Assembly: GCA_026705925.1 (NCBI GenBank)
Contig: JAPOZT010000029.1
Coordinates: 81,169 to 145,168 of the forward strand
From: Gemmatimonadota bacterium
Lineage (GTDB): Bacteria > JAAXHH01
Direction of reading: 5' to 3'
DNA length: 64,000 nucleotides
Translations under genes and position numbers: made by a program
Notes under the pieces: generated by a model
Told to the model about the DNA's origin: nothing
Databases searched by the model: none
What the model saw: the letters and a program-made list of their open reading frames with translations, nothing else
Shown here: piece after piece, positions 1 to 64,000 of the stretch
How the letters are laid out: every line of letters begins with the position of its first letter
Position numbering within the stretch: the stretch's first letter is position 1

Positions 1-378
1 GCTGCGGGTCTGCACGACCAGCCGGTCCGGTTGCAGGCCGGCGAAGACCTCCAGGCACATGCGCGTGATTCGGTATTTGGACTCGGCACCCTGGTAGGGG
101 TCCGTGGCGGAACTCAGGAATACCCGCACCGGTTTGCCCCGCTTCTTCAGACGGGCCATCTCGGCCTCGAGCCGTTCGGGCGCGTTGATCTTGACATCCA
201 CGTAGTCGCCCCAGGCCCCGCCGTGGTAGAGGTGAACGGGCAGGGCCTGCACGTAGCAGTAGGGGCACCGGTACACGCAGCCGACATAGGGTTGCAGGGA
301 ATGGGTGTAACCTTCCAGGAAGCCGCCCGTTCGGGTCAGGATCGTCTTGCAGGTTATTTCTCGTACGGCTGTGGCCAT
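1..378 (-). CDS. Radical SAM protein, SPL/Rv2578c-like (3' part lost at window edge)
   Basis: Minus-strand reading from ATG at 378: MATAVREITCKTILTRTGGFLEGYTHSLQPYVGCVYRCPYCYVQALPVHLYHGG..., with CxxxCxxC radical SAM motif (CVYRCPYC). Not listed in the ORF track because it is truncated. Confidence 0.8.
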   Translation of the reverse strand, partial: MATAVREITCKTILTRTGGFLEGYTHSLQPYVGCVYRCPYCYVQALPVHLYHGGAWGDYVDVKINAPERLEAEMARLKKRGKPVRVFLSSATDPYQGAESKYRITRMCLEVFAGLQPDRLVVQTRS

Positions 379-438
379 TCGCTTCGACCTCCGGCGGTCG
401 GGACTTCCCAATGTGCCGGATCTTACCGCCGGGTCCGG

Positions 439-2919
439 TCACATCAACCCCACGGGATCCACGTCGACTTTCAAGTGAACACGCCGGTTGTCGGCAGCCC
501 GCTCCCATTGCAGCCTGGCTCGCCGCACGGCGTCACGAAGACGCCCGGAATGGCTGCTTCGCGCGATGATCTGCCAGCGGTACTGGTTGCGCACCCGGGC
601 GATTACCGGCGGCGCCGGCCCCAGTATATTCAGCCCTCCCGGTTGCTTCCGCATGAGTTCGGCGAAGCGGCGCGCCTCCCGCATCACGTATTCGTCCCGT
701 TCCCCCTGAAACAGGATCCCGATCATGCGTCCGAAGGGCGGATAGCCCAGCGCCTTGCGGTCGCTGGTTTCCCGGGCGTAAAAGGACTCGTAGTCGTGCG
801 CCTGCGCGCTGGAGACGCTGTGATGGCCCTGCGCATAGGTCTGGACGATCACCTCGCCGCCCAGCTTGCCCCGTCCGGTCCGTCCGGCCACCTGCGTCAG
901 CAGTTGAAAGGTCCGCTCGCTTGCCCTGAAATCCGGAAGGTTGAGGGAAGTGTCGGCAGAGATGACGCCCACGAGCGTTACGTTCGGGAAGTCGAATCCC
1001 TTGGCCACCATCTGCGTACCGAGCAGGATGTCCGCCTCGCGGTTCAGCACGCGGTGGAAGATATCCTGGTGGGAACCCTTCCGCGAGGTGGTGTCCATGT
1101 CCATGCGGACGATCCGGGCGTCCGGAAACCGCTCTTTGAGTTCCTCCTCGACGCGCTGGGTGCCGACGCCCCGGTATCCTATCGACCCGGAACGGCACTT
1201 GGGGCAGACTTCCGGCGCCTGGTCCCTGTGGTCGCAGTAGTGGCACCGCATGAACAGGCTGTCGGCGTGGTAGGTCATCGTCACGCTGCAGTGGGGACAG
1301 GACACGGAGTGCCCGCAGTCGTAGCACTGGACGAAGGGCGAGAATCCGCGCCGGTTCAGGAAGAGGATGATCTGCTCCTTCCGCTCGAGCCGGTCCTTGA
1401 TCCGGTCGGCCAGGGGAGCGGAGAAGATCGAAAAGCGCCCCAGCCTGCGCTCTTCCCGCATGTCCACGATCCGCACGCCCGGCAGGGGGCGCCGGTCCAC
1501 CCGCTCGGTCAGGCGGCAGCACTCGAATTTGCCGGTCTGCGTATTGGCGTAGGTCTCCAGTGATGGCGTCGCGCTGCCCATGACCGTCACGGCGTTCACC
1601 GTGCGCGCCCGGACGACCGCCACATCCCGCGCATGATAGAGCGGGGGGTCGTCGAACTGCTTGTAGGACGGTTCGTGCTCCTCGTCGATGACGATCAGTC
1701 CGAGATCGGAAAGCGGCGCGAACACGGCGGACCGGGCGCCGACGACGATGCGGTAGTCCCCGGCGCGGGTCCGCCGCCAGGAGTCGTACCGCTCCCCCGG
1801 GGACAGGCCGCTGTGCAGGACGGTCACTAGATCGCCGAAATGGGCGCGGAACTGCCGCACGGCCTGCGGGGTCAGGGCAAGTTCCGGCACGAGCACGATG
1901 GCCGACCGGCCGGCTTCCAGGGTCTTTTCTATGGATTTGACGTAAACGTGCGTCTTCCCGCTGCCGGTGACGCCGTAGAGCAGCAGGGACTTGAAGGTGC
2001 CGTGGCCGATGGCGCCGTGGATCGCCCGCAACGCCTCGGCCTGCTCCGCCGTAGGATCGACGTCGTCCGGTTCGGGCAGCTCGGCGTCCCGGTAGGGGTC
2101 GCGTACCGTCTCTACCTCCTGCAGCGACACCAGGCCCTTCTTCTCCAGTCTCCGCACCACGGCCCGTTCGATCCGCCCCAGGTGACGGAGCTGCTCCGTG
2201 GTCAGCCGTCCACCGTGCCGCGCCAGGAGGTTGATGCAGCTGGCCTGCCGGGTGGCGCGGGGGATCAGCCGGGTCACGATCCGGTCCGCCTCCTCCATCG
2301 GCGGGACCAGTTCGACCCAGGTCTCGTACCGGATGCCCGGTCCGGTACCGGCATCTCCGATCGAAATCGTTACCAGGCCCTTGGCCTCGAGGCCGCGCAG
2401 GGCCGCGAAGGGCTGCCGGACGCGGGTCCGGCGCCGGAGGCTCGACAGCGTGACGGCGCCCTGTTCCGGAACCTGGGCGAGCAGTTCGGCCTGCCGGGGC
2501 GCGGCGCGCCGGAGCCGGTCCATGCTCTCGGGGGGACACGGTTCGTCCCGGCGGACGATCTGTTCGCTTTCCGACAGCATGCCCGCGGGCAGGGCGGCCT
2601 TGATCGCTTCGCCCCACGGGCAGAGATAGTACCGGCCGATCCACTGCGTGAGCTTGAGCAGCGAGTCGTCCAGGACGGCGTCGCTGTCGAGGACGTCCAA
2701 CAGCGGCCTGTACCGCGGCACGGGACAGGTGTCCGAAAGCGCCGTAATAACGCCGGTCATCCTGCGGTTCGTGAAGGCGACGGAGACCCTGCGTCCCGGC
2801 AGGGCCGTGTCGAGGAGATTGTCAGGAATGCTGTAGGAGAATACCTGATCGACCGGTAGAGGGAGGGCTATTTCGGCAAACCGGACGGAAGCCGTCATAG
2901 GCTGTGACCGCCGTTTCAA
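439..2919 (-). CDS. priA: Primosomal protein N' (replication restart helicase PriA)
   Basis: 826 aa; Walker A GVTGSGKTHVY, DEEH box, zinc-binding CYDCGHSVSCPHC...CHYCDH...CPKC, GTQMVAKGFDFPNVTLVGV. Confidence 0.95.
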   Translation of the reverse strand: MKRRSQPMTASVRFAEIALPLPVDQVFSYSIPDNLLDTALPGRRVSVAFTNRRMTGVITALSDTCPVPRYRPLLDVLDSDAVLDDSLLKLTQWIGRYYLCPWGEAIKAALPAGMLSESEQIVRRDEPCPPESMDRLRRAAPRQAELLAQVPEQGAVTLSSLRRRTRVRQPFAALRGLEAKGLVTISIGDAGTGPGIRYETWVELVPPMEEADRIVTRLIPRATRQASCINLLARHGGRLTTEQLRHLGRIERAVVRRLEKKGLVSLQEVETVRDPYRDAELPEPDDVDPTAEQAEALRAIHGAIGHGTFKSLLLYGVTGSGKTHVYVKSIEKTLEAGRSAIVLVPELALTPQAVRQFRAHFGDLVTVLHSGLSPGERYDSWRRTRAGDYRIVVGARSAVFAPLSDLGLIVIDEEHEPSYKQFDDPPLYHARDVAVVRARTVNAVTVMGSATPSLETYANTQTGKFECCRLTERVDRRPLPGVRIVDMREERRLGRFSIFSAPLADRIKDRLERKEQIILFLNRRGFSPFVQCYDCGHSVSCPHCSVTMTYHADSLFMRCHYCDHRDQAPEVCPKCRSGSIGYRGVGTQRVEEELKERFPDARIVRMDMDTTSRKGSHQDIFHRVLNREADILLGTQMVAKGFDFPNVTLVGVISADTSLNLPDFRASERTFQLLTQVAGRTGRGKLGGEVIVQTYAQGHHSVSSAQAHDYESFYARETSDRKALGYPPFGRMIGILFQGERDEYVMREARRFAELMRKQPGGLNILGPAPPVIARVRNQYRWQIIARSSHSGRLRDAVRRARLQWERAADNRRVHLKVDVDPVGLM

Positions 2920-4328
2920 TACACCCGATAGAGCTGATACCTGCCATAGCCGTCGAAGTCGACGAAGACGAAACTACGGCTGATGTTGTTGTAGTGCCAT
3001 ACCTGGTACGGATGAGAGAAGGACCGGTCCCAGGTATGCCGCTCTATTTCGTCCGGCGGTCCGTAGACGATATAGATTCGGCCCTGGTCGCTGCGCCAGC
3101 CTTTCCGGAGTCCGTCGTCGAAATGTTCGTTCGCGTACGCGATCCGCCGGTAATAGGTGATCATGTGCTCGTTCCGGTCCGTTCCGGGCGTGGGGTCCCG
3201 GCGTTTCCAGAACGCTTCCAGGGCGACTTTCTGTTCACCCGCGGGCGCGTCCCTGTACTTCTTCAGCGTATCCAGCTCGTCGTTCTTGGCGATATACCTC
3301 AATTGCTCGGTGATCTCCCTGAAGTTCTTCGCCGTCGTCAGGGGCAGCAGGAACTGCCAGGTGATATGGAATTCCGATTCGGCTTTCGCCCGGTTTCGCA
3401 CGGCGCGGTCATCGACTTCGATTTCGAGGGTGTACACCCCCTGGGACAGGTCGCTGGTATCAAACCGGCCGCTGTACGCGCCGATATGACCCTGCCGTTC
3501 CAGGGGTTCCTCCCTTTCCAGCATCAACTTGCCCGTCGGCGACTTGATCTTGTATACCGCCGACAGGGGCTGTTCCGCCTCACCGGCCGCGTCCGAATAC
3601 ACCTCGTAGTAGATGTACATGTCGGTATGGTCTTCGCCGAAGGCGCGGGTCAGGTTGGGAACGATCCGGATGCCCCTGCGTTCCAGGCCGACGTTGGAAG
3701 ACCCTTCCAGGACCAGTCCGGCAAACTGTATGTCGCTTACGCTCAGCCGGTCCCTGTAGTAATCCGGTACTTCAAAGGGCCTGGCCATGTCATGCTGGCT
3801 GCCGGTATCCTGGTCGTAGAGCTTGATCTCGAGGTCGTACTTGCCCGGGGGAAGGTAGGTGGTGTACAGTTTTGCGCGGGAATGGTCCATCACCCGCATC
3901 TCGAATTCCGTATCCACCAGGACCGAATCCCGGATGGTCTCGGCGGTGACCTGGTAATCGTCATCGTCGATCACGATAAGCGAGAGTTCGAAACGGGCGG
4001 CGTAGCGGTCTCCGGACCGGACGAAGCTGAACAGTTCGTTCGAAAGGCGGTAGTAGCAGTCGACACGCGTGCTGTCGACCGTTGCGCCGCGCGAAGTGAC
4101 GATATCCACCACGGCGAGACTCGGGTTGATCCTGCCCGATTGATCGGGAGCGCGGTCCGCCGGAGCCGCCGCGGGGGCGACCGGAGCAGCCGAAGCCGCC
4201 GCTGCCGGAGCCACCGCTTGAGCCGCCGAAACCGCGACCACGGTTACGGCCGGAACCGCGAGCAGCATTGCTACGGCCGGCTTCGCAAGCCCTGAGAACA
4301 CCCTGATCCACCTTCCAGCGTCGAACAT
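2916..4328 (-). CDS. GWxTD domain-containing secreted protein
   Basis: C-terminal GWRSDQGRIYIVYGPPDEIERHTWDRSFSHPYQVWHY matches the GWxTD domain; likely start MFDAGRWIRVF at about 4328 followed by a signal-like Ala-rich segment; overlaps priA start by 4 bp. Confidence 0.8.
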   Translation of the reverse strand: MFDAGRWIRVFSGLAKPAVAMLLAVPAVTVVAVSAAQAVAPAAAASAAPVAPAAAPADRAPDQSGRINPSLAVVDIVTSRGATVDSTRVDCYYRLSNELFSFVRSGDRYAARFELSLIVIDDDDYQVTAETIRDSVLVDTEFEMRVMDHSRAKLYTTYLPPGKYDLEIKLYDQDTGSQHDMARPFEVPDYYRDRLSVSDIQFAGLVLEGSSNVGLERRGIRIVPNLTRAFGEDHTDMYIYYEVYSDAAGEAEQPLSAVYKIKSPTGKLMLEREEPLERQGHIGAYSGRFDTSDLSQGVYTLEIEVDDRAVRNRAKAESEFHITWQFLLPLTTAKNFREITEQLRYIAKNDELDTLKKYRDAPAGEQKVALEAFWKRRDPTPGTDRNEHMITYYRRIAYANEHFDDGLRKGWRSDQGRIYIVYGPPDEIERHTWDRSFSHPYQVWHYNNISRSFVFVDFDGYGRYQLYRVY

Positions 4329-4712
4329 CGAACCTCCACTGCGAATAAAAGAAGTACGCGGCCTTGCCGGCGCGGACCTCGATCGAAAACGCCCGCCAAA
4401 GCGCCGTTCCTGGTGCTTTGATAGAGTTGTGTCGGGGTTTACCTTGCAATATATTTGCATTTCGACGACCGGCAAAAGTATTATTTGATCCGCGTGCGTC
4501 CGCGAATGACCGAAGGGCGACCGGCGTAACGGAGGTCGCCGCCTGGAACGCGTCGCGCATCATCGTTCCTTATAGTATTGAATACAAATTCATCGATTCA
4601 GTTCCCCGTATCGAATTGTCCCTCGGAGAAACAGGCGGCGAAAGGGGCGGCGAAAAGGAACGTGACGATCCATTGGGAAGCGAGGTCCGCAGCATGACGA
4701 AAGGATGGCGGT

Positions 4713-5762
4713 GTGCCTAAAACGAAAATCGGTTTCATCGGTGGGGGCGGCATCGCCCGCGAACACATGCAGCACCTGTCCCAAATGGACGACGTGGAAT
4801 TGGCGGCGGTCGCCGACATCAGCGGCGCTGCCCTGGATGCCTGCCGGGAAGCATACGGCATCCCCCACTGTTTCGAGGACTACCGGGAACTGCTGGCGAT
4901 GGATTCGATCGACGCGGTCACCGTGGGCACGCCGAACAGCGCCCACTGCGAACCGACCATCGACGCGCTCCGGGCCGGCAAGGACGTCCTGGTGGAGAAA
5001 CCCATGGCCATCACGGCGGAAGAAGCCGCGAAAATGGTTAAAGCGAGCCGGGACACGGGCCGCATCCTGGTGATAGGATTTCAGCACCGGTTCGCTCCCG
5101 AAGCCCGGATGCTCAAGCGCTTCATCGACCGGGGAGAGTTCGGGAAGATTCTGTACGGACGATGCCTGGCCCTCCGCCGCCGCGGGATTCCGAACTGGGG
5201 GGTCTTCGGCCGCAAAGACCTTCAGGGCGGAGGCGCGTTGATCGATATCGGCGTGCACATGATCGAGGCGGCCCACTATCTCATGGGCTCTCCCCAGCCC
5301 GTAAGCGCCTTCGGGAGCGCCTACACCTACCTGGGAGACCGGCCCAGCGACACGGTTTCCATGTGGCCCGACTGGGATCACGAAACGTACTCCGTCGAGG
5401 ACCTGGCGGTGGGGATGATCCGGTTCGACAACGGCGCCACGCTCTCCGTGGAGGCTTCCTTTGCGGCGCATATCGGGAAGGGAGAATGGACGTTCTCGCT
5501 GATGGGCGAAAAGGCCGGCGGCCAGTTCAGCCCGCCCCGGGTCTTCAAGGACCAGTCCGGTACCATGATCAACATCAAGCCGGACTATCTACCCGATATG
5601 GATGGATTCCGATTCAAGATGGAACATTTCATCGACTGCGTGCGGACCCGGAAACCGTCCGAAGCGCCGGGCGAGCACGGCCTCCTCGTGCAACAGATCC
5701 TGAACGGCATCTACCGGTCCGCCGAAACGGGCCGTGAAGTGCCCATCGAACCCTTGATCTGA
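4713..5762 (+). CDS. Gfo/Idh/MocA family oxidoreductase
   Basis: N-terminal Rossmann KIGFIGGGGIAREHMQHL, central VEKPMAITAEEA motif. Confidence 0.92.
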   Translation: MPKTKIGFIGGGGIAREHMQHLSQMDDVELAAVADISGAALDACREAYGIPHCFEDYRELLAMDSIDAVTVGTPNSAHCEPTIDALRAGKDVLVEKPMAITAEEAAKMVKASRDTGRILVIGFQHRFAPEARMLKRFIDRGEFGKILYGRCLALRRRGIPNWGVFGRKDLQGGGALIDIGVHMIEAAHYLMGSPQPVSAFGSAYTYLGDRPSDTVSMWPDWDHETYSVEDLAVGMIRFDNGATLSVEASFAAHIGKGEWTFSLMGEKAGGQFSPPRVFKDQSGTMINIKPDYLPDMDGFRFKMEHFIDCVRTRKPSEAPGEHGLLVQQILNGIYRSAETGREVPIEPLI

Positions 5763-5871
5763 GCCCTGGGAAATCCGCGTGGATAGGCGGCAGGTTGACG
5801 GGCCGACCCGGCGGGCCGGGCAGACCGACGCGCCGCTTTAGCCGCGCCACGATATTCCGGGAGGAAATGCG

Positions 5872-6693
5872 TTGTTTACCGACGATCAGTGGTCCTGCTG
5901 GGACGAAAACGGCTACGTGATCATACCGGAGGCCGTACCCGCCGTTCATCTGGAAGCCACAATTTCAGCCATCGCCGCGTTCCTCGACCTGGACCCCCGG
6001 GATCCGGAAACCTGGTACGCCGATCCACCCCGTCGGCTTGGTTTCGTCGAAATGTACCATCACCAGGCGATGTGGGACAATCGGCAGCATGAGCGGGTCT
6101 ACGAGGCGTTCAAGACCCTGTGGAAAGAGGAGAAGCTGTGGGTGAGCATCGACCGGGCGAACATGACGCCGCCGGAAAGGGAAACCCGGCCTCACGGGTT
6201 CAAAGAGTCACTTATTCACTGGGATATGGACACGTCGGTCCATGCCGAAACGTTCAAGGTCCAGGGCGTGCTCTACCTGACCGATACGGACGTCAACCAG
6301 GGCGGCTTTCAGTGCGTGCCGGGGTTCCACAGGCGGTTTTTCGAATGGGTAAAGACCCAACCTGCCGACCGCGATCCCATGCGGCCGGACATGAAGGACC
6401 TGGAACCGGTCGCCATCCCCGGCAAGGCCGGCGATCTCCTCATCTGGCACAGCCTGCTGCCCCACGGGAACAGCCGCAACACTTCCGATAAGCCTCGCTG
6501 GTGCCAGTACATCTCCGCGAGCCCGAGCGAGGAGGATAACGAAAACCTCCGGCAATACCGCATCTCGCTTTGGAAGAACCGCATGAACCCGGACGCCTTC
6601 CCGGGCGATCCGCGCGGCGTCGAGCGCAGAAGCGGTCCCGCGCACCTCACCGTACTGGGACGGCGGTTGCTGGGCCTGGACCGCTGGGCATAA
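5872..6693 (+). CDS. Phytanoyl-CoA dioxygenase (PhyH) family protein
   Basis: HWDMD iron-binding motif, QGGFQCVPGFHRRF, LIWHSLLPHGNSRNTSDKPRWCQYIS. Confidence 0.9.
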   Translation: MFTDDQWSCWDENGYVIIPEAVPAVHLEATISAIAAFLDLDPRDPETWYADPPRRLGFVEMYHHQAMWDNRQHERVYEAFKTLWKEEKLWVSIDRANMTPPERETRPHGFKESLIHWDMDTSVHAETFKVQGVLYLTDTDVNQGGFQCVPGFHRRFFEWVKTQPADRDPMRPDMKDLEPVAIPGKAGDLLIWHSLLPHGNSRNTSDKPRWCQYISASPSEEDNENLRQYRISLWKNRMNPDAFPGDPRGVERRSGPAHLTVLGRRLLGLDRWA

Positions 6694-6712
6694 AGCGGCC
6701 GCGTGCCGGGAC

Positions 6713-7735
6713 CTAATCTTTGTTCCCGCCGCAGGACTCCCGGACGATGAGGCGGGAGCGGAGCGTGACCTGCTCGGTCGTGTCTTCTCCGCCGATCTTA
6801 CGCAGCAGCAGATCCATCGCCATCCCGGCTATTTCCTGGTAGGGGACGGCCATCGTGGTCAGCGCAGGCGACAGGTAGGCCGAAACGTCTATATCTCCAA
6901 AACCCACCACGGCCACGTCTTCCGGTATTCGAAGCCCCCCGTCGCGCAGGCCGCGGCACACGCCGATCGCCGTATAGTCGTCCCTGCAGAGCAAGGCGGT
7001 GAAACGGTCCCGAAGGTTCAGTCCCTGAATGTATCCGCCTTCGCCACGGCTGCCCAGGGGCGGGATGATCTCATGGGGCAGGTCGTTGTCCCCCATCGCC
7101 CTGCAGTAACCTCTTCCCTTGGACGAAACCGGGCTTTCGAGGTCCAGGTCCCGCCCGATGTACCCGATCCTCCGGTGGCCCAGTTCGATCAGGTGGTTCG
7201 TCGCGTGATAGAAATCGGCCTCGAGATCCAGCACGACACCGCTGATATGCTCGGTGGGATAGTGGTACGTCACCACCGGAATGTGGTTCCGCACCATGTC
7301 CCGTATCCGGTCCGATTCCCCTCGGTCGCCCCGCGTGTTGATCAGGAGCCCGTCCACGCCCCTTGAGATCAACTGCCTGATCTGCGTGCCCTGGTCGTCC
7401 TGCGAAGATCGGGCAGTCCGGTTCACGGCCATGCCCATCAGCAACTGATAATGCGCTCGCTCGGCCGCCCTGAGTATCTGTTCCGTCTGGTTTCCGTACG
7501 TTTCAAGGGAGATCTGGTAGGTGAGCAGGCCAAGCGTACCCGTCCTGCCGGTTACGAATCCCTGCGCCATCAGATTGGGGGTATACTGCATCTCGTCCGC
7601 GGTCTGCTTCACGAGCAGCCGGGTCTTCTCGCTGACGAGATAGGCCGCACTGCGGGACAAGGCCCGCGAAACCGTGGAGTGGGAGATCCCCAGTCTCTGC
7701 GCGATGTCCTTGATGGTGACCTGCTTGACTCTCAT
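6713..7735 (-). CDS. LacI-family transcriptional regulator (paralog 1)
   Basis: MRVKQVTIKDIAQRLGISHSTVSRALS HTH; periplasmic-binding-like effector domain; C-term LIVRESCG. Probable start 7735 (track ORF starts 7786). Confidence 0.92.
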   Translation of the reverse strand: MRVKQVTIKDIAQRLGISHSTVSRALSRSAAYLVSEKTRLLVKQTADEMQYTPNLMAQGFVTGRTGTLGLLTYQISLETYGNQTEQILRAAERAHYQLLMGMAVNRTARSSQDDQGTQIRQLISRGVDGLLINTRGDRGESDRIRDMVRNHIPVVTYHYPTEHISGVVLDLEADFYHATNHLIELGHRRIGYIGRDLDLESPVSSKGRGYCRAMGDNDLPHEIIPPLGSRGEGGYIQGLNLRDRFTALLCRDDYTAIGVCRGLRDGGLRIPEDVAVVGFGDIDVSAYLSPALTTMAVPYQEIAGMAMDLLLRKIGGEDTTEQVTLRSRLIVRESCGGNKD

Positions 7736-7873
7736 GGACCGATCCGATCTAACCGAGGGCCGATCTGGTTTCGACTGCAATCCCACGCCGGAACAGGCGG
7801 GCGGAACTGCCCGTGATCGCGCAGAAATCCAAAACGGCCGGGTCAGGACGTGAACGCACGGGTTGGAATGACG

Positions 7874-7883
7874 AAACGCGTTT
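7874..7883. promoter_or_regulatory. Candidate LacI-type operator (palindrome AAACGCGTTT)
   Basis: CpG-centred perfect 10-bp palindrome upstream of LacI paralog 1. Confidence 0.35.
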
Positions 7884-7984
7884 TCGAATCAGTACGATAG
7901 CAGAGAAAGACACCACCCATAAAGATAAAATGGGGCGGTTCCGTGTCAAGGACGTTGAGATCGCGGCGGGAAGGTTGGCCGGCG

Positions 7985-8042
7985 GAGGTAGGACGGGTTG
8001 CGGAGGCAGGACGGGTTGCGGAGATAGGACGGGTTGCGGTGG
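7985..8042. repeat. 18-bp tandem repeat, about 3 copies, in a wider degenerate repeat tract (about 7985-8170)
   Basis: ggtaggacgggttgcgga / ggcaggacgggttgcgga / gataggacgggttgcggt. Confidence 0.85.
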
Positions 8043-8181
8043 AATCCCGGGCGGCCGGAAGGACGGGCGGCGGCGGAACGCCGGGGCGGCAGCGGAAGAA
8101 CAGGCGGAGACGGAACCTGGAGCGGCAACGGAACCTGCGACGGCGGCGGAAGGACGTTGGAACCCCCGGACCCCGCGCGGG

Positions 8182-9237
8182 TCACCACGGCATCCTGGTG
8201 GGGTCCACGGCGCCAGATCCACAGGATTCTCTTACGATCAAATTGGACGCCAGCACGATCTGACACCCTACCTCCCGGCCCTCGAGCATCTTCACCATCA
8301 GATCCATCGCCGCACGGGCGATTCCCCTGGTGGGCGTCGACTGCGTCGTAAGCGCAGGCGTCACGAAAGCTGATACGTCCGAATCGCCGCTGCCCACGAT
8401 GGCTACGTCGTCCGGCACGCGGATCCCCGATTCGCCCAGGCCGCGGTATACGCCTATGGCCGTGTAGTCACTGCAGCAGAGGAGGGCGGAGAAACGGCCC
8501 TTCACCTCCCGGGACAGCCGATAGCCGGATTCCGTCTGCTGGCGGCCGACGGGCAGGCGGACGGGGTGGAGACCGTGTTCGGTCATGGCCTTGAAATACC
8601 CCCAGCCCCGGGCGGCGTCATGACCGGGGCCGTCCCAGTTCTCGCCGAGGAACCCTATGCGCCGGTGGCCCAGCGCGATCAGGTGCTCCGTTGCCTGGTG
8701 GAAACCCGCCGCGTGATCCAGCACCACGCCGGGGAAACCCCGGACGGGATGATGAAAAGTCACCACGGGCACCCGGTCGTCGACCGCGGCAAGGATACGT
8801 TCGGACTCTCCCTCGTCACCCATGGTCTGGATCAGGAGTCCGTCGATGCCGCTTGATATGAACTGCTCCATCTGCGCGGCCTGGCCGGTCTCCGGAGACG
8901 AGGAGCCCCATTCGGCGGACATGTCGGCGGACATGCCCACCAGGAGCCGGTAGTTCCGTTCGTCCGCGGCTCTCAGGAAGCTCTCGATCTGCTTGCCGGC
9001 CTGCTCCTGGTAGCTTTCGCCGGCCAGCAGGCCCAGCGTGCCCGTTTTTCCCGTGGCAAATCCCTTGGCCAGCAGGTTGGGCCGGTAGGAAAACTCCTCG
9101 GCAACCCGTTCCACCCGCCTGCGGGTTTCCTCGCTCACCATGTGCGACTTGCTCCGGGACAGGGCGCGAGAGACCGTGGTGTGGGAGACGCCCAGTGTAT
9201 TCGCGATGTCCTTGATCGTCACCCGCTTCTTTCTCAT
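8182..9237 (-). CDS. LacI-family transcriptional regulator (paralog 2)
   Basis: MRKKRVTIKDIANTLGVSHTTVSRALS HTH; C-term LIVRESCG. Probable start 9237 (track ORF starts 9342). Confidence 0.92.
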   Translation of the reverse strand: MRKKRVTIKDIANTLGVSHTTVSRALSRSKSHMVSEETRRRVERVAEEFSYRPNLLAKGFATGKTGTLGLLAGESYQEQAGKQIESFLRAADERNYRLLVGMSADMSAEWGSSSPETGQAAQMEQFISSGIDGLLIQTMGDEGESERILAAVDDRVPVVTFHHPVRGFPGVVLDHAAGFHQATEHLIALGHRRIGFLGENWDGPGHDAARGWGYFKAMTEHGLHPVRLPVGRQQTESGYRLSREVKGRFSALLCCSDYTAIGVYRGLGESGIRVPDDVAIVGSGDSDVSAFVTPALTTQSTPTRGIARAAMDLMVKMLEGREVGCQIVLASNLIVRESCGSGAVDPTRMPW

Positions 9238-9340
9238 CGGCCCTTCCGCACCGGTTTCCCGGACCTGTTCCAGGCAGCCGGTCAACCGCCTGAAGTCCGG
9301 GACCGGCGCCCGTTTTGAAGATTGGCGCAGTTTATTACAC

Positions 9341-9387
9341 ACGTTTGCAAAACGAATTTGGCCAGGCCCGTTGCGTGTGTCAAACGG
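9341..9387. promoter_or_regulatory. Candidate LacI-type operator pair upstream of paralog 2
   Basis: acgtttgcaaaacg (contains TTTGCAAA, 9344-9351) and an oppositely oriented related site (reverse complement ccgtttgacacacg). Confidence 0.35.
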
Positions 9388-9393
9388 TTTTTT

Positions 9394-10497
9394 CTACGGT
9401 GTGGTTTTATCCGCGCCGCAGGATTCCCGGACGATGAGATGGGGTTTGAAGACGCTCCGACCCGGGGTGGGATGGCCGTGGATCTGGCGAAGGATGCCCT
9501 GTACCGTCCTGGCGGCCATATCCTCGAAGGGGATGGAAAGCGTAGTCAGGGATGGCCTGACGTAAGCCGAGACCTCGCTGTCTCCGAAACCGGTTACCGC
9601 CATGTCGTCGGGAACCCGCACGCCGGATTCGATCAATCCCCTGCAGACGCCGAGGGCCGTGTAGTCGGAGCAACATACAAGGGCCGTATACCGGCCGCGC
9701 AGCGCCCTGCCCAGATTGTATCCGGCCCGGGCGTTTCCGGTTTCGACGGGAACAATTCGGGGTGACAGTCCGTGCCCGCGCATTGCGCTGCGATAACCCT
9801 CTACATGGGACCGCGGACCGCCCGAACCGATTGGATCTTCTCCCAGGAAACAGATCCGTTCATGCCCGAGACCGATGAGATGCTCGGTGACCGCCCGCAT
9901 GCCCGGGGCCGGGTTCAGGAGAACGCTCGAGACCTCGTCCACGGCGAATCCAAAGGCGGCCACGGGCAATTGGCCTCCCGCGGCATGGACGATCCGGGCC
10001 GACTCGCTCTCGTCGCCGAGTGCCTGGACCAGGATGCCGTCTACGTCGCGGGCCTTCAGATGCATGAACTGCTCGGTTTGCTCGGTCTGATCGGCCTGTT
10101 CAGACTGTGCAGACCGTTCGGCCCCTCCAGTTTTGCCGGAAGATACGGTCCGGCTCGAGACCGCGGCGACCAGCACCTGGTAACCGTGCCGGGCGGCGGC
10201 CTGCACCAGGTGGTTGATCTGCCTGCCGGTAAATTCCTGGCCGATCCGGCTGGTCACCAGCCCCAGGACGCCTTCCGTTCCCTGTACGAAAGCCTGGGCC
10301 ATGAGATTGGGCGAATAGTCCATCTCCGCCGCGGTCCGTCTCACAAGCAGGCGCGTCTGTTCCTTTACGAGATGGGCCATGCGGGGAGACAGCGCCCGGG
10401 AGACCGTGGAGTACGAAATGCCCAGTCGCCTGGCGATGTCCTTGATCGTGACCGGCCTGTTCCTCACGGATCTGGCTCCCGTGACTGTGCGCGGCAC
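9394..10497 (-). CDS. LacI-family transcriptional regulator (paralog 3)
   Basis: VTIKDIARRLGISYSTVSRALS HTH; C-term LIVRESCG; start may be GTG at 10467. Confidence 0.92.
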   Translation of the reverse strand: MPRTVTGARSVRNRPVTIKDIARRLGISYSTVSRALSPRMAHLVKEQTRLLVRRTAAEMDYSPNLMAQAFVQGTEGVLGLVTSRIGQEFTGRQINHLVQAAARHGYQVLVAAVSSRTVSSGKTGGAERSAQSEQADQTEQTEQFMHLKARDVDGILVQALGDESESARIVHAAGGQLPVAAFGFAVDEVSSVLLNPAPGMRAVTEHLIGLGHERICFLGEDPIGSGGPRSHVEGYRSAMRGHGLSPRIVPVETGNARAGYNLGRALRGRYTALVCCSDYTALGVCRGLIESGVRVPDDMAVTGFGDSEVSAYVRPSLTTLSIPFEDMAARTVQGILRQIHGHPTPGRSVFKPHLIVRESCGADKTTP

Positions 10498-10534
10498 ACG
10501 ACGGCGGGTTGAATCAATGCCTTTCCCACCCAGC

Positions 10535-10546
10535 GCACACGTGTGC
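10535..10546. promoter_or_regulatory. Candidate LacI-type operator (perfect palindrome GCACACGTGTGC)
   Basis: 12-bp perfect CpG-centred palindrome about 38 bp upstream of LacI paralog 3. Confidence 0.45.
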
Positions 10547-10776
10547 TTAGGTGGCCGTGGCGATACGCCGGTTCATGGATAGAGTATCTCGAGTGCATTT
10601 GCGGTGATCCGGATCTTAAGGTGTGAGCAAGCGGCGTGGGTATCCTGCGAAAGGTAGGTCTCTGCCGGGACGCTTGTCAAGCGGCAAGGTGGGTCTAGCG
10701 CCCGGCCGGCCGGCACGTTGCCTGCCGGGAATAAAACTGTGGCGTACCTTTCCCGTCGGATGGTATCTTCTTTTCC

Positions 10777-12153
10777 GTGAAACCCGATTCATCCAGTCCT
10801 TTCCAGCTCGAAACCGAACTCAGACGCGATCTGGGCGTGGTATCCGCCACGACCATCATCGTCGGCGGCATAATCGGTTCCGGCATCTTCGGCGCGCCGG
10901 CGGGCATTGCCCAGCAACTCGGCAACCCCGGCCTGTTCCTCCTGGTATGGATTTTGGGCGGGGCGCTGGGCTTCGCCGGAGCCCTGTGCTTCGCCGAACT
11001 CGGTACCATGATGCCCCGGAGCGGCGGGCAGTTCGTCTACCTGAACGAGGCCTTCCCGCCCATCATCGCCTTCCTCTACGGTTGGGTGGAGTTCGTGCTG
11101 CTCCAGAGCGCCGGCATGGCCGCCATCGGCGCCATATGCACCAGCTACATGGGGTATTTCATTCCAGCGATTTCGTCCCAGATCATCGTGCTGGAACTCG
11201 GTCCCCTGAGCATCTCTTCCCAGCAGGTCGCCGTCTGGGCGCTGATCCTGTTCCTCTGCTATGTCAATTACGTCGGCGTCCGATTCGGCGGACTGGTGAT
11301 GAACCTGACGACCTTCGCCAAGGTAACGGCACTGGTCGGCCTGGCGCTGCTGGCTGCCTGGATCGGCGGGAACAGCGAACACTTCGTGCCGCTGGTGCCG
11401 CCGGACATCGACTTCAGCATCCTGGCCGTGCTCGGTCCGGCAATGATCGGCGGGCTCTTCGCCTACCAGGGCTGGGTCAACACCAACATGGTCGTGGGCG
11501 AAGTGAAGGATCCCCAGCGTATCCTGCCCCGGGTGATCTTCTTCGGCCTGGGTCTTTGCACCCTCGTTTACCTCGCGGTCAACTGGTCCTACCTGTACGT
11601 CCTGAGCATCGACGAAATCGCTGCTTCCGAGCGCGTGGCGGCCGACGCAGCGAGCCGGCTGATCGGCCCCGTGGGCGCGTCGCTGATCTCGGCGGCCGTC
11701 ATGATCTCGACCTTCGGCACCATGAACGGCACTATGATCATCACCCCCCGGATCCCCTACGCCATGGCGAGAGCGGGCCTGTTCTTCAAGTGGTTCACCC
11801 ACGTCCACCCCCGGTTCCGGACACCGTCCCGCGCCGTCGTGGCCATGTCGATCATGGGATTCGTGTGGACCTTCCTGGGCGGCTTCCAGGCCATCATCAA
11901 CGCCTTCGTCTATATCGTCTACCTGTACTACGGGCTCAACGTCCTCGCCCTCATCGTGCTCCGTCGCAAGCATCCGGACGCCCGCAGGCCCTACAAAGTC
12001 CCCGGCTATCCCTACGTGCCGGTGCTGTTCCTGGTGGTGGTGGCATGGGTGGTGGTGACGGTCGTCACACAGAACTTCATGCAGGCGCTGCCCGGACTGG
12101 GATGCCTGGGCCTGGGGGCCGTGGTGTACCTGGTCTGGTTCCGGAAAGCCTGA
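10777..12153 (+). CDS. APC-family amino acid permease
   Basis: VVSATTIIVGGIIGSGIFGAPAGIAQQLG TM1 motif; about 12 hydrophobic segments. Confidence 0.92.
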   Translation: MKPDSSSPFQLETELRRDLGVVSATTIIVGGIIGSGIFGAPAGIAQQLGNPGLFLLVWILGGALGFAGALCFAELGTMMPRSGGQFVYLNEAFPPIIAFLYGWVEFVLLQSAGMAAIGAICTSYMGYFIPAISSQIIVLELGPLSISSQQVAVWALILFLCYVNYVGVRFGGLVMNLTTFAKVTALVGLALLAAWIGGNSEHFVPLVPPDIDFSILAVLGPAMIGGLFAYQGWVNTNMVVGEVKDPQRILPRVIFFGLGLCTLVYLAVNWSYLYVLSIDEIAASERVAADAASRLIGPVGASLISAAVMISTFGTMNGTMIITPRIPYAMARAGLFFKWFTHVHPRFRTPSRAVVAMSIMGFVWTFLGGFQAIINAFVYIVYLYYGLNVLALIVLRRKHPDARRPYKVPGYPYVPVLFLVVVAWVVVTVVTQNFMQALPGLGCLGLGAVVYLVWFRKA

Positions 12154-12205
12154 TGCTGATCAGGACCCGGGACACCCGCGACCCGCCGCGCCCTCTTCCT
12201 TTCCC

Positions 12206-12233
12206 TACCCCGACGAGCATTTTTACCCCGACG
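12206..12233 (-). repeat. 18-bp direct duplication spanning the MFS stop codon
   Basis: minus strand CGTCGGGGTA(A) ... CGTCGGGGTA(G), spacing 18. Confidence 0.6.
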
Positions 12234-13437
12234 GACTCTTTTCCGCTTTGAATCCCACCGCGAACAGGATCAGGACCAGAATGACAAGGGCGGCGGGCAG
12301 GATCCAGAATACCTGCCAGTCCGACAGGCTGAGGCTCCCCGTCGAACCGAGAAAGGCATTGTAGACGCGGCCGGCGATCTGCGCGCCGATCAGCATGCCC
12401 AGTCCGCTGGAAACGAGGACGAACAGCCCCTGGGCCTGTCCGCGGTTCGCGGGCGTCGCCTGCTGGTCCATGTAGACGTGGGCGGTCACGAAGAAGAAGT
12501 CGTAGCAGATGCCGTGGAGGATGATCCCCGTTACGATCAGGGTCCACAGGGCGTCCGGCGCGCCGAGGGAGAACAGCCCGTACCGGATGATCCAGGCGGC
12601 CATGGCGATCAGCAGCATGCGCTTCACGCCGAGCCGCCGGAAGAAGAAGGGCATGCACAGCATCAGGAACACCTCGGAAAACTGGCCCAGGGTCTGCGTG
12701 CCCGCGATGTTCGTGAATCCCGTCGCGCCGAGGTAGATCTGCGTGAAATTGTAGTAGAAGGCCAGCGGGATGCACAGGAGCAGGGCGCTCAGGATGAACA
12801 GGTAGAACGACCGGCTTCCCAGTTCCTGCAGGGCGTCCAGCCCGATCACGGACCGCAGCGACGCCTTCCTCCCCGCCGCGGCCGGCGGCGTACGGCCGAG
12901 CGTGAAGCTGTACAGCCCCATGACCACGCCGGCGGCCCCCGTCGTGTAGAGCGGCCAGGCCGTCTCTTCGGGTATGACCTCGCCCGTGAACAACCCCAGG
13001 ACGAAGCTGATGAAGAGGCCCGCCGCGATCCAGCCGACCGTGCCGAACACCCGGATCAGCGGATACTGCGCTTCCCGATCCTCGACCCGGTGAAACGTGA
13101 TGGCGTTCACCAGGCCGAGCGTCGGCATGTAGCAGATGTTGTAGGCCAGCAGGAGGAGGATGAAAAGGAGCGGCGAGTCCACGGCCAGGGGAACGAACAG
13201 CATGACGCCGCCCGCCAGGATGTGCAGCCAGCCGAGGATCCGCTCCGGCGCGAAATAGCGGTCCGCCACCAGGCCCAGAAAGAAGGGGGAGATGATCGCG
13301 GCCACCGGGTTCACCGTGTAGGGCCAGTGGGTCAGGTCTCCCATTCCGTGGGCGCTCATGTAGACGGCGATCGTCGTGAACCATGCCCCCCAGATGAAGA
13401 ACTGGAGGAACATCATGAGACAGAGGGATGGGGACAT
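12223..13437 (-). CDS. MFS transporter, nucleoside/sugar symporter-like
   Basis: about 12 TM segments; FFLGLVADRYFAPERILG, GICYDFFFVTAHVYMDQQA. Confidence 0.85.
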   Translation of the reverse strand: MSPSLCLMMFLQFFIWGAWFTTIAVYMSAHGMGDLTHWPYTVNPVAAIISPFFLGLVADRYFAPERILGWLHILAGGVMLFVPLAVDSPLLFILLLLAYNICYMPTLGLVNAITFHRVEDREAQYPLIRVFGTVGWIAAGLFISFVLGLFTGEVIPEETAWPLYTTGAAGVVMGLYSFTLGRTPPAAAGRKASLRSVIGLDALQELGSRSFYLFILSALLLCIPLAFYYNFTQIYLGATGFTNIAGTQTLGQFSEVFLMLCMPFFFRRLGVKRMLLIAMAAWIIRYGLFSLGAPDALWTLIVTGIILHGICYDFFFVTAHVYMDQQATPANRGQAQGLFVLVSSGLGMLIGAQIAGRVYNAFLGSTGSLSLSDWQVFWILPAALVILVLILFAVGFKAEKSPSG

Positions 13438-13449
13438 GGAATTCTGGTT

Positions 13450-14361
13450 CTATCTGCCGACCTTGTAGCCGTAGCCTACGGCGATCCACGCCTTGACCGG
13501 CTGCTGCCTCAAGGTGGCGGGATGATATCGGGAAGCGAAGATCTTCTTAAGCAGCAGATCGTCGATCTCGGCGTATCCGGTCGACTCGATCATGGTGGCG
13601 TCCACGACCTCCCCCTGTTCATCGATCAGCAGTTCGAACCGGACGATGCTGTCCTTCACGTGGCGCAGATTCCGCGGGATTTCTCTCCGGGAGATACTCA
13701 TGTTGAGGCGGCGCGGTATGGGCGGCGTGTCGTATTTCCAGGTGCCGTCGCCCCCTTCGCCGAGACCGCCCGTACCGCCGCTCCCGCTCCCCCCTTCGAC
13801 GCCTCCCGTGACGCCCGATCCTGCCATGCCCGCTTCGTCGCCGGGTTCGCTTTCGGTATCCATGGCGACGGCCACGGCCCTTTCCATCTCTTCCTGGGAA
13901 GCGATCTCGTGCTCCTCGGCGATCAGGCTGGCGTCGATCGGTTCGGGAATCCCCACGACCACGGGAACGGGCACGCCCTGGCTCATGATGTCGTCACCGG
14001 GGTCCTCCGGCGGCTCGAGCCGTCCGGGCCGGCCACCGCCCTGCTCAGAGGTGAGCAGCCTGGCCGGATCGATGACGTCGATCAGGTGATCGGGATAGGG
14101 CAGGATCTCGAGCTCCACCATGGGCTCGAAGTCGATCTGGCTGTAGACGTAGATGCCACCTGCGGCGAAGAAATGCAGGAACGCGGCGAACCAGACCCCG
14201 GCGCCGAGAAACCGGCGCGAGAACCGCTTGAGCGGGTGGGGAACCAGCTCTTCGATCTCGTACCGGTCCAGGTACTGTCCGATCCGGCGTGTGGACCGTG
14301 TGAACCATGCGGACCATGCGGACTTTGCAGTCCGTTCGGATCGTGCTAATCGCCAGTTCAT
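13450..14361 (-). CDS. TonB-family energy transducer
   Basis: Single N-terminal TM, proline-containing linker, C-terminal LLIDEQGEVVDATMIESTGYAEIDDLLLKKIFASRYHPATLRQQPVKAWIAVGYGYKV. Confidence 0.85.
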   Translation of the reverse strand: MNWRLARSERTAKSAWSAWFTRSTRRIGQYLDRYEIEELVPHPLKRFSRRFLGAGVWFAAFLHFFAAGGIYVYSQIDFEPMVELEILPYPDHLIDVIDPARLLTSEQGGGRPGRLEPPEDPGDDIMSQGVPVPVVVGIPEPIDASLIAEEHEIASQEEMERAVAVAMDTESEPGDEAGMAGSGVTGGVEGGSGSGGTGGLGEGGDGTWKYDTPPIPRRLNMSISRREIPRNLRHVKDSIVRFELLIDEQGEVVDATMIESTGYAEIDDLLLKKIFASRYHPATLRQQPVKAWIAVGYGYKVGR

Positions 14362-14647
14362 GGGAGGTCATCTCGGGGGCCGGCCGCGAAAGGCCCGACG
14401 GGAGAAATCTGACGGCTCGGTTTATGCCCATAAGTTCCACCGCGCCGGTTGTACTGTCAAGGTTTTTGCCCGTATCGGAAGGGTGCCGCAACCCCGCTGG
14501 ATACAACCATAAAACGCTTGACAGGGACCCACCCCGGTTTCATCATGCCTTACGTTTTAAAGGTTCGTCCCGCCTTGCCGGGAGAACCGGTATCCGCTGC
14601 TGTTTCCACGTAATCACGACAGTGTTCATCCCACGGTCATCCGGACC

Positions 14648-14711
14648 GGGCGTCACGGGTGGCCGTGATGCCGTTTACCGGGCGTCACGGGTAACCGTGA
14701 TGACGTTTACC
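14648..14711. promoter_or_regulatory. Two tandem 32-bp units, each with an inverted repeat (cgtcacgg-N4-ccgtgatg)
   Basis: gggcgtcacgggtggccgtgatgccgtttacc / gggcgtcacgggtaaccgtgatgacgtttacc, 29/32 identical, just upstream of the cyclophilin gene. Confidence 0.6.
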
Positions 14712-14722
14712 GGACGGAGATC

Positions 14723-15364
14723 ATGCTCATGAGCATTCCTACGACTGGAATGAAACGCGTCCTGGCCGGCCTGCTGCTCTGCGGTCTCTTCGGCGGACCG
14801 GGCGGACAGGTCCACGCCCAGGAAGAGGGAATCATTCTGGAGATGACCACGCAAGCGGGAACCATCGAAATCGTCCTCGACCCGGTCCGTGCGCCGGTTA
14901 CCGTGGCGAATTTCATGCGGTACGTGGATGCCGGACAATACAACGGCGGGGTGTTCCACCGGACGGTGACCATGGACAACCAGCCGAACAACGACGTGAA
15001 GATCGAGGTGATACAGGGCGCGGTAAACCCCGATTACCGGGACGACAGCTATCCGCCCAACAGCGGGTACGATCCGATTCCCCTGGAACGGACCTCCGCG
15101 ACCGGCCTGAAGCACGTCGACGGGGCCATCTCAATGGCGCGCATGGGTCCGGACACGGCGACCTCCGGGTTCTTCTTCTGCATCGGCGACCAGCCCGAAC
15201 TGGATTTCGGCGGCAAGCGCAACCCGGACGGACAGGGATTCGCCGCTTTCGGCCGCGTGACCCGGGGCCTGGACGTGATCCGTAAGATCCAGATGTCCCC
15301 TCGCGAAAACCAGCGTCTCACGCCGCCGGTCGTGATCACCAAAGTGGAAAGAAAGACCAAGTAG
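14723..15364 (+). CDS. Peptidylprolyl isomerase, cyclophilin type (secreted)
   Basis: Signal-like N-term; TQAGTIEIVLDPVRAPVTVANFMRYVDAGQYNGGVFHRTV; AFGRVTRGLDVIRKI. Confidence 0.93.
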   Translation: MLMSIPTTGMKRVLAGLLLCGLFGGPGGQVHAQEEGIILEMTTQAGTIEIVLDPVRAPVTVANFMRYVDAGQYNGGVFHRTVTMDNQPNNDVKIEVIQGAVNPDYRDDSYPPNSGYDPIPLERTSATGLKHVDGAISMARMGPDTATSGFFFCIGDQPELDFGGKRNPDGQGFAAFGRVTRGLDVIRKIQMSPRENQRLTPPVVITKVERKTK

Positions 15365-15376
15365 GCAGCAGCGACG

Positions 15377-15438
15377 GGACAACCACCGACAGGAAAACCA
15401 CCTACTGGAAAACCACCGACTGGACAATCACGGACAGG
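15377..15438. repeat. 15-bp intergenic tandem repeat, 4 copies
   Basis: ggacaaccaccgaca / ggaaaaccacctact / ggaaaaccaccgact / ggacaatcacggaca. Confidence 0.85.
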
Positions 15439-15446
15439 AGCGCTTC

Positions 15447-18047
15447 ATGGCCGACCGCGTTGAGCGACCGGAGTCCTTTTTCGGCTTCCGGCTCGGCGAC
15501 GACCGCAAGATGGCCCGCTGGGACCGCATCGCGGAGTATTTCTACCTGCTGAACCAGCAGAGCGAGGACATCCGCGTGGTCAACCTGGGTCCCACGACGG
15601 AGGGCAACCCCTTCCTGATGGCCATCATCACCTCCGCGGAAAACCAGGCCAGGCTGGAAGAGCTCCGGGAGGTCAATGGGCGGATCGCCGATCCGAGGGG
15701 CCTTTCCGACGCCGAAATCGACGGCCTGGTGCAGGACGGCAAGGTCATCGTCTGCCAGTCCATGAGCCTCCACGCCAGTGAGATTGCCGCTACGCAGATG
15801 GCGCCCCAGCTCGCCTATGACCTGGTGACGGGCGAAGACGAGGCCACGCAGCAAATCCTGGAAAACGTCATCTTCCTGATGGTGCCCTGCTTCAATCCCG
15901 ACGGGCAGATCATGGTGACCGACTGGTACAACGAGCACCTGGGCACGGAATACGAGGGATGCGACCTGCCCTGGCTGTATCACCGGTACTGCGGCCACGA
16001 CAACAACCGAGACGCCTTCATGCTGAACCTGGTGGAATCGAAGTACATGGCCCGGATCATGTTCCAGGACTGGCATCCCCACGTCTTCCAAGACCACCAC
16101 GAGATGGGCGGATACCAGCCCCGCCTGTTCGTCTGCCCCTACTGCGAACCCATTCATCCCCACGCCGACCCGCTCGTATGGCGCGAGATCAACTGGTACG
16201 GGGCCCACATGGTCTACAAGCTGGAGGAAGCGGGCCATCAGGGCGTCATCAGCGGCGCCATGTTCCCGGCCTGGTACCACATGGGGTTTCACTGGCTCGG
16301 CAACTACCACAACATCGCGAGCCTGCTTTCCGAAACGGCCCAGGCGAAACTGGCCAGTCCCCTCTACGTGCATCCCCATCAGCTCAGGGGAGAAGACGGG
16401 AACACCCTGCATACGCTGCCCCATTACAAGCCACAGACCAATTTCCCGAATCCGTGGCCGGGGGGCTGGTGGCGGCTGCGCGACATGGTGGACCAGCAGC
16501 TCGTCGCCGCCACCGGGATCATGGACATCGCGGCCCGGTGCCGGGAGACGGTGCTGCGGAACGCCGTACAGAAGGCCCTGCACCAGACCGAGAGGGGTAT
16601 GGAGGACGATTCGGCGGGTTTCTTCATCCGCCCGGACCAGCACGATCCGGCGGTGGTGACTCACCTGGTGAACGCTCTGCTTCGACAGGGCGTCGACGTG
16701 CGGCGCACCCGGACCCGGGCGACAGTGGGAAGCCGGGTCTATCCCGCGGGCACCTGGTTCATTTCCAACGCCCAGCCTAAGCGCGGCGTAGTCAAGACGC
16801 TGCTGGAGCAGACCTTCTGGCCGGACGACGCCTGGGCACGCAAGGCCGACGGCTCGCCCACCAGGATCTTCGACAACGCGACGGACACGCTGGCGGAGAT
16901 GATGGGCGTCCGCGCCGAACCGGCGGAAGTGCCCCACGCCGCCCTGGACGAGGAGGCCCTGAACCTGGATGCCGTGACCGAACCGGCGCCGGCGAACGGT
17001 TCGGTTACCGGCGACGGGACGCACGGCATGGCCGTCGACCCCCGGCTCAACGCCGCCTATGCCGCGGTCAACGCGGCCCTCGATGCGGGTGCGGAAGTCT
17101 GCCGTGCCACCGGCCCCCTTTCCGTGGACGGCCAGGGCATGCGGGACATGCCGGACATGCCGACCGAGCCGTCCATGCCGTCTATACCGTCCATGCCGTC
17201 CGGCGCCTTTATCATCAGCGGGATCGACCAGGCGAGGTGCGAGGAAATCGTCCGGGATGCCGGTGCCGCGGGCTACCGTCTCGAAGAACCGGTGGAAGGC
17301 GATCCGCTCAGACCGCCGCGCATCGCCATGTACCAGCGGTACTGGGGCGGCAACATGCCCGAAGGCTGGACCCGCATGACGCTGGAGCAGTCGGGTTTTC
17401 CCTACCGCTCCGTACGGGACGCGGATATCCGGGGCGGCCTCAGCGACCTCTGCGACGTGTTCATCCTGCCCGACGACACGATGGACATGATGGCCGGCAC
17501 GGAACAGGATATCGAAAGACGCCTGAAGACCGTGCCCCAGCCCGAAAAGTACCGCAGCGCCCTGGGTGAATCGGAAATCGAGGCCATCGGCGCCTTCGTG
17601 GAAAAAGGCGGTACGCTCGTGGCCGTCAGCCGCGCGTGCCAGCTTCCCATTGAGAAGTTCAGCCTCCATATCACCGACGTAACGGCCGGACTATCGGAAA
17701 GCGCGTTCTTCTGCCCCGGTTCCATGCTGCGGATCCGGGTCGACAACACTCACCGGCTGGGATACGGCATGCCGGAGCGGGCCCTGGCCATGCACCGCGG
17801 CAGTCCCGTGTATTCGATCAACCCGTCGCACTTCAACGACCGATACGAAGTGGTCGCCGCCTATCCCGAAAAAGACGTGCTCGAGAGCGGGTGGCTGATC
17901 GGCGAGGAACACATCGCCGGCAAGCCCGCCATGATCAGCGTGCGCCACGGCGAAGGACGCATCGTACTCTACGGGTTCCAGGTCAATTTCCGCAACCAGA
18001 CCCTCGGCACCTTCAAGCTGCTCTTCAACGCGTTGTACGGAAGCTGA
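15447..18047 (+). CDS. M14-family zinc carboxypeptidase-like protein
   Basis: 866 aa; LHASEIAATQM, PCFNPDGQ, HHEMGGYQ..., LLSET. Confidence 0.85.
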   Translation: MADRVERPESFFGFRLGDDRKMARWDRIAEYFYLLNQQSEDIRVVNLGPTTEGNPFLMAIITSAENQARLEELREVNGRIADPRGLSDAEIDGLVQDGKVIVCQSMSLHASEIAATQMAPQLAYDLVTGEDEATQQILENVIFLMVPCFNPDGQIMVTDWYNEHLGTEYEGCDLPWLYHRYCGHDNNRDAFMLNLVESKYMARIMFQDWHPHVFQDHHEMGGYQPRLFVCPYCEPIHPHADPLVWREINWYGAHMVYKLEEAGHQGVISGAMFPAWYHMGFHWLGNYHNIASLLSETAQAKLASPLYVHPHQLRGEDGNTLHTLPHYKPQTNFPNPWPGGWWRLRDMVDQQLVAATGIMDIAARCRETVLRNAVQKALHQTERGMEDDSAGFFIRPDQHDPAVVTHLVNALLRQGVDVRRTRTRATVGSRVYPAGTWFISNAQPKRGVVKTLLEQTFWPDDAWARKADGSPTRIFDNATDTLAEMMGVRAEPAEVPHAALDEEALNLDAVTEPAPANGSVTGDGTHGMAVDPRLNAAYAAVNAALDAGAEVCRATGPLSVDGQGMRDMPDMPTEPSMPSIPSMPSGAFIISGIDQARCEEIVRDAGAAGYRLEEPVEGDPLRPPRIAMYQRYWGGNMPEGWTRMTLEQSGFPYRSVRDADIRGGLSDLCDVFILPDDTMDMMAGTEQDIERRLKTVPQPEKYRSALGESEIEAIGAFVEKGGTLVAVSRACQLPIEKFSLHITDVTAGLSESAFFCPGSMLRIRVDNTHRLGYGMPERALAMHRGSPVYSINPSHFNDRYEVVAAYPEKDVLESGWLIGEEHIAGKPAMISVRHGEGRIVLYGFQVNFRNQTLGTFKLLFNALYGS
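17139..17201 (+). repeat. In-frame 9-bp tandem repeat in M14 peptidase
   Basis: atgcgggac atgccggac atgccgacc gagccgtcc atgccgtct ataccgtcc atgccgtcc; encodes MRDMPDMPTEPSMPSIPSMPS. Confidence 0.85.
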
Positions 18048-18080
18048 CGCGAAAGCGAGCGGAGAGGACAGGCACCCCCC

Positions 18081-19064
18081 ATGCCCATCGTCGATTTTCA
18101 CAACCACGTCTATCCGCCCCGGTACGTCGAGGAGATCCGGAAGGGTCCCAGCGCGTACACGGTGACCGACGACGAAGACGGCAACCCGGTCCTGCACTCT
18201 CCCGGCGACTACAACATCCTGGTGCCCGGCCACCGGCTCATGGACGTGCGCCTGGGGGTCATGGATGAGGCCGGCGTCGACACGCACGTCATCACCTTCA
18301 CGGCGCCGGGCACGCTCATCGAGACGCCGGACCGGTCCGCGGAACTCAGCAGCAGGGTCAACGATCTTTTCGCCGAAATACAACAGGCGCATCCGGATCG
18401 CCTGCCGGCCCTGGCCACCCTGCCGCTGAACAAGCCGGAGGCCTGCGCCGCCGAACTGGAACGGGCCGTCGGTTCGCTGGGCCTCAAAGGGGCGTGCGTG
18501 TACAGCAACGCCAACGGCGTGGCGCTCAGCGATCCGTGCTTCTGGCCCATGTACGAGATCGCGGACGATCGTGGAATGGCCGTCTTCATCCACCCCACCT
18601 TCCCCCTGGGCGTGGAGGCCATGAAGGACTACATGCTCATGCCCGCGGTGGGGTTTCTCATGGATACGACCCTGGCCACGGCCAGCCTGCTCTTCAGCGG
18701 CGTGGTGGAGCGCTTTCCGAACATTCGCTGGGTGCTGGGCCACCTGGGCGGCGCCGTGCCCTACCTGGCTGAGCGCTTTGACCGGTGCTACGAGGCCTTT
18801 CCGCAGTGCCGCGCCAACCTGGAGCACCATCCCACGGTCTACCTGAAGAACCAGTTCTACTACGACACGGTCAATTTCGATGTGGACGCGCTGCATTTCG
18901 CCCTGAATTTCGCCGGCGCCGATCGTATCCTGGCCGGGAGCGACTATCCCCACCAGATCGGCAGCATGCCGAAGATGATTGAGAGCATCAACGCGATGGA
19001 ATTGTCCGAAGATGACCGCACCGCTATCCTGGGAGGAAACGCCGTCCGCCTGCTGGGGTTGTGA
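18081..19064 (+). CDS. Amidohydrolase (ACMSD/2-pyrone hydrolase-like metal-dependent hydrolase)
   Basis: MPIVDFHNHVYPP metal motif, VFIHPTFP, ILAGSDYPHQIG. Confidence 0.9.
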   Translation: MPIVDFHNHVYPPRYVEEIRKGPSAYTVTDDEDGNPVLHSPGDYNILVPGHRLMDVRLGVMDEAGVDTHVITFTAPGTLIETPDRSAELSSRVNDLFAEIQQAHPDRLPALATLPLNKPEACAAELERAVGSLGLKGACVYSNANGVALSDPCFWPMYEIADDRGMAVFIHPTFPLGVEAMKDYMLMPAVGFLMDTTLATASLLFSGVVERFPNIRWVLGHLGGAVPYLAERFDRCYEAFPQCRANLEHHPTVYLKNQFYYDTVNFDVDALHFALNFAGADRILAGSDYPHQIGSMPKMIESINAMELSEDDRTAILGGNAVRLLGL

Positions 19065-19149
19065 TCGATCCGCCGCCGGCTGGACCGCGGGCGACGGCTA
19101 CTCGATCAGTCGGTTCCCGTCCCGCTCTGTCGACCAGGACGTTTGAGCC

Positions 19150-19938
19150 ATGGATCTGAAGCTTCATGGAAAAAGGGCAATCGTCACCGGCGCCAGCCGG
19201 GGCATCGGGCGTTGCTGCGCGCTGGCCCTGGCCCGGGAAGGCGCCCGCGTGTGCATATCGGCCCGGAACCGGGACCTGTTGGACGAGGTGGTCCGGGAAA
19301 TCGAAGCGGCGGGTGGCGCGGGACACGCGGTCACCGCCGACCTGACCTCGCTGGACGACTGCCGCAAGGTGGTCCTTGAAGCCGCAGACACATTCGGCGG
19401 TATCGACATCCTGGTCAATTGCGCCGGGGCGGCCCGGGGAGGCGACATCCTGGAGCTTCCCACGGAACAGATCGACGAGGGGCTGGCCCTCAAGGCCCAC
19501 GGATACCTGAGGATGTCACAACTGGTGATCCCGTACATGCAGGAGAACCGGTGGGGGCGCATCGTCCATATCGCCGGAAGCGCGGGGACGAGCCCGAGCC
19601 GCGGCAACATCCCCTTGAGTGTGGCCAACATCGCCGTCCTCAACTTCACGCGGGCCCTGACGGACGCGGTGTCGGGAGACGGTATTCTGGTGAACGCCAT
19701 ATGTCCCGGCATGACGAACACCAAGCGGGCACGGGACCTGCAGCAGGCGGAGGCCGACCGGCAGGGCCGCGACGTCGAGGAACTGCTGCGCGAAGCCGGC
19801 GAGCGGATTCCCGCCGGCCGCATCGCGGAACCGGAGGAGGTTGCCGCCGTGGTGACTTTCCTCGTGTCCGAACCCTGTTCCTATGTCTTCGGCACCGCCG
19901 TCTACATGGATGGCGGCGAGCGGCGGGGCACACCCTGA
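19150..19938 (+). CDS. SDR-family NAD(P)-dependent oxidoreductase
   Basis: GKRAIVTGASRGIGRCCALALAREGARV; C-terminal YMDGGERRG. Confidence 0.93.
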   Translation: MDLKLHGKRAIVTGASRGIGRCCALALAREGARVCISARNRDLLDEVVREIEAAGGAGHAVTADLTSLDDCRKVVLEAADTFGGIDILVNCAGAARGGDILELPTEQIDEGLALKAHGYLRMSQLVIPYMQENRWGRIVHIAGSAGTSPSRGNIPLSVANIAVLNFTRALTDAVSGDGILVNAICPGMTNTKRARDLQQAEADRQGRDVEELLREAGERIPAGRIAEPEEVAAVVTFLVSEPCSYVFGTAVYMDGGERRGTP

Positions 19939-19998
19939 GGCCGGCACACGACCTGTAGCCGGGCACGCCCTGATACCGGGGCACGCCTTCAAACCGTC
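19925..19998 (+). repeat. About 18-bp degenerate tandem repeat (4 copies) starting over the SDR stop codon
   Basis: gggcacaccctgaggcc / ggcacacgacctgtagcc / gggcacgccctgatacc / gggcacgccttcaaacc. Confidence 0.8.
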
Positions 19999-20107
19999 CA
20001 GGCAAGCACCCTGGCATCTGTCGTCCGCGTCGGTCGTCAGTACCTGTCACTCACCTCTTTCAAACTGTCGTCAGCATTCATCGTTTCCATATAATAGGAG
20101 AACCATC

Positions 20108-20494
20108 ATGGCTGAGAACACGTCCAAGTCCTTCGCGGCCCATGCGGAAGGCGCCGACTGGGTCAAGGGGCTGCGCCCCTATTTCGTATACCGCGACCTG
20201 GGCATGAAGTCCGCCACCGAAGGCCGGGTGATGGCTCACGTCATCCGGGCCGCCCAGTCCTGCGACGGCCCCATGGGTTATCATTCCCACGAACTCGAGT
20301 TCCAGATGAACTACCTGCTCAAGGGCTGGGCGCGCATCGACCTGGCGGACGTGGGCGAGATCGAGGTGACCGCGGGCGACGCGTGGTACCAGGCCCCCGG
20401 CGTCGCCCATGAACTCATGGAGTACTCCGACGATTTCGAAGTCATCGAGATCACCATACCGGGTGACTTCCCGACCATCGACGAAACGCGATAG
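20108..20494 (+). CDS. Cupin-domain protein
   Basis: GYHSHELEFQMNYLLKGWARIDLADVGEIEVTAGDAWYQAPGVAHELMEYSDDFEVIEI. Confidence 0.9.
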   Translation: MAENTSKSFAAHAEGADWVKGLRPYFVYRDLGMKSATEGRVMAHVIRAAQSCDGPMGYHSHELEFQMNYLLKGWARIDLADVGEIEVTAGDAWYQAPGVAHELMEYSDDFEVIEITIPGDFPTIDETR

Positions 20495-20502
20495 GGCCGG
20501 CC

Positions 20503-21408
20503 ATGAACGTGGGTTTCATCGGGCTGGGCAACATGGGCAATCCCATGGCCGCCAGTCTCCTGCGCGCCGGACACGCCTTGCGCGTCCACGACCTGGACGA
20601 GGATAAGGCCTCGAACCTGCTGGATGCCGGGGCTGGCTGGGCTTCGTCCCCTCGCGAGGCGGCCGTGGGCGCCGAGGCGGTCCTCACCTCGCTGCCCGGT
20701 CCCGCCGTGGTAGAGACGGTCGTCCTGGGCGAAGACGGCGTGTTCGAAGGGCTCGCACAAGGGACCGTCTATATCGACACGAGCACGGGTGAACCGGGTC
20801 TCGCCCGCCGGATCGCGGCAGAAGGCGCGGCGAAGGGTATCGACGTGCTCGACGCGCCCATTAGCGGTGGCGTATTCGGCGCCAGGGACGCTACCCTAAC
20901 CGTGTTCGTCGGCGGCCCGCAGGCGGTGTTCGACCGGTACGAACCTCTCTTGCGAGGCGTGGGCGAAACGGTCGTCCGCATGGGGAGTACCGGCAGCGGC
21001 GTCGCGACCAAGCTGGTGAACAATCTCATGATGTTCATCAACTTCATCGGCGCTTGCGAAGGGATGGCCATCGGCATTCAGGCCGGCATCGATCCGCGTA
21101 AGCTGATCGACGCCATCCGTCCGAGCATGGGCCAGAGCCGGATGATGGAGCGATGCCTGACCCGATTCCTGGACGACCAGTCACTGTATTCCGCCGTCGA
21201 CCTGGGGGTAAAGGATATGCACCTGGGCGTCGAGCTTGGCAGGTCGCACGGCGTCCCGTTGGAAATCGCCCCGATGGTCGAGGACCTCCTGAGGCGTTAC
21301 CAGGACCGGGGCAACGCCCAGGCCGACCTCCTCGAGTACATCGGAGACTACCTGAAGCGGGCGGGCGTCGCGGACGTCGCGGATGTCGACCCGTCCGGAA
21401 AACCATGA
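20503..21408 (+). CDS. NAD(P)-dependent oxidoreductase, 3-hydroxyisobutyrate dehydrogenase-like
   Basis: NVGFIGLGNMGNPMAASLLRAGHALRVHDLD; APISGGVFGARDATLTVFVGG; ATKLVNNLM. Confidence 0.93.
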   Translation: MNVGFIGLGNMGNPMAASLLRAGHALRVHDLDEDKASNLLDAGAGWASSPREAAVGAEAVLTSLPGPAVVETVVLGEDGVFEGLAQGTVYIDTSTGEPGLARRIAAEGAAKGIDVLDAPISGGVFGARDATLTVFVGGPQAVFDRYEPLLRGVGETVVRMGSTGSGVATKLVNNLMMFINFIGACEGMAIGIQAGIDPRKLIDAIRPSMGQSRMMERCLTRFLDDQSLYSAVDLGVKDMHLGVELGRSHGVPLEIAPMVEDLLRRYQDRGNAQADLLEYIGDYLKRAGVADVADVDPSGKP

Positions 21409-21420
21409 GGAAAACCATGC
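21397..21420 (+). repeat. 12-bp tandem duplication containing stop and start codons
   Basis: ggaaaaccatga ggaaaaccatgc (11/12 identical). Confidence 0.85.
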
Positions 21421-22004
21421 GCTGGAAAACACTTGTCATATTGACCGTATTCCTGGCACCGGGCGCCGTCATGCTGGGCGCCGTTGTATCAGAAGCCGCC
21501 GTACCGGACGCCGCCGCTGCGGCCGCCAGCCCGGCTTCGACGGCCGCGAGCACGGAAGCACATCCCGCAGCCGTACCGATCGCTGCCGCAGCCGACACCC
21601 CGCAGTCCGATTCCGGGCCGCTCGACATCCGGGGCGCCTGGAAACCGGAGACGTACCGGCTCAAATCCGGACCGGTCCACGAGGTGACCGGGCTGATCTC
21701 CTTCACCGAAAAGGACTGGTCGGTCCTCTTCTTCATCGTGACCGACGAGGGCCCGCGGAGGGGATCCGGCGAAGGGGGAACCTACACCCTGGAAGGGGAC
21801 AAGCTGACCTTCCGCCACCTGTACAACCTCTCCGGCGGCCACGCCGTCGACGGTTTCGAGGCCAGCGGGCTTTCGATGAGGGTAAGGCCGGCGGATACCG
21901 AAGACGCGCCCGCTGAACCCTGCACCATCACGATCGAGGAAGATCTCCTGACCATCTTCTTCCCCAGCGGAAACCAGATGACCTTCCGCCACAGTTCCCG
22001 TTGA
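21405..22004 (+). CDS. Secreted TIGR03067-like hypothetical protein
   Basis: Start ATG overlaps upstream stop (ATGA); signal peptide MRWKTLVILTVFLAPGAVMLGA; DIRGAWKPETYRLKSGP...; reading frame length 200 codons. Confidence 0.6.
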   Translation: MRKTMRWKTLVILTVFLAPGAVMLGAVVSEAAVPDAAAAAASPASTAASTEAHPAAVPIAAAADTPQSDSGPLDIRGAWKPETYRLKSGPVHEVTGLISFTEKDWSVLFFIVTDEGPRRGSGEGGTYTLEGDKLTFRHLYNLSGGHAVDGFEASGLSMRVRPADTEDAPAEPCTITIEEDLLTIFFPSGNQMTFRHSSR

Positions 22005-22157
22005 AGTGCGGACCGTCCCACGCCGGCGATCGAATCCTTCTGCCGTGCCGTTCCCTCTGCCGGGCCGTTCCACGATCCACGTCCCGGTCCCACGCCGGCC
22101 TTCCCTTGCAACCCGCGCTGACTTCGTGGATACACGCGCTAAAGGAACCGGAATCAG

Positions 22158-22187
22158 TTGACTTGAACAGGTGATTCGGCTTATCTT
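22158..22187 (+). promoter_or_regulatory. Candidate sigma70-type promoter for rpiA
   Basis: TTGACT-N18-TATCTT. Confidence 0.35.
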
Positions 22188-22231
22188 TGGACGCTGTCAA
22201 ATAGCCGGATCGAGACCCGGAAAACCAGTAC

Positions 22232-22942
22232 ATGTCATCCGAAGACCTGACCCGAGACATGAAGAGGACCGTCGGCATCGAGTCCGCCCGTATGGTCGGC
22301 GCGGGCGACGTGGTCGGGCTGGGCACCGGATCGACGGCGGAGTTCATGATCGAGGAACTGGGGCGCCGCGTGCGGGAGGAGCAACTGGACATCGTCGGCA
22401 TCCCCACGTCCTTCGACGCGTCGGTGCTGGCCCGCGGGAACGGCATCCCGGTCGGCACGCTGGACGACGTGGACCGGGTCGACATCGCCGTGGACGGCGC
22501 GGACGAGGTCGATCCCGCGATGAACCTGATCAAGGGCCGGGGCGCCGCCCACCTGCGCGAGAAGATCGTGGACGGCATTGCCGAACGGTTCATCGTCATC
22601 GTGGACGAATCGAAACTGGTCGATCGGCTGGGTACGAAAAGCCCCGTGCCGCTGGAAGTCCTGCCCATGGCCGTTCAGCCCGTCATGCGCGCCGTCGAAG
22701 CACTGGGCGGAGAACCCTTGCTCCGGATGGCGGTCCACAAGGACGGGCCGGTCATCACGGACCAGGGGAACATGGTGGTGGACGCCCGTTTCGACGGGAT
22801 CGACGACCCCTGTGAGATGGAGCGCGCGCTCAACAACGTACCCGGCATCCTGGAGAACGGCCTCTTCGTCGGACTGGCGACCGAGGTCCTCGTCGGGAGG
22901 ATTACCGGCGAGGGCCGGATCGAGGTGGAAAGACGAACCTGA
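22232..22942 (+). CDS. rpiA: Ribose-5-phosphate isomerase A
   Basis: [53 protein letters not shown]. Confidence 0.95.
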
Positions 22943-23035
22943 AACCCCGGGCCGACCGGCGCGGTTCGAAAATCGACCGGCGCGGTCCGACGTCCATTCG
23001 GTACCATAGCGGCGCGCACCCATCTGAGTGAATAA

Positions 23036-25003
23036 ATGAACGATATCGGATACTTCAGCCTCCTGCTCGCCTTCATGACGGCGGCCTACGGCGGCGTGAC
23101 CAGCGTGGTCGGCGCCCGGGCGCGGAACCCGCAGATGATCGCCAGCGGGGCCCACGGCGTCCTCGCCACCTTCGGCCTGCTGACCCTGTCGTCCATCGTG
23201 CTGATATACCACCTGTACACGGGCAACTTCCAGGTGGAGTACGTCGCCTCCTACACCAGCAGCACCCTGCCCGAGTTCTACCGCGTCACCGCGATGTGGG
23301 CCGGTCAGAAGGGCTCCCTGCTCCTGTGGGTATGGACTCTGGCCCTCTTCGCGCTGGTGGTGCACCTGACGAACCGGGATCGGAACCAGACGCTGATCCC
23401 CTACGTACACGCGGTGATGATGTCGGTGGTCCTGTTCTTCATCGCCCTGCTCATCTTCATGGCCGATCCCTTCGAGCTGCTTCCCTTCGTGCCCGCCGAG
23501 GGCCGCGGCCTGAACCCGGTGTTGCAGATGCCGCTCATGATCATCCACCCGCCCATCCTCTACCAGGGCTACGTGGGGACCGTGGTCCCCTTTGCCTTCG
23601 CCATAGCCGCGTTAATCACGGGGGAACTGGGCGACACGTGGATCCGGACGATCCGCAGATGGACCCTCTACGCCTGGTTCTTCCTCGGTTTCGGCCTGAT
23701 GCTGGGCGGCCGGTGGGCCTACGTCGAGCTGGGATGGGGCGGTTACTGGGCCTGGGACCCGGTGGAGAACGCGGCGCTCATGCCCTGGCTGACCATCACG
23801 GCCTTTCTCCATTCCGTGATGATCCAGGAGAAGAAGGGCATGCTGAAGATCTGGAACTTCATCCTGATCATCCTGACCTTCGGCCTGGTCTACTTCGGCA
23901 CCTTTCTAACGCGAAGCGGGGTCGTCTCATCGGTGCATTCCTTCACCACTTCGGGCATCGGCCCCATGTTCCTGGGTTTCGTCATCGTCTCGATGGTGTT
24001 GTCCTTCGGACTCCTGATCAGCCGGCGCAACGCCCTGAAGGCCCGCAGCGAACTCGACTCCTTCGTCTCGCGGGAAAGCAGCTTCCTGCTGAACAACCTG
24101 GCCCTCGTCGGCGTGTGCTTCGCCATCCTGTGGGGCACCATATTCCCCGTGCTTTCCGAGGCGGTCAGCGGGGAGAAGATCACGGTGAGCGCGCCGTACT
24201 TCAACCAGATCAACGTGCCCCTGGGCCTCTTCCTGCTCTTCCTCACGGGCGCGGGTCCGCTCTTCGCCTGGCGCAAGACGTCCGTGCAGAGCCTGAAGCG
24301 GCATTTCTCCATACCCATCGCCTGCTTCCTCGCCGCGGCCGCCATCCTGCTCGCCTTCGGCATCCGGCACGTCTACGCCGTGCTTTCCTTCAGCATGTGC
24401 GCCTTCGTGGTCGGCGCCATCGGTCTGGAGTTCTACCGCGGCGCCCGCGCGCGCCGGTCGACGAACGAAGAATCCTGGCCCGCGGCCTTCTACCGCCTGG
24501 TCATGAGCTACAAGCGCCGGTACGGCGGTTACGTCGTCCACATCGCCATCGTGCTCCTCTTCGTGGGCTTCACGGGAAAGGCGTTCGACCGGGAGGAAAA
24601 CTTCGCGGTCCGGGAGGGCGAGTCCTTCCAGATCAAGAACTACACGCTGGACTTCGATTCCCTCACCGAGACCAACATGGGCGAGTACGTGTCCTACGCC
24701 GGCCTGCTCCGCCTTTCCGTGGACGGCGAGCCCGTTGTGATGATGGCCCCGGAGAAGCGACTCTACCCCATTCAGGACCAGGTGACTTCGGAAGTTTCCA
24801 TCTGGTCGACGGTGAATGAGGACCTGTACGTGGTCCTGGCTGAACTGAACGAAACGCTTGACGTAGCTACATTTAAGGTCTACATTAATCCATTAGTAAA
24901 CTGGGTCTGGGTCGGTACGGCGCTGCTCATGCTGGGAACGATCATCCTGTTCCTGCCGGATCGATTCGGAAGGAAACCAGGCGCACGCGAGCGGTCCGCA
25001 TAA
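23036..25003 (+). CDS. CcmF-like cytochrome c-type biogenesis protein
   Basis: Multi-TM; WWD-type motif WGGYWAWDPVENAALMPWLTITAFLHSVM; MWAGQKGSLLLWVW; C-terminal soluble domain. Confidence 0.92.
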   Translation: MNDIGYFSLLLAFMTAAYGGVTSVVGARARNPQMIASGAHGVLATFGLLTLSSIVLIYHLYTGNFQVEYVASYTSSTLPEFYRVTAMWAGQKGSLLLWVWTLALFALVVHLTNRDRNQTLIPYVHAVMMSVVLFFIALLIFMADPFELLPFVPAEGRGLNPVLQMPLMIIHPPILYQGYVGTVVPFAFAIAALITGELGDTWIRTIRRWTLYAWFFLGFGLMLGGRWAYVELGWGGYWAWDPVENAALMPWLTITAFLHSVMIQEKKGMLKIWNFILIILTFGLVYFGTFLTRSGVVSSVHSFTTSGIGPMFLGFVIVSMVLSFGLLISRRNALKARSELDSFVSRESSFLLNNLALVGVCFAILWGTIFPVLSEAVSGEKITVSAPYFNQINVPLGLFLLFLTGAGPLFAWRKTSVQSLKRHFSIPIACFLAAAAILLAFGIRHVYAVLSFSMCAFVVGAIGLEFYRGARARRSTNEESWPAAFYRLVMSYKRRYGGYVVHIAIVLLFVGFTGKAFDREENFAVREGESFQIKNYTLDFDSLTETNMGEYVSYAGLLRLSVDGEPVVMMAPEKRLYPIQDQVTSEVSIWSTVNEDLYVVLAELNETLDVATFKVYINPLVNWVWVGTALLMLGTIILFLPDRFGRKPGARERSA

Positions 25004-25445
25004 CCGCGTCGCAGTTTAAAGTACGACAACCCGGATGATGCACCGGAAACCGCATATTGTACGACCTTATTGGGTAACTCGATAAGCAGGTTGGGGGCGC
25101 TCCTTAAGGAAGAACGGGCGCATTGGAACACGGATTTCACAAGCAATACGCATGACCGACACCGTTCCTGGCGAACAGGTGGAATCAGATTCAGTTCTAC
25201 TTCAGATTTAACTTTGCTGAATTATGTACGCACGCTCCCGGCGCCGGATGGCGAAGGAACTTTCTTCAGCGGAAAACACGGCAAACGCTTGACGGCATAT
25301 CTTCGGGAATATGCGCATAAACGCCCCTTCGGCGGAACGGTTCGAGAAACACGGGTGCCTTCCCTTCCTCGCCCGTAAGCAAGACGCCCCTGCCGGCGAA
25401 AGCCGACCCGGTCACCATCCGGTCCGGCGGCCAGCTTATCGACAT

Positions 25446-25520
25446 TAATCCCGGGCTCGACGCCACTGCTCGAGGCCACGGCGCTCGATGCAACTGCGCT
25501 TGACGCCACGGCGCTCGATG
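25446..25520. repeat. About 15-bp degenerate tandem repeat upstream of rny
   Basis: ctcgacgccactg ctcgaggccacggcg ctcgatgcaactgcg cttgacgccacggcg ctcgatgccact. Confidence 0.75.
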
Positions 25521-25560
25521 CCACTAAAGGGATAAGCTGCTCTATCGCGGGGGGTGTTGT

Positions 25561-27240
25561 ATGGAATTCCCATTGGAAAACCTGAACGGGTTATTGCTGC
25601 CCCTGGCCGCGCTGACCGTGTTTTCCGGTCTCGTCGGACTGGTCATCGGCATGCTCTGGCGGCGCAATAAAGCCGGCGAAATGGAGGAGAAGGCCCAGAA
25701 GCGCGCCCAGCGTCTTTTCAAGGAAATGGAAGTGCAGCGCCGGGCGGAGATGCTGGAGGAAAAGCGAAAATGGCACGACGCCCGGGAGGCCCAGGAGGAG
25801 GAGATCAACAGAAGGCAGTCCGCCCTGGTGAGCCAGGAGCAGGATATGATGGACCGGGAGAAGGAGTGCGAGCAGCGGTATGACAACCTGAAGGACCGCG
25901 AAGATCAGACCAGCCAGCGGGAAGACGAACTGGAGAAGACGGAAGAGCGGCTGAACGCGCAGGAAGTCCGCCTGAAGGAGTCGGCCTCGGAATACCGCAA
26001 CCGGCTGGAATCCCTGGCCCGGCTGACCTCCGAGGAAGCCAAGCAGCAGCTCCACGGCGAACTCATCCGCGACGTGAAACAGGAAGCCGAGCACCAGGTA
26101 AGGGACATACTGAAAACCGCGCAGACGAATGCCAACCGGGAAGCGAGACATATTGTCACGCTGGCGATCAGCCGGTGCGCGGTGGATCAGTCCACGCAGA
26201 CCAGCGTCGCGGTGGTTCCCCTGCCCAACGACCAGATAAAGGCTCGTATCATCGGAAAAGACGGCCGCAACATACGGACTTTCGAGGCGGCCAGCGAAGT
26301 CAAGGTAATGGTGGACGATACGCCTGAAGCCGTGGTCATCTCCTGTTTCGATCCCATTCGCCGGGAAATCGCCCGGACGGCCATGGCGGACCTCGTATCC
26401 AACGGAAAGATCACCCAGAGCCGCATAGAGGAAATCATCGGGCGGGCCCAGGAACAGATCGACAGCCGCCTGCTTTCGGAAGGACAACAGGCCGTCAACG
26501 AGCTCAAACTGAAATCGATGCATCCCGAGATGATGAAACTGGTCGGCCGGCTGCGGTTCCGGTCCAGTTACGGCCAGAATGCCCTGGATCACTCGAAGGA
26601 GGTGGCGTTCCTCACCGGGATGATGGCCGTCGAGATCGGCCTGGACGAGATACTCGCCCGGCGCTGCGGACTCCTGCATGACGTCGGCAAGGCCCTGGAC
26701 CACGAGATGGAAGGGTCCCACCCGGAAATCGGCCTGGCCTTCGCGGAAAAGTACGGCGAACCCGAGGAAGTCAAGAACGCCATCATCGCCCATCACAATG
26801 ACGAGAACGAGGAAATCACCTCGCCGATCACCTTCCTGGTCGCCGCGGCGGACGCCATTTCAGGCGCCCGGCCCGGCGCCCGCAGGAATGATCCCGAAGA
26901 CTATGTCCGCAGAGTGGTGGAACTGGAGGAACTCGCCCGTTCCTTCGACGGGGTGGCCGACGCCTACGCCATCAACGCCGGCCGCGAGATCCGGGTCATG
27001 GTCCGTCCGGACCAGGTGGACGACGACCGGACGCACACGCTGGCTTCCGAGATCTCCCAGAAGATCCGCAACGACCTGACCTATCCCGGGCACATCAAGG
27101 TGACCGTCATCCGGGAGAAGATCGCCCACAGGATGACGAACAAGCGGGACGACCAGCAGCACGGCGGACGTCGAAGGTCGTACGGACGAAACCGGAACCG
27201 GCGACATGCTGCGGCGTCCAGCGGACAGGCGGCGGGATAA
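25561..27240 (+). CDS. rny: Ribonuclease Y
   Basis: N-term TM, long coiled coil, KH domain IKARIIGKDGRNIRTFEAASEV, HD domain RRCGLLHDVGKALDHEMEGSH. Confidence 0.96.
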   Translation: MEFPLENLNGLLLPLAALTVFSGLVGLVIGMLWRRNKAGEMEEKAQKRAQRLFKEMEVQRRAEMLEEKRKWHDAREAQEEEINRRQSALVSQEQDMMDREKECEQRYDNLKDREDQTSQREDELEKTEERLNAQEVRLKESASEYRNRLESLARLTSEEAKQQLHGELIRDVKQEAEHQVRDILKTAQTNANREARHIVTLAISRCAVDQSTQTSVAVVPLPNDQIKARIIGKDGRNIRTFEAASEVKVMVDDTPEAVVISCFDPIRREIARTAMADLVSNGKITQSRIEEIIGRAQEQIDSRLLSEGQQAVNELKLKSMHPEMMKLVGRLRFRSSYGQNALDHSKEVAFLTGMMAVEIGLDEILARRCGLLHDVGKALDHEMEGSHPEIGLAFAEKYGEPEEVKNAIIAHHNDENEEITSPITFLVAAADAISGARPGARRNDPEDYVRRVVELEELARSFDGVADAYAINAGREIRVMVRPDQVDDDRTHTLASEISQKIRNDLTYPGHIKVTVIREKIAHRMTNKRDDQQHGGRRRSYGRNRNRRHAAASSGQAAG

Positions 27241-27262
27241 CCACGCCGCGCAGCGGATTCCC

Positions 27263-28411
27263 GTGTCTCTTACCGAAGAAATCAAGGCGCATGCCGCGTC
27301 GCTCGGATTCGATCTTGCCGGCGTAACGACGGCCGACCCACCCCGCCACGGGGACTACTACGCCGAATGGATCGAGCAGGGGCTGGCCGGCGAGATGGCC
27401 TACCTGGAACGCCAGATCGAGAAACGCCAGGATCCACGGAAAATCCTGCAGAACGCCCGGTCCCTCGTTGTGGTCGCCATGAATTACCGGTGTCCGGACC
27501 CGGATCCAGTCTCAGAAAACACTCCTCGCGGCAAAATCGCCCGGTACGCCCGGGGCGACGATTACCATGACGTGATGAAAGAGAAGTTGCTGGCGCTACT
27601 TCGATTCGTGCAGGACCGGGCCGGCCGACCCGTGGAAGGGAAGGTGTACGTGGACACGGGGCCCGTGCTGGAACGGGAGTTCGCCGTTCGCGCCGGCCTG
27701 GGGTGGTTCGGGAAGCACACCAACCTCATCCACAAACGCGTGGGTTCGTGGCTGTTGATCGGGGAGATCCTCCTCGACATCGATCTGGACCCGGACGGGC
27801 CCGAGGCCGATCACTGCGGCACGTGTACCCTATGCCTCGAAGCCTGTCCCACGGACGCCATCATCGAACCCTACGTGGTCGATTCGCGCCGCTGCATTTC
27901 CTACCACACCATTGAACTGAAGGGCGCCATTCCCCTGGAATACCGCGCGGCGATGGGAGACCGCGTATTCGGGTGCGACGACTGCCAGGATGTCTGTCCC
28001 TGGAACCGCCGCGCGCCCGAAACCGGCCATCCGGCCTTCGCTGCCCGTCCCTGGAACGAAACGCCGGACCTCATCGAAATGCTGGGGTTGACGCCCGAGG
28101 CGTTCAGGACCCGGTTCAAGGGCAGTCCCGTCAAACGTACGAAGCGGCGCGGCCTGCTGCGGAACGCCGCCGTAGCCCTGGGCAACACTAAGGACCCCGG
28201 GGTGGTACCCGCCCTCACCGATTCGCTGGGCGACGACGAGCCGCTGGTACGGGGCCATGCGGCCTGGGCGCTGGGAAACGTCGGCGGCGCCAGGGCGCTG
28301 GCGGAACTGGAGAAAGCGCGGAAGACCGAGGAAGATCCGTGGGTGGTCGAGGAAATTGACCGGGCGCTCGCCGAATGCGCAAAGTCATCACGCGCCATGA
28401 ACGCGTCCTGA
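27263..28411 (+). CDS. queG: Epoxyqueuosine reductase
   Basis: CGTCTLCLEACPTDAI and CDDCQDVCPWNRR 4Fe-4S motifs; C-terminal HEAT-like repeats; GTG start inferred at 27263. Confidence 0.94.
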   Translation: MSLTEEIKAHAASLGFDLAGVTTADPPRHGDYYAEWIEQGLAGEMAYLERQIEKRQDPRKILQNARSLVVVAMNYRCPDPDPVSENTPRGKIARYARGDDYHDVMKEKLLALLRFVQDRAGRPVEGKVYVDTGPVLEREFAVRAGLGWFGKHTNLIHKRVGSWLLIGEILLDIDLDPDGPEADHCGTCTLCLEACPTDAIIEPYVVDSRRCISYHTIELKGAIPLEYRAAMGDRVFGCDDCQDVCPWNRRAPETGHPAFAARPWNETPDLIEMLGLTPEAFRTRFKGSPVKRTKRRGLLRNAAVALGNTKDPGVVPALTDSLGDDEPLVRGHAAWALGNVGGARALAELEKARKTEEDPWVVEEIDRALAECAKSSRAMNAS

Positions 28412-28433
28412 ACGCGCCGTGAACGCGTCCTGA
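28397..28433 (+). repeat. 11-bp tandem repeat spanning the queG stop codon, TGA in successive frames
   Basis: tgaacgcgtcc tgaacgcgccg tgaacgcgtcc tgac; TGA at 28398, 28409 (queG stop), 28420, 28431. Confidence 0.9.
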
Positions 28434-28567
28434 CGAAACACTCTTTTTTCTAAAAGCCCTTGCCTACCCGAAGGTTGGCCATATATTTCAGGTGGCTTTG
28501 GAGGCAGTTGCCGGACGGTGGATCGATTTCCGGCGGCTTCATCGGTATCTGAATCGCAGGCACGGAT

Positions 28568-30304
28568 ATGATTAGACACCTCCCGCTCATAGGCCTCGTG
28601 ATCCTCGTCGGTTGCGCCGCCCCCCGGACCCTTGAACCGGGCTCGCACACCACGCCCCAGACCGGGACGGCGGATACCGCCGGGAATACCGTCGCGGTGG
28701 AAGAAATGCCCGATCCGGATCTTACCCTCGATCACGTCACCGCGGCCAATTCCCTGGCGCTGCGGGACCCGGACAGCCTACTCGCCGACGCCAGGCTGCG
28801 CTATGACGCGGCCCTCTCGGCGCTGGAGCGATCCGACACCACGGCCGCGCGCGCCGCGGTCGATGAAGTGCTTGAACTCCTCGTCCTGCTGAGTGATGAC
28901 CAGAAGCACGCGGCCACCCCCGAGCAGGCCGAACTCCTCAGGAAGCTCGGACCACTGGTGGACCGGATCCAGAACAGGCGCCACGCCGCCGCCGAAGTCC
29001 GGGGTTCGATCCCCAGGGTACTCAACCGACGCGTCCAGCAACAGATCAATCTGTTTCTCAAAGACCGAAGCCTGGACATACTCAAGACCGCGTACCAGCG
29101 GTCCGGGCGCTACACCCCGATGATCCGCGAAGAACTGGCCGCCCGGGGAATGCCGCCGGAGCTTCAATGGCTTCCCATCGTCGAAAGCGGCTTCAAGCCC
29201 AGGGCGTTCTCGTGGGCGGCCGCCGCGGGCATGTGGCAGTTCATCCACGACACGGGAAAACGGTACGGACTCCAGCGGTCCGGCTGGGTAGACGACCGCT
29301 TCGATCCCATCAAGGCCACCCCGGCGGCTCTCGCCTACCTGGGGGACCTGTACACCATGTTCGACGACTGGTTTCTCGCCATGGCGGCATACAACTGTGG
29401 TGAAAACCGGGTGCTCCGCGAAATCAACCGGACGGGGAACCGGGATTACTGGAAAATGCGGCTGCCCAGGGAGACCCGGAACTATGTACCCAAGTTCCTC
29501 GCGGTGCTGCACATCATCGAGAATGCGGAGAAATACGGCGTCGAATTGCCGGACACCCACGACCCCCATCTCTTCGAAGAGGTGCGTATCGACAAGTCGG
29601 TCGCGTTGCAGCATGTCGCCGATCTGCTCGCCATGCCGCAGGACGATCTCAAGGCATTGAATACCGACATCCGGTATGGCGTGACGCCGCCCACCGGGTT
29701 TTCATTGCGCGTGCCCCTGGGTGCGGGTTCGACCCTTCTCGGCAGTCTCGACGAGCTTCCCGAGTCGAATTTCAAGCCACCTCCCGAGGTTCGAAGGTAC
29801 CGCGTGCGGCGGGGTGATACCCTGGGCCACATCGCCCGCAGATTCCGGACCTCGGTCAGCAGACTCCGGAGCCTGAACCGGATCCGGGGCAGCCTGATCC
29901 GCGTAGGCCAGCTCCTCCGCGTACCCGGAAGGAACTACGGTGGACAGCAGTGGGCAGGGCAGACGGCTTCGTACGGTACACCGAAAGACGCCGCTACACA
30001 CACCGTGCGGCGCGGCGACTCGCTGACCCGCATCGCCCGGTATTACGGGACATCCGTCGTCGCGCTGAAACTGGCCAACGGGTTGCGTGGAGACATCATC
30101 CATCCCGGCCAGGTGCTTCGCCTTTCCGGAAACGGAAGCGGTAGCGGAACAAGCGGCGCGGTGACCTACAACATCCGGTCGGGAGATACGCTGGCGCGGA
30201 TTGCCCGGGCCTTCAAGGTTACCCTCGCGGCTCTCATGCAAGCCAACCCCGATGTGCAGGCCAGGCGGCTGCAAATCGGTCAACGGATCATCATTCCCGG
30301 CTGA
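28568..30304 (+). CDS. Membrane-bound lytic murein transglycosylase D-like, SLT domain plus LysM repeats
   Basis: Lipobox-like N-term LVGCAAP; GMPPELQWLPIVESGFKPRAFSWAAAAGMWQFI; repeated LysM segments YRVRRGDTLGHIARRF, HTVRRGDSLTRIARYY, YNIRSGDTLARIARAF. Confidence 0.93.
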   Translation: MIRHLPLIGLVILVGCAAPRTLEPGSHTTPQTGTADTAGNTVAVEEMPDPDLTLDHVTAANSLALRDPDSLLADARLRYDAALSALERSDTTAARAAVDEVLELLVLLSDDQKHAATPEQAELLRKLGPLVDRIQNRRHAAAEVRGSIPRVLNRRVQQQINLFLKDRSLDILKTAYQRSGRYTPMIREELAARGMPPELQWLPIVESGFKPRAFSWAAAAGMWQFIHDTGKRYGLQRSGWVDDRFDPIKATPAALAYLGDLYTMFDDWFLAMAAYNCGENRVLREINRTGNRDYWKMRLPRETRNYVPKFLAVLHIIENAEKYGVELPDTHDPHLFEEVRIDKSVALQHVADLLAMPQDDLKALNTDIRYGVTPPTGFSLRVPLGAGSTLLGSLDELPESNFKPPPEVRRYRVRRGDTLGHIARRFRTSVSRLRSLNRIRGSLIRVGQLLRVPGRNYGGQQWAGQTASYGTPKDAATHTVRRGDSLTRIARYYGTSVVALKLANGLRGDIIHPGQVLRLSGNGSGSGTSGAVTYNIRSGDTLARIARAFKVTLAALMQANPDVQARRLQIGQRIIIPG

Positions 30305-30373
30305 CGGCGCGTTTCGGCGGCCGTACGAATCAGGGACCCGGATCACGCGGAATCGAAAGAGGAGCAAGCGTAC

Positions 30374-30679
30374 ATGGGATACGTCAAGGCGGCGGAGCTG
30401 GATGAGTTGAGTCCGGGCCAGATGAAGATGGTCTCGATCAGCGGGAAGGAGATCGTCCTCTGCAACGTGGACGGGAAGTACTATGCCGCCGACAATTTCT
30501 GCCCCCACATGGGCGCGCCCCTGAGCGAAGGGGAGCTGGACGGCACCGACCTCTGGTGTCCGTTCCACGGCGCGTCTTTCGATGTGACCACCGGCGACGT
30601 CCTGTCGCCTCCGGCCTACGAAAACCTCACCTGCTTCCCGGTACGGGTGACCGGCGACGCCGTGGAAATTGAAGTCTGA
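30374..30679 (+). CDS. Rieske 2Fe-2S ferredoxin-type protein
   Basis: CPHMGAPLSEGELDGTDLWCPFHGASFDVTTG. Confidence 0.95.
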   Translation: MGYVKAAELDELSPGQMKMVSISGKEIVLCNVDGKYYAADNFCPHMGAPLSEGELDGTDLWCPFHGASFDVTTGDVLSPPAYENLTCFPVRVTGDAVEIEV

Positions 30680-30682
30680 CCG

Positions 30683-31711
30683 TCAACCGCTGAAATGTTC
30701 GTACCCCTCCGGGCGCAGGGGGCGGTTTCCGGTGTGATCCGTAAAGGTGTATCCCCGGTCGGCGGACAGGCATTCTCCAATGGGGGTCAGCGCCGTTCCG
30801 GTACGCTCCGCAAGCTCGGCCGCCAGGCGCTCCACCCCCTCCGGCGCGACAGCGCACAGCAACTCGAATTCCTCGCCGCTTTCCAGGGCGGTCCCGATTG
30901 GATCGAGCCGAAGTTCCTCCATAGCCCGCCTGGTTTCCTCCGCAATGGGCAGGGCGTTCCCATTCAGATTCAACCCTACCCCGCTGTCCCGACCCACGTG
31001 CAGGGCGTCTGAACTGAGCCCGTCGCTCACGTCGATCATGGCGCGGACCCACCCGCTGTTTGCCAGCAAAACGCCTTCGCGAACCCGTGGAACGGGGGTG
31101 CGGTGGCGGCACAATACGCCTTCGAACCGGTCCGCCGGCCGTTCCCGTGCCAAACGTAGCAGGCGGAGGCCGGTCTCGCTCGCGCCCAGGTGTCCGGTCA
31201 CGCACAGGATGTCACCTGCCCCGGCGCCGCTGCGCCGCGTGATGCGTTCCTCCGCGGCTTCTCCGCTCACCGTGATGGAGACGACGGTCGGCCCGTCCGT
31301 CGAACTCATATCCCCTCCGACGATGGACACGGGATGGCCGTCGTGCCCGGCCAGGTCGTGAAAGCCCGCGTACAGCGCTTCAACGTCTTCCATGGAGCGA
31401 TGGACCGGAAGGCAGAGGGTGGTCAGCGCGTGTCTCGGCACGCCGCCCATGGCCGCGATATCACTGAAATTGGCGGCCATGCACTTCCATCCGATCTGCC
31501 GCCAGGACGAGAAGTCCAGGTCGAAGTCCACGCCTTCCACGAAGGTGTCGGTCGTCAGCAGGGTCGTCATGCCGGGTGCGGGTGATACAGCCGCGGCGTC
31601 ATCGCCGATACCCAGCAGGACGCTCGGATCCGGCTCGGGCAGCGCATGCCCGATACGCCGGATCACCTCGAATTCGCCGGGAAGCCCCGCGCCTTTCTTG
31701 CGATCCTTCAC
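30683..31711 (-). CDS. thiL: Thiamine-monophosphate kinase
   Basis: GEFEVIRRIGHALP; GIGDDAAAVSPAPGMTTLLTTDTFVEGVDFDLDFSSWRQIGWKCMAANFSDIAAMGG; IDVSDGLSSD; GTG start inferred at 31711. Confidence 0.93.
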   Translation of the reverse strand: MKDRKKGAGLPGEFEVIRRIGHALPEPDPSVLLGIGDDAAAVSPAPGMTTLLTTDTFVEGVDFDLDFSSWRQIGWKCMAANFSDIAAMGGVPRHALTTLCLPVHRSMEDVEALYAGFHDLAGHDGHPVSIVGGDMSSTDGPTVVSITVSGEAAEERITRRSGAGAGDILCVTGHLGASETGLRLLRLARERPADRFEGVLCRHRTPVPRVREGVLLANSGWVRAMIDVSDGLSSDALHVGRDSGVGLNLNGNALPIAEETRRAMEELRLDPIGTALESGEEFELLCAVAPEGVERLAAELAERTGTALTPIGECLSADRGYTFTDHTGNRPLRPEGYEHFSG

Positions 31712-31784
31712 GTTTCGTCTTTCCCTTCTCGCGCGGCCGCCCGCGCCACGCCCGCGCATACGCGCCGCGCCTTCGCGCGCACGC

Positions 31785-34547
31785 CTACCCGCCCTTGCCG
31801 AACCGCCCTTCGACACGCTCCCTCGTGCGCGTGAAGATCTCGATGCCGGCCGTAACGCCCCCACCGAAGAGCAGTCCCTCCAGGGCGCCCAGGGCGACCT
31901 GGGTGGTGCGGCCGAATTCGCCTTCCCCGAAGATCGTCGCGATGGTTTCGAGCCGGATCTGGGACGCATCGAAGGACTGCCGCAGGGTTTCCAGGCTGGC
32001 CGTGAACATGTTGCCGCCCATCACGGTCAATACGATGCTGGCAATCATGCCGCCCAGTGCGCCGAAGACGATGTAGAGCAGGCTTCGCCACTGGCCGGGC
32101 CGCCTGGCCAGATAGTACGTGACGACCGGTCCGAGGGCCACGCCCGCGCCGATGAAGGCGCCTTCGAGACCGCCGGTCAGGTCCGCGGGTTGCCGGCCGA
32201 ACAGGGTCTGAATGGTATCGGAACTGTACAGGCTGAACGCGGCGCCCACCATGCCGCCGCCCAGCGCGCCGCCCAGTACGCCGAGCCACCGGCCGTATTT
32301 CCCGGATACGCGCCGCAGCGCGACCATGCCGAAGGACACGCCCGCACCGCCGAATGCTCCGCCGAACAGACCCAGGCCGGCCAGGACGAAAATGGGCGTG
32401 AGCGCCTCCGACGACAGGCCGGAACTGACGGCGGCCAGGGCGGTTCCGAGAAGAAGCCCGCCGAACAGGCCGGACACGGCGCCGCCGAACGATCCTCCGA
32501 TGCCCTGCTGCATGATGTCGATCCCGCCCTGTTGCAGGCGCATCAGTATGAACCCGACCATCACCATGACCCGGTACAGCCGGGAAAGCTTGACCGAGCG
32601 GTTCTGTTCCCGCAGGAAGGCCAGGCTGACCGCCCGCTGGAGACGGCTTACGGACTCGTTACCCGTGGGCCGGGTCAGGACCGATTCCACCGCCGAGCCG
32701 AACCAGTCCGCCAGCTCGATACTTGCCGCCCGGCGCACACTCAACATGGGATCCCGCAACGCAAGGTGCCGGAGCCGGTTGTTCAGTGCCGCGCAGCGCA
32801 CGGGCCGGGATGACTCCACCGCCCGCTTGCGTACTTCCCGGCGATCGTTGTACATGGCCTCCAGTATCACGTTCACCGCATCCGGCACCTTTTCAACCAG
32901 CCAGGGCGGCACGGGCCGGTCCCGGTTGAGCATGCTGATGCAAAGCAGGTATGCTTCCTGGCCGGAGACGCCGATTTCTTCCAGGTAGGGCGCAAGCAGG
33001 TCCAGGCTTTCATGGTCCATGATGAGCTGGTAGGTCCTGTAATTCTCCACCGACCGTTCGAGCAGGCTCCGTGCCTGCTTCGCTTCGTAAACGCTGCCGG
33101 TCAGCCAGCGGGACACCTCCGGAATCATGCATTCGTGGGCGAGTTCCAGCCACCCTTCCCCTTCCTGGTTTCGTCGCCGGACGATACGGGCGTCGACCAG
33201 TTCCCCGAGCAGCGTTCCCAGGGTGTCGGCGTCGTACCGGTCGCCGGCCTGGATACGCGCTGCCAGATCGGCCTCCCGCACGACGATGAGCCGCTCCTCC
33301 GCGGAGATGAGCGCCAGCAACACCTGCTGCACCACGGACAGGTCGGCTGCCGAAAACCGGCGGAGGACCCTTGCGAGATAGTCGGCCAGGATTCGCGAAG
33401 CGCCGCCCAGCTGGTCGTAGGCCGATTCCGTGATCATGTTTTTCGTATCGCGTTGATCGTACAGCGTATCGCACACGATCTGCAGGTGCGGCGGATCGAC
33501 GGTGTCCTCGTCGGAGAGGTCCTCCAGCAGGCGGTCGACGAGCGCGTCTTCGTACCGGCAGCCGACCCGCCAGGCGGGACCCGTGATGGCCTGTGCGGCC
33601 TGTTCGGAGGTCAATCGGCTGAGACGGTATTCATGGTGGAAGATCTCCGGGACCGCCGGCTTGAGCCGGCTCATCTCCGCGAGCATGTCCTCCCGCATCA
33701 CGAAGACGAACTGCAGGGGCAGCGCATCGTCCTCCATGATCACGGCGAGTTCATCGACGAACGCCTCCCGGCCCGGTTCATCAAGCAGGAGAAAGAACTC
33801 TTCGAACTGGTCCAGCATGACGACAATCCTGGACGCGGGGCCGGACCAGTTCCGGTGCAGCAGTTCCTGCAGAGAAACACCGTCCGGGTCGAACCCGCCC
33901 ACTCCGCTCTCCGTTACAAGCCGCCGGACCATCCGCTGCATGTGCTGCAGGGGATCGGTGAAACTCCGGATGATACACGTCAGGTGGCCCTGGTCCTGCA
34001 ACCGCGGGATGACGCCGGCCCGGAGGATCGAACTCTTGCCGACGCCGGAACGGCCGTAGAGGAGAAACGAGCGCCGGGCAAGGATGCGGGAACAGATGTT
34101 CTCGATCTCTTCCTCGCGGCCGAAGAACAGGCCCTGGTCGTTCTCGGTGTAGTAATCGAGGAACTTGTACGGACGGGTCGGCTTGTCTTTGGCGGCCTGC
34201 GGGGACGGTTCGTCCTCGATCTCCACCGCGTCGCCGATGAAGACGTATCCATGCTTCGGCACCGTTTTGACGTAACGGGGATTCGACGCGTCATCCTCCA
34301 GCTGCTTCCGGATCGACTTGATACACTGGGTCAGCGCCGTATCGCTGACGATCACGTCCTCCCAGACTTCGTCGAAGATGCGGTTTTTCTCCACGAGCTG
34401 TCCCGCATTGGATACCAGCAGCACCAGTACGTCGAAATACCGGGAACTCAGCGGAAGCACGGCGTGTTTCCGGCGGATCTGGCGGTTCTGGATGTCCAGC
34501 ACGAAGTCGTCGAAGCGGAAGCCTTTGGCGGCAGTCTGTTGTGTCAT
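31785..34547 (-). CDS. OmpR/CadC-type winged-helix + nSTAND ATPase + Gly-rich multi-TM C-terminus fusion
   Basis: N-term wHTH FRFDDFVLDIQNRQIRRKHAVLPLSSRYFDVLVLLVSNAGQLVEKNRIFDEVWEDVIVSDTALTQCIKSIRKQLEDDASNPRYVKTVPKHGYVF; FFGREEEIENICSRILARRSFLLYGRSGVGKSSILRAGVIPRL; RIVVMLDQFEEFFLLLD; C-term hydrophobic Gly-rich segments. Confidence 0.88.
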   Translation of the reverse strand: MTQQTAAKGFRFDDFVLDIQNRQIRRKHAVLPLSSRYFDVLVLLVSNAGQLVEKNRIFDEVWEDVIVSDTALTQCIKSIRKQLEDDASNPRYVKTVPKHGYVFIGDAVEIEDEPSPQAAKDKPTRPYKFLDYYTENDQGLFFGREEEIENICSRILARRSFLLYGRSGVGKSSILRAGVIPRLQDQGHLTCIIRSFTDPLQHMQRMVRRLVTESGVGGFDPDGVSLQELLHRNWSGPASRIVVMLDQFEEFFLLLDEPGREAFVDELAVIMEDDALPLQFVFVMREDMLAEMSRLKPAVPEIFHHEYRLSRLTSEQAAQAITGPAWRVGCRYEDALVDRLLEDLSDEDTVDPPHLQIVCDTLYDQRDTKNMITESAYDQLGGASRILADYLARVLRRFSAADLSVVQQVLLALISAEERLIVVREADLAARIQAGDRYDADTLGTLLGELVDARIVRRRNQEGEGWLELAHECMIPEVSRWLTGSVYEAKQARSLLERSVENYRTYQLIMDHESLDLLAPYLEEIGVSGQEAYLLCISMLNRDRPVPPWLVEKVPDAVNVILEAMYNDRREVRKRAVESSRPVRCAALNNRLRHLALRDPMLSVRRAASIELADWFGSAVESVLTRPTGNESVSRLQRAVSLAFLREQNRSVKLSRLYRVMVMVGFILMRLQQGGIDIMQQGIGGSFGGAVSGLFGGLLLGTALAAVSSGLSSEALTPIFVLAGLGLFGGAFGGAGVSFGMVALRRVSGKYGRWLGVLGGALGGGMVGAAFSLYSSDTIQTLFGRQPADLTGGLEGAFIGAGVALGPVVTYYLARRPGQWRSLLYIVFGALGGMIASIVLTVMGGNMFTASLETLRQSFDASQIRLETIATIFGEGEFGRTTQVALGALEGLLFGGGVTAGIEIFTRTRERVEGRFGKGG

Positions 34548-34629
34548 TCGGGGCTCAATGGGCGGTTTCCGAAGAAAAAAAAGGGTGATTCATACGTTCC
34601 TCACAGAATACTCACGGGGACCTCATGCA

Positions 34630-34648
34630 ATTCATATTTGATATGAAT
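34630..34648. promoter_or_regulatory. Perfect dyad ATTCATAT-TTG-ATATGAAT between divergent nSTAND regulator and ribB
   Basis: 8-bp perfect arms, 3-nt spacer; overlaps TATAAT at 34648-34653. Confidence 0.5.
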
Positions 34649-34793
34649 ATAATCCCCCTATGAGCATAAGTCTAATTTTCCACCGAGACACGGCGGCCAG
34701 AGCGTTCTTACTGAAAATCCATTCACTTGCGAATCCGATTGTGAGCGCGCGCCGCTCGTGTTTAATTACACCTTAGAAAAGGGGGTAAGCGAG

Positions 34794-35441
34794 ATGTTAT
34801 CCCATTTCTGCACCATTCCCGAAGCCGTGGAAGAAGTAAGAGCAGGACGGGTGCTGATCGTCATCGATGACGAGAACCGCGAGAACGAAGGCGACTTCAT
34901 GGTAGCCGCCGAAAAGGTCACGCCCGAAATCATCAACTTCATGTCGAGGCACGGACGGGGGTTGATCTGTCTGCCCACCACGAAACAGCGTCTTGCAGAG
35001 CTGGACATCCCCATCATGGTCGATGGGAAAACGTCGACTGGGGACACGCCCTTCACGGTATCCGTGGATGCGGTAAACGGCGTGACGTCCGGCATTTCCG
35101 CCCATGACCGGGCGGTAAGCGCTCAGTTGTTCGTGCACCCGGATACGGCGCCGGAGGACTTCGAGCGGCCGGGACACCTCTTCCCGTTGCAGGCACGCGA
35201 CGGCGGCGTGCTGGAAAGGGACGGGCACACCGAGGCCACGGTCGACCTGATGCGGCTGGCCGGTCTCTACCCCGCGGGCGTCCTGTGCGAAGTGCTGGAC
35301 GAGGACGGCTCCATGGCCCGTCTCCCCCGGTTGGTCGAAATCGCCGACGAGCATCATCTGAAAATAGCAACCATCAAGGACCTCATCGAGTACCGCCTCG
35401 AAGAGGAACTCGTTCTGGAATTCGCCTGCAGCGGCGGGTAA
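34794..35441 (+). CDS. ribB: 3,4-dihydroxy-2-butanone 4-phosphate synthase
   Basis: GRVLIVIDDENRENEGDFMVAAEKVTPEIINFMSRHGRGLICL; DRAVSA; GHTEATVDLMRLAGLYPAGVLCEVLDEDG; start 34758 also possible. Confidence 0.94.
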   Translation: MLSHFCTIPEAVEEVRAGRVLIVIDDENRENEGDFMVAAEKVTPEIINFMSRHGRGLICLPTTKQRLAELDIPIMVDGKTSTGDTPFTVSVDAVNGVTSGISAHDRAVSAQLFVHPDTAPEDFERPGHLFPLQARDGGVLERDGHTEATVDLMRLAGLYPAGVLCEVLDEDGSMARLPRLVEIADEHHLKIATIKDLIEYRLEEELVLEFACSGG

Positions 35442-35566
35442 GGCGGCGGAACCCGGCTGAACCACGGCCGGAGCGAGGAGTATACGTACCGGTATCCTGC
35501 CGCCGGCCGCCTGCGAGCAAGCCTGCCGCCTGGTCAGACGATCCCAGCGTTCAGTCTGGGAGGTCG

Positions 35567-35609
35567 ACCAGGCGGTTCAGGCAGGCCGAGTGAACCAGGC
35601 GGTTCAGGC
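35567..35609. repeat. 16-nt direct repeat (accaggcggttcaggc), spacing 27 bp, upstream of hpnC
   Basis: two exact copies at 35567 and 35594. Confidence 0.8.
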
Positions 35610-35641
35610 GGACCGGGAGAGGGTCTTTCCGCGTCTTATTC

Positions 35642-36580
35642 ATGTCCCAGTTACCCGACTATCTGCCGGAAGCCGTACTCCGGTTCAATGATCTCGCGCT
35701 CGACGCCCTGCCCGGCGCCGGGGACGCCTCCCTGGAGTCCGCCCACCGGTACTGCAGCCGTCTCGCGCGCCGGCACTACGAGAATTTTATCGTCGTTTCC
35801 CCCTTTCTACCCTCCGCGCTCCGGCGGCACTTCTACCATGTCTACGCCTACTGCCGGTGGTCCGACGACCTCGCCGACGAAACCGGAGACACGGGCCTGT
35901 CCCTTGAGCTGCTCGACTGGTGGGACGCCGAATTGCTGGCTTGTTACGACAACGAATTCCGTCATCCGGTATTCATCGCCCTCCGGGAAACGATCGACCG
36001 GTTCGACATTCCGATTACCCCGTTCCGGGACCTTTTGACCGCGTTCCGGCAGGACCAGGTCGTGACGCGTTACCGGACCTACGCGGACGTACTCGAGTAC
36101 TGTCGCTACTCCGCCAATCCCGTAGGGCGTCTCGTGCTCTACCTGTGCGGCTACCGGGACAGGGAGCGGCAGCTGTTGTCCGACGCCACGTGCACCGCGC
36201 TCCAACTGGCCAATTTCTGGCAGGATGTGCGGGTAGACCTGGCAAAAGACCGGATCTACCTGCCCCTGGAGGATCTGGACCGGTACCATTACACCGAAGA
36301 GGACCTCGAGGCCGGGGTCGTCGACGATCGATTCAGGGGACTGATGGCATACCAGGTGAACCGGACGCGCAAGCTGTTCGATGAGGGGCTCGGACTGCGC
36401 GGGATGGTGGACGCAAAGGTCGGGCTGGACATCGAACTGTTCAACCGGTGCGGTTCCGCCCTGCTGGACCAGATCGAAAGGCAGCGATTCGACGTGCTGA
36501 CCCGGCGACCCACCCTGTCAGCCGCACGGAAGACCGGACTGTTCATGAAATACGCACTGAAACGACTATGGATTCGCTAG
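35642..36580 (+). CDS. hpnC: Squalene synthase HpnC
   Basis: YCRWSDDLADETGD Asp-rich motif; NPVGRLVLYLCGYRD; ANFWQDVRVDLAKDRIYLP. Confidence 0.9.
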   Translation: MSQLPDYLPEAVLRFNDLALDALPGAGDASLESAHRYCSRLARRHYENFIVVSPFLPSALRRHFYHVYAYCRWSDDLADETGDTGLSLELLDWWDAELLACYDNEFRHPVFIALRETIDRFDIPITPFRDLLTAFRQDQVVTRYRTYADVLEYCRYSANPVGRLVLYLCGYRDRERQLLSDATCTALQLANFWQDVRVDLAKDRIYLPLEDLDRYHYTEEDLEAGVVDDRFRGLMAYQVNRTRKLFDEGLGLRGMVDAKVGLDIELFNRCGSALLDQIERQRFDVLTRRPTLSAARKTGLFMKYALKRLWIR

Positions 36581-37581
36581 CACGTTCCTATGATTTCTGT
36601 CGCGCGGTCGCGAAATCGAGGGCGAAGAACTTCTACTATTCCTTCCTCGTACTGCCGGCCGAAAGAAGGCGGGCTATGTGCGCGGTCTACGCCTTCATGC
36701 GCTATTGTGACGATATCGTCGACGAGGAGACCGGGGAGACCGGGACGACCGGTGCAAACGGGACGACCGGTGCAAACGGTTCGATCGAGACGGCCGGCGA
36801 AACAGGGACGGCCGGCGAAACCAGCGAAGCCGGGACAGCGGACCGTCTATCCCGTTTGAAAGTCTGTCGCGAGATCCTGGACGGCGCCTATGAAGGAACG
36901 CAGGGCGGATACAGCACCCATGACGGAGACATCGACTTTGACGGAACGCCGGGAGAAACGTCGCCCGGCGATGACATGTTGCCGGCGTTCAGCGATACGG
37001 TGCGGCGGTTCGACATCCCCAGGGCGTACTTCGACGCCATCATCGACGGCGCGGAAATGGACCTTACCGTGACACGTTACGCCACCTTCGCGGACCTGTA
37101 CCAGTACTGCTATCGAGTGGCTTCCGCCGTCGGACTGGTGTGCATACGTATCTTCGGATACCAGGGCGAAGAAGCCGAGCGTTACGCCGAGTCCTGCGGC
37201 ATCGCCTTCCAGCTGACCAATATACTCCGCGACATCCGGGAAGACGCCGGGATGGACCGCGTCTACCTGCCGCAGGAAGACCTTGACGCCTACGGGTACA
37301 CGGAAGAGAACCTGCGGAACGGCCTGTTCAACGACCCGTTCCGGCGGCTGATGGGTTTCCAGGTGGAAAGGGCCAGGAGCTTCTATGACGAGGCGCTGCC
37401 TCTCCTACCGCTCGTTCAACCCTCGAGCCGGGCGTGCCTGGCGACGATGATCGGCATTTACCGGGCCTGTCTCGAGGAAATCCCCCGCCGCCAATATGAC
37501 GTCTATAGCCAGCGCATCGGCCTGTCCCCGTGGAAGAAGCTTTCCATTACGGCGCGGGCGCTGATCCGGAAACGCGTATGA
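36568..37581 (+). CDS. hpnD: Presqualene diphosphate synthase HpnD
   Basis: FYYSFLVLPAERRRAMCAVYAFMRYCDDIVDE; FQLTNILRDIREDAGMDRVYLPQEDL; contains a low-complexity insertion. Confidence 0.9.
   Translation: MDSLARSYDFCRAVAKSRAKNFYYSFLVLPAERRRAMCAVYAFMRYCDDIVDEETGETGTTGANGTTGANGSIETAGETGTAGETSEAGTADRLSRLKVCREILDGAYEGTQGGYSTHDGDIDFDGTPGETSPGDDMLPAFSDTVRRFDIPRAYFDAIIDGAEMDLTVTRYATFADLYQYCYRVASAVGLVCIRIFGYQGEEAERYAESCGIAFQLTNILRDIREDAGMDRVYLPQEDLDAYGYTEENLRNGLFNDPFRRLMGFQVERARSFYDEALPLLPLVQPSSRACLATMIGIYRACLEEIPRRQYDVYSQRIGLSPWKKLSITARALIRKRV
36733..36835 (+). repeat. In-frame 18-bp (and related) tandem repeat in hpnD
   Basis: acgaccggtgcaaacggg acgaccggtgcaaacggt ... acggccggcgaaac repeats; encodes TTGANGTTGANGSIETAGETGTAGETSEAGTA. 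Confidence 0.85.
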
Positions 37582-39092
37582 CCCAGGCAATCGTCATCGG
37601 AGGAGGGCTGGCCGGACTGGCCGGCGCGGTCGCACTGGCCGATGCCGGCTTACAGGTCGAACTGTACGAAAGGCGTCCGATCCTGGGCGGCCGCGCCACC
37701 TCTTTCATCCACCCGTCGAGCGGCGAGAGGGTGGACAACTGCCAGCACGTGCTCCTGGGCTGCTGTGTCAACCTCGTCGACTTTTACACGCGCCTCGGTG
37801 TCGCGGATCACATCGACTTCCACGAGGACATCCCGTTCATCGACGAGTCCAGCCGGGTCTCGGTCATCGGGCCCTCGGCGCTCCCCCCGCCCTTTCATCT
37901 GCTTCCATCGTTCCTGCGGATTAAAACCATGGGCATCCGGGACAAGCTGTCCGTCGTCCGCACCGTGGCCGCCATGATTCGCCACGTTGCCAGTCTACGG
38001 AGAACCGGCGATCCTGACGTGGCCCTCGCTTCGGCAACGGCGCCCGCCTCTGCAGCGTCACGGGGCGCGGAGTCTTTACCGGCAACGCCCTCCGGCGCGA
38101 CGCCTTCCCCGGTTTCCATGGCCGCCTGGCTCGAGGCCCACGGGGCAACGAACAGGGCCATAGAAGCCTTCTGGAAACCCTTCCTGATCAGCGCGCTCAA
38201 CGACGAACTGGGCGACATCGATGCCGACTACGGAATCGGAACGGCTGTCCGGGCCATGCTGCTCAATCGCAGCGGATACGAGGTGGGGCTGCCCGCCGTT
38301 CCGCTGGGTGATCTCTACGCGCCGTGCATAGACTACATTGAGCAGCGGGGCGGCCGCGTCGTGTTCAACCGGGGGGTTACCGGCATTTCCGTCCAGGACG
38401 GCAGGGTGGCTTCCCTTTCGCTGCAGGACGGTTCGTCCATCGAAGCCGGGGCCTACCTTTCGGCCCTGCCTTTCGACGTACTGTGCAAGCTGCTGCCCCA
38501 AAGCCAGGCATCGGATCCCTACTTCTCGATGCTGGACGGGTTGTCGGTCTCGCCCATCACGGCCGTGCACGTCTGGTTCGACCGGCCCGTGACAGAATTG
38601 GGATACGCCGCGGTGATCGGCCGGAGGATACAGTGGATATTCAATCAGTCCAGCCGGCACGCCGGCGCCTTCTCCGCGGATAACGGCGGCGCCTATCTCG
38701 GCCTCGTGGTCAGCGCATCCGATGACTGGATGAAAACGCCCCGGCAGGTCATCATCGATCAGGCCATGGAAGATCTCGAATCCCTCCTCCCAGCGGTACG
38801 CCAGGCCAAACTGCTCAAGGCCATCGTCGTCAAGGAGGGCCGGGCCACCTTCGCGCCCCGACCCGGCTGCGACGCGCTGCGCCCCGGTCCATCCAGCCCC
38901 TTTCCCAATCTCTCCATCGCCGGCGACTGGGTGCAGACGGGCTGGCCGGCGACCATGGAAAGCGCCGTGCGCAGCGGTTACCAGGCCGCCGAGGTCCTGC
39001 TGCGCACCCGGGGCGTTCGGACGCCCATCCTGAAACCCGACCTGCCCGCGGAAGGCCTGATGAAGTGGGTCACGGGTCTGCGGGGCTTCTGA
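37578..39092 (+). CDS. hpnE: Hydroxysqualene dehydroxylase HpnE
   Basis: AIVIGGGLAGLAGAVALADAGLQVELYERRPILGGRATSF; GERVDNCQHVLLGCC; C-term IAGDWVQTGWPATMESAVRSGYQAAEVLL. Confidence 0.92.
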   Translation: MTQAIVIGGGLAGLAGAVALADAGLQVELYERRPILGGRATSFIHPSSGERVDNCQHVLLGCCVNLVDFYTRLGVADHIDFHEDIPFIDESSRVSVIGPSALPPPFHLLPSFLRIKTMGIRDKLSVVRTVAAMIRHVASLRRTGDPDVALASATAPASAASRGAESLPATPSGATPSPVSMAAWLEAHGATNRAIEAFWKPFLISALNDELGDIDADYGIGTAVRAMLLNRSGYEVGLPAVPLGDLYAPCIDYIEQRGGRVVFNRGVTGISVQDGRVASLSLQDGSSIEAGAYLSALPFDVLCKLLPQSQASDPYFSMLDGLSVSPITAVHVWFDRPVTELGYAAVIGRRIQWIFNQSSRHAGAFSADNGGAYLGLVVSASDDWMKTPRQVIIDQAMEDLESLLPAVRQAKLLKAIVVKEGRATFAPRPGCDALRPGPSSPFPNLSIAGDWVQTGWPATMESAVRSGYQAAEVLLRTRGVRTPILKPDLPAEGLMKWVTGLRGF

Positions 39093-39105
39093 CCGCTACG
39101 ACACC

Positions 39106-39134
39106 TTGACCCTCCTTCGTTCTACCTTTATATT
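39106..39134 (+). promoter_or_regulatory. Candidate sigma70-type promoter
   Basis: TTGACC-N17-TATATT upstream of the sugar isomerase gene. Confidence 0.5.
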
Positions 39135-39208
39135 TCGAACAGTATTCATTCCGGTATCTGCCCGCTCCGTTTCCCATGAGTAAGGATCTATCCGAAAGAA
39201 GGATCTCT

Positions 39209-39976
39209 ATGCCCGCCAACCTGCTTGCGTGCCGAACGGCAAGCTACGGAAAGTTCAGCGAATCCGCCTATGCCCATCTGCCCACGATCGGCGTTCATCA
39301 CGTGGAAATCGACGCACCCGCGCCGGACCAGGTCGCCGGCGTCAAGTCCAGGCTCGAAGATCACGGGCTGTCGGCCAGCAGCCTGCAATGCCCGGTGGAG
39401 GTCCAGTACGACGACGTGGACGCGCGGCTGACCCCGCACCTGGACGCCGCCGCGGCCCTGGGCGCCGGATTGCTTTTCGTAAGCGTCCAGGCCGGGGAAC
39501 TGGATAAGCGCATGGTCTACGAGCGATTGCACCGCGCAGGGGCCAAAGCGGCCGAGTACGGGATCACCATCGGCATGGAAACCCATCCCGACCTGATCAC
39601 CAACGCGGCCGTCGCCCTGGAGACCATGGGCGGCGTCGACCACCCCAACGTCCGCGTGAACTACGACACGGCCAACATCCACTACTACAACCGGGACGTG
39701 GACCACGTCGACGAAATGGAAAAGGTCATCGACTACATCGGCAGCATGCATCTCAAAGATACGGACGGCCAATACAAGACCTGGTGCTTTCCCACTTTCG
39801 GCGAGGGCATCGTCGATTTCAAGAAGGTTTTCGACCGGCTGAACGCCCACGGGTTCCACGGACCGTTCACCATGGAAATCGAGGGCGTGGAAGGGGAATC
39901 GCTCAACGAAGAGGAGACCTGCCGGCGCGTGGCGGATTCGGTGGCGCACCTGCGGAGCGTCGGGTGTGACGTGTGA
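39209..39976 (+). CDS. Sugar phosphate isomerase/epimerase (TIM-barrel, AP-endonuclease family 2)
   Basis: GIHHVEIDAPAP-like start, IGMETHPDLITNAAVALE, VRVNYDTANIHYYNRD, GSMHLKDTDG; start may be 39176. Confidence 0.85.
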   Translation: MPANLLACRTASYGKFSESAYAHLPTIGVHHVEIDAPAPDQVAGVKSRLEDHGLSASSLQCPVEVQYDDVDARLTPHLDAAAALGAGLLFVSVQAGELDKRMVYERLHRAGAKAAEYGITIGMETHPDLITNAAVALETMGGVDHPNVRVNYDTANIHYYNRDVDHVDEMEKVIDYIGSMHLKDTDGQYKTWCFPTFGEGIVDFKKVFDRLNAHGFHGPFTMEIEGVEGESLNEEETCRRVADSVAHLRSVGCDV

Positions 39977-39990
39977 AGTGTGAAGTGTAG
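39965..39990 (+). repeat. 7-bp tandem repeat spanning the stop codon, stops in all three frames
   Basis: tgtgacg tgtgaag tgtgaag tgtaggg; TGA at 39967, 39974 (stop), 39981 and TAG at 39988. Confidence 0.85.
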
Positions 39991-40004
39991 GGAACAAGGC
40001 GTCC

Positions 40005-40538
40005 ATGCCTGAACAGCAACTCCGGATGATGCGGCCCGACCTGAAAGACCTGCCGGAAATCAGCGTGCCGGACGGGTATGCGCTGAGGACCTACCGGTCC
40101 GGCGACGAAGCCGCCTGGTCCGAGATCATGAACACGGGCATCGGGACGGACTGGACGGCGGAGAAGTGCCGCAAAGAACTGACGGAAACGGAACCGTTCA
40201 TGGCGGACGGGTGTTTCTTCGCAACGTGTGCGGGGGAAGCCGTGGCCACGGCCTGCGCCTATGACGTCCAGCCCGAGGGCACAAGCGCCGCGCAGGTGCA
40301 CATGGTATGCGCGAAACCGGCCCACCGCGGACGGGGACTGGGCCGCCTCGTTACCCTGGCCGTGCTCCATTACATGCGGGAGCGCGGTTATGCGGCCGCC
40401 TTTCTGGGCACGGACGATTTCCGCGTGCCGGCCGTCAAGACCTATCTCGGACTGGGATTCATTCCCGACTATATCGAGGACAGCCACCGATTGCGCTGGT
40501 CCGCCGTGTTCGCGAAAGCCGGAGAACAGCCGTCCTGA
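40005..40538 (+). CDS. GNAT-family N-acetyltransferase
   Basis: VHMVCAKPAHRGRGLGRLVTLAVLHYMRERGYAAAFLGTDDFRVPAVKTYLGLGF. Confidence 0.9.
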   Translation: MPEQQLRMMRPDLKDLPEISVPDGYALRTYRSGDEAAWSEIMNTGIGTDWTAEKCRKELTETEPFMADGCFFATCAGEAVATACAYDVQPEGTSAAQVHMVCAKPAHRGRGLGRLVTLAVLHYMRERGYAAAFLGTDDFRVPAVKTYLGLGFIPDYIEDSHRLRWSAVFAKAGEQPS

Positions 40539-40588
40539 ACCCTCGGCCGGCCGCGCACAGACCACAACCTCAAACACGGACGTTTCCA

Positions 40589-41428
40589 ATGCAGCGTATT
40601 TCAATCCGTATGTTCTGTCGTATATCCAGCCGCATCGCCCGCCGTATTTGCCGCCGTATTTGCCGCCGCGCAACGAACCCCGCGACCATGGCGGCCCTGG
40701 TCGTCCTGGCCGTCCTGATCAGCCTGGCGCGGACGGCCCCGGCCAACGCCCAGGACGCGGAAGCCGTAGAAGTGCCCCCCATCGTAATCACCGGGTTCGG
40801 CATCATCGGCGGATTCCCGACGGGCGAGTTCGGAGACAACGTCACGAACCCGGGTATCGGCATATCCGGTTTCGTGGGTTACATGATCCCCAGGACGCCG
40901 GCGGTCATCGGCCTGGACCTGGGTTACCTGATCTACGGCCACGAACGGCGCGAGGAGCGATTCAGCCTGACCATACCCGACGTCAGAGTCGGCGTGGTCA
41001 CCGAGAACAACATCTTTTCGATGAACGCCTTTCTCCGTCTGCAGACGCCGACGGCCCCGTTTCGGTTCTACGTCGAAGGGCTCGTGGGCTTTCACTACCT
41101 GTTTACCAGTACGACAATCGAGGACCTTCCCCGGTTCAGCGGCGAGGATATCGCCAGTTCGACGAACCTCGACGATTTCGCCTTCACCAGGGGCGTGGGT
41201 GCCGGGGTGCTGATCGAAGTATGGAGCGGCGGCGAAGACCGGACGCCTCAGAACCGCTCCCTGCGTTCCGTGTCCCTCGATTTCAGGATGCGCTACCAGG
41301 ACGGATCCGAAGCCGACTATCTCAAGCGGGGCGATATCGTCCGCAGGGAGGGAACGGCCGAACTCAATGTCACCAAGTCGACCACCGATCTCATTACGGC
41401 CCATTTCGGACTCGCAATCGATTTCTAG
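40589..41428 (+). CDS. Predicted outer-membrane beta-barrel/secreted protein of unknown function
   Basis: Signal-like N-terminus ending ANAQDAEA; alternating beta-strand pattern with C-terminal aromatic (GLAIDF). Confidence 0.6.
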   Translation: MQRISIRMFCRISSRIARRICRRICRRATNPATMAALVVLAVLISLARTAPANAQDAEAVEVPPIVITGFGIIGGFPTGEFGDNVTNPGIGISGFVGYMIPRTPAVIGLDLGYLIYGHERREERFSLTIPDVRVGVVTENNIFSMNAFLRLQTPTAPFRFYVEGLVGFHYLFTSTTIEDLPRFSGEDIASSTNLDDFAFTRGVGAGVLIEVWSGGEDRTPQNRSLRSVSLDFRMRYQDGSEADYLKRGDIVRREGTAELNVTKSTTDLITAHFGLAIDF

Positions 41429-41460
41429 GCTGGACCAACACCCACATCCGGAGGGCAAGG

Positions 41461-42801
41461 ATGATCCAGAACGATTACGAAATAGAGAGCATACCGGAAT
41501 CGGCGTGGCAGGTGTCCCGCCGATCATTTATGAAACGGCTGGCCGGCGGGATTGTCGCGGGCGGCACCCTGGTCTACGGTACCTCCGCATCCGCATCGCC
41601 GAAGGTTGACGCGCCGCAGGATCTGGAGTCGGCGGTCTCCGGCACGGATCCCGGCGACGAGCGGTACTGGCACGCGGTCCGGAGCCAGTTCCTCCTCCGG
41701 GACAACCTGGCGCTGATGAACGCCGCGAACCTCTGCCCATCGCCCTATCCGGTGATGGAATCGGTCTTCAAGTACACCCGTGACCTGGATTACGACGCGT
41801 CGTTTCACAACCGGACCAAGTACCGGCAGATCAGAGAAGACACGCGCGGGAAGATGGCGCGCCTCCTGGGCGCCCACCCCGACGAGATCGCGCTGGTGCG
41901 GAACACGAGCGAGGCCAACAACGCCATCAGCACCGGCTTCCACCTCGGGGCGGACGACGAGGTGCTGCTCTCCGACCTGAACCATCCCTCGAACAGACAT
42001 GCGTGGGAGGTCAAAGCCAGGCGATACGGCTTCAAGATCAACTACGTGTCGGTCCCCGTGATTCCCGGCAGCGAGCAGGAAATCATCGATGCCTTTAACC
42101 GGGCATACACCCCGGCGACGAAGGTCATGTCCTTCACGCACGTCTCCAACACCACCGGGCTGACCATGCCGGCCAAAGCGCTGTGCGCGGCGGCGCGGTC
42201 CCGCGGCGTATTCTCCCTGGTCGACGGCGCCCAGAGTTTCGGCGCCCTGGAGATCGATCTCGCCGATATGGGCTGCGACGCCTACTCCGGGAGCGCGCAT
42301 AAGTGGTTCATGGGCCCGAAGGAGGTCGGTGTGCTCTACGTCCGCAAGGACAGCCAGGACGCCGTCTGGCCGGCCATCGTGAGCGCGGGCTGGCGGGATG
42401 AAGTGGAGGAAAGCGCGCGCAAGTACGAGGTCCTCGGACAGCGGGACGACGCGGCGCTGACGGCCACGGGACGGGGCGTCGAGTTCCACGAGAAGATCGG
42501 GCCCGCCCGGGTGGAGGCCCGCATGCGCCAGGTGGCCACGGCCATCAAGGAAGGGCTCTCCGGCCTGCCGGGCATCGAGCTCAGGACGTCCATGGACCCC
42601 GCGCTTTCCGCCGGCGTCGTCATCTTCAAGCCGGGCGCACTCGATCCGCGCAAGGTCTTCGACAAGCTCTACACGACGTACCATATCGCCGGTGCGGGCA
42701 TGGGACCCAACGTCCGGCTTTCTCCCCATATTTACAATACCCTCGACGAGGCGGACCGCGCGGTTACCGCGGTGGCGGAGATGCTGAGGGACGGGGTCTG
42801 A
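41461..42801 (+). CDS. Class-V aminotransferase-fold PLP enzyme (isopenicillin-N epimerase-like) with Tat-type signal
   Basis: SRRSFMKRLAGGIVAGGTLVYG; TSEANNAISTGF; SLVDGAQSFGALEIDLADMGCDAYSGSAHKWFMGPKEVGVLYVR. Confidence 0.87.
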   Translation: MIQNDYEIESIPESAWQVSRRSFMKRLAGGIVAGGTLVYGTSASASPKVDAPQDLESAVSGTDPGDERYWHAVRSQFLLRDNLALMNAANLCPSPYPVMESVFKYTRDLDYDASFHNRTKYRQIREDTRGKMARLLGAHPDEIALVRNTSEANNAISTGFHLGADDEVLLSDLNHPSNRHAWEVKARRYGFKINYVSVPVIPGSEQEIIDAFNRAYTPATKVMSFTHVSNTTGLTMPAKALCAAARSRGVFSLVDGAQSFGALEIDLADMGCDAYSGSAHKWFMGPKEVGVLYVRKDSQDAVWPAIVSAGWRDEVEESARKYEVLGQRDDAALTATGRGVEFHEKIGPARVEARMRQVATAIKEGLSGLPGIELRTSMDPALSAGVVIFKPGALDPRKVFDKLYTTYHIAGAGMGPNVRLSPHIYNTLDEADRAVTAVAEMLRDGV

Positions 42802-42839
42802 GCCTACCCGCCGGTGCAAGCCCACCGCCTGACGGGCCC

Positions 42840-44306
42840 ATGTCAAAACGAAACGCCGCCGTCATGCTCTATGCCGCGCTGCTCATCGCGAGCCTGCTGC
42901 AGGTATTCCAGTCGATCGTCGTCGCCCATTTCTTCGACCCGGAATACCTGGCGCCCTACCGCTATGGCATCCTGGTGGCCGGATTCGCCTACCTGTTCGC
43001 CACCGGACTGATCGAGAGCGTCTTCTTCTTCATTTCGGGTAAATACGCCCCGGACGCCCGCAGGTACGTGGGGAACACCCTGGCCAGCTGCGCGCTGATC
43101 TTCCTGGTCCTCCTCCTGCTCTTCGAAGGCGTGCTCGACCCCTATGTGCTCATCCACACGGAACTGGGTCCCTATCTCCGGGAGATCGGCGCCTATCTCC
43201 TGATCGCCCTGTTCCTGTTCGTCAACATGACCGCCCACAACGCCCTGGTCGGAAGCGGCCACACGGCCGTCGCCAGCGGCCTGCGCGTGTTTCAGTACCT
43301 CCTGCGCATCCTGGCCATCGCCGGCGCGCTGTTCTCGGGCCTGATCGCGTCCATCTACCCGCTCATCCTGCTCATCGTCGTCCTGGAAGGGATCCAGTCC
43401 CTGCTCTACGGGCTCGTTCTGCTCAACAGGAGGCTGCTGTCCTTCCGGCTGCGGGGCCTCGAGACCCGGGCTCAGTACCGCTACGCCTTCGGTCTGGGCG
43501 TCGCGGGGTTCATCCCCTTCATCAACGGGAGCCTGGACAAGATCATGATCAGCGCCTTCCTGGGCGCCTCCAGCTTCGCGATCTACAGCGTTTCGGCCAT
43601 CGAACTGCCCATTGCCGGCATCCTGATGAGCGTGTTCGGTTCGGTGTTCTTTTCCACCTACGTGGGATACGCCGAAAACGGCGATCATCCGTCCATGGCG
43701 GCCCTTTGGCGCAAGTGCTCCAAGTACGGCATGATCGCCATCGTCCCCGCGGGGATCTTCGTATTTCTCTTCTCTGACGTGCTGTACAGGCTCATCCTTC
43801 CGGACGCCTACTTCGAGGGCCACCGGGTCCTGGGCATCTACGCGCTGCTTCTCCTGCTCCGCTTCAACAGCCCGGACGTCCTCGCCCGGGCCCTCAACCG
43901 GAACGCGATCATCGTCCAGGCCGCGACCGCCATGCTGATCGTCAATGTCGCGGGCAACCTGGTGTTCATCAATACTTTCGGCCTGTGGGGCGCGGCCCTG
44001 GCCACCCTGTGCGGGACCGTCGCGGGATGGATCTACTACCTGGCCCGCTACGCCCGGCTACTGAACACGACCGTGGGTCGGCTCCTTCCCTGGAGACCTT
44101 ACATCGGTCTGATCGCCATCTCGGCGGTCTTCTTCGGCGCGGCGCGCTGGACTTTCTCCGATCGGGTCGAGGTCAGCGCCGCCCTGGCCATCCTGGGCGC
44201 CGCCGCCTACCTCTGGTACGCGTTTTCCTTGCTGGAGAAGCCGGAGAAGGCGTACGTTCGGGGCCTGGTGAGGAAAATGGGCGTTCCGCTTCGATCAACG
44301 GACTGA
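42840..44306 (+). CDS. Polysaccharide/lipid flippase (MATE/Wzx-like)
   Basis: about 12-14 TM; INGSLDKIMISAFLGASSFAIYSVSA. Confidence 0.85.
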   Translation: MSKRNAAVMLYAALLIASLLQVFQSIVVAHFFDPEYLAPYRYGILVAGFAYLFATGLIESVFFFISGKYAPDARRYVGNTLASCALIFLVLLLLFEGVLDPYVLIHTELGPYLREIGAYLLIALFLFVNMTAHNALVGSGHTAVASGLRVFQYLLRILAIAGALFSGLIASIYPLILLIVVLEGIQSLLYGLVLLNRRLLSFRLRGLETRAQYRYAFGLGVAGFIPFINGSLDKIMISAFLGASSFAIYSVSAIELPIAGILMSVFGSVFFSTYVGYAENGDHPSMAALWRKCSKYGMIAIVPAGIFVFLFSDVLYRLILPDAYFEGHRVLGIYALLLLLRFNSPDVLARALNRNAIIVQAATAMLIVNVAGNLVFINTFGLWGAALATLCGTVAGWIYYLARYARLLNTTVGRLLPWRPYIGLIAISAVFFGAARWTFSDRVEVSAALAILGAAAYLWYAFSLLEKPEKAYVRGLVRKMGVPLRSTD

Positions 44307-44315
44307 ACTTTTAAT

Positions 44316-45287
44316 ATGAATCCTCCCGAGCCCCACGTAACGATCGTCATACTCAACTGGAACCGGGTAGGGGATACCCTGGAGTGTCTCGAATCTCTGG
44401 CGCGAATGAACTACCCTTCCTTTTCGATCGTGGTCGTGGACAATGGTTCGACCGACGGGTCACCCGAAGCCATCGAGCGGTGGGGACGTGTGCACCTGCC
44501 TTTGACGCTGATCCGCAACGGGGAAAACAGGGGATTCGTCCGCGGCAGCAACCAGGGCATGCGCCATGCCCTATCCACAGACACCGAGTACGTGTTCCTG
44601 CTGAACAACGACACAGTCGTGGAGCCCGACGCGCTTTCGTTACTCGTCACAACAGCGGAACGCTCCGGCGAACGCACCGGCCAATGCTCCGGCGAACGCT
44701 CCGGCGAACGCTCCGGCGAACGCTCCGGTGATATCGGCATGGCGGGTCCGAAGATATACCAGTACGGAAAGGAGAACGTGCTCGACAGCGCCGGTACCCG
44801 TACCATCCCTTGGCTGGCACAGGGATTCCTGGTCGGACATGGGGAAGAGGACTACGGCCATTACGACAATCCAGGCGATCTGCCCTATGTTACGGGAACG
44901 GCGCTCCTCGTCAAGCGCGCCGTCCTGGAAGAGGTCGGACTGATGGACGAGGACTATTTTTGCTATTTCGATGACTTCGACTGGGGAATGAAGGCGCGGA
45001 AAGCCGGATATATACTGCTTTTGGAGCCCAGAGCCGTCGTCCACCACAAGGGGTCGCAAACGGCCGGTTTAAACAGCCCGTTCTATGTGCATCACATGGT
45101 ACGAAGCCGAATTCTCTTCGCGAGAAAACACATCCCGTTCCTGCCTTTTCTGTTCGCATTCCTGCCCTACCTATTTCTGTATCGCTATCTTCGGCCGGCT
45201 ATTTCTCTGCTCGTACATCGGAAATGGTCCCATCTTGGATCGCTTCATCGTGGAATACGAGAAGGATTCAAGATCCCGGTCAACTGA
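44316..45287 (+). CDS. Glycosyltransferase family 2
   Basis: HVTIVILNWNRVGDTLECLESL; VVDNGSTDGSPEAI; EYVFLLNNDTVVEPDAL; DEDYFCYFDDFDWGMKARKAGY. Confidence 0.93.
   Translation: MNPPEPHVTIVILNWNRVGDTLECLESLARMNYPSFSIVVVDNGSTDGSPEAIERWGRVHLPLTLIRNGENRGFVRGSNQGMRHALSTDTEYVFLLNNDTVVEPDALSLLVTTAERSGERTGQCSGERSGERSGERSGDIGMAGPKIYQYGKENVLDSAGTRTIPWLAQGFLVGHGEEDYGHYDNPGDLPYVTGTALLVKRAVLEEVGLMDEDYFCYFDDFDWGMKARKAGYILLLEPRAVVHHKGSQTAGLNSPFYVHHMVRSRILFARKHIPFLPFLFAFLPYLFLYRYLRPAISLLVHRKWSHLGSLHRGIREGFKIPVN
44656..44732 (+). repeat. In-frame 12-bp tandem repeat (tccggcgaacgc) in GT2 gene
   Basis: encodes ERSGERTGQCSGERSGERSGERSGD. Confidence 0.9.
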
Positions 45288-45290
45288 AGG

Positions 45291-46211
45291 ATGAAAACCT
45301 GCTTTATGAACGATTACACGCAGAAAACCCGGGACTGGCTCGACGTCAGATTCAGGCAGACTGATAGTCAGGGTGTCTATTTTGCCCATCAGCCAATCTA
45401 TGGTTTCCGCATGGGACATTGTGAAAAAAGCCTGCCGCACCGTTATATTCTCACGTATCACATTATGAATACGCTGTCCCACTTTAGTTTCGAGAGCCTC
45501 ATTGATGTGGGTGGCGCGGAGGGATACAAAGGCGCGATGGTAAAACATCTTTTCGACGCAGACGTAAAAAGTTGTGATTTGTCTCAAGAAGCATGCAATC
45601 GAGCGGAAGAGATATACAATGTAGATACTCAAGCCATCGATGTTCAGGACCTGCCTTTTGAAACAGATTCTTTTGACATCGTATTGTGCAGTGAAGTGCT
45701 GGAACATGTTCAGGAATTCGAAACGGCCGTGGAACAATTGGTTCGTGTAAGTAGAAAAGCGGTGATCATTACGCTCCCTCATGAGTCCCAGAAACATGTA
45801 GAGAAACATCGCACCCAACCACATGCCCATCTACGATCATTTAACTTGAGTTCACTTGATTACCTTGAGTCTCGCGGGTTCAAGATCACCCGAACAAAAA
45901 TGAACAACCCGTTTTTAAAGCCTTTGGGTTTACTTATAGAAGCAATGCCACGTACCCATAAGCGTCCTGTACCTTTGTGGAATCTATACAACCGCCTATT
46001 GCCTTTGTTGCGAGTCCTGTTCGGGCAACGTTCGATGGAGTTTCTAATCCACCTGGACAGCTTTGCCAGTCGCGTTATGTCCTACAATAGTATGATGTTT
46101 GTAATCTTAAAGGACACGACCGCATACTCCACACGTCCATTAAAACAAATTAGAAGCAGCCACATAGTAGACTTTGCGGTGCCGTACCATTATGTTCGTA
46201 ACCACACGTAA
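45291..46211 (+). CDS. Class I SAM-dependent methyltransferase
   Basis: FESLIDVGGAEGYKGAMVKHLFDADVKSCDLSQEACNRAEEIY; FDIVLCSEVLEHV; visibly lower GC than neighbours. Confidence 0.88.
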   Translation: MKTCFMNDYTQKTRDWLDVRFRQTDSQGVYFAHQPIYGFRMGHCEKSLPHRYILTYHIMNTLSHFSFESLIDVGGAEGYKGAMVKHLFDADVKSCDLSQEACNRAEEIYNVDTQAIDVQDLPFETDSFDIVLCSEVLEHVQEFETAVEQLVRVSRKAVIITLPHESQKHVEKHRTQPHAHLRSFNLSSLDYLESRGFKITRTKMNNPFLKPLGLLIEAMPRTHKRPVPLWNLYNRLLPLLRVLFGQRSMEFLIHLDSFASRVMSYNSMMFVILKDTTAYSTRPLKQIRSSHIVDFAVPYHYVRNHT

Positions 46212-46235
46212 CACCTATATCACCGATAGAGCATC

Positions 46236-48701
46236 ATGATGGCGAAACGCAAATCCACTACTACAACGTCAGGGCAGCGTAAAACGAGCTTGACCACCGG
46301 CCGACCAGTTAATTCGACAGCCCGAAAGCTCCAACCTTATCTCGGGAATCTCCTGTACTGCCTGACCATCGCGGTGATTGCCGTCTTCGTGTATCGCGGC
46401 TACATCATCGAGGGCAAGGTGGACATCCGGCCCGATTTCATCGGACAGGCCATACCCTTCGATCGTTTCGCGCAGGATTTTGAAGAAGAGTTCGACGAGA
46501 CACCGCTCTGGTACCCCCACATCTTCGGCGGCATGCCCTTCCAGGCCAGCGGCACCTATCACCATCTGCAGTACAGTTTCGAAGCCCTGATCAACGCCGT
46601 CCTGCCGGACCGGCTCATCAGCGCGCTGCACGGCCGTTTCTTCTTCCACCTGCTCCTCGGAGCAGTTTCCATGTTTCTCCTGGCGCGTGCTTTGTCGCTC
46701 TCCAGGCCCGCATCGTTCGTCGCGGCCACGGCCTTCGTCTTTTCCACCCACATGATGGCTACTGAACACGCCAACCGGTTCATCTGCTTCATGCACGTAC
46801 CCCTGGTCTTCCTGGCCGCGTATCGCGTCTTCGACCGCGGACGGCTGTTCGACATGGTATTGCTTGGAGCGGCCCTGGGTTCCCAGTTGAGTTCCTTCCA
46901 TCCCCAGATCGCCTTCTACACGGCCATGCTGATCGGCCTGTACGCCGTTTACGCGGTCGTGAACGACTTGCGAGACAAAACGTCGGTGGCCCACATTGTC
47001 AGGAAGTCCGCGCTGTTCTCTGGCGGCGTCGTGCTGGCCATAGCCGTGGCCGCCGTGCTGGTCTTTCCCATGCAGGAATACGCGCAGCACTCCGCCCGCG
47101 GCCTTTCCGTGGGGGGCAGCGACGTGAACGTGCCCTTCGCCACGAGCTGGTCTTTCCCGCCGGTTGAAATCCTGACCTTCATCATCCCTTCCTTTGCCGG
47201 TTTCGGCGGCCCCCTTTACTGGGGCGACATGCCGTTTACCGATTTCCCGAATTACCTGGGCATCGTCGTCGTCGTCCTGGCCGTGGCGGGCATCGCGCTG
47301 AACAGATCGCGCATGGTCCTGTTCCTGGTCATCGCGGCGGTCCTGGCCCTCCTGGTGTCCTTTGGACGGCACCTGCCGCCCGTATCCTACGTCATGCTCC
47401 ACTTCGTACCCTTCTTCGGGAAATTCCGTGCGCCCGTCATGATCCTGGTCCTGTCGCAGTTCGCCGTGGCACTCCTCGCCGGTTACGGCGTGCATGCGCT
47501 GGTCGAGCGAATGCGAGCGGGCAAAGACATGCTTGGGGTTTTTGCGAAAAGGCTGTGCGTCGTTGCCGGCGGGGTACTGCTGCTCGTCCTGGCGCTGACC
47601 GTGTTCGAATCTTCCTTTCAGTCCTTCATGACGGGCGTCTATACAGAGGCCGACGGGGCGCACGGGGCGCGCAGCGCCATGGTGGACAACGCCGACTACT
47701 ATGCCGGGGTCAATGCCATGCGTTTCTATCAACTCATGGGCGACCTGTGGATCATGGTGCTGTTGCTCAGCGCGGCATCCGCACTGATCTATGTCACCCG
47801 CAAGACGAGCCCGGCGTTGTTGGCCACGGGAGTGAGCGCCCTGGTCGTCATCGACCTGCTGCTCGTAGCCTCGCGGGTCGTGAATCCGGAGGATAATCCC
47901 GCGCAGATCGAAGCCTACTATGCCGCACGGGAAACCGAAGTCGTGAAGGCACTGCAAGACGATCCCAACCCCTTTCGCATTCTGCCGCTCTCCGAATTCT
48001 CTTCGAATGAGTACGGCTACTTCGGCATCTCCACCATCGGAGGTTACCACGCGGCGAAACTGGGGGTCTACCAGGAACTCATGGACCAGGTCGGGTTCAA
48101 TTCCTTTCCGGTGCTGAACATGCTGAATACCAGGTACCTGGTTTCCGCGCAACCTATTCAGGCCGATGGACTTACTCCCGTGGTCGAGTCCGAAGGCGGT
48201 TACCTCTACCGGAACGTGACCGCCCTGCCGAGGGCCTTCCTGGTGGACAGCGTGCGCGTCATCGCCGAGAAGGACGCCATCTTCGAAGCGATGGGTGATC
48301 CCGGGTTCCGTCCCGGCGAATTCGCGATCCTGGAAAAACCCGTCGGAGAGCGGCTCGGTCCGCTGGGGAATTCGTCCGTGGAAATCACGCTCCACACGCC
48401 GCATCGCATCGAGATGTTAGTGGACGCGGAAGCGCCTTCTTTGCTGGTATTGAGCGAGATCTACTATCCAGCCGGGTGGCAGGCCACGATGGACGGCCGC
48501 CCTGTCGAGATTCACCAGACAAACTACGTGCTTCGCTCCGTGGCCGTACCGGAGGGACGGCATGATGTGGTCATGACGTTCGAACCACTGAGCTTCACTG
48601 CGGGCCACCTGGTGAGCCGGATCGCCAGCACGCTGGTGCTGGCCGGTTTGATCGCCGCGGGTGCAATGCGCATCAGAAAAAACATGAAAAACCGGGCCTG
48701 A
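46236..48701 (+). CDS. YfhO-family large membrane protein
   Basis: Multi-TM with GMPFQASGTYHHLQYSFEALINAVLP; C-terminal YYPAGWQATMDGRPVEIHQTNYVLRSVAVPEGRHDVVMTFEP. Confidence 0.85.
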   Translation: MMAKRKSTTTTSGQRKTSLTTGRPVNSTARKLQPYLGNLLYCLTIAVIAVFVYRGYIIEGKVDIRPDFIGQAIPFDRFAQDFEEEFDETPLWYPHIFGGMPFQASGTYHHLQYSFEALINAVLPDRLISALHGRFFFHLLLGAVSMFLLARALSLSRPASFVAATAFVFSTHMMATEHANRFICFMHVPLVFLAAYRVFDRGRLFDMVLLGAALGSQLSSFHPQIAFYTAMLIGLYAVYAVVNDLRDKTSVAHIVRKSALFSGGVVLAIAVAAVLVFPMQEYAQHSARGLSVGGSDVNVPFATSWSFPPVEILTFIIPSFAGFGGPLYWGDMPFTDFPNYLGIVVVVLAVAGIALNRSRMVLFLVIAAVLALLVSFGRHLPPVSYVMLHFVPFFGKFRAPVMILVLSQFAVALLAGYGVHALVERMRAGKDMLGVFAKRLCVVAGGVLLLVLALTVFESSFQSFMTGVYTEADGAHGARSAMVDNADYYAGVNAMRFYQLMGDLWIMVLLLSAASALIYVTRKTSPALLATGVSALVVIDLLLVASRVVNPEDNPAQIEAYYAARETEVVKALQDDPNPFRILPLSEFSSNEYGYFGISTIGGYHAAKLGVYQELMDQVGFNSFPVLNMLNTRYLVSAQPIQADGLTPVVESEGGYLYRNVTALPRAFLVDSVRVIAEKDAIFEAMGDPGFRPGEFAILEKPVGERLGPLGNSSVEITLHTPHRIEMLVDAEAPSLLVLSEIYYPAGWQATMDGRPVEIHQTNYVLRSVAVPEGRHDVVMTFEPLSFTAGHLVSRIASTLVLAGLIAAGAMRIRKNMKNRA

Positions 48702-48705
48702 AACC

Positions 48706-49419
48706 ATGAAATCCCTGATCATCGTCCCCACCTACAACGAACTCGAGAACATCCGGCGGCTTCTGCCCGAGCTGATGGCGCTGGGTCCTGATATCCGGGT
48801 GCTTGTGGTGGACGACAACTCTCCGGACGGGACGGGGAAGCTCGCCGATGAACTGGCCGCGGAGAACGAACGGATCAGCGTCCTGCATCGACCCGAAAAG
48901 CAGGGGTTGGGCACGGCCTACGTGGCGGGTTTCAAGTACGCCATCCAGCAGGACGTGGATTGCGTATTCGAGATGGACGCGGACTTTTCCCACGATCCCG
49001 CCATGATACCCAGGTTCATCGAGGAGATCGAATCCTGCGACGTGGTGATCGGATCCCGGTACATCAGCGGCATCAACGTGGTGAACTGGCCCATGTCCCG
49101 GCTATTGCTCAGCTATTTCGCCAACATATATACCCGCGTGGTCACGGGCATGACGATCCGGGACACCACGTCGGGTTTCAAGTGCTTCCGGCGTGAAGTG
49201 CTGGAGAATATCGAGTTAGATGACGTCCGGTCCGACGGGTACGCCTTCCAGATCGAGATGAATTTCCGATGCTGGCGCAAGGGATACCGCGTGCGTGAAA
49301 TCCCCATAATCTTCGTTGACCGGCGTTCGGGTACCTCGAAACTCTCCCAGGGCGTAATCAACGAGGCCGTCTGGATCGTCTGGTGGTTGCGCCTGCAGCG
49401 CATGTTTCGCCGAATCTAG
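48706..49419 (+). CDS. Polyprenol-phosphate mannosyltransferase-like (GT2, DPM1-type)
   Basis: SLIIVPTYNELENIRRLLPEL; VVDDNSPDGTGKLADEL; FEMDADFSHDPAMIPRFI; VIGSRYISG; DTTSGFKCFRREVL. Confidence 0.94.
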   Translation: MKSLIIVPTYNELENIRRLLPELMALGPDIRVLVVDDNSPDGTGKLADELAAENERISVLHRPEKQGLGTAYVAGFKYAIQQDVDCVFEMDADFSHDPAMIPRFIEEIESCDVVIGSRYISGINVVNWPMSRLLLSYFANIYTRVVTGMTIRDTTSGFKCFRREVLENIELDDVRSDGYAFQIEMNFRCWRKGYRVREIPIIFVDRRSGTSKLSQGVINEAVWIVWWLRLQRMFRRI

Positions 49420-49450
49420 GCGCGCTTCTCCGTACGGATGGAGGATACGT

Positions 49451-50248
49451 ATGCTGACCGAACAGCAGAACCTGCACTTCAAGACCTTCGGGTTTGTCGT
49501 CCTGCGCCAGGTCTTCACGCCGGATGAAATGGACATCATCAACAGGGAGTTTGACCACGGTCTGGAAGCCGCATATCGCCACATGCCCTTCGACGGCACG
49601 GTCCGTCACTGGGTCACTATGATGGGTAGATCCACGCCTTTTTTCGGAAGTCTCCTGGAGGATCCCCGGCTCTGTGGAGTCGCCGAGCAACTCTACGGCG
49701 AGGATGCGTTGGGCATTGCCACCGACGCGAACCGTTACGTGGGCAACACGGGATGGCATCCGGATACCCACAGCATACACCAGTACGGCATCAAGTTCGC
49801 CTTCTACCTGCAACCCGTAGGACCGGAAACCGGTGCGTTGCGCGTCATCCCGGGATCGCACCGCAACCCCTTACACGGCGAGCTGAGACGGTTCATTCCC
49901 GAATTCGATCGCCAAAAGGAGGTGCCCTGCTACGTCTGTGATTCGGAACCGGGCGACGTGGTGGGATTCGACCTGAGATTATGGCACGCCAGCTACGGGG
50001 GCTCCAGCGACCGGCGCATGTGTACCTGCGTGTACTATCACAACCCTGGAACACCTGAAGAGATCGAAACCACCAGGGATCAGGGGGCGAACAACAGCAA
50101 GGCCACTGCCAAGTATAACCGACCGAACGATCCCCCGGTCGACCCGTTCTGGCTAACGAATCCAGATCTCAGTCCGAAGCGGAGGCGCTGGCTGGACCGC
50201 CTTCTCGAGCTAGGTTATTATCAGGACATGGTCAACGACGACTCATGA
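49451..50248 (+). CDS. Phytanoyl-CoA dioxygenase (PhyH) family protein
   Basis: GWHPDTHSIHQYGIKFAFYLQPVGPETGALRVIPGSHRNPLH. Confidence 0.9.
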   Translation: MLTEQQNLHFKTFGFVVLRQVFTPDEMDIINREFDHGLEAAYRHMPFDGTVRHWVTMMGRSTPFFGSLLEDPRLCGVAEQLYGEDALGIATDANRYVGNTGWHPDTHSIHQYGIKFAFYLQPVGPETGALRVIPGSHRNPLHGELRRFIPEFDRQKEVPCYVCDSEPGDVVGFDLRLWHASYGGSSDRRMCTCVYYHNPGTPEEIETTRDQGANNSKATAKYNRPNDPPVDPFWLTNPDLSPKRRRWLDRLLELGYYQDMVNDDS

Positions 50249-51024
50249 TGAACAGCCGCCTCAAGAATCTGCTGGACGACGGGAAACCCGCCTTCGGCAT
50301 ACAGCTCCGGTTCGGTTCGCCCGCCATCGCGGAACTGGCCGGTATGGCCGGTTTCGACTGGATCCTGATCGACACGGAGCACGCGCCGCAGACGCCGGTG
50401 ACCGTCCAGGCCCAGATTCAGGCGGCGGGTTGCACCCAGGCCACGCCGATCGTCCGGATCACCCGCACCGACCCTGACCTCATCAAGCTGTACCTCGACA
50501 TGGGTGCCATGGGCATCGTCGTCCCCTTCGTAAACACGCCGGAGGAGGCGAAGCTGGGGGCCAATGCCTGCCGTTATCCCCCGCGCGGCACAAGGGGATG
50601 GGGTCCTCACCGCGCAGCGGGCTACGGACTGTTCGAGAAGGAATATACTGCCGAGATAGACGATGTGGTGATGTACGTGCCGATCATCGAGTCGGCCGAA
50701 GCAGTCGGCAATATCGACGACATCATGGCCGTGGACGGGGTGGACGGCTGTATCGTGGGTCCGGTGGACCTGTGCATTTCTCTCGGCATCCCCTTCCAAT
50801 TCGACCATCCGAAATACATAGGCGCGCTCCGCCATGTGCGGGAAGCCGGTCAGCGAACAGGAAACCCCGTGGGCCATCCCTTGCTCGGTTCCATGGATGA
50901 CGAGGAGAACGTCCGTCGCCAGGTGGAAGAGGGCGTGCGACTGCTGCTCGTTGACGGCGACGAGCCGGTGTTGAAGGACGGGTTCCAACGGGCGATCGAA
51001 GCGTTGAAGTTCCTGCGGAAATAG
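50245..51024 (+). CDS. HpcH/HpaI aldolase family protein
   Basis: FGIQLRFGSPAIAELAGMAGFDWILIDTEHAPQT; MGAMGIVVPFVNTPEEAKLGANACRYPPRGTRGWGPHRAAGYG; 4-bp overlap with upstream gene. Confidence 0.93.
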   Translation: MMNSRLKNLLDDGKPAFGIQLRFGSPAIAELAGMAGFDWILIDTEHAPQTPVTVQAQIQAAGCTQATPIVRITRTDPDLIKLYLDMGAMGIVVPFVNTPEEAKLGANACRYPPRGTRGWGPHRAAGYGLFEKEYTAEIDDVVMYVPIIESAEAVGNIDDIMAVDGVDGCIVGPVDLCISLGIPFQFDHPKYIGALRHVREAGQRTGNPVGHPLLGSMDDEENVRRQVEEGVRLLLVDGDEPVLKDGFQRAIEALKFLRK

Positions 51025-51110
51025 AAGCCGGGCGAAGCGGTTTCGCGGCGCCGCGACGACGCGGCGGTCTCAGGACGCCCTGGTCCCATGACACAGCGTC
51101 CGCATTTCCG

Positions 51111-52106
51111 TCATGCCGTTGCCGACGGTTTGCGGGCGATCAGCGCCTGGGTCACCGTGGACAGTCCCAGCCATATGGCCATCAGATCGATCATGCAGCA
51201 TACCGACTTGATGAGAAAGTTGTCGTAGCTGATGATGCGGTACAGCAACCCGGTCGACCGGGGCGCGTGGGGTTCCATGCCCAGTTTGATGCGAAGGCTT
51301 CCCGGCCAATGACTGGCTTCTACGATGGCGCCGTGGAACGCGATTTCCAGGTCGCATCCACGGACACAGGCTGCGAGGGTCTTACGAGAGAACACATGGA
51401 AATGTCGAGGAGTACTCAGGGCCTGCCACTTGTTCTTGAAGATGTAACGTGACAGCGCGTGCAGATCGGGTGTTTCAAGATACAAGACGCCTTCTGGTTC
51501 GAGATGATCCGAAATCCATCGGACCATCCGTGCCGGATCGATCACGTGTTCGATGGCATGTTGGCAGATGATGGCATCGAACCGCTCCTCGCACTGTGCC
51601 TCCTCGATAGGTCCTTCGATAAGCGTCACGCCGCGGTCGTTAAGATATGAACGGGCTTCAGGTTCGAATTTGAGGTCGTTGGCAAAAAGTTGAAGAGGAA
51701 AAGACGCAAGTTCCGCCAGGTAGGTCAGGTTACCGCCGAATCCCGCGCCGATGTCCAGCACCCGCGAACCGGACCTGAGATTCGCGATCACTTTTTGGTT
51801 CCATCCCCGGTCGAGTACATTGAGCTTCAGCCACCTGAACGGAGCGAACGCGGGGTACTGGGTTTCTGTGACGCGAACCGTGTAGTTCCTCGGATAAATC
51901 CGATCGATGTCCCGCATCCGGATCCTCGGCGACAGGTACACGTGCCCGCAGTCCGCGCACGCGACGAACCGGAACCGGTTGTCGCAGGTACGGTACTCGT
52001 AGTCGTATCCCTCGAAGACCGCCCGCAGCTTCGTTTCCGAACTTCCGCACATCGCGCAGGCGACCGGGACGAGGTCCAGTTCGACACCACTTCCAATGGG
52101 GTTCAT
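51111..52106 (-). CDS. Class I SAM-dependent methyltransferase with N-terminal zinc-ribbon-like segment
   Basis: From ATG 52106: MNPIGSGVELDLVPVACAMCGSSETK...CADCGHVYLSPRI; SRVLDIGAGFGGNLTYLAELASF; FDAIICQHAIEHVIDPARM. Track ORF is over-extended to 53834. Confidence 0.88.
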   Translation of the reverse strand: MNPIGSGVELDLVPVACAMCGSSETKLRAVFEGYDYEYRTCDNRFRFVACADCGHVYLSPRIRMRDIDRIYPRNYTVRVTETQYPAFAPFRWLKLNVLDRGWNQKVIANLRSGSRVLDIGAGFGGNLTYLAELASFPLQLFANDLKFEPEARSYLNDRGVTLIEGPIEEAQCEERFDAIICQHAIEHVIDPARMVRWISDHLEPEGVLYLETPDLHALSRYIFKNKWQALSTPRHFHVFSRKTLAACVRGCDLEIAFHGAIVEASHWPGSLRIKLGMEPHAPRSTGLLYRIISYDNFLIKSVCCMIDLMAIWLGLSTVTQALIARKPSATA

Positions 52107-52137
52107 AGGATGTTCAGGCCACACAGCAGGACGATTT

Positions 52138-52201
52138 GTGCCGGGGCGCCTTCTTGCAGCCGGAGGACTAGTGCCGGTCCGGCCGCGCAGCGGGAGGACT
52201 A
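52138..52201 (-). repeat. 31-bp degenerate tandem repeat starting at the atpC stop codon
   Basis: minus strand TAGTCCTCCCGCTGC...CCGGCAC / TAGTCCTCCGGCTGC...CCGGCAC; TAG spacing 31. Confidence 0.75.
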
Positions 52202-52600
52202 CTGCTGGGTCGCCTTGATGCGGTTGAGCGCACGGTCCAGCGAAGCCCTGGCACGGTCGACGTCGACGTCTTCTTCGCTCGATCCCAGGCGCTGGCGCGC
52301 CCGTTCCTCGGCCTGCTTCGCCCTTTCGACGTCGATGGCGCCGACTTCTTCGATGGTCTCGGCCAGGACCGTCACCTGGGCCCTGAGCACTTCGACGAAT
52401 CCGCCGGACACGGTGTACTGTGTACGGCCCTCGTCGTTCCGGATGGTCAGTAGGCCCGGCCGCAGCGAGGTGAGCATGGGCACGTGGCCGATCAGCACCT
52501 CGAAATAGCCGTCCGTGCCGGGTGCGAGCACGCTGCGCGCCTCGCCTTCGAAGGCCATGCTCGATGGCGTTACGATGACCAGGGGGAATTCGCCTGCCAT
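52199..52600 (-). CDS. atpC: F1Fo ATP synthase subunit epsilon
   Basis: FPLVIVTPSSMAFEGEARSVLAPGTDGYFEVLIGHVPMLTSLRPG. Confidence 0.95.
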   Translation of the reverse strand: MAGEFPLVIVTPSSMAFEGEARSVLAPGTDGYFEVLIGHVPMLTSLRPGLLTIRNDEGRTQYTVSGGFVEVLRAQVTVLAETIEEVGAIDVERAKQAEERARQRLGSSEEDVDVDRARASLDRALNRIKATQQ

Positions 52601-52603
52601 GAT

Positions 52604-54897
<2,294 letters not shown>

Positions 54898-54907
54898 GTG
54901 GCCCTTT

Positions 54908-56452
54908 CTACGCGTTGTACGTCTTGCTGAATTCCTCGACGGCGTCCCGGATGCGCTGCTCGGTTTCTTCGCTCAGTTCCTTTGTCTCCCTGATCTCGCG
55001 GCCCACGTCCGAGTGGTGCGTCTCCATGTGCTGGAGGAAGGCCGCCACGAAGGGCTGCACGTCGCCCACCTCGAGGTCGTTCAACATCCCGTTGACGCCT
55101 ACGTAGAGCGAGAGGATCTGTTCCTCGACCGCCATGGGCCGGTACTGGGGCTGCTTGAGCAGCTCGACCAGCCGCTCGCCCAGGTGAAGCTCCCGCTGCG
55201 TGGTCTGGTCCAGTCCCGACGTGCCGAACCGGGCGAAGGCCTCCAACTCGCGGTACCGGGCCAGGGACGTTCTCAGCAGCCCGGCGACCTGGCGCGATTT
55301 CATCGCCTTGATCTGCGCGGCGCCGCCCACGCGGGAGACCGACAGGCCCACGTTCACCGCCGGCCGCTGACCGGCGAAGAACAGGTTGGACTCCAGGAAG
55401 ATCTGACCGTCGGTAATGGAAATCACGTTGGTCGGAATGTAGGTCGACACGTCGCCGAACTGGGTCTCGATGACGGGCAACGCGGTCAGCGATCCGGATC
55501 CGTATTCGTCGCTCATCTTGGCCGCCCGCTCCAGGAGCCGGGAGTGGAGGTAGAACACGTCCCCCGGATAGGCTTCCCGGCCCGGCGGCCGCCGCAGGTT
55601 CAGCGACAACTGCCGGTAGGCCACCGCGTGCTTGGTCAGATCGTCGTAGATGACGAGGGCGTGCCTGCCGTTGTCGCGGTAGTGCTCGCCCATGGTGGCG
55701 CCGCCGTAGGGCGCCAGGAACTGCATCGGCGCCGGCGTGCTGGCCGAGGCCACGACCACGGTGGTGTACTCCATGGCGCCGTGTTCCTCCAGGGTCGCAA
55801 CCGTCTTGGCGATCGTGGAACCCTTCTGGCCGACGGCGACGTAGATACAGACCACGTCCTGGCCCTTCTGGTTGATGATCGCGTCCAGGGCCACGGCCGT
55901 CTTGCCCGTCTGCCGGTCGCCGATGATCAGCTCGCGCTGTCCCCTTCCGATGGGGAACATGCTGTCGATCACCTTCAGGCCGGTATACATGGGTTCGTTC
56001 ACGGGCTGGCGCTGCACCACGCCGGGGGCCTTCGTCTCGATCGGCCGCGACTCCGCGCCTACGATCGGTCCCTTCCCGTCTATCGGCCGGCCCAGGGAAT
56101 CCACCACCCGGCCCAGCAGGCCGTCGCCCACGGCGCACTCGACGATCCGCCCCGTGCGCTTGACCGAATCGCCCTCCTTGATCAGCTGGTCGTCTCCGAA
56201 GAGGATGCAACCGACGTTGTCCTCTTCCAGGTTCAGCACCATGCCCACCACGTCGTTGGGAAACTCGACCAACTCGTTCGCCATCACGTTGGAGAGGCCC
56301 TGCACGCGGGCAATCCCGTCACCGACCTGGAGCGCGGTACCCGTTTCGTAGATGTCGACCTCTCTCTTGTAGTCGAGCACCTGCTGTTTGAGGAGTTCGG
56401 ACACCTCGTCCGCACGAATTGCTATTTCATCAAACGCCATTGTCTTCTCCAT
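54908..56452 (-). CDS. atpA: F1Fo ATP synthase subunit alpha
   Basis: [64 protein letters not shown]. Confidence 0.98.
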
Positions 56453-56458
56453 CGAAGG

Positions 56459-57001
56459 TCATTTTCGAACGAGCGCCTGCCGGACCTGCTGGAGCTGGGT
56501 CGCCAGGCTGCTGTCGAACACCAGGTCACCCACGCGTACCACGAATCCTCCAATCAAGTCTTCGTCTACCGTGGTCCTCATGCGAACGCTTTTACCGGTC
56601 TGCGCTTCCAACCTGTTTTTCAAGTCGTCTTCCTGCCCGTCGGTCAGCGCCACCGCGCTCGCGATGTCCGCGTTAACGATGCCGTCCCATTCGTCCAGGA
56701 TCGTGCGGCAGGCGTCCAGGATCTCCGGCAGGTTGCGCGCCCGCCGCCTGGAAGCCAGCAGATAGAGGAAATTGAGGGTGATGTCCTGGACTTTGCCTTC
56801 GAATATCTCACCCAGCATGCGTTGCTTTACGTCAGCGGGTATGACCTTGTCCGTGATAAAGTCCACGAAGGGCTGAGAGTCCCGGCACAATTGCTCGAAA
56901 GCCGTGATTTCCCCGCGCACCGCGTCCAGGGTGTCGGTTTCCGCCGCGGCTTCCAGCCACGCCCCGGCATAGCGGTATGCGATGTCTGACTTGCTGGCCA
57001 T
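56459..57001 (-). CDS. atpH: F1Fo ATP synthase subunit delta
   Basis: IAYRYAGAWLEAAAE...; C-term IGGFVVRVGDLVFDSSLATQLQQVRQAL. Confidence 0.95.
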   Translation of the reverse strand: MASKSDIAYRYAGAWLEAAAETDTLDAVRGEITAFEQLCRDSQPFVDFITDKVIPADVKQRMLGEIFEGKVQDITLNFLYLLASRRRARNLPEILDACRTILDEWDGIVNADIASAVALTDGQEDDLKNRLEAQTGKSVRMRTTVDEDLIGGFVVRVGDLVFDSSLATQLQQVRQALVRK

Positions 57002-57008
57002 CGGTCCC

Positions 57009-57515
57009 TTATTCCTTTGAAGGCATCTGAGCGATGAACTCGTCCACGACCTTCCGGTGTTCCGTCGCGTCCAGAGTGCTGTTCAGGATCCTGCCCGCGA
57101 TTTCCACCGCCAGGTCGCCCACCTGTGCGCGCAGTTCGGCCACGGCGGATTCCTTCTCGCGCCGGATCGTGTTGCGCGCCTTCTCGAGCTCGCGCTCCGC
57201 TTCCTGCTGGGTATGCTCGAGGATCCGGCCGCGTTCCGCGTTGGCCTGGTCGACCGCGGCCTGCATCTTCTCGCGGGCCTCGGTCTCGATGTCCTCGAGC
57301 CGCCGCCTGGCTTCCTCGTGCAGACGGTCCAGTTCCGCCCGGTCCGCGTCCAGTCCCTCCATGCGGTCGCGGATATCCCGTTTCCTGTCTTCGATGGCCT
57401 GGGCGATGATGCCGAAGACATACTTCCTCAGGACGAAGAACAGGACGGCGAACCCGATCATCTGGATGATCAGGGTGCTCAGGTCAATGCCAAGATCGTG
57501 CAATATATCTAACAC
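57009..57515 (-). CDS. atpF: F1Fo ATP synthase subunit b
   Basis: N-term TM QMIGFAVLFFVLRKYVFG then charged coiled coil; operon position. Confidence 0.95.
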   Translation of the reverse strand: MLDILHDLGIDLSTLIIQMIGFAVLFFVLRKYVFGIIAQAIEDRKRDIRDRMEGLDADRAELDRLHEEARRRLEDIETEAREKMQAAVDQANAERGRILEHTQQEAERELEKARNTIRREKESAVAELRAQVGDLAVEIAGRILNSTLDATEHRKVVDEFIAQMPSKE

Positions 57516-57599
57516 GCGCTATGCTCCTTCGAACGCCGGCGGCACGCTCCGGACCTCCGGACACTCCGGACAAGGTACGCGCCGCAAGCCGCTTGACTG

Positions 57600-57872
57600 C
57601 TACTGGGCGAGGCGGCTCAGTTCCATGACCTGTTCGAAGGACGGCAACTGGCCCTGGAGCATGAAGAACACCAGCAGGCCGTAGATCGCCAGCGATTCCA
57701 TGAACGCCAGGCCGATGATCAACACCAGCTGGATACGGCCGGCGGATTCGGGTTGACGGGAAATGCCCTGACAGGCCAGACCGGTTGCGATCCCCTGACC
57801 GACACCCGAGCCGATGGCCGCAACGGAAACGGCCAGCGCCACGCCAAGTCCTAAACCCATGTAGTACAGCAT
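57600..57872 (-). CDS. atpE: F1Fo ATP synthase subunit c
   Basis: [53 protein letters not shown]. Confidence 0.97.
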
Positions 57873-57945
57873 GAAGCGAGCTCCTTTCGGAATGGAGAAT
57901 GAACTACAACAAAATCAAACATCTTTCTGAAAATCGGTTAATTCA

Positions 57946-57970
57946 CAATCAGTTATACCACGATCAGTGG
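57946..57970 (-). repeat. 15-bp direct duplication spanning the atpB stop codon
   Basis: minus strand ACTGATCGTGGTATA / ACTGATTGTGAATTA; second in-frame TGA 15 bp downstream. Confidence 0.5.
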
Positions 57971-58776
57971 TCTTCCTCCCCGTGGTCGTGATCCAGGAAC
58001 TGGGCCACGTACACGGCGCTGAGCACCGAGAAGATCATCGCCTGGACCGTCCCGGAAAACACGCCGAACATCAACATCGGAACCTGCATCGGCACGAAGG
58101 GCACCTCGAGGGCGCCGATAAGAAACACCGGGGACAGGCCCAGCAGCACCAGTACGATCATCTCTTCCCCGAACACGTTTCCGAAGAGACGGATCGACAG
58201 GGAAATGACCTTGGCGAACTCGCCCACGATATGAAGCGGGCACATGAGCACGCCCATCCACTTGGGTTCGCCCCAGAAATGCCAGAGATAGGCCTTGAGT
58301 CCGATCTCGCGCAGGCCGATGAGATGGGCCGAGACGATGGAGATCAGGGCGAATCCGAGGGTGGTGTTCAGATCGGCGGTAGGCGACTGCATGCCGGGTA
58401 TGACGCCCAGCATGTTCATGAACCAGATGTAGATGAAGAAGGAGGCGAAAAAGGGTATGTACTTCCGGCCGCGCTCCCCGACGATGTTGAGGAAGAACCC
58501 GGTCAGTCCCTCGACGGCCATTTCGAACAGCGTCTGGACCGAGCCTTCGGGTATGCGCTTGAACGTTCGTACCGCGATGGTTACGAGAACGATGACAATT
58601 ACGAAGACGAGCAGGGTGTTCAGCAGGAGATCCGGCTGCCTGACGGGTTGGGGGATCCAGTCGGCCAGCGGTCCCAGCAGGTAGAATATCCCATGTAGTA
58701 TCGAGTAATGTGCTTCACCGCTTCCTCCCTCGGTCGCCATCTCCAGAGAGAGGACACTCGACCACGGACCAGTCAA
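57964..58776 (-). CDS. atpB: F1Fo ATP synthase subunit a
   Basis: GEFAKVISLSIRLFGNVFGEEMIVLVLLGL with conserved Arg. Confidence 0.97.
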   Translation of the reverse strand: MTGPWSSVLSLEMATEGGSGEAHYSILHGIFYLLGPLADWIPQPVRQPDLLLNTLLVFVIVIVLVTIAVRTFKRIPEGSVQTLFEMAVEGLTGFFLNIVGERGRKYIPFFASFFIYIWFMNMLGVIPGMQSPTADLNTTLGFALISIVSAHLIGLREIGLKAYLWHFWGEPKWMGVLMCPLHIVGEFAKVISLSIRLFGNVFGEEMIVLVLLGLSPVFLIGALEVPFVPMQVPMLMFGVFSGTVQAMIFSVLSAVYVAQFLDHDHGEEDH

Positions 58777-58788
58777 AGGACAACCTCC

Positions 58789-59250
58789 TTACCGGTAAGA
58801 CCGCTTCGGCTTGCTCAACAGGGCGGTCCAGTCTGCCCGATTATCCGATGAACCCTGTCTCATGACCAGGACGAGGCCGCACAGGGTCAGCGTGAAGGGA
58901 ATCAGGGACACGCCCGTCAGCAGCCCGATGGGGTGGAACCAGTTCCCCGACGTAACGAAATAAAGCACGATCCCCAGCAGCGGCAGCTTGGCCATCAGCA
59001 GCAGGAACAGCTTGTTGCGGTTCCGCTTGATCTGCTCGCCGGGCGTCACGAAACGGCGGACCAGCCAGGCCGTGACATAGAGCATCATCAGCCCGATCAT
59101 CGAACCGACGAAGAAATTGACGGCAAGCAGGTCAGCGCCCGCCACGCGCGCCGCGATGGTGCCGACGATGGTCAGCACGGCGCAGATCCGATAGACGCGG
59201 GGAAGGAACCGCCTCAGCGGTTCGCCGTCATGTTCAGTGGTTTGCGCCAT
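58789..59250 (-). CDS. ATP synthase subunit I-like membrane protein
   Basis: four predicted TM segments, operon position upstream of atpB. Confidence 0.75.
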   Translation of the reverse strand: MAQTTEHDGEPLRRFLPRVYRICAVLTIVGTIAARVAGADLLAVNFFVGSMIGLMMLYVTAWLVRRFVTPGEQIKRNRNKLFLLLMAKLPLLGIVLYFVTSGNWFHPIGLLTGVSLIPFTLTLCGLVLVMRQGSSDNRADWTALLSKPKRSYR

Positions 59251-59503
59251 CTCTCTCCCGTTCCGCCGCTTCGATCTTCCGGTTCAGCCGTTTCAGTGTC
59301 CTGCCCATCTCCAGGAACCCGGCCACGACCCCGAGCATGGCGCCGACGACGCCCCCCCAGGGCTTCCACTCAGGCCAGACCTGTTCGACCTGGTGACCCA
59401 GGAAGTACCCGATCGCGGTGGCGAATACCAGGGTCAGGCCGATAACGGCGAGTTCCCCGGCTTCCCTCATATACTGCCATTTGCCCTGCGTGTCCCGTGC
59501 CAT
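59234..59503 (-). CDS. AtpZ/AtpI family protein
   Basis: two TM segments ELAVIGLTLVFATAIGYFLGHQVEQVWPEWKPWGGVVGAMLGVVAGFLEMGRTLKRLNR. Confidence 0.85.
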   Translation of the reverse strand: MARDTQGKWQYMREAGELAVIGLTLVFATAIGYFLGHQVEQVWPEWKPWGGVVGAMLGVVAGFLEMGRTLKRLNRKIEAAERERDGANH

Positions 59504-59506
59504 AGA

Positions 59507-59534
59507 CCATCAGTCAATGCCCATCAGTCAACGC
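59507..59534 (-). repeat. 14-bp tandem duplication spanning the bactofilin stop codon
   Basis: minus strand TTGACTGATGGGCA TTGACTGATGGTCT; TGA at 59530-59528 (stop) and 59516-59514. Confidence 0.85.
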
Positions 59535-60019
59535 CCGTAGGGATACTTCGATTCGTCTGATCCGCCCGATTCGCCTGGTCCGCCTGCGCCTGACGCACCG
59601 GATGCGGCGCTGTCGCCGCCGTTTCCGTCGTCCACGCGGTCCGCCTGGCTTGCCTGGTTCGCCTGGTTTGCCTGATTCGCTTTGTTCGCCCGGTCCGATC
59701 CGGCGGGTTCGTCCATCATGGCCGAATTCCCGTGGAAGACCGCCCCTTCCTCGATGACGAGGGTCTTGGTGTTCAAGTCGCCGACCAGAGTGGACTTGCC
59801 GCCCAGGAGAATGTGTTGCGATACGATAAGGTGGCTCTCCACGTATCCATGAATGACCGCGGTCTTGGATTCTATAGACGATCCGAAGATCCGGCCGGTC
59901 TTGCCGACCTCGACCCCTTCGGTGGCTCTCACGTCGCCGTGCACGGTGCCGTCAACGCGGACATTGCCCTCTACGTCCATCGAGCCGTTCATTTCGGCGC
60001 CTTTGGCTATGATCGTCAT
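59528..60019 (-). CDS. Bactofilin (polymer-forming cytoskeletal protein)
   Basis: IAKGAEMNGSMDVEGNVRVDGTVHGDVRATEGVEVGKTGRIFGSSIESKTAVIHGYVESHLIVSQHILLGGKSTLVGDLNTKTLVIEEGAVFHGNSAM. Confidence 0.95.
   Translation of the reverse strand: MTIIAKGAEMNGSMDVEGNVRVDGTVHGDVRATEGVEVGKTGRIFGSSIESKTAVIHGYVESHLIVSQHILLGGKSTLVGDLNTKTLVIEEGAVFHGNSAMMDEPAGSDRANKANQANQANQASQADRVDDGNGGDSAASGASGAGGPGESGGSDESKYPYGR
59642..59697 (-). repeat. In-frame 9-bp tandem repeat in bactofilin C-terminal tail
   Basis: gcctggctt gcctggttc gcctggttt gcctgattc; encodes (A)NQANQANQASQA. Confidence 0.9.
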
Positions 60020-60053
60020 ACCGCGCTCCTGGAATCGTCCTGCGCCTTATGGT

Positions 60054-60102
60054 CTGCCTGGAATGCCTGGAATGCCTGGAATGCCGTGACTGCCTGGAAT
60101 GA
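60054..60102. repeat. Intergenic 9-bp tandem repeat (gcctggaat) between M23 gene and bactofilin
   Basis: gcctggaat gcctggaat gcctggaat gccgtgact gcctggaat. Confidence 0.95.
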
Positions 60103-60107
60103 ACGGG

Positions 60108-61061
60108 TCAGCGTTCCGTTCGCAGGCTCACCAGCAGATCGTCCCAGTGGATGACCTCGGGCAGGTAGCCGCGAGGATCGACGGGAACTTCGTCTTTCCA
60201 GACCTCGTAATGCAGATGCGGCGCCGTACTTCGGCCCGTATTTCCGACCAGTGCGATGATCTGCCCTCTGCGCACCGTCTGGCCGCGGTCGACGCGCAGC
60301 GTGGCGTTGTGACCGTAACGCGTCGACATATCATATCCGTGATCTATCTCGACCAGCCAGCCCAGGCTCTGGTCCCAGTCCGCGAACGTCACGATCCCGT
60401 CGGCCGTGGTCACGACCGGCGTACTTTCACGGGCGGCGACGTCCAGGCCGTAATGCGGCGCGGCGATCGGGTCGCCCCCGGTTAGAAACTCCCGGGTCAC
60501 CCAGCCCGCCACGGGCCATATGGACGGCACGTACCGGAACAGTACCGCGCTCTCGCTTTCCGCGGCAGCCGCGCCGTCAAGGGAGGCCTGACCTGCCTGA
60601 CCGGCCTGACCTGCCAAGCTGGCCAGGTTGGCCGCGGCCTCCGCCGGCAGGCCGTCATCCGCCAGGAAGGGCAGCCCGTCCCGGCGGCCGGTCACGACGG
60701 ACCAGGCCGACCGTTGGCTGGATTCGTCGTCTACGCGGGCCAGGTATCCGGATTCCATCCCCTCGACGCCCGCCAGCCTGCGAATGGTTCGGGCGGTCTC
60801 CTTCAATTCCTCCAGCTCCCGGGCCAGTTCCGTGGACTTGTCCTCAACCGACTGCATCTGCGCCTTCCAGGAATGACCGAACGTAATGTCAACAATACCC
60901 GCCGGAAGTACCAGGATCGCCACCGGTGCGAGCACACACAGGCCGATCACCACGACGAGCGCGCCGAACAGGAACCGCGGCATGCGCATTTCGTGCGCCC
61001 GGCCCGATCGGTCGGAGACGAAAACCAATGTCATCCAGTGCATTCTGAACATGGCCGACAC
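60108..61061 (-). CDS. M23-family metallopeptidase (membrane-anchored, coiled coil)
   Basis: HYGLDVAARESTPVVTTADGIVTFADWDQSLGWLVEIDHGYDMSTRYGHNATLRVDRGQTVRRGQIIALVGNTGRSTAPHLHYEVW. Confidence 0.95.
   Translation of the reverse strand: MSAMFRMHWMTLVFVSDRSGRAHEMRMPRFLFGALVVVIGLCVLAPVAILVLPAGIVDITFGHSWKAQMQSVEDKSTELARELEELKETARTIRRLAGVEGMESGYLARVDDESSQRSAWSVVTGRRDGLPFLADDGLPAEAAANLASLAGQAGQAGQASLDGAAAAESESAVLFRYVPSIWPVAGWVTREFLTGGDPIAAPHYGLDVAARESTPVVTTADGIVTFADWDQSLGWLVEIDHGYDMSTRYGHNATLRVDRGQTVRRGQIIALVGNTGRSTAPHLHYEVWKDEVPVDPRGYLPEVIHWDDLLVSLRTER
60577..60633 (-). repeat. In-frame 9-bp tandem repeat in M23 peptidase
   Basis: gcctgacct gcctgaccg gcctgacct gccaagctg; encodes SLAGQAGQAGQASL. 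Confidence 0.9.
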
Positions 61062-61217
61062 CGCCTCCGGACAGGTGCGTACCTCCTCGTTCCGTCACGC
61101 CTCTCGACGGATTCGGCGCAACAGCATAAATATAGGCCGCCGGCCCGAAAAGTCAACGGATATCGGCAAAATAACGGGGCGGAACAGGCGGGGGGCGTGT
61201 GCGGGGTCAGGCGGGTC

Positions 61218-62078
61218 TCACAGTCGGACTTTCAACAGTTCGAGGATGCGGTTCAGGTCGTCCGTGGAATAGAACTCGATTTCGATCTTCCCCTTGTGCT
61301 GCCTGCGATTGATGTTCACCTTCGTGCCGAGGATGCGCTGCATGATGGACTCGGCGGCCGCGAGGTCGTGGGGCTTGCGCGCCGGGGCGCTTTCCCGCTT
61401 CTCCTCGTAGCGCTTCTTGACCAGCTCTTCCACCTTGCGAACGGACAGGCCCTTCTTAACGACCTGCTTGCACAGCTCGGCCTGTTCCGTGCGGTTTTCC
61501 AGTCCGAGCAGGGCCCGCGCGTGGCCCATGGTGATCGCGTCGGACAGGAGGCACTTCTGGACCTCGGCCGGCAGTTTCAGCAACCGGAGCGTATTGGCCA
61601 CTGTCGTCCTGTTCTTTCCGACGCGGGTGGCGACTTCCTCCTGGGTGAGGTGGCATTCTTCCTGCAGCCGCAGGTACGCCCGGGCTTCGTGGATCGGGTT
61701 CAGGTCGTCCCGCTGGATGTTCTCGATCAGCGACAGTTCCATCATCTCTTCGGGAGATGAAACCGCCATGACGATGGCCGGGATGGTCTGGTAGCCCGTT
61801 TGCCTGGCGGCCCGCAGCCTCCGTTCCCCGGCGATCAGTTCGTATTCTTCCTGCCCGTTCTTCCGGCGGACGGTGACCGGCTGGATCACGCCCTTTTCGA
61901 GGATGGACCGGGCCAGTTCGTCGAGCCGGGCCTGGTCGAAGGTCTGCCTCGGTTGGTAGGGATTGGCCGAAATCCGGTCTATCGGCACCTGGAGCACGCT
62001 CTGCCGGCCTTCCTGGTCGTCCGGAAGGTCAGGAATCAGCGCTTCCAGCCCCCGTCCCAGCGCTTTCCTGGCTGCCAT
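61218..62078 (-). CDS. parB: Chromosome partitioning protein ParB
   Basis: RKALGRGLEALI; ISANPYQPRQTFDQARLDELARSILEKGVIQPVTVRR; LIAGERRLRAARQTGYQTIPAIV. Confidence 0.97.
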   Translation of the reverse strand: MAARKALGRGLEALIPDLPDDQEGRQSVLQVPIDRISANPYQPRQTFDQARLDELARSILEKGVIQPVTVRRKNGQEEYELIAGERRLRAARQTGYQTIPAIVMAVSSPEEMMELSLIENIQRDDLNPIHEARAYLRLQEECHLTQEEVATRVGKNRTTVANTLRLLKLPAEVQKCLLSDAITMGHARALLGLENRTEQAELCKQVVKKGLSVRKVEELVKKRYEEKRESAPARKPHDLAAAESIMQRILGTKVNINRRQHKGKIEIEFYSTDDLNRILELLKVRL

Positions 62079-62832
62079 TGGCCATCACCTCCCTGGCCAG
62101 ATTCATATAGCTTTCCGCGCCAGACGAGAGAATATCGTAGAGGATGATCGGACTCCCGAAACTCGGCGCTTCGCTCAACCGGACGTTTCTCGGGATGGTG
62201 GTCTGGTAGACCTTGTCCGCGAAATACTGCTTGGCTTCTACCTCGATCTGTCTCGAGAGATTGAGCCGCCTGTCGTACATCGTCAGGAGGATGCCTTCGA
62301 TCTTCAGGTTGCGGTTCAGGTGCTTCTGAATCTTCCGGATCGAATTGAGCAGCTGCCCGAGTCCCTCGAGGGCGTAGTATTCGCACTGTATGGGAATCAG
62401 CACCGAGTCGGCCGCCGTGAGGGCGTTCAGGGTGAGCAGGCTCAGGGAGGGCGGGCAGTCGATCAGGATGTATTCGTACTCGTCGCGAATGGGCTTGATC
62501 GCCTCTTCCAGTTTCCGTTCCCGGGCGATGGCCGATACCAGCTCGATTTCGGCGCCGACCAGCCTCCGATGGGCCGGGACTGCGTGTAGCGCGGGGATCT
62601 CGGTCTGCTGAACGGCTTCCCCGATGTCGCGCTCGTCCAGCAGGACTTCGTAGATCGTCACGTCCAGCGTCCGGTCCTGCAGGCCGAGTCCCGACGTGGC
62701 GTTCGACTGCGGGTCCAGGTCGACCAGCAGCGTCTTCTTTTCCGCGACGCCCAGGCAGGCGGACAGGTTGACGGACGTCGTCGTTTTGCCCACCCCGCCC
62801 TTCTGATTCGCTATCGAAATAACCTTGCCCAT
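62029..62832 (-). CDS. parA: Chromosome partitioning ATPase ParA/Soj
   Basis: KVISIANQKGGVGKTTTSVNLSACLG; LLVDLDPQSNATSGLG; IDCPPSLSLLTLNAL. Confidence 0.97.
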   Translation of the reverse strand: MGKVISIANQKGGVGKTTTSVNLSACLGVAEKKTLLVDLDPQSNATSGLGLQDRTLDVTIYEVLLDERDIGEAVQQTEIPALHAVPAHRRLVGAEIELVSAIARERKLEEAIKPIRDEYEYILIDCPPSLSLLTLNALTAADSVLIPIQCEYYALEGLGQLLNSIRKIQKHLNRNLKIEGILLTMYDRRLNLSRQIEVEAKQYFADKVYQTTIPRNVRLSEAPSFGSPIILYDILSSGAESYMNLAREVMANGSQESAGTGAGSADS

Positions 62833-62853
62833 GAAACTCCCCGCGGCGACGCG

Positions 62854-62966
62854 CGAAAACGCAAACTACTCGCCGTATTTCGCTGTAAAACGCACGTCGC
62901 CCGCCGTCACTCGTAAAACGCAGATCACCCGTCGTCTTAGCTGTAAAACGCAGATTACCCGTCGCC
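62854..62966 (-). repeat. Degenerate 28-31 bp tandem repeat (4 copies) between ispF stop and parA
   Basis: minus strand units around GACGGGTAATCTGCGTTTTAC; AAAACGCA cores at 62856, 62887, 62915, 62945. Confidence 0.75.
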
Positions 62967-63446
62967 AGCGGAACGGATCAGCACCACGGCGTGGGCCGCG
63001 ATGCCCTCTTCCCGTCCCGTGAATCCGAGTTTCTCCGAAGTTGTGGCCTTGATCGACACGCGGTCGTCCGGGAGTCCGAGGGCTTCGCCGATCCGGCTGC
63101 GCATCTGCTGCGCGTAGGGCGACAGTTTCGGACGTTCCGCGACGACGGTGGCGTCCACATTCGTTACAGTATAACCGGATTCGCCCAGTGCGTCAACAAT
63201 CCGTTGGAGCAGTACGAGGCTGGAAATCCCGCGGTATCTGGCGTCGGTATCCGGGAAGAGAATTCCGATGTCGCCCAGTGCGGCCGCGCCCAGGAGGGCA
63301 TCGCCGATGGCATGCGAAAGCACGTCCGCGTCCGAGTGGCCCTGCAGCCCGCGTTCGTGGGGAATGGTCACGCCGCCCAGCACGAGGGGCCGGCCTTCCT
63401 CGAAGGCGTGGACGTCGTAGCCGGTACCTACGCGAATGTCATCCAT
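62955..63446 (-). CDS. ispF: 2-C-methyl-D-erythritol 2,4-cyclodiphosphate synthase
   Basis: RVGTGYDVHAFEEGRPLVLGGVTIPHERGLQGHSDADVLSHAIGDALLGAAALGDIGILFPDTD. Confidence 0.97.
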   Translation of the reverse strand: MDDIRVGTGYDVHAFEEGRPLVLGGVTIPHERGLQGHSDADVLSHAIGDALLGAAALGDIGILFPDTDARYRGISSLVLLQRIVDALGESGYTVTNVDATVVAERPKLSPYAQQMRSRIGEALGLPDDRVSIKATTSEKLGFTGREEGIAAHAVVLIRSAGDG

Positions 63447-63469
63447 GTCCTGAACCTCGGTCTTGAACC

Positions 63470-63514
63470 TCGTTCGTCGATTTTCGGTTCCTCGTTCGCC
63501 TGTTTTCGGTGTCC
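63470..63514. repeat. 22-bp imperfect tandem duplication between ispD and ispF
   Basis: tcgttcgtcgattttcggttcc / tcgttcgcctgttttcggtgtc. Confidence 0.65.
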
Positions 63515-63518
63515 CCGG

Positions 63519-64000
63519 TCAGATCCGCCCCTGCCGCCGCAATATGCGCTCGGCGATTTCCAGGTCTTCCGCCGTGGTCACCTTGATGTTGTCGGGGCTG
63601 CCCTCCAGCACCCGCACCACGTATCCGGCCCGTTCCACCAGTTCGGCGTCGTCGGTACCCACGTAGTCTTCCTCGCGGGCCCGTTCATGGGCCGCCCGCA
63701 GGATCCTGTATTCGAAGGTCTGCGGCGTCTGCGCCCGCCAGAGCGCCGACCGGGACGGCGTTGCCTCGACCACGCCGTCGCGGATGATCTTCATCGTATC
63801 CGTGGCGGGGGTGGCCGAGATCACGGCGCCGTGCCTGGCGCCCCCGAGGACGGACGCTTCGAGCGCGCCCTGTTCGACGCAAGGCCGCGCCGCGTCGTGA
63901 ATCAGCACGGACCCGGTGCCCTCGTCAAGGGCCATCAAACCGAGGTAGACCGACTCCTGGCGCGTGCTTCCACCGGCGACCACATCGGCCAGCTTCGGAT
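63519..64000 (-). CDS. ispD: 2-C-methyl-D-erythritol 4-phosphate cytidylyltransferase (5' end beyond window)
   Basis: PKLADVVAGGSTRQESVYLGL...VLIHDAARPCVEQG; AQTPQTFEYRIL; TDDAELVERAGYVVRVLEGSPDNIKVTTAEDLEIAE. Confidence 0.95.
   Translation of the reverse strand, partial: PKLADVVAGGSTRQESVYLGLMALDEGTGSVLIHDAARPCVEQGALEASVLGGARHGAVISATPATDTMKIIRDGVVEATPSRSALWRAQTPQTFEYRILRAAHERAREEDYVGTDDAELVERAGYVVRVLEGSPDNIKVTTAEDLEIAERILRRQGRI

Follow-up and report, generated by a model that had tools for sequence, protein, structure and literature searches.

The window, the whole 64,000-nucleotide stretch of DNA analyzed here, carries on its minus strand an intact open reading frame with an ATG start (31785..34547) encoding a 920-aa protein. 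Its N-terminal winged helix, of the OmpR/ToxR type, occupies aa 8-108 (34224..34526, minus strand) and is recognized by Pfam as Trans_reg_C at aa 31-103 (E 8.6e-18, 64.6 bits against a cut-off of 26.2); the structural model of this part matches the DNA-binding domains of ToxR, RstA and CadC at TMt 0.83-0.89 (Foldseek). An nSTAND1 NTPase (PF20703) follows at aa 126-489 (33081..34172, minus strand; E 3.4e-59, 201.8 bits against a cut-off of 27.1), in which the Walker A motif GRSGVGKSS (165-173), LDQFEEFF (245-252) and RED (285-287) are invariant across all aligned orthologs. The next segment, aa 490-655 (32583..33080, minus strand), is modelled as helical by AlphaFold, and HEAT_2 is matched by 5 of the 11 aligned orthologs (best E 1.7e-6). 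The remaining aa 656-920 (31788..32582, minus strand) form a Gly-rich domain of six predicted membrane helices with both termini inside, proposed from hydrophobicity, charge pattern, internal repeats and homology to a shorter protein described below. The initial annotation had the coordinates of the gene right, with no strand given, and its OmpR/CadC-type DNA-binding domain, its STAND NTPase with GRSGVGKSS and LDQFEEFF and its Gly-rich hydrophobic C-terminus are all confirmed by these results. The HEAT-like segment that it had also named is found in orthologs but lies below the Pfam threshold in the window's own protein (E 0.12).

One copy of the gene, full-length or truncated by a contig end, is present in 16 of 16 genomes of the phylum, which span five genera and three families; no second nSTAND1 was found in the genome. 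Full-length orthologs are 55-98% identical and come from metagenome-assembled genomes labelled Latescibacterota, Gemmatimonadetes and Zixibacteria. Within the genus, four comparisons involving the window gave dN/dS values of 0.04-0.10 (winged helix), 0.17-0.19 (nSTAND1), 0.05-0.14 (HEAT segment) and 0.12-0.18 (membrane domain). Purifying selection keeps all four domains. Because it acts on every domain and the orthologs share this level of identity, the architecture is far beyond chance. The STAND gene is apparently inherited vertically.

The neighbors of the gene in the window are housekeeping genes, with thiL downstream and a divergent ribB-hpnC-hpnD-hpnE cluster upstream. hpnC lies within ~1.5 kb of the STAND gene in each of the family's three genera. 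In L007 (genus g2) the place of ribB beside hpnC is taken by a divergent gene for an alcohol dehydrogenase, identified by reading its translation. In G015 the translations read identify a same-strand nucleotidyltransferase upstream and an OppA-like binding protein downstream, and its 7.7-kb contig showed no hpn gene. A link to squalene or hopanoids is retained only as a speculative signal, since ribB or the alcohol dehydrogenase intervenes and hpn is missing from the G015 contig. As a separate observation, the HpnD-like squalene/phytoene synthase of the window (36448-37581, plus strand) contains an inserted Gly-X-Y-like run, GETGETGTTGANGTTGANGS...GETGTAGET, with a weak Collagen match (E 0.005).

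Direct repeats upstream of the gene

A putative operator, the array CATGAG-N5-CGTGAG-N5-TGTGAG-N5-TATGAA with a period of 11 bp, precedes the gene (34589..34627, minus strand). The -10-like box TATATT (34646..34651, minus strand) stands 18 bp ahead of it and may be paired across an 18-bp spacer with a -35-like box, TTAGAC (34670..34675, minus strand), which was read directly and is conserved in the genus alignment. YRTGAR direct repeats, in 3-4 head-to-tail units at the same 11-bp period, are found in all five genera; L007, L008, L009 and L046 have three units each, some with a final T. In four genera the array is 17-20 bp downstream of the -10-like box, and the start codon lies 52 to 166 bp from the array. 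In G015, from the fifth genus, the repeats are present and a clear -10-like box was not seen. A near-constant spacing to the -10-like box combined with a variable distance to the start codon indicates that the array is positioned relative to the promoter; it would lie just past the transcription start. The initial annotation had pointed to an adjacent dyad, TTCATATTTGATATGAA. It does exist (34631..34647, with no strand assigned) and overlaps the -10-like box, but in a comparison of upstream regions its conservation ends at the genus border. The dyad was consequently rejected as an operator, the direct-repeat array being the conserved element.

Targets were scanned across genomes by sequence pattern only. 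The three-unit pattern gave 45 matches in the 16 genomes compared to 6 for the reversed control. The array is located upstream of the STAND gene in 15 of the 16 genomes, 14 of them by the exact pattern and G011 with one mismatch; in the sixteenth, G002, the contig stops 57 bp before the gene. It accompanies the STAND gene in G015 despite the changed neighbors there. In genus g1 it recurs beside a TonB-dependent receptor gene at a Pit-permease-like locus (8/12 genomes) and ahead of a circularly permuted (CP) ATP-grasp operon (6/12 genomes, five read directly), which makes these loci possible second and third targets of an array-binding regulator. At the former, the array lies by the TonB receptor gene, near the Pit-like gene and opposite a small unannotated ORF (L080:6709-6747; also L081, L084, L085, L086, L051, L052, L054 and L056). 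At the latter, the operon with its array is divergent from a gene for an ArsP-permease/Band-7 fusion (L082:6670-6708; also L087, L088, L061 and L078). In one genome, a sequence almost identical to the STAND-gene array (CATGAGGTCCCCGTGAGTATTCTATGAG...) lies at an unrelated site, between genes for a DoxX-like membrane protein and a GFO/IDH/MocA oxidoreductase (L083:5314-5352, G011:C98). The analysis provides a candidate recognition motif and an initial set of possible targets for this uncultured phylum.

A tblastn search against plasmids identified a related protein of 382 aa, annotated as 'transcriptional regulator, CadC' (Swit_5304 and relatives), on five sphingomonad conjugative plasmids. Alignment with the window protein gives 47% identity over 119 aa for the winged helix and 41% over 202 aa for the C-terminus; the STAND and HEAT parts have no counterpart in the 382-aa protein. 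The 86-bp gap upstream of this short form carries CATGAG-N5-TATGAG (shuffle P 5e-4), the sole such pair on either strand in the surrounding 9 kb. The short form is encoded in a conserved plasmid block with crcB, dnaJ-like and beta-ketothiolase genes (L095:3992-5140, L096:3992-5140).

These distributions bear on which protein would bind the array. The array could serve as operator for another regulator of the OmpR/CadC type, one that controls the STAND gene together with others, without binding by the 920-aa protein. Further winged-helix proteins are indeed encoded in the genome, and the occurrence of the array at the TonB-receptor/Pit locus and the CP-ATP-grasp operon would be in keeping with such a regulator. 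We consider this unlikely. It fits poorly with the genomes that carry the array only at the STAND gene, as do G013, G014 and G015, in which there was no exact match elsewhere, and a matching pair precedes the sphingomonad short form, whose winged helix is related to that of the window protein.

The Gly-rich C-terminal domain

The C-terminal domain is 21% Gly and contains five charge-free stretches of 19-36 residues (678-713, 715-744, 754-776, 796-814 and 822-852). Six helices were placed by eye, without an independent prediction program, at approximately 684-710, 716-743, 754-776, 792-814, 822-844 and 883-903. Averaged over 11 orthologs, the number of K+R residues is 6.1 in the N flank, followed by 0 (out), 3.2 (in), 0.8 (out) and 2.3 (in), with 2.8 over the 38 residues of the final out loop and 3.6 in the C tail. 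By the positive-inside rule this pattern fits six passes with both ends cytoplasmic, and it serves as a consistency check rather than an independent prediction because the helices were placed by eye. The two-helix units resemble each other beyond composition (z 4.8 for units 1 and 2, z 5.1 for units 2 and 3), with no such likeness between units 1 and 3; this suggests that the domain is a degenerate repeat of two-helix units. AlphaFold, run twice on a shallow alignment, also produced C-terminal helices, mostly at low confidence (pLDDT <50), and for this reason the membrane assignment rests on sequence.

In searches for this domain, no Pfam family was matched above threshold, and the domain was not found in 175 genomes of other lineages or in viral contigs. 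Nor was it found in two additional phyla (149 and 400 genomes), which is weak evidence as these searches had no positive control. Among the matches listed, phage records that match the 920-aa protein do so through its winged-helix or STAND part only.

The domain could instead belong to a soluble, MalT- or AfsR-like STAND regulator, its Gly-rich tail being cytoplasmic or self-associating and not crossing the membrane. Its hydrophobicity is moderate, its Gly content is very high and it has no confident structure model; Hessa-scale sums are unfavorable for insertion of several Gly-rich segments and favorable only at aa 824-842. A soluble protein is nevertheless quite unlikely, given the length of the charge-free stretches, the alternation of charges between inside and outside, and the same tail pattern in the distant sphingomonad homolog. 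The initial annotation had allowed that the C-terminus might be soluble, and the computed features point away from this. Of the functions that it had offered, the membrane-tethered transcription factor is the option best supported by the STAND-less short form, the upstream repeats and the positive-inside pattern. Its other option, a pore-type antiphage or cell-death effector whose ligand-driven oligomers would make the Gly-rich helices permeabilize the membrane, with a winged helix that merely autoregulates, draws on the use of STAND proteins in defense, the Gly-zipper-like tail and the SIR2-STAND protein Avs5 among the Foldseek matches (rank 28), but is very unlikely because a single, vertically inherited and well-conserved copy in every genome is unlike patchy defense genes, the neighbors are housekeeping and not a mobile or defense-island context, PADLOC gave no family match (its sole hit, a P-loop match to JetC at E 0.046, being spurious) and the same membrane domain occurs on a winged-helix protein with no STAND to trigger it.

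A putative membrane-bound switch

The existence of the STAND-less short form indicates that the winged helix and the membrane domain form a unit without STAND. In the phylum, a STAND-HEAT module lies between these two parts. Together with the array footprint, the short form makes the membrane domain most likely the anchor or sensor of a transmembrane transcription regulator whose DNA-binding head is connected to it through a STAND-HEAT switch. The conserved repeats before the protein's own gene suggest a self-controlling membrane-bound switch rather than a phage-defense pore. The 920-aa protein is, in our judgment, probably a one-component transcription regulator that is embedded in the membrane and carries a nucleotide switch; it would bind the array and probably repress its own gene.

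We infer the following sequence of events. The six-helix Gly-rich domain would insert into the inner membrane and anchor the protein there in the topology given above, and this domain or its conserved loop (845-882) would probably sense a membrane or periplasmic condition. The nSTAND1-HEAT part would act as an oligomerization switch under ADP/ATP control. Upon receiving the signal, STAND would cluster several winged helices, each binding head-to-tail YRTGAR repeats, on the array of 3-4 units just past its own promoter. Occupancy of the array would most simply repress the gene, as negative autoregulation, a direction guessed from position. In the window's genus, the regulon may extend to a few other array-bearing promoters.

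A more specific version of this proposal would make the protein a lineage-wide membrane transcription factor in which STAND links the DNA-binding head to a polytopic sensor of membrane lipid state (e.g. of squalene or hopanoid content, in view of the nearby hpnC), with ATP-driven assembly matched to the 3-4-unit array. This is improbable as it stands; if true, nucleotide-switched membrane regulators of this kind would form a class of their own. STAND switches and membrane-bound transcription factors are each widespread, but little is understood about how tethered factors assemble on DNA.

Comparison with known regulators

Both STAND transcription factors and transmembrane regulators with several passes are already known kinds. 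AfsR/SARP and BTAD-nSTAND1-WD40 proteins belong to the former, as does MalT, which is soluble, binds DNA through a LuxR-type domain at its C-terminus and has a superhelical sensor. ToxR and CadC cross the membrane once and have a periplasmic domain, and winged helices of the OmpR type bind direct repeats in a head-to-tail arrangement. The initial annotation had considered that the architecture might already be common and characterized as that of a simple SARP-like regulator. Its parts are of familiar kinds; within the limited range of sequences covered, however, no phylum other than this one yielded all four joined in this order. The SARP-like reading is disfavored: in Pfam scans of the 920-aa protein down to E 1-5 no BTAD domain was matched, so that it differs from SARP/AfsR proteins in having no BTAD after the winged helix and in having a Gly-rich hydrophobic tail.

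Transmembrane transcription regulators number 50,302 in a published catalogue, 27% of them, by our reading, with more than two membrane regions (PMC10269533). Like the ToxR/CadC-type members, the window protein joins an N-terminal OmpR-type winged helix and a predicted membrane region in one polypeptide; it differs from them in having nSTAND1-HEAT between the winged helix and a six-helix Gly-rich membrane domain. ToxR and TcpP boxes have a head-to-tail geometry with a 10-11-bp period (PMC4829181), and the putative operator array of the window has the same geometry. STAND NTPases such as MalT are closed in the ADP state and open in the ATP state, and multimerize on switching from the first to the second (PMC4381067). 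The window protein resembles MalT in the fusion of a DNA-binding domain to a STAND NTPase expected to oligomerize with ATP, and differs in that its C-terminal part is a predicted membrane domain.

The proteins at L011-L013, in which nSTAND1 is followed by a membrane segment and then by TPR/WD40-like repeats, share with the window protein an nSTAND1 core that is 28-33% identical and a hydrophobic segment after the NTPase. However, an OmpR-type winged helix is not apparent in them, repeats follow the membrane segment and the Gly-rich six-helix domain is absent. The Swit_5304-type short form has the winged helix, the membrane domain and the upstream CATGAG-N5-TATGAG pair in common with the window protein, but is plasmid-borne and has neither nSTAND1 nor HEAT. 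Long and short forms placed on the same array would offer a direct test of what STAND adds.
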